From: Candidatus Gastranaerophilales bacterium
GTDB lineage: Bacteria; Cyanobacteriota; Vampirovibrionia; Gastranaerophilales; Gastranaerophilaceae
Length of the DNA stretch: 35,240 nucleotides
Assembly: GCA_944324135.1 (NCBI GenBank)
Contig: CALUVE010000001.1
Span: 1 to 35,240, forward strand
Direction: 5' to 3'
The notes beneath the pieces were generated by a model, which did no database searches, had not been told where the DNA came from, and saw only the letters and a list, made by a program, of their open reading frames with translations. Numbering within the stretch: position 1 is the first letter of the stretch; each line of letters opens with the position of its first letter. The position numbers and the translations under genes were made by a program. Of this stretch, positions 1 to 35,240 are shown piece after piece.

Positions 1-217
1 GAGCTACCTTGCCATAAATTTTTTATCTTTATTCAATTTTCACCGGCTCAGTTGCTTCGAGCGTTGCTCTCACAATTTTTTTGCCTTGTTCGCTTCGCTT
101 ACAGAAGCTACCTTGCCATATAATCGACAGGTTTTATCTTCGCATAAAAGATTTTAAATTTCAAGCACTTTTTTATATGGCTTATATAGTAAATTCTGCA
201 GGATACTATAAAAAGTC

Positions 218-323
218 CGTCATTCTGAGGGTTTTAACCCGAAGAATCTTTTTTATTCAGATACTTCAACCTCTCACGAAACGATACTTAATCGTTTTGT
301 GCGGCAGAGTGCTCAGTATGACG
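218..323. repeat. Palindromic MITE/REP-like element, copy 1
   Basis: The ends CGTCATTCTGAG (218-229) and CTCAGTATGACG (312-323) are inverted repeats with one mismatch. Inside are a GGTTTTAACC palindrome followed by CGAAGAATCT, and a hairpin at 275-301 with arms CACGAAACGAT and ATCGTTTTGTG. The GTCATTCT...CGAAGAATCT core recurs at 14345-14426. No coding capacity is seen. I infer a small non-autonomous repeat family. Confidence 0.6.
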
Positions 324-391
324 TAGTTTTGAAAATTTTTAGCGGAATTCTCTAAATAAGTTCCCGATTTTTTATTTATGTTATTTTTTTG

Positions 392-397
392 TATAAT
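392..397 (+). promoter_or_regulatory. -10 promoter element, probably giving a leaderless MATE mRNA
   Basis: A perfect TATAAT ends 6 bases before the ATG at 404, and no Shine-Dalgarno sequence lies between. Transcription would start at about the start codon. No good -35 is visible. Confidence 0.5.
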
Positions 398-403
398 CTT
401 ATT

Positions 404-1771
404 ATGATTACTGATATGACGAAAGGGAGCCCGCTCAGGCATATTCTAATTTTTTCTGTCCCGCTGCTGGTAGGAAATATATTTCAACAGCTTTACAATA
501 TCGCTGACCTGGTAATCGTAGGGCGGCTTTTGGGGGTAGAATCTTTTGCTGCCGTTGGTGCAGTCGCTCCTTTATTCTTTCTTATAACTTTTATCATCGT
601 AGGTTTTACAAACGGTTTTGCCGTTGTAACAGGTCAAAGATTCGGGGCAAAAGATTATCTCGGCGTCAGAGATTCCGTTGTTATCTCTACAATTCTCAGC
701 ACCATTGTAACACTGTTTTGCACGGTGCTATGTGCTTCTTTAATGAATCCTATTCTGCACTGGCTCAATGTTCCGGATAATATTTTTCATAATGCTTTCT
801 GGTATATTGAAATAATTATTATCGGTTTGATTACAAATACTTTCTACAACCTGCTGGCTAGTATTATCAGGGCTCTAGGGGACAGCAAAACCCCTCTCTA
901 TATCCTTATTATTGCATCTGTTGTAAACATTGTTTTTGCGCTTATTTTTATTCAAGTATTCCACTGGGGAGTTCCGGGCTCTGCCGTAGCTGTTGTATTT
1001 TCCCAGACTATTTCCGTTATACTGTGTCTTTATTTTATCAAACGCAGCCTCCCTATTTTGCATCTGAAAAAACAGGACTGGCTCATTAAATTTGACAAAA
1101 AATTCTTTGATTCCGTGTATGAGCACTGGCGTATCGGTTTTCCAATGGCAGTACAATTTTCGATTATAGGAATTGGTATAATAATAATCCAGAGCGTCTG
1201 CAACACCTTTGGTTCAAACGTAATTGCAGCGGTGACAGCAGCACTTCGAATAGAGCAGATAGCGACCATGCCTATGATGTCTTTCGGAGTTGCACTTGCT
1301 GCGTATGTTGCGCAAAACTTCGGGGCGAGAAAATTTAAACGGATACGGCTCGGGGTTATTAAAACCTCTACAATAAATGTAATTTTAAGTGTTTTAATGG
1401 CTTTTATAATGCGGTTCTGGGGGACAAATATTATTTCTGCATTTATCGGCTCCGCTACCAAGGAAATCATTGACATAGCACACAGCTATCTTTTGATAAG
1501 CACTATTTTTTACTTTTTCTTAGGTCAGATTTTCATATACAGAAATGCACTCCAAGGTATGGGGGAAACCGTATTCCCGCTGCTTGCCTGTATCGCAGAA
1601 CTTCTTGTCCGCTCCTTTGCTGCGGTATATTTAGCTGTAAAATTCGGCTATATCGGTATGTTTTATTCAGGCCCGATAGCCTGGGTCAGCGCATCTTCTA
1701 TCATGTTTTTCGGATATTTCGGAAGCATCAAACACATTTTGTACAAAGTCAGAGCAAAATTACACAGTTAA
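404..1771 (+). CDS. MATE-family multidrug/metabolite efflux transporter
   Basis: This is an inner-membrane exporter of the MATE family (NorM/DinF-like), which expels cationic drugs or metabolites in exchange for Na+ or H+. The 455-residue product has the family's usual length and shows about twelve hydrophobic segments. The first half carries the typical start SPLRHILIFSVPLLVGNIFQ followed by QLYNIADLVIVGRLLG, and the second half repeats this architecture (MAVQFSIIGIGIIIIQ, then AALRIEQIATMPMMSFGVAL). I start at ATG 404 because a TATAAT lies at 392-397; a TTG at 389 in the same frame would precede any transcript from that promoter. The substrate cannot be told from sequence. It stands alone, 79 bp before the enolase gene on the same strand. 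Confidence 0.9.
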   Translation: MITDMTKGSPLRHILIFSVPLLVGNIFQQLYNIADLVIVGRLLGVESFAAVGAVAPLFFLITFIIVGFTNGFAVVTGQRFGAKDYLGVRDSVVISTILSTIVTLFCTVLCASLMNPILHWLNVPDNIFHNAFWYIEIIIIGLITNTFYNLLASIIRALGDSKTPLYILIIASVVNIVFALIFIQVFHWGVPGSAVAVVFSQTISVILCLYFIKRSLPILHLKKQDWLIKFDKKFFDSVYEHWRIGFPMAVQFSIIGIGIIIIQSVCNTFGSNVIAAVTAALRIEQIATMPMMSFGVALAAYVAQNFGARKFKRIRLGVIKTSTINVILSVLMAFIMRFWGTNIISAFIGSATKEIIDIAHSYLLISTIFYFFLGQIFIYRNALQGMGETVFPLLACIAELLVRSFAAVYLAVKFGYIGMFYSGPIAWVSASSIMFFGYFGSIKHILYKVRAKLHS

Positions 1772-1838
1772 TTACTTGCCAAGATTGAAAATTTATGTCA
1801 AAATTCACATAGGTAAAAAACACGGGTACTAATGGTAA

Positions 1839-3161
<1,323 letters not shown>

Positions 3162-3183
3162 GGATAAACACCTTTTTGTTCCT

Positions 3184-3203
3184 TTCGGGCTTTGCCCTCA
3201 CAA
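3184..3203. repeat. Small hairpin repeat matching the element at 56-75
   Basis: TTCGGGCTTTGCCCTCACAA matches TTCGAGCGTTGCTCTCACAA at 56-75 in 17 of 20 positions. Two of the three differences are compensatory (GGGC/GCCC versus GAGC/GCTC), so the 4-bp stem is kept. The third is in the loop. Confidence 0.45.
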
Positions 3204-3220
3204 ATGGCAAAAATATACTA

Positions 3221-3257
3221 AAAAGAAAGTTATCCGGAGGGTGGTAACTTTCTTTTT
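3221..3257 (+). terminator. Intrinsic terminator after enolase
   Basis: Perfect 12-bp arms AAAAGAAAGTTA (3221-3232) and TAACTTTCTTTT (3245-3256) enclose a 12-base loop and end in a T-tract, 59 bp after the eno stop. Confidence 0.75.
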
Positions 3258-3366
3258 ATGTTAAACTCTTTTCTTGTAACGATTTATTACATAATTAACA
3301 AAAAAAATTATTTTAGCGGTTTAATAGAATAAATAAAATTTTATACCTTAGACCAAGGAGTCAACT

Positions 3367-6300
3367 TTGATAAATAAAATAATACCTCAATATAATATAA
3401 AACCTGCGCAGCAAGACTTTAAAAAACAAAACTCTACCCCGCAGGGCAATACTAAAACTTATGTCCAAAATCCTTTAATGGATAAGGATTTTGCCAACTC
3501 ATATAAAAGTTATGCCCTGAGTTTCAAAGGACAAGAAGAGCTGTCCGTAAACAAATCCACAAACAAAGAAGATATAATAAAATACTATGCAACAGACACT
3601 GCTATTGATTTTATAAATAAGACAAAAGAAATAGCAAACTCTTCCGGTCAAAATGAAATAAACCACTACCACGTCATGAAAGCTGCACTTATTGAAGCAG
3701 CAGCCGTAATAAAATCCCTTGATGAAGAACTGGTAGATTACGATTCACTGGACAGAAATAATATCATCGGACTTTTTGAGGGTTATACAACAGGCGAAAT
3801 GTTCAAAGACCCTGCATCCAGAAAAAAAGTAAAAAAAGTACTTCAGAAAAAATTGCGTGAAGTTAACGGCATAATCAAAAAACTGCCAAAAGAAAAAATA
3901 AACCCGCATACTGACCATACATTATCTATAGGACTGATAAGCGATATTCTTGCATACCGTCAGAGCAGTGATGAGAGAATAGAAAATTTCAATATTGTAA
4001 ACGCAGCTATTCATCCGAGAAACAAAGATGACGTAAGAAAATTTGCACACTCTGTAATATACGAACTTAACGACATCCTGATGCAGGAGAATAGTCCTTT
4101 AAAAAATCGTCCTCATTTCAGGAAATATGATGACAAAGCACGTAATATATGGAAAAACCTTTCGCTCGGAACAAATATGTATGTGACATTTGAACCACAA
4201 AAGACAACCCCGCAGTATTTTATACCGAGTATTTACCATGTTTTGCAGGAAGAAAACAACGGATTCGGGCGTCTTAAACCGGAAAATACACATATTGTAG
4301 AAATAAATACGTCTATAAAGGACAGCTACTTGCAGGAAAAAGTAAAACGTCTTGCACAAGACAAAACAAAAACCCATATAATCTTGATGTATCCTGCCAA
4401 TATGCTTATGAATTCGGCATCTCTTGAGGAGACAAGCAGCGGAATTCTGGCATTTTCATCAGAATATGTAAACCTGATGAAAAACCCGCCGTCTAATATT
4501 AAATTTATAATGTTTGATACAAAAGATAACCTTTACAGACAACTCCAAAATCCGGTAATTCAGAATATGTACCAGAACTTTGAAGAAGCTTCTATTCCGG
4601 TATTGAGTACTGAAGATGTGATAAAAGAGTTTAAAGAACAACCCCTACTCACAAAAGACATCAAAAAAACGTTTACAAAAGGTGCTCTGGAAAAAACAGT
4701 CAAAGCTTCTGCAATGCTTGACGGGATTTTTCCGGACAAAACACAACGCCTGATGAAAAAAATCGTAAGCTACTACATTGATAAACGGGAAATTAACGAA
4801 AAAGATGTTACTGAATACGTTAAAGAAGCAAAAGACCTGTTCAAAAAGACAAACGATGACAGCTCTGTAGATATAATTTTTGATACCGGTAAAAGAATCA
4901 AAGACATTATAGGCAAGGAAGCAACTAAAAAAGAAGCCATGTCTATAGTCCGCCAAATTAGGTCAAACAAAATGGGAACAAAAGGGATAATTTTATATTC
5001 TTTAGACCCGATGGCAGGCAGCGGCAGAAAATTCACGGCTCAAGCAATAGCAGGAGAAGCAAAAGTACCTTACGTTGAACTTGATGCCAATTATTTCGGT
5101 TCCGAAAACGTTAACATTTTCGGCGAGACTTCAGCGCTTACACCGGAAGCAGCTATCAAAAAAGTTTTCTCTCTCCTGACAACACAGGCCGAAGCAAACC
5201 CTAATAAAGCCGCGGTACTTTTTATTGACAAATTTGACAACTTTATCCTCGGCGAATACCTGAACAGATTCCACCAGCGTGCAATGGCACAACTGATAAG
5301 CGAAATGGAAAAAGCCGAGAAATCAGGATTTAACATCCTTGTTGCAGGTTCAATTTCAAGAGCACAACTCGCAGTAGAGGCCGCCAGAAACTCCGTCAAA
5401 TTTGTCGACCGTCTGGAGGTTACAACTCCTGCTTTCAGCAGCAAAGAGCGTGCAGAAGTTATACAGAACGCCCTTAAAGAAAACAAAATTAAACTTGCTG
5501 CCAAATCAAAAGAAGAACGCGAAAACATAATCCAATCAATAGCTATGACCACTACAGGTTTTCCGTTTACATATCTGAAAAACTTTGTAAAACGTGCACA
5601 GGCAGTAGCACTGGAACGCGGACACAAATCAGTCGGCAAAGATGACTTTACAGAAGCTTACCTACAGATTTCAACCGGCAGACCGGCAAATAATCATATT
5701 GAACCGCACGAAAAATTAATCATAACATCACATGAATGCGGGCACGCCGTAAACATTGAAGTTATGAACAATATGATTAAAAAACTTGGCAAACCTTGGC
5801 ATATACCTGACAAAGTAAACTTTATAACCCTTGACCCGCGCGGAGTCTACGGGGGAGCAATGTATCACCATCAGGACAAAAACTCACAAAATTCATTTGA
5901 AAAATTATTCTCCAATATTGTATGCTCTTACGGCGGACATTCAGCCGAACACAATTTCTACGATATAGACGGTTCATACGGTATCAGCATTGATTTGCAA
6001 AATGCAACTGATCTGGCAGAAGCTATGATAACAGAAATGGGTCTTGGCAAACATACCGGCAAAATACACATTGACCCGTCTGACCAGCAAATATCCCCGA
6101 TGAGAAAAGCCGCGCTGGAAGCGGATATGCAGGTTATTTTAAGAAATGCTGTCAACGCCTCCAATCTCATCACTGATATCTATGCAGATTTCAACAAACA
6201 GTTTACGAAAAAATATGCAGACAGCGTAGGGACAGGCAACTGTTTGATTGACGGCGATATTTTCAGAAAAGAACTTGCTGAATGGAAAGCTGCTCAAACT

Positions 6301-6387
6301 CCTGAAAAGCAGGAGGAATTAGCTTTGTTAGACAATATTCTCTGGGATATTATGGACAAAACTAAAAAAGGACAGCTCTACAGCTAA
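3367..6387 (+). CDS. Soluble FtsH-like AAA/M41 metalloprotease with degenerate ATPase site
   Basis: This 1006-residue protein combines an AAA+ module (about residues 530-760) with a peptidase M41 module (about 775-1000), the order seen in FtsH. The zinc protease site is intact: H789-E-C-G-H793, with D876 in SIDLQNATDL as the probable third ligand. The ATPase site is not. Aligned on the shared AIAGEA segment, Walker A GPPGTGKT becomes PMAGSGRK (R554 for the lysine), and Walker B has LFIDKFD with K622 in place of the catalytic glutamate. The FtsH N-terminal membrane helices are absent; a roughly 500-residue, mostly helical region takes their place, including a ClpN-reminiscent stretch near 75-115. 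The start is TTG 3367, six bases after AAGGAG. The family likeness is solid. Whether it still unfolds proteins is doubtful, and its substrates are unknown. Confidence 0.8.
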   Translation: MINKIIPQYNIKPAQQDFKKQNSTPQGNTKTYVQNPLMDKDFANSYKSYALSFKGQEELSVNKSTNKEDIIKYYATDTAIDFINKTKEIANSSGQNEINHYHVMKAALIEAAAVIKSLDEELVDYDSLDRNNIIGLFEGYTTGEMFKDPASRKKVKKVLQKKLREVNGIIKKLPKEKINPHTDHTLSIGLISDILAYRQSSDERIENFNIVNAAIHPRNKDDVRKFAHSVIYELNDILMQENSPLKNRPHFRKYDDKARNIWKNLSLGTNMYVTFEPQKTTPQYFIPSIYHVLQEENNGFGRLKPENTHIVEINTSIKDSYLQEKVKRLAQDKTKTHIILMYPANMLMNSASLEETSSGILAFSSEYVNLMKNPPSNIKFIMFDTKDNLYRQLQNPVIQNMYQNFEEASIPVLSTEDVIKEFKEQPLLTKDIKKTFTKGALEKTVKASAMLDGIFPDKTQRLMKKIVSYYIDKREINEKDVTEYVKEAKDLFKKTNDDSSVDIIFDTGKRIKDIIGKEATKKEAMSIVRQIRSNKMGTKGIILYSLDPMAGSGRKFTAQAIAGEAKVPYVELDANYFGSENVNIFGETSALTPEAAIKKVFSLLTTQAEANPNKAAVLFIDKFDNFILGEYLNRFHQRAMAQLISEMEKAEKSGFNILVAGSISRAQLAVEAARNSVKFVDRLEVTTPAFSSKERAEVIQNALKENKIKLAAKSKEERENIIQSIAMTTTGFPFTYLKNFVKRAQAVALERGHKSVGKDDFTEAYLQISTGRPANNHIEPHEKLIITSHECGHAVNIEVMNNMIKKLGKPWHIPDKVNFITLDPRGVYGGAMYHHQDKNSQNSFEKLFSNIVCSYGGHSAEHNFYDIDGSYGISIDLQNATDLAEAMITEMGLGKHTGKIHIDPSDQQISPMRKAALEADMQVILRNAVNASNLITDIYADFNKQFTKKYADSVGTGNCLIDGDIFRKELAEWKAAQTPEKQEELALLDNILWDIMDKTKKGQLYS

Positions 6388-8009
6388 TTTTTCTTGAAAA
6401 TTAAGAAGTTATTCCCGTTCACAATAGATTTTTCCTGTGAATAATTCTCCTGGACAAATCCGCAAATCCCCAGTGCGTAATCCTTACATATATATTCAAA
6501 ATAATAATCTTTCATATTTTTATTGTTGAAAATTATATAGTCAGGTTTATTTCGACGTAGATACGCAACGATATTATCTTCTCCGAAAGTTTCCACATAC
6601 AGAGGAAGCATCGAGTTGTAAAAATCCTCAGATTCTCTATCAGCAAGAAAATTCACGATTAATCCCTCAGGAAAAATGACAAAATCAGCCCCTTTGGCAA
6701 ATTTTTTATCAGCATAACCGATTAGAGCATTTACGGATTCCGAAAGATTTTTATTGGTAAAAATTGTTCCTTTCGGGGTAGAAATTTTATACTCAAGAGG
6801 TTTGAGCGCCTGAACATTCCCGTAAAAAACGGCAAAAGCAATAACAAAAACATAAAACGCAGTAATTTTCTGGAAATTCTTCGGCACAAAAGAAAACAAC
6901 AACGCAAAAAATGCTGCAAGAACAACAGGCAGGTAATAATTCCCATAATTCATATAAGAAAGCCCCCAGAAAGCTTTTATACTAACCAGCACTGCTCCGG
7001 CACCAAGGATTAACAGATTAAAATCTTTCAACCTGAACAGCAACAAACCTGCCGTTAAAATTACGAAAAAAGAAAACGATGCAGGCGACATAAACGAAAA
7101 TCCCAGACATATTGAAAGCGCAACAATAGTTTCCGAAAGGATTTTTCTTTTTTCAAACAGCGATGCACCCCATATAACCCCGCCGAGAGTTAAACCTGTT
7201 TTGATTAAACTGATAATCCAGACAGCTATGGCATTTTTATTAAAATAAACCCCCTGCGTCATATAAAAATACCTTAAAGTTTCACTCCCTGCCATCTTTT
7301 TAACAGTAAGGAGATAATTTGCAAAATCAGAAATCCTCATCCCCTGAACAAACAAAATCCCCGTACAAAAAACAGGAACGGCAAGCATTGCGCCAATAGT
7401 TTTCAGGATTTGTTTCCAATCTTTCCCCCTTGAAGCTGCAAAAATTATCAAAACAAGATAAGGGATAAAATCATACTTGCTTGCAGCAGCAAGCCCCCCT
7501 AAAAAGGCACTCAAATACAAAAAAACGCTGTTCTCTCCCTCTTTTACATACTTTATGAGGAATAAAAACGAATACAAAAATGCTACAAGTCCGTACATCA
7601 TTCCCCAGGAATACGGGAACGTATAAGAAAATAAATTAACCGCACAAACACCTGAGGCAATTGTAAACACCCCTAGAGCAAAACTCAAAATATCAGAAAG
7701 ATATTTGCGGGCAATAAAATAAACTCCGCAAACAGCAAGGACAGAACATACAGCCCCCGCCCCGTATAAAGTCAAAAGCGATACCCCGAAAACTTTATAT
7801 AAAAGAGCATTCCAAAGATAAGAAAAAGGCCCGTAAATATTAAACAAATCTCTATACAGAACTTTCCCCTCCAGAATTCTTTCCGGATAATAAACCTCCC
7901 GCCCGAAATCAAGCAGAATTTCATGGTAATGCCCCGCAAATACGCACACAGCAGCAAGGGTTAAGATACACAATATAATCAAATATTTATTTTCAAAAAT
8001 TTTGTTCAT
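6384..8009 (-). CDS. Polytopic membrane glycosyltransferase-like protein (GT39/ArnT-type)
   Basis: The 541-residue product is very hydrophobic, with about a dozen predicted membrane segments and a soluble C-terminal part of about 120 residues. After the first helix lies a loop with DFGREVYYPERILEG, then LYRDLFNIYGPFSYLWNALL. An acidic residue in this loop followed by YRD..YGP is typical of polyprenyl-phosphate-dependent mannosyl/arabinosyl transferases of the GT-C fold. Such enzymes add sugars to lipids or proteins on the outer face of the inner membrane. I start at ATG 8009; a TTG 18 bases upstream is less likely. No Shine-Dalgarno is seen. Its stop codon overlaps the stop of the convergent FtsH-like gene. 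The sugar and acceptor are unknown, and a non-catalytic membrane protein of the same fold is possible. Confidence 0.65.
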   Translation of the reverse strand: MNKIFENKYLIILCILTLAAVCVFAGHYHEILLDFGREVYYPERILEGKVLYRDLFNIYGPFSYLWNALLYKVFGVSLLTLYGAGAVCSVLAVCGVYFIARKYLSDILSFALGVFTIASGVCAVNLFSYTFPYSWGMMYGLVAFLYSFLFLIKYVKEGENSVFLYLSAFLGGLAAASKYDFIPYLVLIIFAASRGKDWKQILKTIGAMLAVPVFCTGILFVQGMRISDFANYLLTVKKMAGSETLRYFYMTQGVYFNKNAIAVWIISLIKTGLTLGGVIWGASLFEKRKILSETIVALSICLGFSFMSPASFSFFVILTAGLLLFRLKDFNLLILGAGAVLVSIKAFWGLSYMNYGNYYLPVVLAAFFALLFSFVPKNFQKITAFYVFVIAFAVFYGNVQALKPLEYKISTPKGTIFTNKNLSESVNALIGYADKKFAKGADFVIFPEGLIVNFLADRESEDFYNSMLPLYVETFGEDNIVAYLRRNKPDYIIFNNKNMKDYYFEYICKDYALGICGFVQENYSQEKSIVNGNNFLIFKKN

Positions 8010-8102
8010 ATTAATAAAATGTAACAAACATTTAATAAAAACGCAATTTTTTCTAAAAAATTAACTTTAAATACATGTGTAGAAAAGAAAACAGGTATGG
8101 TT

Positions 8103-8492
8103 ATGTCTTGGATATCAGATTTAGATTATCTTGCAATGGCGGGTGTGCTGGACTTTGATGCAGCAGCATACGTTCAGGGTACAAAACCGCGCTATACAGG
8201 AAATCCGATGAATGTTCCGTTTGTGCCGGACATGCCTCAGATGTCACCGTTTAATGTTACACCTCATACAGATGAATTTATAAACACCGATAAAAAAGAT
8301 AACGAAATAGTAAAAAATGCTTCCTGGAAAAAATGGCTGTTTGGCGGAACAATCGCGGCTGCATTGTTATATGTAATCGGACGGGTTGCAGGGTTTAAAA
8401 TAAAAATGCCTGCATGTTTAAAAAACCTCGGCACAAAAATCTCAAATCTGTTTAAACGTACCGGACGCGGCACAGGAACTCCTGCTCCGTAA
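8103..8492 (+). CDS. Small single-span membrane protein of unknown function
   Basis: I do not recognise a family. The 129-residue product has an acidic, proline- and methionine-rich N-terminal half (residues 1-70) with no signal peptide. One likely membrane helix follows at about 78-97 (WLFGGTIAAALLYVIGRVAG), then a very basic tail with KNLGTKISNLFKRTGRGTG. The positive-inside rule would put the basic tail in the cytoplasm. ATG 8103 is preferred over ATG 8097 because AGG at 8093-8095 is too close to the latter. It lies between two genes transcribed on the other strand, so it is probably a single-gene unit. The composition looks like a real protein, but the function is open. Confidence 0.6.
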   Translation: MSWISDLDYLAMAGVLDFDAAAYVQGTKPRYTGNPMNVPFVPDMPQMSPFNVTPHTDEFINTDKKDNEIVKNASWKKWLFGGTIAAALLYVIGRVAGFKIKMPACLKNLGTKISNLFKRTGRGTGTPAP

Positions 8493-8521
8493 TGGTGTTA
8501 AATTACCAATCCGGAAGAAGT

Positions 8522-9961
8522 TTATTTCTTTATAACTTCAATAAACTCGTAATCATTGAGATACGGCATATGAGCTTCCGTAATCAGTTCTCCCGGAAGC
8601 AGAATTGCAATCCCCGGAGGACATTCTGCGATAACTTCTGCAGAAATTCTGCCGATAGCCTGTGATTTTGGAATTGTCTCTTTTTCAGAATAAAAAGCTT
8701 CTCTCAAACTCATCTCTATAATCGGAGTGAGCATAGGCATATGTTTTTTATTCTCAAGATGACAAATGTCAGAATAATGTGTTTTATCAATAGTTTTCAA
8801 GCTGTCTACAAGATATTGTATATCAGAACGTTTGTTGCCGATATTTGATAAAAGCAACAAACCCGCATCTGATGCACTTTCAACCTCTATATTAAAATCA
8901 ATTTCCAGAATGGATTCAAGTCTTTTGCCTGACAAACCGTCAGCTTTTATGAATACTTTTGTAATATCAGTTTTATAGCCAAAGTCCGGTTTAAGGTGGT
9001 GGATATGTTCCATTTTGTCGATTTCACGGCGGAGAAACTTAGCGTTAGATACAGCGCGTGCGAGTTGTTTTTTGCCGCGCGGGCTTTCAAGATTTGCACG
9101 GGCAGCATCAAGGCTTGCCAGAAGCATCAAAGACGGACTTGTTGTATGCAAAAGTTTTAACGCTTTTTCAACCGCATCAGCATCAAGCATTGAACCATGC
9201 GCGATATGGAGCATAGAGCTCTGACTCATAGAGCCGCCGGTTTTGTGGAGTGAATGTACAACCGCATCAGCTCCCAGATGAAGAGCGGATGTCGGAAGAT
9301 GCTCGTTAAAATTCCACAGACAAGCGTGAGCCTCATCGACTATCAGAGGTACGCCGTATTTTTTACATATTGCAGAAATAGCTCTGATATCCGACACAAC
9401 ACCCTCATAAGTCGGGTTTGTAATCCATACCATAGAAACATCATCATGGGTTTTGAGCATTTCTTCAACAGATTCAGGGTTTACATTCCCCCAGATGCCC
9501 CAATCCTCAAAACGATTTGGGATAAGCCAGAGCGGTTCGGCACCGGAGATAATCATACCGGTCAGAACAGAACGGTGGCAATTGCGGTTAGTAATAATTT
9601 TTTGACCTTTCTTTGTCAAACCCATTGCAAGCGCAAGGTTGCCGGCAGTAGAGCCGTTTAGAAGAAAGAAAGTTTTCTTTGCGCCAAAAGCTTTTGCAGC
9701 AAGCTCCTGCGCTTCTTTTATAGGACCCGTCGCAGGATGAAGTGTACCAAGGTTGTCAAATTCATCCGTTGTATCAACACAAAGCGCCTTACGGCCTATC
9801 AGGTTTCTAAATTCCGGCAGCGCACCGTTACCTTTTGTATGTCCAGGGATATGGAACTGATAGGTAGGGTTTTCGTAAGCTTTTTTCAGGGCTTCTACTA
9901 TTGGGGCAGCAACTTTTGTTGACTGTTTTCTTTTAGTTATTGTTCTTGTTACACTTGTCAT
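8522..9961 (-). CDS. Orn/Lys/Arg decarboxylase-family PLP enzyme (SpeA/LdcC-like)
   Basis: This is a pyridoxal-phosphate fold-type I decarboxylase, expected to convert arginine, lysine or ornithine to agmatine, cadaverine or putrescine in the cytoplasm. The 479-residue product has the family landmarks: FHIPGHTKG near residue 37, TDEFDNLGTLHPATGPI, FLLNGSTAGN, the PLP-contacting VDEAH (D209), and the Schiff-base lysine K240 in HSLHKTGGSMSQSS. This is the short form common in Gram-positives and cyanobacteria, lacking the N-terminal wing domain of the E. coli inducible enzymes. Substrate choice cannot be read from sequence. I start at ATG 9961, where TATATT ends exactly 6 bases upstream and no Shine-Dalgarno exists. 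It is divergent from the porin at 10024, with about 60 bp between them. Confidence 0.88.
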   Translation of the reverse strand: MTSVTRTITKRKQSTKVAAPIVEALKKAYENPTYQFHIPGHTKGNGALPEFRNLIGRKALCVDTTDEFDNLGTLHPATGPIKEAQELAAKAFGAKKTFFLLNGSTAGNLALAMGLTKKGQKIITNRNCHRSVLTGMIISGAEPLWLIPNRFEDWGIWGNVNPESVEEMLKTHDDVSMVWITNPTYEGVVSDIRAISAICKKYGVPLIVDEAHACLWNFNEHLPTSALHLGADAVVHSLHKTGGSMSQSSMLHIAHGSMLDADAVEKALKLLHTTSPSLMLLASLDAARANLESPRGKKQLARAVSNAKFLRREIDKMEHIHHLKPDFGYKTDITKVFIKADGLSGKRLESILEIDFNIEVESASDAGLLLLSNIGNKRSDIQYLVDSLKTIDKTHYSDICHLENKKHMPMLTPIIEMSLREAFYSEKETIPKSQAIGRISAEVIAECPPGIAILLPGELITEAHMPYLNDYEFIEVIKK

Positions 9962-9967
9962 AATTAT

Positions 9968-9997
9968 AATATACAATAAAAAAATTATGAATTTCAA
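9968..9997 (-). promoter_or_regulatory. Promoter of the decarboxylase gene, probably leaderless
   Basis: On the minus strand, TTGAAA (9997-9992) and TATATT (9973-9968) are 18 bp apart. The -10 ends 6 bases before the ATG at 9961, so the mRNA would begin at about the start codon. The site shares the short divergent spacer with the porin promoter. Confidence 0.55.
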
Positions 9998-10009
9998 GTA
10001 CTTTTATGA

Positions 10010-10015
10010 TATAGT
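10010..10015 (+). promoter_or_regulatory. -10 element of the porin gene
   Basis: TATAGT ends 8 bases before the GTG at 10024, with no Shine-Dalgarno between. TTATGA at 9985-9990 is a poor -35 at a 19-bp spacing. Confidence 0.4.
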
Positions 10016-10023
10016 TAATATTT

Positions 10024-11304
10024 GTGAACCGTATTTTTGGAATAGCTATAATAATTTTGGCGTTATTGCTTGCCCCGCCGGCATTTGCCATCTCCAAAGG
10101 GGGTAAGATTAAAGCGGTTGAACTTCCTGAAAAAACTCAGGAAGTTGTTGAACTTGACATCTCCAAATCTGACACCAAACATAATAATCCGTATGAAAAT
10201 GACCGTGCTCTGGACAACGTAGATGTCGAGTTTTCTATGTTTGACAACCTCATAGATAAAGATAAAGACAGCGAGCACCCTTTTAAGATAGAAGAAGAAT
10301 CTTTATTCGGACGGATTTACAAAAAAGAATTAACCAGAACTTCGATACCGTCATATCTTTTGCAGGACGAACTGACTTTTAAATATAAAAAAGGTCCTGT
10401 GGACAAAGTTCAATTTTACGGTGCATTTCAGGGAAATTTCAACAGCTTGTTCACCCCGTCGGATTACGATACCGAGTATGATTTGAATGTTCTGGAAGCC
10501 GGTGTTATCGGTGATTTTAAAGATAAAAACACTGATTTTAAAATGCAGTTAAATTTTAAAAATTCGGAATACTACACATTTTTACAGGGACTTGTGACAG
10601 ATGCTTATATTATGAACACATATATTCCGCACCACAAAATAATTGTCGGTAATTCCAGAAACCAGGTCGGAGTTGACGGCGGTGCGAGCACCTACACTCT
10701 GCCGTTTGCGTTTCGCTCACAGATAGCCAGAAATTTCGGTAACACAAGAGCTTTAGGGCTTCGTGTTGTCGGAAATTACGACCTTGTGGACTACAGTTTG
10801 GCATTAAACACTTCTGACAGATTTTTCAGAACATTTTTTGCAGGCCCTGAATTTACCGGCTGGGTAAACTTAAAGCCGCTCGGCAAAACTGACGGAAAAT
10901 ACGGCAATTTTGTTATAGGCGGAGGCTTGAACGCAGGGCATAATAACACTGATTACGTTGTCGGAGGTGCGTATGTCGGTTATTCCTACAAAAAGTTTGC
11001 AGCTAATTTTGAATATTCAATCGCGGACGGATACAACGGACGAATTACAAGCACTGATAAAGCAAGCGGGTTTTATACAACTCTTTCCTACAGAATTACC
11101 CAGAAACTCCATATCCTTGCAAGATTTGACCAGTTTGACCCGAACAGAGACATCTCCGGCGATTTAAAAAGAGAATATACAGCAGGGCTTAACTACTTTA
11201 TTAAAGGTCAGGCACTCAGATTAATCCTGAATTATGTATTCTGCCAGAACGAAAACACTGAGGACAGCCACCGGATTATTCTCGGAACACAAATTGTTTT
11301 ATAA
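10024..11304 (+). CDS. Outer-membrane beta-barrel porin-like protein
   Basis: The 426-residue product begins with a classical signal peptide (hydrophobic IAIIILALLLAPP, likely cleavage after AFA at residue 22). A charged stretch of about 85 residues follows, then roughly 300 residues of alternating short beta strands. Features typical of porins include repeated aromatic-ended strands, ILARFDQFDPNRD (like the phosphate-selective porin O/P family), and a final strand HRIILGTQIVL running to the C-terminus. It should form a diffusion channel in the outer membrane; the solute is unknown. The start is GTG 10024, which directly precedes the signal peptide and sits 8 bases after TATAGT. It precedes the LPS-synthesis block on the same strand, consistent with an envelope role. 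Confidence 0.75.
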   Translation: MNRIFGIAIIILALLLAPPAFAISKGGKIKAVELPEKTQEVVELDISKSDTKHNNPYENDRALDNVDVEFSMFDNLIDKDKDSEHPFKIEEESLFGRIYKKELTRTSIPSYLLQDELTFKYKKGPVDKVQFYGAFQGNFNSLFTPSDYDTEYDLNVLEAGVIGDFKDKNTDFKMQLNFKNSEYYTFLQGLVTDAYIMNTYIPHHKIIVGNSRNQVGVDGGASTYTLPFAFRSQIARNFGNTRALGLRVVGNYDLVDYSLALNTSDRFFRTFFAGPEFTGWVNLKPLGKTDGKYGNFVIGGGLNAGHNNTDYVVGGAYVGYSYKKFAANFEYSIADGYNGRITSTDKASGFYTTLSYRITQKLHILARFDQFDPNRDISGDLKREYTAGLNYFIKGQALRLILNYVFCQNENTEDSHRIILGTQIVL

Positions 11305-11332
11305 ATTAACAGCAGCAATATTACTTTTTGTT

Positions 11333-11359
11333 AAAAAACGGGGCTTAAACCGTGTTTTT
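11333..11359 (+). terminator. Probable intrinsic terminator after the porin gene
   Basis: An A-rich arm ending ACGG pairs with CCGT followed by GTTTTT (one bulged G) around an 8-base loop. It lies 28 bp after the porin stop. It is imperfect, so confidence is moderate. Confidence 0.45.
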
Positions 11360-11381
11360 CTGCTAAAATAAAGCTTGTAAA

Positions 11382-11387
11382 TATTAT
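11382..11387 (+). promoter_or_regulatory. -10 element before rfaE2
   Basis: TATTAT ends 8 bases before ATG 11396. The intervening AGGG could act as a weak ribosome binding site if transcription starts a little earlier. Confidence 0.35.
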
Positions 11388-11395
11388 AGGGATTT

Positions 11396-11869
11396 ATGGG
11401 ACAGGTACTAAGAAGAGAAAATGTAGCTAAATTTGTCGAAAATCTGCACAGGAGCGGGAAAACCGTTGTTGTGACAAACGGCTGCTTTGATATTCTGCAT
11501 GTCGGACACGTACGATATTTGCAAAAAACAAAGACTTTTGCGGATTACCTGATAGTACTTTTGAACTCTGACAAATCAGTCCGTGCTATAAAAGGTGAAA
11601 ACCGCCCTATAAATAATGAGAATGATCGTGCGGAAATTTTATGTGCATTGAGCTGTGTTGATTATGTTGTCATGTTTGATGAAACAAGCCCGCGGAATCT
11701 TCTGGATGAAATTAAACCTGATGTTTATACAAAAGGTGCCGATTATACAATGGAAACCCTGCCTGAGGCAGATATTATGCGCAAAAACGGAACTCGTGTT
11801 GAATTTATCGAGTTTGTAGAGGGAAAGTCGACGACGGGGATAATTAATAAAGTGAATAGTGAACAGTGA
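11396..11869 (+). CDS. rfaE2: Heptose-1-phosphate adenylyltransferase (RfaE domain II)
   Basis: The product adenylylates D-glycero-beta-D-manno-heptose 1-phosphate to ADP-heptose, the precursor of the LPS inner core. The 157-residue protein is the stand-alone nucleotidyltransferase half of HldE: it has the phosphate-binding NGCFDILHVGHVRYL with the HxGH signature, RAIKGENRPI, NDRAEIL and the closing EGKSTTGII. The kinase half (RfaE domain I) is absent and must be encoded elsewhere. It is the first gene of the envelope block, 24 bp before lpxD. Its last codons lie in a tandem 7-bp repeat (11852-11879). Other cytidylyltransferase-like activities are possible but less likely given this context. 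Confidence 0.88.
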   Translation: MGQVLRRENVAKFVENLHRSGKTVVVTNGCFDILHVGHVRYLQKTKTFADYLIVLLNSDKSVRAIKGENRPINNENDRAEILCALSCVDYVVMFDETSPRNLLDEIKPDVYTKGADYTMETLPEADIMRKNGTRVEFIEFVEGKSTTGIINKVNSEQ

Positions 11870-11879
11870 GTTGTGAATA
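11852..11879 (+). repeat. Tandem heptamer repeat (4 units) at the rfaE2 end
   Basis: Four 7-bp units, GTGAATA GTGAACA GTGAGTT GTGAATA, run head to tail. They cover the last rfaE2 codons, its TGA stop and the spacer just before the lpxD ribosome binding site. Confidence 0.6.
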
Positions 11880-11893
11880 TAAAGGAGAAAAAA

Positions 11894-12982
11894 ATGAAAA
11901 CTTTTTCGGTAGAAGAAATTACACAAATTGTAGGCGGTATGCTTACCAAAGTTCAGGATGCAAAAATTTCACAAATAGCGCCTCCGCTTTTGTCTGATGA
12001 AAATACCCTTGCACTTGCACTCGGAGAAGAAGAAATTGCAAACCTTGCAAAATCAAAAGCAAAAGCCGCTCTTGTTCCTTTAGGCGTTCAAATCGACGGC
12101 TTGACAACTATTGAAGTTGAAAGACCAAGACTTGCTATGATGAAATTGTTGAATTTGTTCTATGTTGCACCTGAGGTTAATCAGGGTATCCACCCGACTG
12201 CAGTTGTTCACGAAACAGCCAAACTCGGTCAAAATGTTCAAATCGGACCTAATGTTGTAATTTCACACGATGCCGAAATCGGTGACAATACTAAAATCCT
12301 TGCTAATTCATACATTGGCGGTGGTGCAAAAATAGGCAGAAATTGTTTCTTCCACCCAGGTGTAAATATCGGAGACAGAGTAAAAGTCGGTAATGATGTT
12401 ATTCTTCATCACGGCGTTTCTCTCGGTGCGGACGGATTCAGTTTTGTTACAGAAAACCCTGACAATATTGAACAGGCAAGAAAAGATGGTTCTATTAAAG
12501 AAGAAAATGCCAAACACGTTATTTTCAAAATTCCGTCAATCGGCTCAGTAAAAATCGGAAATAATGTTGAAATCGGCGCTAATTCTACAATAGACCGCGG
12601 CACTATTGAAGACACCGAAATCGGCGATGATACAAAAATTGATAACCTTGTTATGATTGGTCATAACTGCCGTGTAGGAAAAGGCTGTCTGATTGTTTCA
12701 CAGGTTGGTATTGCCGGAAGCTGCGTAATTGGTGACAGAGTTGTAATTGCAGGTCAGGCCGGTCTTGCTGACCATATCGAAATCGGTTCTGACACAATTA
12801 TTACGGCAAAAGCAGGTGTTACAAAATCTTTCCCTGAAAAATCTATCATTGTCGGTATTCCGGCTGTTCCGAGAAAAGAATTTATCAAACAGCTGAAAAC
12901 AATGAAAGACGCTCAGGAAATCTTTGCTAAATTCAGAAAATATGAACCTATGTTGAATGCGTTTGAGGAAGCTCATCAATAA
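11894..12982 (+). CDS. lpxD: UDP-3-O-acylglucosamine N-acyltransferase
   Basis: LpxD adds the N-linked 3-hydroxyacyl chain to UDP-3-O-acyl-glucosamine, the third step of lipid A synthesis. The 362-residue product has an N-terminal uridine-binding domain (about 1-95) and a long left-handed beta-helix of hexapeptide repeats (about 100-310; e.g. [20 protein letters not shown]). H257 in [11 protein letters not shown] is the probable catalytic base, and a C-terminal helix follows. ATG 11894 is chosen because AAAGGAG lies 6 bases before it; a GTG at 11873 in the same frame lacks such a site. Its stop codon shares one base with the lpxC start (TAATG), implying translational coupling. Confidence 0.95.
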
Positions 12983-13803
12983 TGATTACAATAAAAAAAG
13001 AAATTTCAATATCAGGAAACGGCTTGATGAAAAACAAGCCCTGTACTGTTACATTTTTCCCGTCAAAAGAGGGGAAAATCAGATATTTTGTGAATGGTGC
13101 GGAAGCTTTCACGGCTGATGTCGACAATGTGTATTCAACAGACCACTGCGTGACTATGGGAAACAAAGACGCAAAAGCAATGCTCACAGAACATCTTTCT
13201 GCAGCACTTGCTTTCTGCGAAATTGATTCTGTGGACATCTGCATGACAGAAATGGAAGTTCCTGCACTTGACGGCAGCTCCAAACAGTGGGTTGAGCTTT
13301 TTAAAAAAGCCGGCATTGATAAACCGCTCCTCCAAAAAACAAAATATTACACAGTTTCAGAGCCTGTTTATTACCTGAACGGCAAGACAAGTCTTGTAAT
13401 TTTGCCTGATGATGAGTTGTTTATTTCATACGCAGTAAACTATGACCATCCGGATTTATCCAATCGCTGGGTAAACTTTAACCCGAAAAATAAAGAGGAA
13501 ATTATAGAGGCGAGAACTTTCGGATACTATAAAGACCTCAAAAAATTCCAGATGCTCGGGTTTGCTCAAGGTGTTACGTTTGAAAACACTGTCGGGCTTG
13601 AAACCAGCGGCTACACCACAAAATTGAGAAGTCAGTATGAACCTGTTAAGCATAAAATGCTTGATTTGATAGGCGATTTATATCTGACCGGTGTTAACCC
13701 GCTCCACCTCAAAGCTCAAATTCTTGCCAAAGAAGCAGGACATGCAGTACATATTAAAACAGCTAAAATGCTAAAAGATAAGTTAATAGAATATAAAAAG
13801 TAA
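12982..13803 (+). CDS. lpxC: UDP-3-O-acyl-GlcNAc deacetylase
   Basis: LpxC is the zinc hydrolase of the committed lipid A step, removing acetate from UDP-3-O-acyl-GlcNAc. Zinc ligands are visible: H71 in TEHLSAAL, and H224 plus D228 in HKMLDLIGDLYL. H254 in AGHAVHIK is the likely catalytic base, and PALDGSS is also conserved. At 273 residues it is shorter than the E. coli enzyme (about 305) but similar to cyanobacterial forms. It overlaps lpxD by one base, and its own stop overlaps the fabZ ribosome binding site (TAAGGAG), so the three genes are tightly co-translated. Confidence 0.95.
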   Translation: MITIKKEISISGNGLMKNKPCTVTFFPSKEGKIRYFVNGAEAFTADVDNVYSTDHCVTMGNKDAKAMLTEHLSAALAFCEIDSVDICMTEMEVPALDGSSKQWVELFKKAGIDKPLLQKTKYYTVSEPVYYLNGKTSLVILPDDELFISYAVNYDHPDLSNRWVNFNPKNKEEIIEARTFGYYKDLKKFQMLGFAQGVTFENTVGLETSGYTTKLRSQYEPVKHKMLDLIGDLYLTGVNPLHLKAQILAKEAGHAVHIKTAKMLKDKLIEYKK

Positions 13804-13812
13804 GGAGAGAAG

Positions 13813-14265
13813 ATGACAGAAGAAACTAAACAAGAAGCGTTTACGCTTGACACAATGCAGATTATGGAAATGATACCGCACAGATATCCATTCCTTTTGG
13901 TAGACAGAATCACAGAATGTGTTCCGGGCAAATATGCTAAGGGATACAAAAACATGACTATGAACGAACAGTTCTTCCAGGGACATTTCCCGAACAATCC
14001 TATTATGCCGGGCGTTTTGCAGCTGGAGGCTATGGCTCAATGCTCAGCACCTATTTTAATGTCTATGCCTGAATTTGAAAGTAAATTGACTTTGTACGCA
14101 GGAGTTGACGGCGTTAGATTTAAAAATATTGTGAGACCCGGCGACAGATTTGATATGGAAGTTGAACTTATCAAAATCAAAGGCCCTGTTTGCAAAGCTC
14201 ACGGTGTCGGCAAAGTTGACGGCAAAATTTGCGTTGAAGCTGATATGACTTTTGCTTTAAAATAA
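13813..14265 (+). CDS. fabZ: 3-hydroxyacyl-ACP dehydratase
   Basis: FabZ dehydrates 3-hydroxyacyl-ACP in fatty acid elongation and competes with lipid A acyltransferases for the same substrate, which explains its usual place beside lpxC. The 150-residue hot-dog-fold protein has IPHRYPFLLVDRI, the catalytic histidine H58 in GHFPNNPIMPG and glutamate E72 in LQLEAMAQ. The start has AAGGAG 6 bases before ATG 13813. In cyanobacteria and many proteobacteria lpxA follows fabZ; here the block stops at a strong hairpin, so lpxA must be elsewhere. Confidence 0.95.
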   Translation: MTEETKQEAFTLDTMQIMEMIPHRYPFLLVDRITECVPGKYAKGYKNMTMNEQFFQGHFPNNPIMPGVLQLEAMAQCSAPILMSMPEFESKLTLYAGVDGVRFKNIVRPGDRFDMEVELIKIKGPVCKAHGVGKVDGKICVEADMTFALK

Positions 14266-14289
14266 TAAGTTACTAATAAAAAAATAAAA

Positions 14290-14331
14290 AATACAGGAGG
14301 GTTGAATAAAATTATTCAACCCTCCTGTATT
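14290..14331 (-). terminator. Strong, probably bidirectional terminator between fabZ and dxr
   Basis: This is a perfect 19-bp stem: AATACAGGAGGGTTGAATA (14290-14308) and its complement (14313-14331) around a 4-base loop. A long A-rich run at 14275-14290 gives a good U-tract on the minus strand, so it best serves dxr while also blocking read-through from fabZ. Confidence 0.75.
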
Positions 14332-14344
14332 ATGCTTGCTATGT

Positions 14345-14426
14345 TGTCATTCTAGGCGTAGCGAAGAATCTAATAATTTACAGAGATTCTTCCCCTCCTG
14401 AATGTTTAATCGGGTTCAGAATGACA
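14345..14426. repeat. Palindromic MITE/REP-like element, copy 2
   Basis: Exact outer arms TGTCATTCT (14345-14353) and AGAATGACA (14418-14426) enclose exact inner arms GAAGAATCT (14363-14371) and AGATTCTTC (14384-14392). It shares the GTCATTCT...CGAAGAATCT core with the element at 218-323. It lies between two convergent genes. Confidence 0.65.
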
Positions 14427-14458
14427 GATTGTAAATATAAACGCTTTCTCACGCTTCA

Positions 14459-15598
14459 CTATATCATTTGTTTAATTATATTTTTAGTCTGCTCACGGAT
14501 AGCAGCATCGACTGAAAAAATCTCATCTATAGTCGGATTTTGTATGACTTTGTGGGAGGACATCATTTTTTCTACAATTGTATATATATCGTAGAGTTTA
14601 ATTTTTCCGTCTAAAAATGCAAATACTGCCTCTTCATTTGCGGCGTTCAGGCATACGGTTGAAGTCCCGCCTGTTCTGCCGGCATGGTATGCGAGCTTGA
14701 TGCAAGGGAATTTTTCAAAATCAGGTTTTTCAAAATCAAGCCGCGCAATTTCTGCAAAACTAAAGCTTTTTGACTTAATACCCTCAAGTCTTTCCGGATA
14801 CGTAATCGCATATTGTATCGGAATATGCATACTCGGGAGTCCGAGCTGCGCTATGACGCTTCCGTCTTTGTATTCCACGGCGGAGTGGACAATGCTTTGC
14901 GGGTGGATAACCACTTCTATATCGTCGTAATCAAATCCGAAAAGATGATGAGCTTCTATTATTTCAAGCCCCTTATTCATAAGGGTTGCACTGTCTACCG
15001 TAATTTTTTTACCCATATTCCAGCGCGGATGGTGAAGAGCCTCTTCTACCGTTGCGTTTTTTATATCATCAATTGTTTTATGCAGAAAAGGACCGCCGGA
15101 GGCTGTTATTATGAGTTTATCCACAAAGTTTATGTCTTTTATACACTGATGTATAGCGCTGTGTTCGCTGTCTACAGGCAGAATTTTCACCCCGTGTTTG
15201 CGGGCTTCGCTCATTACGATATCCCCTGCCATCACAAGAGTTTCTTTATTGGCGAGCGCTATGTTTATATTATTTTTTATTGCGGTAAGAGTCGGCTTAA
15301 GCCCTATTTTGCCGGAGCAGGCAACCAGAATTATATCATTTTCTTTATTTGAACAAATCTCTTCCAGACCGTCAGAGCCGTGCAGAATTTTTGCACCGCT
15401 GACAGTAAGCTGAGAGGTTGAGTTATGACAAATATATTTCGGCTTAAATTTCTCAGCCTGTTTTTTTAATAATTCTGTATTTGAACCGCCGGCAAGTGCC
15501 AGAATTTCAAACTTATCCTTAAGTTTTTCTATAACTTCTAAAGCTTGAGTGCCTATAGAGCCTGTTGAGCCGATTATGCTTATTTTTTTCTTTTCCAT
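14459..15598 (-). CDS. dxr: 1-deoxy-D-xylulose 5-phosphate reductoisomerase
   Basis: The product converts DXP to 2-C-methyl-D-erythritol 4-phosphate with NADPH, the first committed step of the non-mevalonate isoprenoid pathway. The 379-residue protein is full length. It has the NADPH-binding IIGSTGSIGTQALEV, NKETLVMAG, the metal/substrate site LPVDSEHSAIHQC, HPRWNMGKKITVDSATLMNK and IEAHHLFGFDYDDIEVVIHP. It starts 4 bases after the nagZ stop with no clear Shine-Dalgarno, suggesting coupling. A TAAAAT on the minus strand 6 bases before the ATG could also give a leaderless mRNA, but it overlaps the nagZ stop and may be chance. Confidence 0.96.
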   Translation of the reverse strand: MEKKKISIIGSTGSIGTQALEVIEKLKDKFEILALAGGSNTELLKKQAEKFKPKYICHNSTSQLTVSGAKILHGSDGLEEICSNKENDIILVACSGKIGLKPTLTAIKNNINIALANKETLVMAGDIVMSEARKHGVKILPVDSEHSAIHQCIKDINFVDKLIITASGGPFLHKTIDDIKNATVEEALHHPRWNMGKKITVDSATLMNKGLEIIEAHHLFGFDYDDIEVVIHPQSIVHSAVEYKDGSVIAQLGLPSMHIPIQYAITYPERLEGIKSKSFSFAEIARLDFEKPDFEKFPCIKLAYHAGRTGGTSTVCLNAANEEAVFAFLDGKIKLYDIYTIVEKMMSSHKVIQNPTIDEIFSVDAAIREQTKNIIKQMI

Positions 15599-15602
15599 AA
15601 TT

Positions 15603-16577
15603 TTATTTTATCATAACCTCTTTTTTTAATTTTAAAATTCTGTTATAGGAATTTTCTATTTTTTCTGATAGTTCGGAATTCTTAAGAGATTTTTTATAAA
15701 CCTCTTCAATCGCATTGATTGTTTCTGGTGCGGAATTCCTCATAATAAACATATCAAGCCCTGCGAGTATTCCCTTTTCAAAAGCATCCGCAAGCCCGTA
15801 TGCCGCAACACCTTTCATTTCCATATCATCGGAAATTATTACCCCGTCAAAGTTCAGAGTATTCCTCAAGTAAGACAGCGCATTTTTGCTCAATGAAGCC
15901 GGAATCACATCTTTGTCAAAGCATGTACAGTGAAGATGTGCTGCCATAATCATTTTAATTCCGTTTTCAACTGATGCTTTAAACGGTTTTATATGAGTTT
16001 TTTCCATTTCATCAAGCGGCAGGTTAATCTCAGGCAGCGTCAGGTGGCTGTCAGAGTCTGCATCACCGTGTCCCGGATAATGTTTAACGCATGGCAGAAT
16101 CCCGTTTTTCAAATACTCATCAGACACAATTTTTTCTGCTTTAATAACCTCCTCAGGATTTGAGGAAAAAGCGCGTTCTCCGATTATCGGGTTTTCGGGA
16201 TTTGTATTTGTGTCGATACAGGGGGCAAAGTTAAGGTTCAGCCCGTAGCTTTTTAATTCTTTTGCTATTTCTGCTGTCTGGTTTTTAAGAAAATCTTCTC
16301 CTTTTTCAAACGCAAATTTTGCGGAGAGGTATTTTTTCCCGCCGTGAATGTTTTCTGTCCGCTCGACCCTGCCACCCTCCTCATCTATACTCAAAAAAGG
16401 CGGTAGTTTGGAAATCTCTTTGAGGTGAGCTGTCAGAGCTTTTAACTGGCTGGGGGTCTGAATATCTTTTGTAAAAAAGATTATCCCGCCCAAGCCGTTT
16501 TTCAAAGCCTCTTCATACCCTCCGCCATCTAAACCGAGGATGAACATCTGGTATAATTTTTCTTTTCCTGATAGCAT
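15603..16577 (-). CDS. nagZ: Beta-N-acetylhexosaminidase, glycoside hydrolase family 3
   Basis: NagZ removes N-acetylglucosamine from muropeptides during cell-wall recycling in the cytoplasm. The 324-residue single-domain product lacks a signal peptide, as expected. It has SIDEEGGRVERTENI, the CVKHYPGHGDADSDSHLTLP loop carrying the acid/base histidine (H178), and the nucleophile D250 in VIISDDMEMKG. ATG 16577 follows directly on the stop codon of the upstream gene, so the two are co-translated. It is followed by dxr at 4 bp. The start lacks the usual first beta strand found in longer relatives, but all catalytic parts are intact. Confidence 0.92.
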   Translation of the reverse strand: MLSGKEKLYQMFILGLDGGGYEEALKNGLGGIIFFTKDIQTPSQLKALTAHLKEISKLPPFLSIDEEGGRVERTENIHGGKKYLSAKFAFEKGEDFLKNQTAEIAKELKSYGLNLNFAPCIDTNTNPENPIIGERAFSSNPEEVIKAEKIVSDEYLKNGILPCVKHYPGHGDADSDSHLTLPEINLPLDEMEKTHIKPFKASVENGIKMIMAAHLHCTCFDKDVIPASLSKNALSYLRNTLNFDGVIISDDMEMKGVAAYGLADAFEKGILAGLDMFIMRNSAPETINAIEEVYKKSLKNSELSEKIENSYNRILKLKKEVMIK

Positions 16578-17162
16578 TTATGAAACCTTTTTATAGAACG
16601 GTAAAAATTCCGAAAATTTACCTGTTTTTACAACCTCTTCTATCTTCTCCAGAATAAGTTCCAAATCTTCTTTAGACGGAGTTTTAAGAGTAGACGGAAT
16701 TTTTATGTCATCTGTTTTCTGTGCCTTTGTAAATCCCTCATTTTCTGCGAGAAATTCTTTGTACTGTTCAAGAATTTTGTATAATTCAGGGTCTGCGGCT
16801 TCTTCTTTTCCAAGATAATATTTTGAATCTTTTTTTACTCTTTCAAAATAGTTCTCGATATAAACAATCTCCTCCATTGTGATATCGTGAGAGTAGTCTC
16901 CGCCATAGCAGAAGTTGTTTAATAACGGCATAGAACCTTTGTTTTTTATATATATTGCCCACAAAAGACAGCCGAGATAAAACCCTATTGTGTCTTTCAA
17001 AAGCGCATTAATTTTAGGGAAACACATTTTGTAGCAGTTTTTCCGCTGATTAAAATTTCTGTATCTTTCGATTGTATAATATGCGTAATCCACATTCTGC
17101 GAAAACACCTGTATATGCTGCATAAAACCCGGATCAAACAGCGCACCTTTTTCAAAATCCAT
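16578..17162 (-). CDS. Protein of unknown function, first gene of the nagZ-dxr operon
   Basis: I do not recognise this 194-residue protein. It is rich in aromatic and charged residues. One moderately hydrophobic stretch (DTIGFYLGCLLWAIYI, about residues 57-72) could be a buried helix or a single membrane span. The C-terminal third is helical and acidic. There is no signal peptide. The start is well supported by AGGAGAG before ATG 17162. Its stop codon abuts the nagZ start, so it is expressed with a wall-recycling enzyme and an isoprenoid enzyme, which gives only a weak hint of an envelope-related role. Confidence 0.7.
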   Translation of the reverse strand: MDFEKGALFDPGFMQHIQVFSQNVDYAYYTIERYRNFNQRKNCYKMCFPKINALLKDTIGFYLGCLLWAIYIKNKGSMPLLNNFCYGGDYSHDITMEEIVYIENYFERVKKDSKYYLGKEEAADPELYKILEQYKEFLAENEGFTKAQKTDDIKIPSTLKTPSKEDLELILEKIEEVVKTGKFSEFLPFYKKVS

Positions 17163-17210
17163 TTTTCTTCTCTCCTATTTATATATAAAATATTTTATAA
17201 TAAAAACACA

Positions 17211-17245
17211 AAAATGCGGGTATTAAAAAACAACACCCGCATTTT
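17211..17245 (-). terminator. Intrinsic terminator after the aquaporin gene
   Basis: Arms AAAATGCGGGT (17211-17221) and ACCCGCATTTT (17235-17245) are perfect complements. The minus-strand continuation is T-rich (GTGTTTTTATTATA). It lies 15 bp past the aquaporin stop. Confidence 0.75.
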
Positions 17246-17260
17246 ATTTTGACAATTTAA

Positions 17261-17899
17261 TTAGTCTCTTGCTTCCACAAGCTTATAAACAAGAGCGGCG
17301 ATAACACCGGCGAGAATATTAGCCCCCATAGTTATGAAAATGAAAGACCAGCAGGAAGCACCAAGTGTTCCCAGCCCGAGAGCAACCGCAGGGTTAAATG
17401 CGCCGTAGCAGAGGACTCCGCCGACAGCAAAAGCACCGACCATAACAGTACTGCCTATTGCAAGCCCGTAATAAGAATTACCGGCAGTGCGTTCTGAAGT
17501 TGCGCATAAAAGAACAACATAACAGAGCGCAAATGTTACTATAAACTCAGCAATAATCATAGTTCCGACCCCGAACGGGCAGCCCGGAACTTCTGCTCTT
17601 GCTCCGCTTGAAAATATAACAGTCAAAGCAGCAGCTGTTGCCCCGAGAAATTGTGCGATAATGTACGGGAGGAAATGTTTCCACTCAAGACTTCCACGCA
17701 TAGCCGCTGCAAGGGATACAGCAGGGTTGTAATGCCCGCCGGAAATATGCCCGCCTGCATAAACCATAACCATTAGCGCTGCGCCGATAGCAATCGGTGC
17801 GATTACACCGGGATGCGCAAAATAAGCTGTGCAGCCTACCGTGAATACCAGAAAAAATGTTCCGATAAACTCTACCAGATACTTTTTCAAACTGTTCAT
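17261..17899 (-). CDS. MIP-family aquaporin/solute channel
   Basis: This is an inner-membrane channel of the major intrinsic protein family, for water or small neutral solutes. The 212-residue product has six hydrophobic helices and both NPA half-helices: GGHYNPAVSLAAAMRG in loop B and GAFNPAVALGLG in loop E. The arginine that normally follows the second NPA and forms the narrow selectivity filter is replaced by valine. This points to a wider or less selective pore than AqpZ or GlpF. The start has AAAGGAGA about 6 bases before ATG 17899. It is monocistronic, with its own terminator. Transported solutes cannot be named from sequence. Confidence 0.88.
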   Translation of the reverse strand: MNSLKKYLVEFIGTFFLVFTVGCTAYFAHPGVIAPIAIGAALMVMVYAGGHISGGHYNPAVSLAAAMRGSLEWKHFLPYIIAQFLGATAAALTVIFSSGARAEVPGCPFGVGTMIIAEFIVTFALCYVVLLCATSERTAGNSYYGLAIGSTVMVGAFAVGGVLCYGAFNPAVALGLGTLGASCWSFIFITMGANILAGVIAALVYKLVEARD

Positions 17900-17988
17900 A
17901 TAAATCTCCTTTACTTGTTTTACAATTTGATTTTACCAGTTGTTTATATCTTTTTTATCCTGCAAGTGTTTTATTATTTTATTTATTG

Positions 17989-17994
17989 TATATT
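17989..17994 (+). promoter_or_regulatory. -10 element giving a probable leaderless pgeF mRNA
   Basis: TATATT ends exactly 6 bases before ATG 18001; AATCGT fills the gap and no Shine-Dalgarno exists. Confidence 0.5.
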
Positions 17995-18000
17995 AATCGT

Positions 18001-18735
18001 ATGTTCTATTTTGATGAATTAAACGGTAAAAAAATACTAAAATCTGATGAACTTTCCGGACTAACCCACCTTTTCACAACCCGCGAAACTGTCATAAAAA
18101 CAAAAGAGCCTGAATTTGAAAAAATTGCTGAACAAAATAAAGCTGAAATCATAGAATATCTTCATATTCAGCCGGAAAATTTTATCCACCCGTCTCAAAC
18201 TCATACTGATAACATTGAAATTGCAGAGGTTGGAAAAACTCTTTATCCGGATACGGATGCCCTTATTCTTACAAATAAAATTCAGGGGATTTATCTGAAT
18301 TTTGCAGACTGCACCCCTGTTATTTTATATGACAGAGTAAAAAACATCGCTGCCATCGCTCACGCAGGCTGGCGCGGTACCGCAAAGTCAATTGCACCTA
18401 AAACCGTTAAAAAAATGTGTACTGAATTCGGCTCTAAACCGGAAAATATAACAGCTGCCATCGGGCCTGCAATTTCTGTCTGCTGTTATGATGTCGGTAT
18501 GGAAGTTTTTGAAGCCTTAAGGCAGACTGTGAGCGATTTTACAGGACTGTTTCAGGAGCGCGGCGGAAAAATCTATGTTGACCTGAAGTCTATCAACGCC
18601 CGCCAGCTTGAAGAGATTGGCGTTAAGAATATAGATATTTGTCCGTATTGTACGGTTTGCGACAACGATATGTTTTTCTCTTATCGCAAAGAAAATGCCA
18701 CTACAAACCGCCACAGCGCTGTTATTAAATTTTAA
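18001..18735 (+). CDS. pgeF: YfiH/LACC1-family protein (peptidoglycan editing factor / purine phosphorylase-like)
   Basis: This family was first called multicopper polyphenol oxidase (laccase) and is now known as peptidoglycan editing factor PgeF, with reported purine nucleoside phosphorylase/deaminase activity in relatives. The 244-residue product has the family's zinc-site landmarks in order: HPSQTHTDNI, NFADCTPVILYD, AAIAHAGWRGT, AAIGPAISVCCYDVG, CPYCTVCD and the ending TTNRHSAVIKF. I start at ATG 18001; a TTG at 17986 lies inside the promoter. Its 3' end overlaps the convergent cupin gene by 11 bp. Confidence 0.9.
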   Translation: MFYFDELNGKKILKSDELSGLTHLFTTRETVIKTKEPEFEKIAEQNKAEIIEYLHIQPENFIHPSQTHTDNIEIAEVGKTLYPDTDALILTNKIQGIYLNFADCTPVILYDRVKNIAAIAHAGWRGTAKSIAPKTVKKMCTEFGSKPENITAAIGPAISVCCYDVGMEVFEALRQTVSDFTGLFQERGGKIYVDLKSINARQLEEIGVKNIDICPYCTVCDNDMFFSYRKENATTNRHSAVIKF

Positions 18736-19030
18736 TCAAAAAGAACTTGCTGTCTTTTTTGGCGAAAACTTTATGCTGGGTGTCTTTTTTAAACATAAGA
18801 ATTTCACCTTTCTCTACCGAAAATTTTTCAGCATCAAAATGGAGTTCAATCTCACCGTCAAGTACATACACAGCAGCATCTTCCGCAGATGTGTGTGTGT
18901 CTATTATTTCTTCTTTTTTCAAAGCGATGATATTAAAACTGCTGTAGTTATTTTCTAACAGCGTTTCCTTTTGAAATTTTGTATCATCTAAATTCACAAT
19001 ATCTTTGGCTTTCAAAACATTAAAAAACAT
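18725..19030 (-). CDS. Small cupin-domain protein
   Basis: The 101-residue product is a single beta-barrel cupin. Its conserved core is DTHTSAEDAAVYVLDGEIEL and then VEKGEILMFKKDTQHKVFAK, the G(X)5HXH-like and second-motif regions in reduced form. Such proteins bind a metal or small ligand and act as isomerases, storage or sensor proteins; no reaction can be assigned. A strong AGGAGG precedes ATG 19030. That site touches the base of a hairpin at 19041-19066. The 3' end overlaps pgeF on the other strand by 11 bp. Confidence 0.8.
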   Translation of the reverse strand: MFFNVLKAKDIVNLDDTKFQKETLLENNYSSFNIIALKKEEIIDTHTSAEDAAVYVLDGEIELHFDAEKFSVEKGEILMFKKDTQHKVFAKKDSKFFLIKI

Positions 19031-19036
19031 AAAAAT

Positions 19037-19066
19037 TCCTCCTGTTAAACAATTTTATTTAACAGG
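19037..19066 (-). promoter_or_regulatory. Hairpin abutting the cupin ribosome binding site
   Basis: Arms CCTGTTAAA (19041-19049) and TTTAACAGG (19058-19066) form a 9-bp stem. On the minus strand its last bases are part of the AGGAGG that serves ATG 19030. It may occlude the site, or end transcripts from yihY. Confidence 0.35.
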
Positions 19067-19121
19067 CAAAACAAAATTTTTACATTGGCCGACTTACTCT
19101 GGTCTTTCGGAGAAACTTAAA

Positions 19122-20066
19122 TTACTCTTTTTTGTTAAATTTTTCCAGCCTTGCAAAATCGTTCCGGATTTCGTTGGCTTTTGCCTCAAGCTTGTTATAG
19201 ACCTGAGAATTAATTTCGCCGCCGATTAAAACCAGAACCGATGTATAATACAGCCACACCATCAATACTGCAAAAGCACCGATTGTCCCGTATACAAAGT
19301 TATACGTTTTGAGGTTGTTTATATAAACCGAAAATCCCCACGAACCAAATAACCAAAAAATACAGAAAAATAAAGTTCCTGGGAGCGCACTTGTCCTTTT
19401 GAACCGTTCGTTTCCGCGCAAATCCGGCAGGATGTAATAAATTAAAAACGCCATAAAATATAACGCCAAAAATGCAACCGGCCAGCGTAATGTCAACAGT
19501 ACGATTGCAATTTTGTTTGACATATGAAAATGGTTCACTAAGAAATTAACAATTACTTTACCGAATACAATGAGGTTCACACTCAAAAATGTCATCATGG
19601 TCATAACAAAAACCATCACGAGCGATAAAAGTCTTGTATAGACAAAACTGCGTGTCTCTTCGACTTTGTACGCTCTGTTTAATCCTTTCAGAATAACTGC
19701 CATAGCGTTTGTTGAAAGGATAATTGTTATACCGACCCCTATGTATGCCATTAGTTTTCCGTGTGAAAATATCATTGCTTCCGAAAGCACTGTACGGATT
19801 AAATCCATAGCCTGCTGGGGCATTACGGTTGCAAGTACATGCAAAAGCGGGTCCATCAGAGATTTGTTGCCCAGCCAGCCGAACACGGCTGTTAAAAATA
19901 ACATAAAAGGAAATATTCCGATTACCGTCATAAACCCCATTTCTGCAGCCATTCCGTAAAAATCGTTCCTGATTATGGACAAAATTATCCTAGTGACGCT
20001 TTTGAAAAAGCCGCAAAGAAATTTATTACATTTGACTGTTTTAATACATTTTCTTATTAACTTCAT
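19122..20066 (-). CDS. YihY/BrkB-family inner-membrane protein
   Basis: The 314-residue product has about six membrane helices after a basic N-terminal segment. It carries the family's signature early helix DFYGMAAEMGFMTVIGIFPF, the middle YILPDLRGNERFKRTSALPG, and LVLIGGEINSQVYN near the end. This family (often called ribonuclease BN or YihY) is widespread; its function is unsettled, and the older RNase BN label was a misassignment. Its ATG 20066 lies inside the 3' end of nrnA, a 26-bp overlap that suggests coupled translation. The short charged C-terminus is cytoplasmic by prediction. Confidence 0.85.
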   Translation of the reverse strand: MKLIRKCIKTVKCNKFLCGFFKSVTRIILSIIRNDFYGMAAEMGFMTVIGIFPFMLFLTAVFGWLGNKSLMDPLLHVLATVMPQQAMDLIRTVLSEAMIFSHGKLMAYIGVGITIILSTNAMAVILKGLNRAYKVEETRSFVYTRLLSLVMVFVMTMMTFLSVNLIVFGKVIVNFLVNHFHMSNKIAIVLLTLRWPVAFLALYFMAFLIYYILPDLRGNERFKRTSALPGTLFFCIFWLFGSWGFSVYINNLKTYNFVYGTIGAFAVLMVWLYYTSVLVLIGGEINSQVYNKLEAKANEIRNDFARLEKFNKKE

Positions 20067-21006
20067 CTAGAATTTTCCTAACAGTTTCTTCAACAGAAGC
20101 TTTTACAACACATCCGGCAGCGAGTGCGTGACCGCCGCCGCCAAATACAGCACAAACAGCAGCTACATCAATTCCGTTGCTGCGCATTGATACTTTTGAA
20201 ATATTGTGGCCGGACTGTTTTACTACAAAAGCAACTTCTGTAGTGGCGATGGCACGTAATTTTTCGGTCAACCCCTCTGTGCAGTCCTCGCCGGCACAAA
20301 ATTTTTCAATATCTTTTTTGTAGACTGTTGTATAAACAATTTTGTTATCCTCGGAAAATACTGCTTTTTCAACACAATAAGCCTGCAGGAGCACAAGACT
20401 TTTCGGGTTGGATTCATAACAGTATTTGTATATCTCCGGCGGCTTTACTCCGATTTTGACCAATTCAGAGGCAGCCTCAAGAGCTTTCACCGTTGTATTG
20501 TTAAATCTGAAAGAGCCTGTATCCGTGAGAATTGCCGTATACAAACAAACAGCTGTTTCATAAGATATTTCCCACCCGAGTTGTTTCATTATCCCGTAGA
20601 GAATTTCGCCGGTGGAGCTTGCGTCCGGATTTATAATATTCAAGTCCGCGTATGCGTTATTTGTTTTGTGATGGTCAATGTTGACGGTATATTTTGCTTT
20701 ATCAAACAAAATCTGTCCGTCAGCAATTCTGTCAATTGCCGCGACATCAACATTTATCACAAGGTCATATTCTCTGGATTTGTCAATAGTATCAATAGTT
20801 TTGGAGTCTTTAACTTCCGGAAGAAATTCGTAAATTTTTGGCAAATTTGAAACAAGAAGAGTGTCACATTTCTTCTTAAAATTTTCTTTAATAGCTCCGG
20901 CAAGCCCCAACATTGACCCGAGAGTGTCTCCGTCCGGATTTATATGGGAAATAATCAATATGTTTTTGGATGATTTTATGATATCATTTAATTTAGAGCA
21001 ATCCAT
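20041..21006 (-). CDS. nrnA: DHH/DHHA1 phosphoesterase (NrnA-like oligoribonuclease / pAp phosphatase)
   Basis: NrnA-type enzymes degrade very short RNAs or nanoRNA, and in many bacteria hydrolyse pAp or cyclic dinucleotide products, using Mn2+. The 321-residue product has the N-terminal DHH domain (ISHINPDGDTLGSMLGL near residue 19, then NVDVAAIDR and VNIDHHKTNNAYAD) and the C-terminal DHHA1 domain ending GGGGHALAAGCVVKA. All metal ligands look intact. TATAAT ends 6 bases before ATG 21006 on the minus strand without a Shine-Dalgarno, implying a leaderless message. It is divergent from the DUF721 gene, 39 bp away. Confidence 0.92.
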   Translation of the reverse strand: MDCSKLNDIIKSSKNILIISHINPDGDTLGSMLGLAGAIKENFKKKCDTLLVSNLPKIYEFLPEVKDSKTIDTIDKSREYDLVINVDVAAIDRIADGQILFDKAKYTVNIDHHKTNNAYADLNIINPDASSTGEILYGIMKQLGWEISYETAVCLYTAILTDTGSFRFNNTTVKALEAASELVKIGVKPPEIYKYCYESNPKSLVLLQAYCVEKAVFSEDNKIVYTTVYKKDIEKFCAGEDCTEGLTEKLRAIATTEVAFVVKQSGHNISKVSMRSNGIDVAAVCAVFGGGGHALAAGCVVKASVEETVRKILDEVNKKMY

Positions 21007-21012
21007 TTTCTG

Positions 21013-21018
21013 ATTATA
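21013..21018 (-). promoter_or_regulatory. -10 element giving a probable leaderless nrnA mRNA
   Basis: A perfect TATAAT on the minus strand ends 6 bases (CAGAAA) before ATG 21006. TTTGTA lies 17 bp further up as a possible -35. Confidence 0.55.
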
Positions 21019-21045
21019 TCATAAAAAATCGGGGTTACAAAAATA

Positions 21046-21369
21046 GTGAAAAAAGTTTTATACACGGATTTTGTGGAAATCGGGTCTATGATAGAGGAAC
21101 TGCTTGAGAAAAAGGAGTTCAAAAAAGCAATGACCAGATCCAACCTGTATAAATTCTGGAAAAAAGTTGCCGGCGCAAAGTTTGCCGAAAAGTCAAAACC
21201 TTATTCCATGATAGGCGGAGTGATGGTCATTGCCTGCGAAAATGCGATAGTTGCACAGGAATTAATGTTAAAAAAAACTCAGCTTCTTGTAAAATTCCAG
21301 CCATATCTTGAATCATTAAAAATAAAAGTATCAGATTTACGTTTTGACGCCAAAAAATGGGAAAAATAA
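21046..21369 (+). CDS. DUF721/DciA-like protein
   Basis: The 107-residue product matches the DUF721 family, which includes DciA, the ancestral loader of the replicative helicase DnaB. Visible features are an N-terminal helix pair (IEELLEKKEFKKAM), LYKFWKKVAGAKFAEKSKP (the WxxxVG-like core) and GGVMVIACENAIVAQELMLKK, the beta strand plus helix that forms the KH-like fold. It starts with GTG 21046 and has no evident ribosome binding site. It is the only gene between divergent nrnA and the glycosidase-like gene. A DciA role is plausible but rests on the fold only. Confidence 0.75.
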   Translation: MKKVLYTDFVEIGSMIEELLEKKEFKKAMTRSNLYKFWKKVAGAKFAEKSKPYSMIGGVMVIACENAIVAQELMLKKTQLLVKFQPYLESLKIKVSDLRFDAKKWEK

Positions 21370-21432
21370 ACCTTTTTGTTGATATACAAACCGCGTTTTA
21401 TGGTATTATTGTTACTATAGCGAGGAATGGTT

Positions 21433-23313
21433 ATGGAAAAACTTAATTTTAAAATCGAAAATTATGTAGAAAAAAAATACTACAATCAGGATTTTACTCC
21501 GATGGCGGAACTTTTGAAACGCATCAGACAAGCTTTGATATCAGGCGGAAATGTTGATATCTCAGGCATCAATCTTGATGGAATTTTTGATTATGTGCCG
21601 TCTCTGTCTTTTACTTATATAACTCTTTTTCAGGAGTTTTTAAAACCTGTCCGCTGGGGCAGCAGAAAAAAAGATTTGGCCTCCACTATTGACCGCAATC
21701 TGGAAAAAATCCGCGAGAATAAGGATTTTAGCAAGTTTGACCTCGCTGATGAAACAAAATGCAGAATAATGCTGGAATATGTTTCTGAAAAACATCCTGT
21801 AAAATATGAGGATTTGCAGCAGACAAAATTTAACGAAAACCGTTTTGAAATCGGCATAAATGGTTTAGAACTCAAGCAGGGCAATCTTTCGTGGTATTAT
21901 ATGCCGACAGATGCAGTTCTGCAGAGTCATCTGGGACTTAACGCAGTTATAAAATCACTGCTCAGAAAATCTCCTATAGGAAAACTCACAACCCGCGTGC
22001 CGGAAAGAATTCGTATTCTTAAAACCTCCGGCGAATATGAGCTGTTTTTACTAAAAAGCCGGGCTTTTGTAACGTACAATGACAGATGCGTACCGCTTTA
22101 CAGAGGAAATGTTCTCTATCCCGAATTCAGCTATGAAACTCTGCTTGACCAGTTTATAAAAACATCAGACTGGCTTGTTGACACAATGTATGAGGACGGA
22201 AGATTTCTGTACTACTATGACGCGGCAACAGACAGCCGAAAAGACCACGAACACCCTAACAGAAAAGAAGATAACCTTTATTATAACGACCTGCGCCACT
22301 GCGGCGGTGCAATTACACTTATCAAAACATATTTGCAAACAGGAGACAAAAAATATCTGAACGCCGCAAAACGCGCTATTGATTGGACAACAACAATTGT
22401 AAAAGAACACGATGTTAACGGTCAGACAGCCATATATGCTCATTACAATACCAAGGGCAAACTCGGCGGAACAGGTCTTGCATTGATTATGATGATGCAG
22501 TATAGAACAGTTACAGGTGACAAATCTTATGACAATTATATCAAAGGGTTTGCACGCCACCTTGTAAGCAGAATTACAGAATCAGGCGAGATGCTCGGAT
22601 ACTATATCCACCCGTCATACCAGAACGGCAAACCGCTTATTAATATGTCTGAAAAAGAACGTAAAGAAACATTCTCTTTCTATTATCCGGGAGAGGCACT
22701 TTTTGGACTTGCCTTGTTTGTAAAAGATTTTGACGGGGATAACGCGCTTGTCGAAGATGTAAAATCAAACTGCCACAGAGCACTCGACTGGATTGTAAAC
22801 GAACGCCCGAAAATTTACGGCGACCAGTTTACGGCACTGCCGTCAGATGCCTGGCTAATGCAGGCAATTGATACCTGGGTTGATATAGACGGGTTCAAAA
22901 AAGATGATTACATAAACTTTGTCCTTACAGATGCCAACACTATGGTTGAAAAAATGTACACAGATACTGATAATCCTTATCTGGACTATGAGGGCGGATT
23001 TTATTATAACTACGGCGACCATTATTTCCCTGACGGAGCTCGTTCCGAGGGACTGATTTCAGGCTACTATCTGGCAGAAAAACTCGGAAAATCCGAACTC
23101 GCATCAGAACTGCTTTCTGCCTGCAAAAGAGCAGCAAAAAGCCAGTTTTCACTATTCAATTGTGAAGAATGCACCTATGCACATCCAAACCCTGAAAAAT
23201 CTGCTCACTCAATTCGTTTCAAAGCTACACGCCAATGGGTCAGAGTAGATTCCATACAACACGTGGCGTGTTTCTTCATCAGATTATACTGGGCAGAGCA
23301 CCCTCTACATTAA
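21433..23313 (+). CDS. Large six-hairpin glycosidase-like protein of unknown substrate
   Basis: The 626-residue product has two parts. Residues about 1-225 form an alpha/beta region in which FEIGINGLELKQGNLSWYYM and the following helix weakly recall AMMECR1-like domains. Residues about 230-620 contain repeated helix pairs (e.g. TSDWLVDTMYEDGRFLYYYD, GGAITLIKTYLQTGDKKYL, ALFGLALFVKDF) typical of (alpha/alpha)6 barrels found in glycoside hydrolases and epimerases. There is no signal peptide or membrane span, so it is probably cytoplasmic. GAGGA at 21422-21426 fits ATG 21433 (6-base spacing) better than ATG 21427. It probably has its own promoter (TTGATA near 21379, TATTAT near 21404). Catalytic residues and substrate cannot be named. 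The 3' end overlaps the convergent gene by 9 bp. Confidence 0.65.
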   Translation: MEKLNFKIENYVEKKYYNQDFTPMAELLKRIRQALISGGNVDISGINLDGIFDYVPSLSFTYITLFQEFLKPVRWGSRKKDLASTIDRNLEKIRENKDFSKFDLADETKCRIMLEYVSEKHPVKYEDLQQTKFNENRFEIGINGLELKQGNLSWYYMPTDAVLQSHLGLNAVIKSLLRKSPIGKLTTRVPERIRILKTSGEYELFLLKSRAFVTYNDRCVPLYRGNVLYPEFSYETLLDQFIKTSDWLVDTMYEDGRFLYYYDAATDSRKDHEHPNRKEDNLYYNDLRHCGGAITLIKTYLQTGDKKYLNAAKRAIDWTTTIVKEHDVNGQTAIYAHYNTKGKLGGTGLALIMMMQYRTVTGDKSYDNYIKGFARHLVSRITESGEMLGYYIHPSYQNGKPLINMSEKERKETFSFYYPGEALFGLALFVKDFDGDNALVEDVKSNCHRALDWIVNERPKIYGDQFTALPSDAWLMQAIDTWVDIDGFKKDDYINFVLTDANTMVEKMYTDTDNPYLDYEGGFYYNYGDHYFPDGARSEGLISGYYLAEKLGKSELASELLSACKRAAKSQFSLFNCEECTYAHPNPEKSAHSIRFKATRQWVRVDSIQHVACFFIRLYWAEHPLH

Positions 23314-23553
23314 TTCATTCAGCTCGTGCACTTCACCCAAATAGGTTCCGTCATTTAAAAAAATAGAGTCACTCTGCGGATATTCTCTGAAAAGTTTTTC
23401 AAGCCAGACACCTATTCCGACTATAGCTGCAAGCATTCCGCAGTTTACAAGAGTATTTTTAACTTTTGCAGGGTTTGCACAAAACGGCAGAGTGTTTTTT
23501 TGTGCAGGGGGTATAACCTGCGCGGGGTAGTATGTAATTCTGTTTACTTTCAT
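23305..23553 (-). CDS. Small single-span membrane protein of unknown function
   Basis: The 82-residue product is not from a family I know. Residues 1-30 are polar and proline-rich (PAQVIPPAQKNTLPF), a likely membrane helix spans about 36-54 (VNCGMLAAIVGIGVWLEKL), and an acidic tail follows. CAGGAGA precedes ATG 23553 at a good distance, supporting real translation. Its stop lies inside the end of the convergent glycosidase-like gene. The layout (unusual polar head, one helix, short tail) resembles the unknown protein at 8103-8492 in style, without detectable sequence identity. Confidence 0.6.
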   Translation of the reverse strand: MKVNRITYYPAQVIPPAQKNTLPFCANPAKVKNTLVNCGMLAAIVGIGVWLEKLFREYPQSDSIFLNDGTYLGEVHELNELM

Positions 23554-23683
23554 AATCTTCTCCTGAAATTAATCTTAAATTGATAATTTAAAATTGAAAA
23601 TTACACACGTTACCGATTAGCTATTGCATTTTAAATTTTTTTAAAATAAAATTACGTCGGATAAAAACTAAGGACGTGAAATT

Positions 23684-24448
23684 ATGAGAATACCCCAGGT
23701 AAGCCCCAGACGCATAGGGCGTGTAATGAATATTACGGCATATAAAATTTCAAAAAAAACAGCACCGGTTTCACATACATTGCTATCTACAGCTGAAAAA
23801 ACTTTAAACAGAAAAGTTCTTCCGGGTGTACTTCTTATGGCTGAAGCATTTATGCACCCTGTCCAAATTCAAGAAATCAACAGAATGAATGTAGCAAAAA
23901 ATATTATTATGAAAAGCGGAGATTCTTTCTCAGGACATATTGCAACAGGCTTGGAACACGCTACAAAAAATCCGGCAATTAAAAAAATCCGTGTGAGCAG
24001 CCTGAATGCTGTATCTAATATGCTCGGCGGGACTTATAACAAAACTGCCGGCGAAATGAATCAGGTTATTAGTTCACTCCTTAAAGAAAAAGGCGCCGAA
24101 GCCGTTAAAAATCCTCTTTATAACAAAGGGGAAGTATTTATAGCAAAAGGTGAAAAATACGGCGTAAATCCGGCTGTACTTGCATCTATTGCAATGTTTG
24201 AATCTGGACGCGGCACATCTTATGCAGCAAGAGTCAAAAAGAATGTCGGCGGAATTATGGGAAGAAAAGGGCTAAGAACTTTTTCAAACGTCGATGATTG
24301 TATAGATGTAATGGCAAAAACTCTACAGAAAAGAAAAAATGAAAATATTAAAGATGTATACCAGCTGGGCGTCTCCGGCAAATACTGCGACAAATCCGTC
24401 GGCAAAGAATGGTCAAAAAATGTTATGAGATTTTTGAGAAAATTCTAA
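23684..24448 (+). CDS. Glucosaminidase/lysozyme-like domain protein without a signal peptide
   Basis: Residues about 145-254 resemble bacterial N-acetylglucosaminidases/muramidases that cut peptidoglycan glycan strands: KGEKYGVNPAVLASIAMFES with a probable catalytic glutamate at E173, GRGTSYAARVKKNVGGIMG, and SNVDDCIDVMAKTLQ. The N-terminal 140 residues are basic then helical, with no typical signal peptide. How the enzyme would reach the wall is unclear; the helix near 44-56 (KVLPGVLLMAEAF) is too short and weak to be sure. AAGGA lies 10 bases before ATG 23684. It stands alone, with a strong terminator downstream. It could also be a lytic protein released by lysis or a specialised export route. 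Confidence 0.65.
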   Translation: MRIPQVSPRRIGRVMNITAYKISKKTAPVSHTLLSTAEKTLNRKVLPGVLLMAEAFMHPVQIQEINRMNVAKNIIMKSGDSFSGHIATGLEHATKNPAIKKIRVSSLNAVSNMLGGTYNKTAGEMNQVISSLLKEKGAEAVKNPLYNKGEVFIAKGEKYGVNPAVLASIAMFESGRGTSYAARVKKNVGGIMGRKGLRTFSNVDDCIDVMAKTLQKRKNENIKDVYQLGVSGKYCDKSVGKEWSKNVMRFLRKF

Positions 24449-24464
24449 AAATGAATATACATTA

Positions 24465-24506
24465 AAAAAAGACCTGCTGAAAATAAAAAGTTGGCAGGTC
24501 TTTTTT
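24465..24506. terminator. Bidirectional terminator
   Basis: GACCTGC (24471-24477) pairs with GCAGGTC (24494-24500), flanked by A6 and T6, so the hairpin carries a U-tract on either strand. It lies between two convergent genes. Confidence 0.85.
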
Positions 24507-24521
24507 CTATATTTTAAAGAT

Positions 24522-25820
24522 TTAAAGTTCTACAATATCATTTTCATTCATTTCTTCGTACTCTTCAGGGGTCACTGTATCAGGCGCTTGCGCCTCCTCC
24601 TCCAAACCGCGGCGGAGCAGAGACGGTTGTTTTTTGATTAATTTGTCATCAGCCGAGACAATATCTCTATACACGGAAGTTGTTATCAGCTGGATGGTTT
24701 TTTCTGTAGGTGCTCCCTCTTCACTGACTTTTTCCTGAATTTTATAACTTGCCCAATCGTCAGGCAGCTCCGATATTTTGAGGTAATCCTGATTTTCGCC
24801 GAGACGTTTATCTATCTCATTTTCAAGAATATTTGTTACATATTCTTTCTGAGATTCAAAGTGACACGGCTCATATACTTTTTCTCCGATAACCTCTTCA
24901 GGGTCGCGTTTTTCGTATTTTTTGAACAGGTCAGCAGCAATTTTGAGGTGCTCAAGTTCAAAACCTAAAAATTCTTCCCAGACCTGTTTAAGTTTCAGGT
25001 CTGATTCATCCTTATAGCAGTTGTAGTAGTTGCAGACCTCTGTAAATTCGTGTACAAGAAGTTTTTCAAACTTGGATTCTGTCGGATCAATCAGAGATTC
25101 ATACATTGTGACGTGCTCTTCTTCAACATCGCAAATTTCAGCATAAGTTCTTCTCAAATCGTCATTGCCGTACATAAACCCGTGTTCTGCATAGTAGTTA
25201 TGGGTTTGCTGTTCGCCTGAAACAAGTGTCAGGATGTTTACTTTTGTCTGCGGGGAGGCGGTTTCCTTATCGTACGATTTTCTAAGTCTTATTGTATTAT
25301 CATTATGATGATTCTGGGTTGGTCGGCCTATAACAACATCTGTCATCCCCTGCAAAATATCATTGGGGTCTTGCCCCTCTATCATATATTGCCACTGACT
25401 GTATCTGTACAGGTGGTCAAAATCTTCAAGCAGCCCAAAGTTAAAGGTTTCCCGTACATATTCATCAGGTTCATTCTGCGCAAGCCATGCCGTTAAATCT
25501 ACAGCAACCTGTTCGTAACCGAGAGTGGTGTTTAAAACAGACTGATCAGCAGGTCCAAACCAGTTTACCGTAGTCTGCTGCATATCTTCTATTCGTCTTA
25601 TGCGGGCGAGCAGTTGTCTCAAATCCAAATCATCGCATAATCTTGCCATACAATGCTTATACCCCCAGGCTTCTGTTTCTATACCGTTCATAAGAATTTG
25701 TCTGGTTCTTGTGTAACAGTCAACTTCTGTTTTGTTGAACGGTCTTTTTACAATATCCCGCCAGGTTCTGATTTGTTTGTCCAGCGCGATACCCTTTTCT
25801 TTTAACGGATTAAATGTCAT
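24522..25820 (-). CDS. Double ferritin-like diiron protein of unknown function
   Basis: The 432-residue product appears to hold two four-helix bundles with diiron-type ligands. Half one (about 40-150) has IETEAWGYKHC, RRIEDMQQ, TLGYEQVAVDL and LLEDFDHLYRYSQW. Half two (about 195-305) has SGEQQTHNYYAEHG, CDVEEEHVTMYESL, LVHEFTEVCNYY and GFELEHLKIAADLF. The spaced E and ExxH residues are those used by rubrerythrin and other ferritin-like proteins to bind iron and reduce peroxide or oxygen. The C-terminal 110 residues are acidic and unassigned. There is no rubredoxin domain. AAGGAGA precedes ATG 25820; a longer in-frame start lacks one. Lying near two oxygen-sensitive hydrogenases, it may scavenge oxidants, but that is inference. 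Confidence 0.65.
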   Translation of the reverse strand: MTFNPLKEKGIALDKQIRTWRDIVKRPFNKTEVDCYTRTRQILMNGIETEAWGYKHCMARLCDDLDLRQLLARIRRIEDMQQTTVNWFGPADQSVLNTTLGYEQVAVDLTAWLAQNEPDEYVRETFNFGLLEDFDHLYRYSQWQYMIEGQDPNDILQGMTDVVIGRPTQNHHNDNTIRLRKSYDKETASPQTKVNILTLVSGEQQTHNYYAEHGFMYGNDDLRRTYAEICDVEEEHVTMYESLIDPTESKFEKLLVHEFTEVCNYYNCYKDESDLKLKQVWEEFLGFELEHLKIAADLFKKYEKRDPEEVIGEKVYEPCHFESQKEYVTNILENEIDKRLGENQDYLKISELPDDWASYKIQEKVSEEGAPTEKTIQLITTSVYRDIVSADDKLIKKQPSLLRRGLEEEAQAPDTVTPEEYEEMNENDIVEL

Positions 25821-25962
25821 TTGTCTGTCTCCTTTTTGATAACTTTTATTCTGCACTTTTTAATAAATGCGTTTAAAAACACAATAAGACCAGTATAAAA
25901 TTTTTACATTACCTGAAAAGACAATTGTATTTGATTGCCGGTTATAGTAATATAAACTTGTT

Positions 25963-26310
25963 ATGATGAAGAAATTAATAAAATTGATGTCAGTTATGAT
26001 ACTAACTTGCGGTATTGCAATTGCACAGGAATTTACAACAGTAAGAGCAAGTCATATTCTGGTTAAAAACAGAAACGAAGCCGTCCAGATTAAAAAAGAC
26101 ATTGAAAACGGCGGAAGTTTTGAAGAATATGCACAAAAATATTCACTCTGCCCGTCAGGTCAAAGAGGGGGCGACCTCGGATATTTCGGCCGCGGTCAGA
26201 TGGTGAAAGAGTTTGAAGATGCAGCTTTTGAACTCCCTGTCGGCACAGTTTCAGAACCTGTTCTGACAGATTTTGGCTGGCATTTGATTAAAGTAACTGA
26301 CCAAAAGTAA
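25963..26310 (+). CDS. Exported parvulin-type peptidyl-prolyl isomerase
   Basis: The 115-residue product has a signal peptide (KKLIKLMSVMILTCGIAIA, cleavage near AQ) followed by a single PpiC/rotamase domain of about 90 residues: RASHILVKNRNEA, FEEYAQKYSLCPSGQRGGDL, GYFGRGQMVKEFEDAAFELP and FGWHLIKVTD. It should speed proline isomerisation in proteins in the periplasm. It lacks the SurA/PrsA chaperone domain, so it is a minimal form. ATG 25963 (or the adjacent ATG 25966) follows TATAAA by 6 bases with no Shine-Dalgarno. The GNAT gene follows after 2 bases, so they form an operon. Confidence 0.9.
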   Translation: MMKKLIKLMSVMILTCGIAIAQEFTTVRASHILVKNRNEAVQIKKDIENGGSFEEYAQKYSLCPSGQRGGDLGYFGRGQMVKEFEDAAFELPVGTVSEPVLTDFGWHLIKVTDQK

Positions 26311-26312
26311 AA

Positions 26313-26822
26313 ATGATTAAATTTGAGTTTGTAAAAGAAGAACAGATACCGTCTCTTGCAGTACTCGCATCTGAAATTTGGCATGAATACTGGCAGAAAC
26401 TTCTCTCACCTGAACAAATTGATTATATGGTGGAGAATTTTCAATCAGAACACTCGATAAGGGAACAAATTGCCAAAGAGGGTTACTCTTACTATTTCAT
26501 TTTGCAAGATAACACCACTGCAGGCTACTTCGGAATTTGCCCGAAAGACGGATATTTATTCCTGTCTAAATTGTATTTGAAAAAAGATTTCCGTAATCAC
26601 GGCATAGGACGTCAGGCGTTTGAAGAGATAAAAACTCTTACCTCAAAAGCCGGTCTCAATAAAATCCGTTTAACCGTCAACAAATATAACTCAAATACAA
26701 TAAAAGCTTACGAAAAATGGGGGCTGTCCACAATTGACGCGATTGTTACAGATATCGGCAGCGGATTTGTTATGGATGATTATATAATGGAGTATGATTG
26801 TCTCTCCGCCGCAAAGATATAA
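26313..26822 (+). CDS. GNAT-family N-acetyltransferase
   Basis: The 169-residue product is a cytoplasmic acetyl-CoA-dependent acyltransferase. The acetyl-CoA-binding motif A is visible as LSKLYLKKDFRNHGIGRQAF (the R/QxxGxG/A turn), followed by motif B in VNKYNSNTIKAYEKWGL. The N-terminal half (HEYWQKLLSPEQIDYMVENF) resembles GNAT proteins annotated as acting on small molecules or protein N-termini, but the acceptor is unknown. It starts 2 bases after the parvulin stop with no separate ribosome binding site, so translation is coupled. Confidence 0.85.
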   Translation: MIKFEFVKEEQIPSLAVLASEIWHEYWQKLLSPEQIDYMVENFQSEHSIREQIAKEGYSYYFILQDNTTAGYFGICPKDGYLFLSKLYLKKDFRNHGIGRQAFEEIKTLTSKAGLNKIRLTVNKYNSNTIKAYEKWGLSTIDAIVTDIGSGFVMDDYIMEYDCLSAAKI

Positions 26823-26838
26823 GATAAAATTTTACACA

Positions 26839-26874
26839 AAAAAACGCCGCTAACCGAAATCAGCAGCGTTTTTT
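26839..26874. terminator. Bidirectional terminator between GNAT and hydrogenase genes
   Basis: AAAAAACGCCGCT pairs with AGCAGCGTTTTTT with one wobble/mismatch around a short loop. The A- and T-tracts allow use from both convergent sides. Confidence 0.8.
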
Positions 26875-26887
26875 ATTGAATATTTAA

Positions 26888-28357
26888 TTAATGATGTTCA
26901 ATTTGCTCTTTAATGGTTTCGCTTTTTTCAACATAACCTGTGAGCTGTTTCAGAGCAGCCTTGTAGCTGTTAACCGTAGCATTGCCGCCAAGGCAGCCGC
27001 CAGGGCAAGCCATAACTTCAATAAGGTTGCCGAGTTCACAAACTCCGTTTTTAGCGTATTTTTTCAGGTCACGGATAGATTGTTTATCCAAACCGTTAAT
27101 CACTACAGGGTATGTAGGCAAATCCTCCGGCAAAAGTGTCTGTACAGCTTTTGCTACACCGCCTGTGACTGCAAAATTTCTTCCCTCTTTTGACGCCTGA
27201 ACTTCAAATTCAGAGCTTTCGCATTTGTCAACCTGAGTTCCGACAGCAATAAACCATGCGCCTAATTCTTCATAGTTTAATACAAAGTCAACGTTAGGAT
27301 TTTTCATTGCTTCTTTTCTTTTTGCGACACACGGGCTAAAGAATACTGTAATAGCATCCGGATGAGCTTTTTTAACAATTTCTGCAGTGTAATACAAAGG
27401 AGTTTTTGTATCAGAGCGGAAAGGTTTCATATCAGGGATATGCTTGTCAACCAGCTCATTGTATCCGGCACAGCAAGATGTTGTCATAAATTCGGCACCG
27501 TGGAGAAGTCTTTCTTCAAATTCAGCCGCCTCTGTTTTGGTAGTAACATCAGCACCCTGAGCCACTTCTACAACATCTTTAAAGCCCAAATCAAGAATAG
27601 CTTTTCTGAGCTGTTCCGGTGTGCAAGGCAATTGACCCATAATTGCAGGAGCAAGCATTGCTACAACTTCTTTGCCGGCTTTAATATTTTTCAAAACGTC
27701 AATAATTTGTGATTTTTCATGTACTGCACCAAACGGACAGGCGCTTACGCATTTGCCGCAGGAAATACATTTTTCAAAATCAATTTTTGCGTGTCCGTCC
27801 TCATCTTTAGCAATAGCGCCGACAGGGCAGGCATTTTCGCAAGGTACGATGATTTTTGTAATTGCTTGATATGGACAAACCTGAGCGCACATACCGCAAT
27901 TTTTACATTTTGCAGGGTCAATAACTGATTTTCCGTTGATGACACTGATTGCACCAAATTTGCAGGTATTTACACAAGGTCTTGCAACACATCCCTGACA
28001 CAAATCCGTTACGTATATTCTTGCAGGTACACAACCCTTGCAGGCAGTTGTAAGAACTGTCAACGGATTAGTTTCCGGTTCAGTTCTTTCCAGAGCCTTT
28101 TCAGCCAGTGTAGACAGAAGTGTTGAATCCTCAACATCCTCAATAGCCATACCAAGACCTGCTACAGCTCTATCTTTCAAAATTGCTCTTTCCTTATGAA
28201 TACAGCATCTGTAAGGAACTTCGCAGCCTTTCGGACGCATATCAAAAGGGATTAAGCGTGTATTTTCTTCAAAATTATCGCTTAAAAAAGCTTTTATCAA
28301 TCTTACGAGAATTTCACGTTTTAAATGTGATGTTTGTTTAGGGGTGTTTATTGCCAT
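26888..28357 (-). CDS. [FeFe] hydrogenase, group B-like monomer
   Basis: This enzyme should reduce protons or oxidise hydrogen using the H-cluster. The 489-residue product has an N-terminal accessory region with PYRCCIHKERAIL (near 49), a cysteine-rich segment DLCQGCVARPCVNTC (119-132), further [4Fe-4S] motifs at 151-161, 173-177 and 197-207, then the H-domain. H-cluster loops are TTSCCAGY (292-299; the usual proline after CC is alanine), SPCVAKRKE (341-349) and EVMACPGGCLGG (447-458). Accessory layout and loops match group B enzymes of clostridia. GGAGGA precedes ATG 28357. It is the last gene of the hydrogenase operon, so its level is tied to the sensory protein and ferredoxins upstream. 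Maturases HydE, HydF and HydG are not in this window. Confidence 0.9.
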   Translation of the reverse strand: MAINTPKQTSHLKREILVRLIKAFLSDNFEENTRLIPFDMRPKGCEVPYRCCIHKERAILKDRAVAGLGMAIEDVEDSTLLSTLAEKALERTEPETNPLTVLTTACKGCVPARIYVTDLCQGCVARPCVNTCKFGAISVINGKSVIDPAKCKNCGMCAQVCPYQAITKIIVPCENACPVGAIAKDEDGHAKIDFEKCISCGKCVSACPFGAVHEKSQIIDVLKNIKAGKEVVAMLAPAIMGQLPCTPEQLRKAILDLGFKDVVEVAQGADVTTKTEAAEFEERLLHGAEFMTTSCCAGYNELVDKHIPDMKPFRSDTKTPLYYTAEIVKKAHPDAITVFFSPCVAKRKEAMKNPNVDFVLNYEELGAWFIAVGTQVDKCESSEFEVQASKEGRNFAVTGGVAKAVQTLLPEDLPTYPVVINGLDKQSIRDLKKYAKNGVCELGNLIEVMACPGGCLGGNATVNSYKAALKQLTGYVEKSETIKEQIEHH

Positions 28358-28392
28358 TTTCCTCCAACTTTCCGGTTTTTTAGTTATTAGTG

Positions 28393-28659
28393 TTATTTAT
28401 TCAATTTAGCATCAATAGCTTTTAAAACTTTTTCAACGGTTGCTTCTTTGATAACATCATCGTCAACCTTTACGTACGGAGCTTTTGAGAATTCCCAGTC
28501 AATAGAACAAAGCCCTAGGCAAGGTACTCCGGAAACTTCTACTTTGTCACCGTATTTTGCCGGAACTGTGTCTATCAATTCCTGTAAATTTGCAGAACCC
28601 ATTACAAAACATGTTGTACCTAAACAAACTTTGACACTAATTTTCTTTTCCATCATCAT
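28393..28659 (-). CDS. [2Fe-2S] thioredoxin-like ferredoxin (NuoE/HydC type)
   Basis: The 88-residue product is a thioredoxin-fold [2Fe-2S] ferredoxin, like the C-terminal part of NuoE and the small subunits of bifurcating hydrogenases. The four cluster ligands are C12 and C17 (VCLGTTCFVMG) and C47 and C51 (GVPCLGLCS). It would pass electrons to or from the neighbouring hydrogenase in the cytoplasm. AGGAAGG lies just before three consecutive ATG codons (28659, 28656, 28653); the first is taken here, though the second has better spacing. It lies 35 bp before the group B-like hydrogenase gene. Confidence 0.88.
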   Translation of the reverse strand: MMMEKKISVKVCLGTTCFVMGSANLQELIDTVPAKYGDKVEVSGVPCLGLCSIDWEFSKAPYVKVDDDVIKEATVEKVLKAIDAKLNK

Positions 28660-28680
28660 CTTACCTTCCTGAGGGTTTCC

Positions 28681-29844
28681 TCAAATAAATTGTACGTTTA
28701 CTTTTTTGAAATATTTGGTTTGAAGTATGTCCGCCATTTTTTTGATAATATTTTTTCTGATTTCAATTTCAATTGGCAAGGCGGGATCATAATGTGCCTG
28801 ATTTAATTTTGCACCAACCATAAAATTAATGCAATCACTATCTAACAAAAATTTTACCAGCTTTCCGGCAGCATTGTCAACATCATAGGTATTAGCCTCA
28901 AGATATTCCAGAGTTTTTGTGAGAGTAAGTACACCCTCTGTCACGAGGTCGACTCCGTCCATATATGAACATGCCGGAAGTTTACCGATACTGATTGTCG
29001 TATCCATAGTAATCGGACGGTTAAGTTCTCTTGATATTAAGTTTGCGGTAGTTCCGCCGCAGATAGCTTTTTTGCCTTTAAAGTTTGCAAACATCTGGGC
29101 ATACTGTGCATCTTTTTGCTGATGGTACGGCGGGCCGGTGAAAACTAAGGATTCACGAGGTTCACGGAAATACAACACGCAGGCGGAAATATCATCTTTA
29201 GGGAGTCTGTCTGTTTCAATGTTTCTTGCCTGTTGAACAATATACTGTGAAAGTTCGGAACTTGAGATATCGGGATGTTCTGCGAGTTTATCTTTTACAA
29301 GAACAATAAGCCCGTCGCGTCTGAGCCCGAGTTTTAATCTTCCGCCCCCGAGTCCGGCCTGAGTAACCCCGTCAGAACAAAATACAAGACGGTCGCCGAG
29401 TTTCGGACGGATTTTATAAACTTTCATACATCTGTTTTTGAATGTTTTTGACTGAATAGATTCATATTCCGGTTCAAGAACTTCGTTATTCCGAATCCAT
29501 AAAAACTGCGGGTTGCCCTCTTCTACAATCTTGGCAAAACCGTCATCATAGCAGTCTATGGCAGAAAATGTAGAATAGCTTATGCGTCTGACTTTACAGA
29601 CAGGAAGAGAGTTCATAATAATTTCTGCAGCTTTTCTGATTGAAATTTGTTCGCTTTCTATAAATCTCAAAAGCATAGTGGCAGTCATACAGGAGAGAAT
29701 ATTTGCTTTAATACCGCTGCCGAGACCGTCGGATAGCACCGCAATCAGACGGGATTCATCAGGGTACCTTTTTGATACAAAGTAATCCCCGTAGGCATTT
29801 TGGTTATATTTTTTTAACTGGCTGCAGTCAATATCTATAAACAT
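28681..29844 (-). CDS. SpoIIE/PP2C-type serine phosphatase of the hydrogenase operon
   Basis: The 387-residue product has a SpoIIE-like PPM phosphatase domain in its first 230 residues, with the metal-binding aspartates in AVLSDGLGSGIKAN and LVFCSDGVTQAGLGGG. This family dephosphorylates serine/threonine phosphoproteins such as anti-anti-sigma factors. The C-terminal 150 residues (TGPPYHQQKDAQYAQMF, KKAICGGTTANLISRELNR) form a second domain I cannot name. It starts 6 bases after the sensory hydrogenase gene, so the two are produced together. A PP2C-type phosphatase next to a PAS-containing [FeFe] protein is a known arrangement in group C hydrogenase loci and suggests that redox state is relayed through protein phosphorylation. 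Confidence 0.88.
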   Translation of the reverse strand: MFIDIDCSQLKKYNQNAYGDYFVSKRYPDESRLIAVLSDGLGSGIKANILSCMTATMLLRFIESEQISIRKAAEIIMNSLPVCKVRRISYSTFSAIDCYDDGFAKIVEEGNPQFLWIRNNEVLEPEYESIQSKTFKNRCMKVYKIRPKLGDRLVFCSDGVTQAGLGGGRLKLGLRRDGLIVLVKDKLAEHPDISSSELSQYIVQQARNIETDRLPKDDISACVLYFREPRESLVFTGPPYHQQKDAQYAQMFANFKGKKAICGGTTANLISRELNRPITMDTTISIGKLPACSYMDGVDLVTEGVLTLTKTLEYLEANTYDVDNAAGKLVKFLLDSDCINFMVGAKLNQAHYDPALPIEIEIRKNIIKKMADILQTKYFKKVNVQFI

Positions 29845-29850
29845 TTAGTT

Positions 29851-31572
29851 TTACTCACTCTTTTCATCCGCGTCCTTGTCGTCAAAGTCGTTTGCGATAG
29901 AACTCAAAAGTGTTTCCGTTTCTACCATATGTTCCCCTAAAAGACAAGCGATTTCCTGAACAATAGAAATGTTTTTAGAGATAACCTCGTGTGCTTTCTG
30001 GGAAATTTTTTCACGGTTAGTTTCCGATTGCGTAACATCCGTGATAACAGCGCCGACTATTTCATTTTCTTCAATAGTGAACGCGCTTATATCATAGAGC
30101 CTGTTATTGCTCGGATAACGTTCTTTATGGAGGTCTTTTCCTGATTTAAGAATTGTTTTGAAGATTTCGGCAAAATCTACGATTCTTTCAATAGCGGCAC
30201 CTTCCATACCGTCAGGACGGGCTTTAAAGATTTCGTACATATCACCTGTAAACATCCTCATAAAGCTTTCATTTGCCTCAATAATATTTAAGTTGTTATC
30301 CACCATAACAACAGCAGCCGGCATACATCTGACGAGTGCTGCGGCTTTTCTCATGGCAATCTTTCTCATATAAGATACGCACATCGAAGTCTCTGCATCT
30401 CCGTTAAGAAGAGCCACTGCCATATCGCGGCAGGTCGGATATCCGCAGCCGCCGCAGTTTAATTCATCATCTACAGAGTGCTTGCCGATTTTTTTCAAAG
30501 CTTTCAGGATATCTTCAAGCGGATATTCTTTGTAAGTAACTTCCGACGGGTTTACCTCCATATCAACAACCACAGCCGGCTTTTTCGGAATAAATTCTCT
30601 GTTTCTGATGTGACTGAGAACGTCAGAAATAACACTTATACCGGCCTTGTCGGTTGAAATAGCAGGCCCTGCAACACAACCGCCCTCACAGGCAAGAGTT
30701 TCTACAAACAGAGGTTTGTCAAGTTTTTCAGGGTCAAGATTTGTCAGAGCTTTTTCAATAGTCGGCAGCCCGCATATATTCAAAAGCTGAACATCTTTTT
30801 TAATTCCAATCCGGCGGATTGTTTCGTTCATTCCTCCGTCTATCGGGTATAAAGCGCCCTCGTAAGCGTTGTTCGGAACAAAATGATTGTCGGAATTAAC
30901 TTTTACTTCCGAACTGTCATCAATTGCATCGTGCATCCAGACTTTCAATTCTTCAAAAGTCAAAGCAACATCTATAAGATGACTTTTTGCAGCTTCGTTT
31001 TTCTTTCCGATACACGGCCCGATGAATACTATTGAAATATCTTCTCCGAAAGTATTCTTGAGCATCTGCGCATGAGTCATTGCCGGAGAACCTATAGGGG
31101 TAATATATTTGGCATATTTAGGCTGATAAAGCCTTATATAATCAACCACAACCGGACAGGCACTTGAAATAAACAATCCTTTTTCAGAAGCATTAAGGAT
31201 TTCTGCGGTTTTTATGGAAACCTCCTGCGCGCCGAGGGCTGTTTCTGAAACCCCTTTGAATCCCAATTCTTTCAGGAGTGAAATCATTTTATCTTCAGAA
31301 TATTCAAAAACCCCTTTCCAGGACGGAGCAAGCGAAACATATACATCTTTTTGTGCAAGAATAAGATTTTTAGCCTTGTCAACATCACTTCTGACGCGTT
31401 TTGCATTGGCGGGACAAGCTTTTACACAGGCACCGCAGGCTATGCAGCGTTCCGGAATAACCGAGGCGTGTCCGTTTTCAATTTTAATTGCCTTGACGTG
31501 GCATTCCCGTACGCATTTATAACAATCGTGGCATTCGTTTATTAATGTGTAGACCGCATTTTGTTTATTCAT
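29851..31572 (-). CDS. Sensory-type [FeFe] hydrogenase with PAS domain (HydS-like)
   Basis: The 573-residue protein has, in order, two [4Fe-4S] motifs (C14-C24 and C43-C53), an H-domain (about 75-330), a further cluster site (C373, C376, C381, C398) and a PAS domain (about 415-515). A helical tail (HEVISKNISIVQEIACLLGE) follows that could contact a partner. The H-cluster loops are altered as in group C sensory enzymes: SSACPVVVDYI (one cysteine of the usual CC pair is alanine), FIGPCIGKKNE and ETLACEGGCVAGPA. It probably senses hydrogen or redox state rather than producing hydrogen at high rate. AGGAG precedes ATG 31572. It lies 33 bp after a [2Fe-2S] ferredoxin gene and 6 bp before the phosphatase gene. 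Confidence 0.9.
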   Translation of the reverse strand: MNKQNAVYTLINECHDCYKCVRECHVKAIKIENGHASVIPERCIACGACVKACPANAKRVRSDVDKAKNLILAQKDVYVSLAPSWKGVFEYSEDKMISLLKELGFKGVSETALGAQEVSIKTAEILNASEKGLFISSACPVVVDYIRLYQPKYAKYITPIGSPAMTHAQMLKNTFGEDISIVFIGPCIGKKNEAAKSHLIDVALTFEELKVWMHDAIDDSSEVKVNSDNHFVPNNAYEGALYPIDGGMNETIRRIGIKKDVQLLNICGLPTIEKALTNLDPEKLDKPLFVETLACEGGCVAGPAISTDKAGISVISDVLSHIRNREFIPKKPAVVVDMEVNPSEVTYKEYPLEDILKALKKIGKHSVDDELNCGGCGYPTCRDMAVALLNGDAETSMCVSYMRKIAMRKAAALVRCMPAAVVMVDNNLNIIEANESFMRMFTGDMYEIFKARPDGMEGAAIERIVDFAEIFKTILKSGKDLHKERYPSNNRLYDISAFTIEENEIVGAVITDVTQSETNREKISQKAHEVISKNISIVQEIACLLGEHMVETETLLSSIANDFDDKDADEKSE

Positions 31573-31605
31573 ATAAACTCCTGATTAATATTAAATTTTT
31601 AAAAT

Positions 31606-31854
31606 TTATTTAATTTGAGCGGCTTCGGCAAGGATGTTTTTAAGTTTATCAATGTCTACTTCGCTGTATTCAATTCCGTTAACGACAATATTAGGACCGG
31701 TTGCACATCTGCCCTCGCATCGTGTACCGGTTATATCAATTTCTGCTTCCAGATGATTGTCTTTTATATATTTTTCTATAAATTCAAGATTCTCGTTGTT
31801 TCCGCGCGCAAAACAAGAACTTCCCATACATACAGATATATTTAATTTTGCCAT
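31606..31854 (-). CDS. [2Fe-2S] thioredoxin-like ferredoxin, first gene of the hydrogenase operon
   Basis: The 82-residue thioredoxin-fold ferredoxin has cluster ligands C9 and C14 (VCMGSSCFARG) and C46 and C50 (TRCEGRCATGP). It is similar in size and layout to the ferredoxin at 28393-28659 but clearly diverged, so each probably serves one of the two hydrogenase-like proteins. GAGGAAA precedes ATG 31854. The 63-bp spacer after purB has no terminator that I can see and may hold the operon promoter. Confidence 0.88.
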   Translation of the reverse strand: MAKLNISVCMGSSCFARGNNENLEFIEKYIKDNHLEAEIDITGTRCEGRCATGPNIVVNGIEYSEVDIDKLKNILAEAAQIK

Positions 31855-31917
31855 AATTTCCTCAATTACCTGTTTATATCAAAATTTTAGCTTATCTTAT
31901 AATATAAAGCAAGATTT

Positions 31918-33207
31918 TTATAAAATTCTGTTGTAGATAGTTTCTATATTCTGGAGAAACTGTTCCTTGTCAAAGACAGCTTCAATCTCATCCGGAGAAA
32001 GATAAGAGAGCACCTCCTCGTCAGAGAGAAGATTAGCTTTAAAGTCACCGTTATTCTCAAAAGCATCCAATGCATTCCGCTGTACAATTTTGTAAGCATC
32101 ATCGCGGGAAAGTCCTTTGTTAACAAGTTCAAGCAGAACTTTTTGAGAGAATATAATTCCGCCGAATTTTTCGGTATTTTTAAGCATATTCTCTTCGTGT
32201 ACAACAAGATTTTCCACAATTCCGTTGAATCTGTCGAGCATAAAGTCAACAAGAGTCAAGCTGTCAGGGAAAATAATACGTTCTGCGGAACTGTGGGAAA
32301 TATCTCGTTCATGCCAGAGCGGAATATTTTCCATAGCAACAACAGAATTTGCTCTGACAACTCTGGCAAGCCCGCAGAGATTTTCGCTCAAGACAGGATT
32401 TTTCTTATGCGGCATAGCGCTTGAACCTTTTTGACCTTTTGCAAACCCCTCTTCCACTTCCAGAACCTCTGTTCTCTGGAGGTGTCTTATCTCTGTCGCA
32501 AACTGCTCCAGTACGCTCGCAATCAAAGCCAGAGACTGCATAAAATATGCGTGATAATCTCTTGCAATAATCTGTGTTGAAATCCTTGCCGGCTTAAGTC
32601 CGAGATTTTTGCAGGTAATTTGTTCCACATCAGGCGAAATATTGCTGTAAGTTCCGACAGGCCCTGAAATTTGTCCGACACGAACCTGCTCGAGCGCATG
32701 TGTAAAGTTATCTCTCTGACGTTCAAGAATATCTATCCAGCTGCATAATTTTACCCCGAAAGTCATAATCTCGGCATGCACACCGTGTGAACGACCGATA
32801 CAGACAGTATATTTGTGTTTTTTAGCAAGCTCACGGATAGAATATATGACTCTGTCTAAATCTTCAAGAATTATTGCGCCGCTATCCTGAATTTGCATTG
32901 CAAAAGCGGTGTCTATAACATCAGAACTCGTCAAACCAACGTGAACATGACGCCCTAAATCCCCGAGGCTTTCATTGACATTTGTTAAAAATGCAATCAA
33001 ATCATGTCGGACTTCACGTTCAATTTCATCAATTCTGTTAACGTCAAACTTGGCAAGTTTTTTAATTTGTTCGACATCCTCCTGAGGAATAGTGCCGATT
33101 TGTGCATAAGCTTCACATACTGCAATTTCTACTTTAAGGTAGTATTCAAACTTGGACTGCAGAGACCAAATATTTTTCATTTCTTCGCGTGAGTATCTGT
33201 CTATCAT
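31918..33207 (-). CDS. purB: Adenylosuccinate lyase
   Basis: PurB catalyses two fumarate-releasing steps of purine synthesis (SAICAR to AICAR and adenylosuccinate to AMP). The 429-residue product is full length. It has the N-terminal MIDRYSREEMKNIWS, GLTSSDVIDTAFAMQI, the catalytic-histidine segment IGRSHGVHAEIMTFG and the superfamily signature KGSSAMPHKKNPVLSE. A minus-strand TAAAAT ends 6 bases before ATG 33207 with no Shine-Dalgarno, suggesting a leaderless message. It heads the minus-strand series leading into the hydrogenase operon, and read-through into it is possible. Confidence 0.97.
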   Translation of the reverse strand: MIDRYSREEMKNIWSLQSKFEYYLKVEIAVCEAYAQIGTIPQEDVEQIKKLAKFDVNRIDEIEREVRHDLIAFLTNVNESLGDLGRHVHVGLTSSDVIDTAFAMQIQDSGAIILEDLDRVIYSIRELAKKHKYTVCIGRSHGVHAEIMTFGVKLCSWIDILERQRDNFTHALEQVRVGQISGPVGTYSNISPDVEQITCKNLGLKPARISTQIIARDYHAYFMQSLALIASVLEQFATEIRHLQRTEVLEVEEGFAKGQKGSSAMPHKKNPVLSENLCGLARVVRANSVVAMENIPLWHERDISHSSAERIIFPDSLTLVDFMLDRFNGIVENLVVHEENMLKNTEKFGGIIFSQKVLLELVNKGLSRDDAYKIVQRNALDAFENNGDFKANLLSDEEVLSYLSPDEIEAVFDKEQFLQNIETIYNRIL

Positions 33208-33213
33208 AAGTTC

Positions 33214-33219
33214 ATTTTA
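33214..33219 (-). promoter_or_regulatory. -10 element giving a probable leaderless purB mRNA
   Basis: TAAAAT on the minus strand ends 6 bases (GAACTT) before ATG 33207. No good -35 is evident. Confidence 0.4.
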
Positions 33220-33293
33220 CCATAAAATTTCTTTATTTGGGATATCTGTGATATCATTTATTTGTACTAAGTTTTATTATAAGGAGATTGAGA

Positions 33294-33524
33294 ATGGCAG
33301 ATTCCAAAATTTTGGCTACAATTCAAAGAAACGACACTGAACAGCTTCAGATTTCAGTCAGCGAATACAAGGGTAAAAGCTATTTTAACCTGAGAATTTT
33401 CTACACAACAGATGACGGTGCTACATGGCTCCCAACTAAAAAGGGTGTAACTTTTGCACCTGAGCAGCTTGATATCCTTTCAGAAGCTATTGAAGAAGCA
33501 AAAAAAGAATTTATGGCTGAATAG
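33294..33524 (+). CDS. PC4/p15-like single-stranded DNA-binding protein
   Basis: The 76-residue product matches the bacterial version of the PC4 (p15) transcriptional coactivator fold, which binds single-stranded DNA as a dimer. Visible features are a basic N-terminus, the beta-rich core QISVSEYKGKSYFNLRIFYT, DDGATWLPTKKGVTF, and the C-terminal helix EQLDILSEAIEEAKKEF. AAGGAG precedes ATG 33294 by 8 bases; a TTG at 33288 is not needed. It lies 19 bp before priA on the same strand, so a joint role in DNA metabolism is reasonable but unproven. Confidence 0.8.
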   Translation: MADSKILATIQRNDTEQLQISVSEYKGKSYFNLRIFYTTDDGATWLPTKKGVTFAPEQLDILSEAIEEAKKEFMAE

Positions 33525-33543
33525 TTAATATCGGGCTGGTGTC

Positions 33544-35240
33544 TTGAATTTGTTCAATGAAGAAACACAAAAATACAAATACGCTCTTGCTCTGGTGAAC
33601 ATTAAGGGGCTCGGGGTCAAAACCTACAGTTACCTTATACCTGATGAAATGAGAGACAAAATTCAAATCGGACAGGCAATCCTTGTTCCGTTTGGACGGC
33701 AGGGGCTTATTAATGCGTTTTGCGTGGGGTTTTCAGATTATCTGCCGCCGGAAATCAAGGCAAAAAAAGTGAGCAGGATTCTTGATGAAACCCCGCTTTT
33801 TTCTATTGATTATCTTAAACTGCTGGAATGGGTCGCAAATTATTACTGCTGCGACTTGGTGACTGTTCTGAACGCTGCTATTCCTTTAAAATTAATTGAA
33901 AAAGCCTCCAAAACAGAACAGATTGTTGAATTTGTCACCTTTAACGGGGCTACAAAAAGGCAGATTGAAGTTCTTGAAGTTTTGAAAGAAATGGGGAAAA
34001 CCCCTGTCATAATTTTCGAAAAAATGGCAAAAACAACCCGTGCTACAATAAAAAAACTTGCAGAACTCGGGTGTTTAAAACTTACGTCAGAAGAGTTGTA
34101 CCGCAACCCGCTTGATATTTTACGGATAACAGAAACCGAGCCGCTTTTTGAACTTTCGCCGGAACAGCAAAAAGTTTATGAGGGGATAAAAGCAAAAATC
34201 AACGGCACAGCCACCCCTCACCCCGACCCTCTCCCGCAAGGGGAGAGGGAGCAAGCCCGGCATTTTTATTCTGAAACAGCACTGGAATATTCAAAAAAAT
34301 TACGTAAAAATATGACAGATGCAGAAAATATTTTATGGTACTACTTAAAAAATAAACAACTCGGAAATTTTAAATTCAGACGCCAGGAAGCTATAGATAA
34401 CTACATTGTAGATTTTGTATGTTATGAAAAAAAACTTATAATTGAACTGGATGGTGGACATCACAATCAAGATATTCAAATAGAGAATGACAAAATTAGA
34501 GAAAATCATCTCAAAAATCAAGGATTTAAAATATTGCGATTTTGGAATAATGAAATATTTAATAACATTGAAACCGTCCTCAACGTAATATTACAAACAT
34601 TAAATTACTCTCCCCTTGCGGGAGAGTCGAAATCTTTGATTTCGGAGAGGGGTACTTCTCCTCAAAAAGATAATGAACTTTCGCAAAAAACATTTTTACC
34701 GGAGCCGATACTTCTCCACGGAGTCACTGCATCAGGTAAAACAGAAGTCTATTTCAAACTCATTGATGACACAATCAAAGCAGGCAAAAATGTTCTGTTT
34801 CTTGCCCCGGAAATTGCACTTGCTTCACAGCTTACCAAACGGCTTGCAAAAAAATTCGGCACCAAAGATGTCGCCATCTGGCACAGCAGTATCTCTGACG
34901 GAGAACGCTATGATGTATGGCAGAAATTATACAAAAATGAAATTAAAATACTTGCAGGAGCGCGTTCCGCCGTGTTTGCCCCATTACAGAATATCGGTTT
35001 GATTATTATTGATGAAGAACACGAAAGTGCATATAAACAAACCTCTCCCGCCCCCAGATATGATGCTAAAGTTGTTGCGAAAAAACTCTCTGAATTTCAC
35101 AACTGCCCGCTTATCTTAGGTTCTGCCACCCCTGATATTTCCGTTTACTACAGGGCTCTTAATTCCGGAAACCTGTTTGAACTTACAAAACGCTACAACG
35201 ATGCAAAAGTTCCGCCGGTAACAGTAATCAATATGCAGGA
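33544..35240 (+). CDS. priA: Primosomal replication-restart helicase PriA with an in-frame DUF559 nuclease insertion (3' end outside window)
   Basis: PriA reloads the replisome at stalled forks. The visible 565 residues are one open frame. The N-terminal part has the 3'-DNA-binding domain (KYALALVNIKGLGVKTYSYL, then VPFGRQGLINAFCVGF), a winged-helix region and the Q-motif-like LSPEQQKVYEGIKAKI. The helicase motifs are LLHGVTASGKTEVYF (Walker A, K399), FLAPEIALASQL, IIIDEEHESAYKQ (D490-H493) and LGSATPDISVYY. Between residues about 223 and 372, where PriA normally has a short linker, lies a complete DUF559 domain (about 244-352). It starts at TTG 33544, the first start codon after an in-frame stop; the ribosome binding site is weak. 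The gene continues past the window, and the zinc-binding domain is not seen. Confidence 0.88.
   Translation, partial: MNLFNEETQKYKYALALVNIKGLGVKTYSYLIPDEMRDKIQIGQAILVPFGRQGLINAFCVGFSDYLPPEIKAKKVSRILDETPLFSIDYLKLLEWVANYYCCDLVTVLNAAIPLKLIEKASKTEQIVEFVTFNGATKRQIEVLEVLKEMGKTPVIIFEKMAKTTRATIKKLAELGCLKLTSEELYRNPLDILRITETEPLFELSPEQQKVYEGIKAKINGTATPHPDPLPQGEREQARHFYSETALEYSKKLRKNMTDAENILWYYLKNKQLGNFKFRRQEAIDNYIVDFVCYEKKLIIELDGGHHNQDIQIENDKIRENHLKNQGFKILRFWNNEIFNNIETVLNVILQTLNYSPLAGESKSLISERGTSPQKDNELSQKTFLPEPILLHGVTASGKTEVYFKLIDDTIKAGKNVLFLAPEIALASQLTKRLAKKFGTKDVAIWHSSISDGERYDVWQKLYKNEIKILAGARSAVFAPLQNIGLIIIDEEHESAYKQTSPAPRYDAKVVAKKLSEFHNCPLILGSATPDISVYYRALNSGNLFELTKRYNDAKVPPVTVINMQ
34213..34653 (+). 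mobile_element. Palindrome-bounded DUF559 element inserted in frame within priA
   Basis: The element has ends CTCTCCCGCAAGGGGAGAG (34229-34247) and CTCTCCCCTTGCGGGAGAG (34608-34626). These are exact inverted repeats of 19 bp, and each is itself a near-palindrome. Outer arms ACCCCTC (34213-34219) and GAGGGGT (34647-34653) also pair, and the right end adds a hairpin CGAAATC/GATTTCG at 34628-34644. Between them a DUF559 domain of the Vsr/PD-(D/E)XK-like nuclease class is encoded in the priA frame: LRKNMTDAENILWYYLKN, FKFRRQEAIDNYIVDF (D290), LIIELDGGHH (E301, D303, H306, H307) and GFKILRFWNNEIF. No stop codon or frameshift interrupts it. No intein splice residues are seen. No target duplication was found by eye. 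Confidence 0.7.

Follow-up and report, generated by a model that had tools for sequence, protein, structure and literature searches.

FtsH is commonly regarded as an ATP-driven, membrane-bound zinc protease. To our knowledge, the known degenerate members of this family have lost the protease and kept the motor. What, then, is encoded by a gene that keeps the zinc site and lacks both the ATPase motifs and the membrane helices? We address this question at a locus of a Candidatus Gastranaerophilales bacterium, in a stretch of 35,240 nucleotides (contig CALUVE010000001.1, positions 1 to 35,240 of the forward strand; hereafter, “the window”). The host genome is 1.82 Mb in size and 99.9% complete. 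The gene has orthologs of equal length, and close ones in named records come from Candidatus Gastranaerophilales MAGs, at 81-84% identity.

3355..3360, + strand: Shine-Dalgarno sequence AAGGAG, recognized by sequence, 6 nt 5' of the TTG start
3367..6387, + strand: whole gene, predicted soluble tandem pseudo-AAA and M41 metalloprotease, 1006 aa, TTG start

In the present manuscript, we refer to the long orthologs of the 1006-aa protein within Gastranaerophilales as family A. We conclude from its sequence that the protein is a soluble tandem pseudo-AAA and M41 protease, because its N-terminal half is Clp-like, a membrane helix is missing, and a degenerate AAA domain is combined with an intact zinc site. 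Judging from these features and from analogy with a known protease, we further propose, with a probability of roughly 0.6, that it is an ATP-independent chambered protease of the FtsH/M41 lineage, which would act on unfolded polypeptides and use its Clp-like front as a dock. Our search of the open-access literature, which covered FtsH proteins whose Walker motifs are degenerate as well as any FtsH of Gastranaerophilales, returned no description of this family.

The peptidase M41 domain and its zinc site

5692..6246, + strand: peptidase M41 domain, residues 776-960
5731..5745, + strand: zinc site HECGH, residues 789-793, kept in 90/90 relatives
5992..5994, + strand: third zinc ligand D876, kept in 90/90 relatives

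All motif counts given here refer to 90 aligned family A relatives, all from Gastranaerophilales and reaching down to ~25-30% identity. A preliminary description of this DNA had reported the HECGH motif and the downstream aspartate of peptidase M41; the codons, checked directly, bear this out, and H789, E790, H793, E861, and D876 are invariant in all 90 relatives. The Pfam model Peptidase_M41 (PF01434) matches the 1006-aa protein with 62.7 bits against a cut-off of 29.9. Of 50 family A copies, 49 lie above this cut-off, the exception being a copy in genome G232 with 27.5 bits. By homology, the protein belongs to peptidase family M41. As its M41 score (62.7-64.3 bits) is far under that of the canonical FtsH of its own genome (243 bits), the protein may have a different substrate cleft.

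Loss of the ATPase motifs in the FtsH-type AAA domain

4882..5691, + strand: FtsH-type AAA domain with its ATPase motifs gone, residues 506-775
5008..5031, + strand: Walker A remnant PMAGSGRK, with R554 (5026-5028) in place of the catalytic Lys, adjoined by K555
5215..5232, + strand: Walker B remnant VLFIDK, with K622 (5230-5232) in place of the catalytic Glu
5389..5400, + strand: arginine-finger positions 675-678 of the second region of homology, NSVK here versus RPGR

The domain preceding the protease is of the FtsH type, matching canonical FtsH with P=2e-24 versus 0.04 for Clp D2 (hhalign); in a search of the PDB, homology to FtsH is supported with E=6e-20. Pfam AAA scores 36.5 bits on the protein (cut-off 21.2), and the FtsH equivalog model TIGR01241 scores 104.1 bits, below its cut-off of 600. 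Direct inspection of the codons agrees with the preliminary description that the Walker A lysine is replaced by Arg554, the following threonine by Lys555, and the Walker B glutamate by Lys622. A search for relatives with the same substitutions had been suggested as a check. An arginine occupies the Walker A lysine position in 90/90 relatives, the motif being always GxGR. The Walker B glutamate is absent in 90/90 (N in 83, K in 5, H in 2); asparagine is found in most of the family, and lysine is confined to the genus of the window and a small number of others. The aspartate before this position is usually Glu in family A, the sensor-1 position has drifted across the 90 proteins, both arginine-finger positions are mostly Lys, and the aromatic pore-loop motif of FtsH is no longer a motif.

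It had also been considered that functional Walker residues might lie elsewhere in the sequence, and we found no functional P-loop anywhere in the 90-sequence alignment. Three GxxxxGK[ST] strings, each in a single member, were examined as P-loops and rejected as chance matches inside the M41 domain. Judged by sequence, the ATPase motifs (Walker A and B and the second region of homology) are predicted to be non-functional. That GxGR and the entire AAA core are so strongly conserved would, on the other hand, also be compatible with a bound nucleotide, or with some remaining ATP hydrolysis through an unusual mechanism.

The remnant bears on an alternative that we hold to be unlikely, in which the protein is a nucleotide- or ligand-gated protease: the GxGR remnant would bind a nucleotide or phosphate ligand, or Arg554 would fill the pocket, so that binding, not hydrolysis, gates the chamber. 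G551, G553, and R554 are invariant in 90/90 relatives amid positions that vary, the AAA domain evolves slowest, and the hexamer of MtaLonC, a Lon-like protease, binds six nucleotides with no hydrolysis (PMC3391209), all of which speak for such gating. The kept residues may, however, merely maintain the fold, and the usual metal-nucleotide site is disfavored because the Walker B Asp and Glu, sensor 1, and the arginine fingers have all drifted.

Selection and phylogeny

We compared the window's gene with the three orthologs nearest to it. Over the entire gene, dN/dS amounts to ~0.06; the AAA domain gives values of 0.029-0.041 and the M41 domain values of 0.055-0.122. At this close range, within the window's genus, purifying selection is thus strongest on the AAA domain with the lost motifs, which therefore has a function; family-wide, the mean pairwise identity of the two domains is about equal (AAA 0.52, M41 0.49). 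In a tree of the AAA and M41 part, family A forms one clade with full support on a long stem (0.81), and because of this the simplest reading of the sequences is a single loss of the motor on that stem, with no later regain.

A Clp-like front and no membrane anchor

3508..3531, + strand: N-terminal tag SYALSFKG, with F53 nearly invariant in family A
3574..3705, + strand: Clp_N-type repeat, ~residues 70-113, from PDB profile matches to ClpC/ClpB/Hsp104 N-domains and hhalign
3742..4116, + strand: poorly conserved helical linker, residues 126-250, mean pairwise identity 0.19, helices from a low-confidence model
4117..4881, + strand: degenerate Clp D1-type AAA domain, residues 251-505, no Walker motifs, D1 lid with PDK motif the best-matched part

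The absence of the FtsH membrane helices, as first described, was upheld: the 1006-aa protein contains no membrane helix or hydrophobic segment, its peak hydropathy being 1.04 versus 2.8-3.2 in canonical FtsH. The ~500 N-terminal residues had been described as helical sequence of unknown kind, which remains apt for the helical, unassigned stretch between the Clp_N repeat and the D1-type domain and no longer for the rest. Searched against the whole PDB, the profile of residues 60-505 gave ClpC, ClpB, and Hsp104 as its top matches (best E=1.3e-9), in two collinear segments, one covering the Clp_N repeat (~70-113) and the other the lid that belongs to the first AAA domain (~388-500). Against Clp proteins of the same order, the Clp_N repeat matched their N-domains with P=3e-10 in hhalign (reversed control 0.32). 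In profile-profile comparison with their D1 domain, the D1 part matched with P=5.5e-5 for family A and P=8.8e-9 for family B, a second group of soluble proteins described below (reversed controls 0.49-0.6). The same type of comparison yielded no match of the N-terminal profile to Clp D2 or to FtsH. The long N-terminal parts of family B also match family A (hhalign P=1.4e-19), and as they match both Clp D1 and family A, they tie the chain from family A to Clp D1 together.

Single family A sequences gave weak matches to Pfam, with Clp_N (PF02861) in 5/47 (best 0.0043) and AAA_lid_9 in 7/47. The hhalign and PDB profile searches revealed one clear Clp_N repeat, of the two that make up a Clp N-domain, and no second one, and Walker residues are absent from the D1-type domain across the 90-sequence alignment. 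From these profile matches, the N-terminal ~500 residues are thus largely recognizable as a Clp_N-type repeat and, behind it, a degenerate relative of the D1 AAA domain of Clp/Hsp100 proteins.

AlphaFold models built from the window's protein and three close orthologs had low confidence, with a pLDDT of 38.8 for the full-length protein and 45.7 for D1 only, because only four close sequences served as input. Foldseek with the D1 model gave no match under E 0.001; the top matches, with non-significant E-values, were mostly P-loop proteins of the RecA/AAA type. In the D1 model, strands and helices succeed one another as expected for an AAA core with a helical lid behind it, which we take as consistency only.

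Ahead of their first domain, proteins of family A (window 3508-3531) and of family B (such as L098 and L103) carry a motif of the form [ILV][ST]F[KG]G, and so does a 489-aa protein that is unrelated to them but encoded in the same genome (L123:4980-6449). This short N-terminal motif may be a lineage-specific tag. We rejected an SFKG-like tag as a genome-wide signal, since the DNA pattern was not enriched (11 matches versus 16 in the reversed control). Separately, contig C2 of the window's own genome carries a 490-aa ORF (L125:2428-3900, - strand) with about three Clp_N domains and no ATPase domain.

Distribution and coexisting FtsH proteins

Family A is present in ~117 of the 383 genomes of the order, counting the matches listed, with orthologs reaching down to ~30% identity, and nearly always as a single copy. 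It is patchy inside the order, with several genera and some near-complete genomes lacking it. When we sampled more widely, with 382 genomes from the class and 386 from the phylum, no family A protein turned up outside the order. A scan of viral contigs returned no relatives of the 1006-aa protein, and there was no match to defence-system families. Split or truncated family A genes occur in genome G311 (contig C2, 46451-49361), G173 (contig C6, 38067-38618), and G088 (contigs C5 and C13); their sequences are signs of occasional loss in the order.

The patchiness, the split or truncated copies (G311, G173), and the loss of all ATPase motifs might suggest a decaying paralog without function. The frames are, however, mostly full-length across the ~117 genomes with family A, dN/dS is low, and the catalytic residues are invariant at 25-30% identity; we rejected a decaying pseudogene on the low dN/dS and the invariant residues, and regard the whole reading as extremely improbable.

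The preliminary description had also asked whether a canonical ftsH coexists in the genome. It does: the one other M41 protein of the window's genome, 626 aa long and bearing the motifs GPPGTGKT, IDEID, and HEVGH, is a canonical FtsH. A canonical FtsH was likewise found in 50/50 family A genomes checked, each scoring above 226 bits. Matches of the canonical FtsH type are found equally in genomes without family A. About 20 genomes encode family B, which consists of soluble AAA and M41 proteins of ~610-900 aa with mostly intact Walker A and B motifs. Within family B, a sub-clade (L103, L104, and L110) has IDD/IND at Walker B and has lost the arginine fingers, with Walker A intact; by sequence comparison, the motor of soluble FtsH-like proteins has here been partially eroded a second time, independently.

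Coexistence raises the alternative that the 1006-aa protein is a regulatory or adaptor subunit working through a partner (canonical FtsH, an intact family B protein, or Clp) in a mixed complex. Canonical FtsH is always there as a potential partner, and some genomes add a family B protein with intact Walker motifs. Clp N-domains bind adaptors, which we also count for this reading. The chloroplast FtsHi proteins, moreover, act in mixed complexes (PMC8197885). Against this stand the tandem-AAA layout, which is unlike FtsH, and the lack of family B in 47/50 family A genomes checked, the window's included. The suggestion in the preliminary description that the protein regulates a true FtsH lost ground because it has no membrane segment with which to meet FtsH, its own zinc site is invariant, unexpected for a mere regulator, and FtsH-type matches are independent of the presence of family A. 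We consider a regulatory role quite unlikely.

Gene neighborhood gives no pointer to a pathway, as it is not conserved: the commonest neighbors of family A occur in 11/89 loci. Elsewhere in the window, two proteins with iron-only hydrogenase large-subunit domains are encoded near each other (26888-28357 and 29851-31572, both - strand), and three long ORFs have no Pfam match (21427-23313, + strand, 628 aa; 24522-25856, - strand, 444 aa; 10024-11304, + strand, 426 aa).

Discussion

Family A resembles FtsH in that an M41 domain with HExxH, the conserved Glu, and the downstream Asp comes after an FtsH-type AAA domain. It differs in lacking the Walker A Lys, the Walker B Glu, the arginine fingers, and the membrane helices, and in adding a Clp_N-like repeat and a second degenerate AAA domain in front. 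On sequence criteria, the 1006-aa protein fails three features that define FtsH, namely functional ATPase motifs, membrane helices, and the family score. With Clp/Hsp100 proteins (ClpC, ClpB, Hsp104) it shares a Clp_N-type repeat and, after it, a D1-type AAA domain that has the characteristic lid, although Walker residues are missing from this D1, the second AAA domain belongs to the FtsH type rather than to Clp D2, and a protease is fused in the same chain. The family B proteins resemble it as soluble AAA and M41 proteins, and some of them also begin with this degenerate D1-like domain, but their Walker A and B motifs are mostly intact.

Two further systems invite comparison. The chloroplast proteins FtsHi1-5 keep the Walker A lysine (GxxGxGKT) and have lost HExxH (PMC8197885, PMC11266112). 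They share with family A the FtsH lineage and the permanent loss of one of two activities, yet are its mirror image, as family A keeps HExxH and lacks the Walker A lysine; FtsHi proteins are also membrane-bound and part of an import motor. MtaLonC, the LonC of Meiothermus taiwanensis, is a hexamer without ATPase activity whose Walker B, sensors, and arginine finger are degenerate, and it degrades only unfolded proteins, without ATP (PMC3391209). Here, too, an intact protease site lies behind a degenerate AAA module. The protease parts are not homologous, however, LonC having a Ser-Lys protease of the Lon fold and family A an M41 zinc protease, and LonC keeps a Walker A-like Lys and has one AAA layer only.

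The sequence of the 1006-aa protein is compatible with a LonC-like mode of working, as an ATP-independent hexamer for unfolded substrates. ATP-independent proteolysis had already been considered in the preliminary description, and we favor it as well. For this protein we infer protease activity, a hexamer, a lack of ATP hydrolysis, gating, and substrates as follows. Six copies would come together via their pseudo-AAA and M41 domains and enclose a proteolytic chamber, in which the two non-hydrolysing AAA layers would serve as fixed gate and scaffold, such that the zinc sites would be accessible only to peptides or unfolded polypeptides. Substrates or adaptors would dock at the Clp_N-like repeat and the D1-like layer. 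The clients may be cytosolic proteins that are damaged or unfolded, or else a small specific set, handled alongside the canonical membrane FtsH in a manner resembling LonC-type proteases. A more specific version, which we offer tentatively and think somewhat doubtful, is that two stacked non-hydrolysing AAA rings, one Clp-derived and one FtsH-derived, form a passive or ligand-gated sieve for the soluble zinc protease, with the invariant P-loop arginine filling or reading the old nucleotide pocket.

Family A would be the reverse of the known degenerate FtsH proteins, kept over an order of gut bacteria and supplied with a Clp-like front. It may thus offer a natural test of what an AAA ring does for an M41 protease beyond burning ATP. 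If our proposal is true, the LonC principle of energy-free chambered proteolysis would reach a second, unrelated protease fold.
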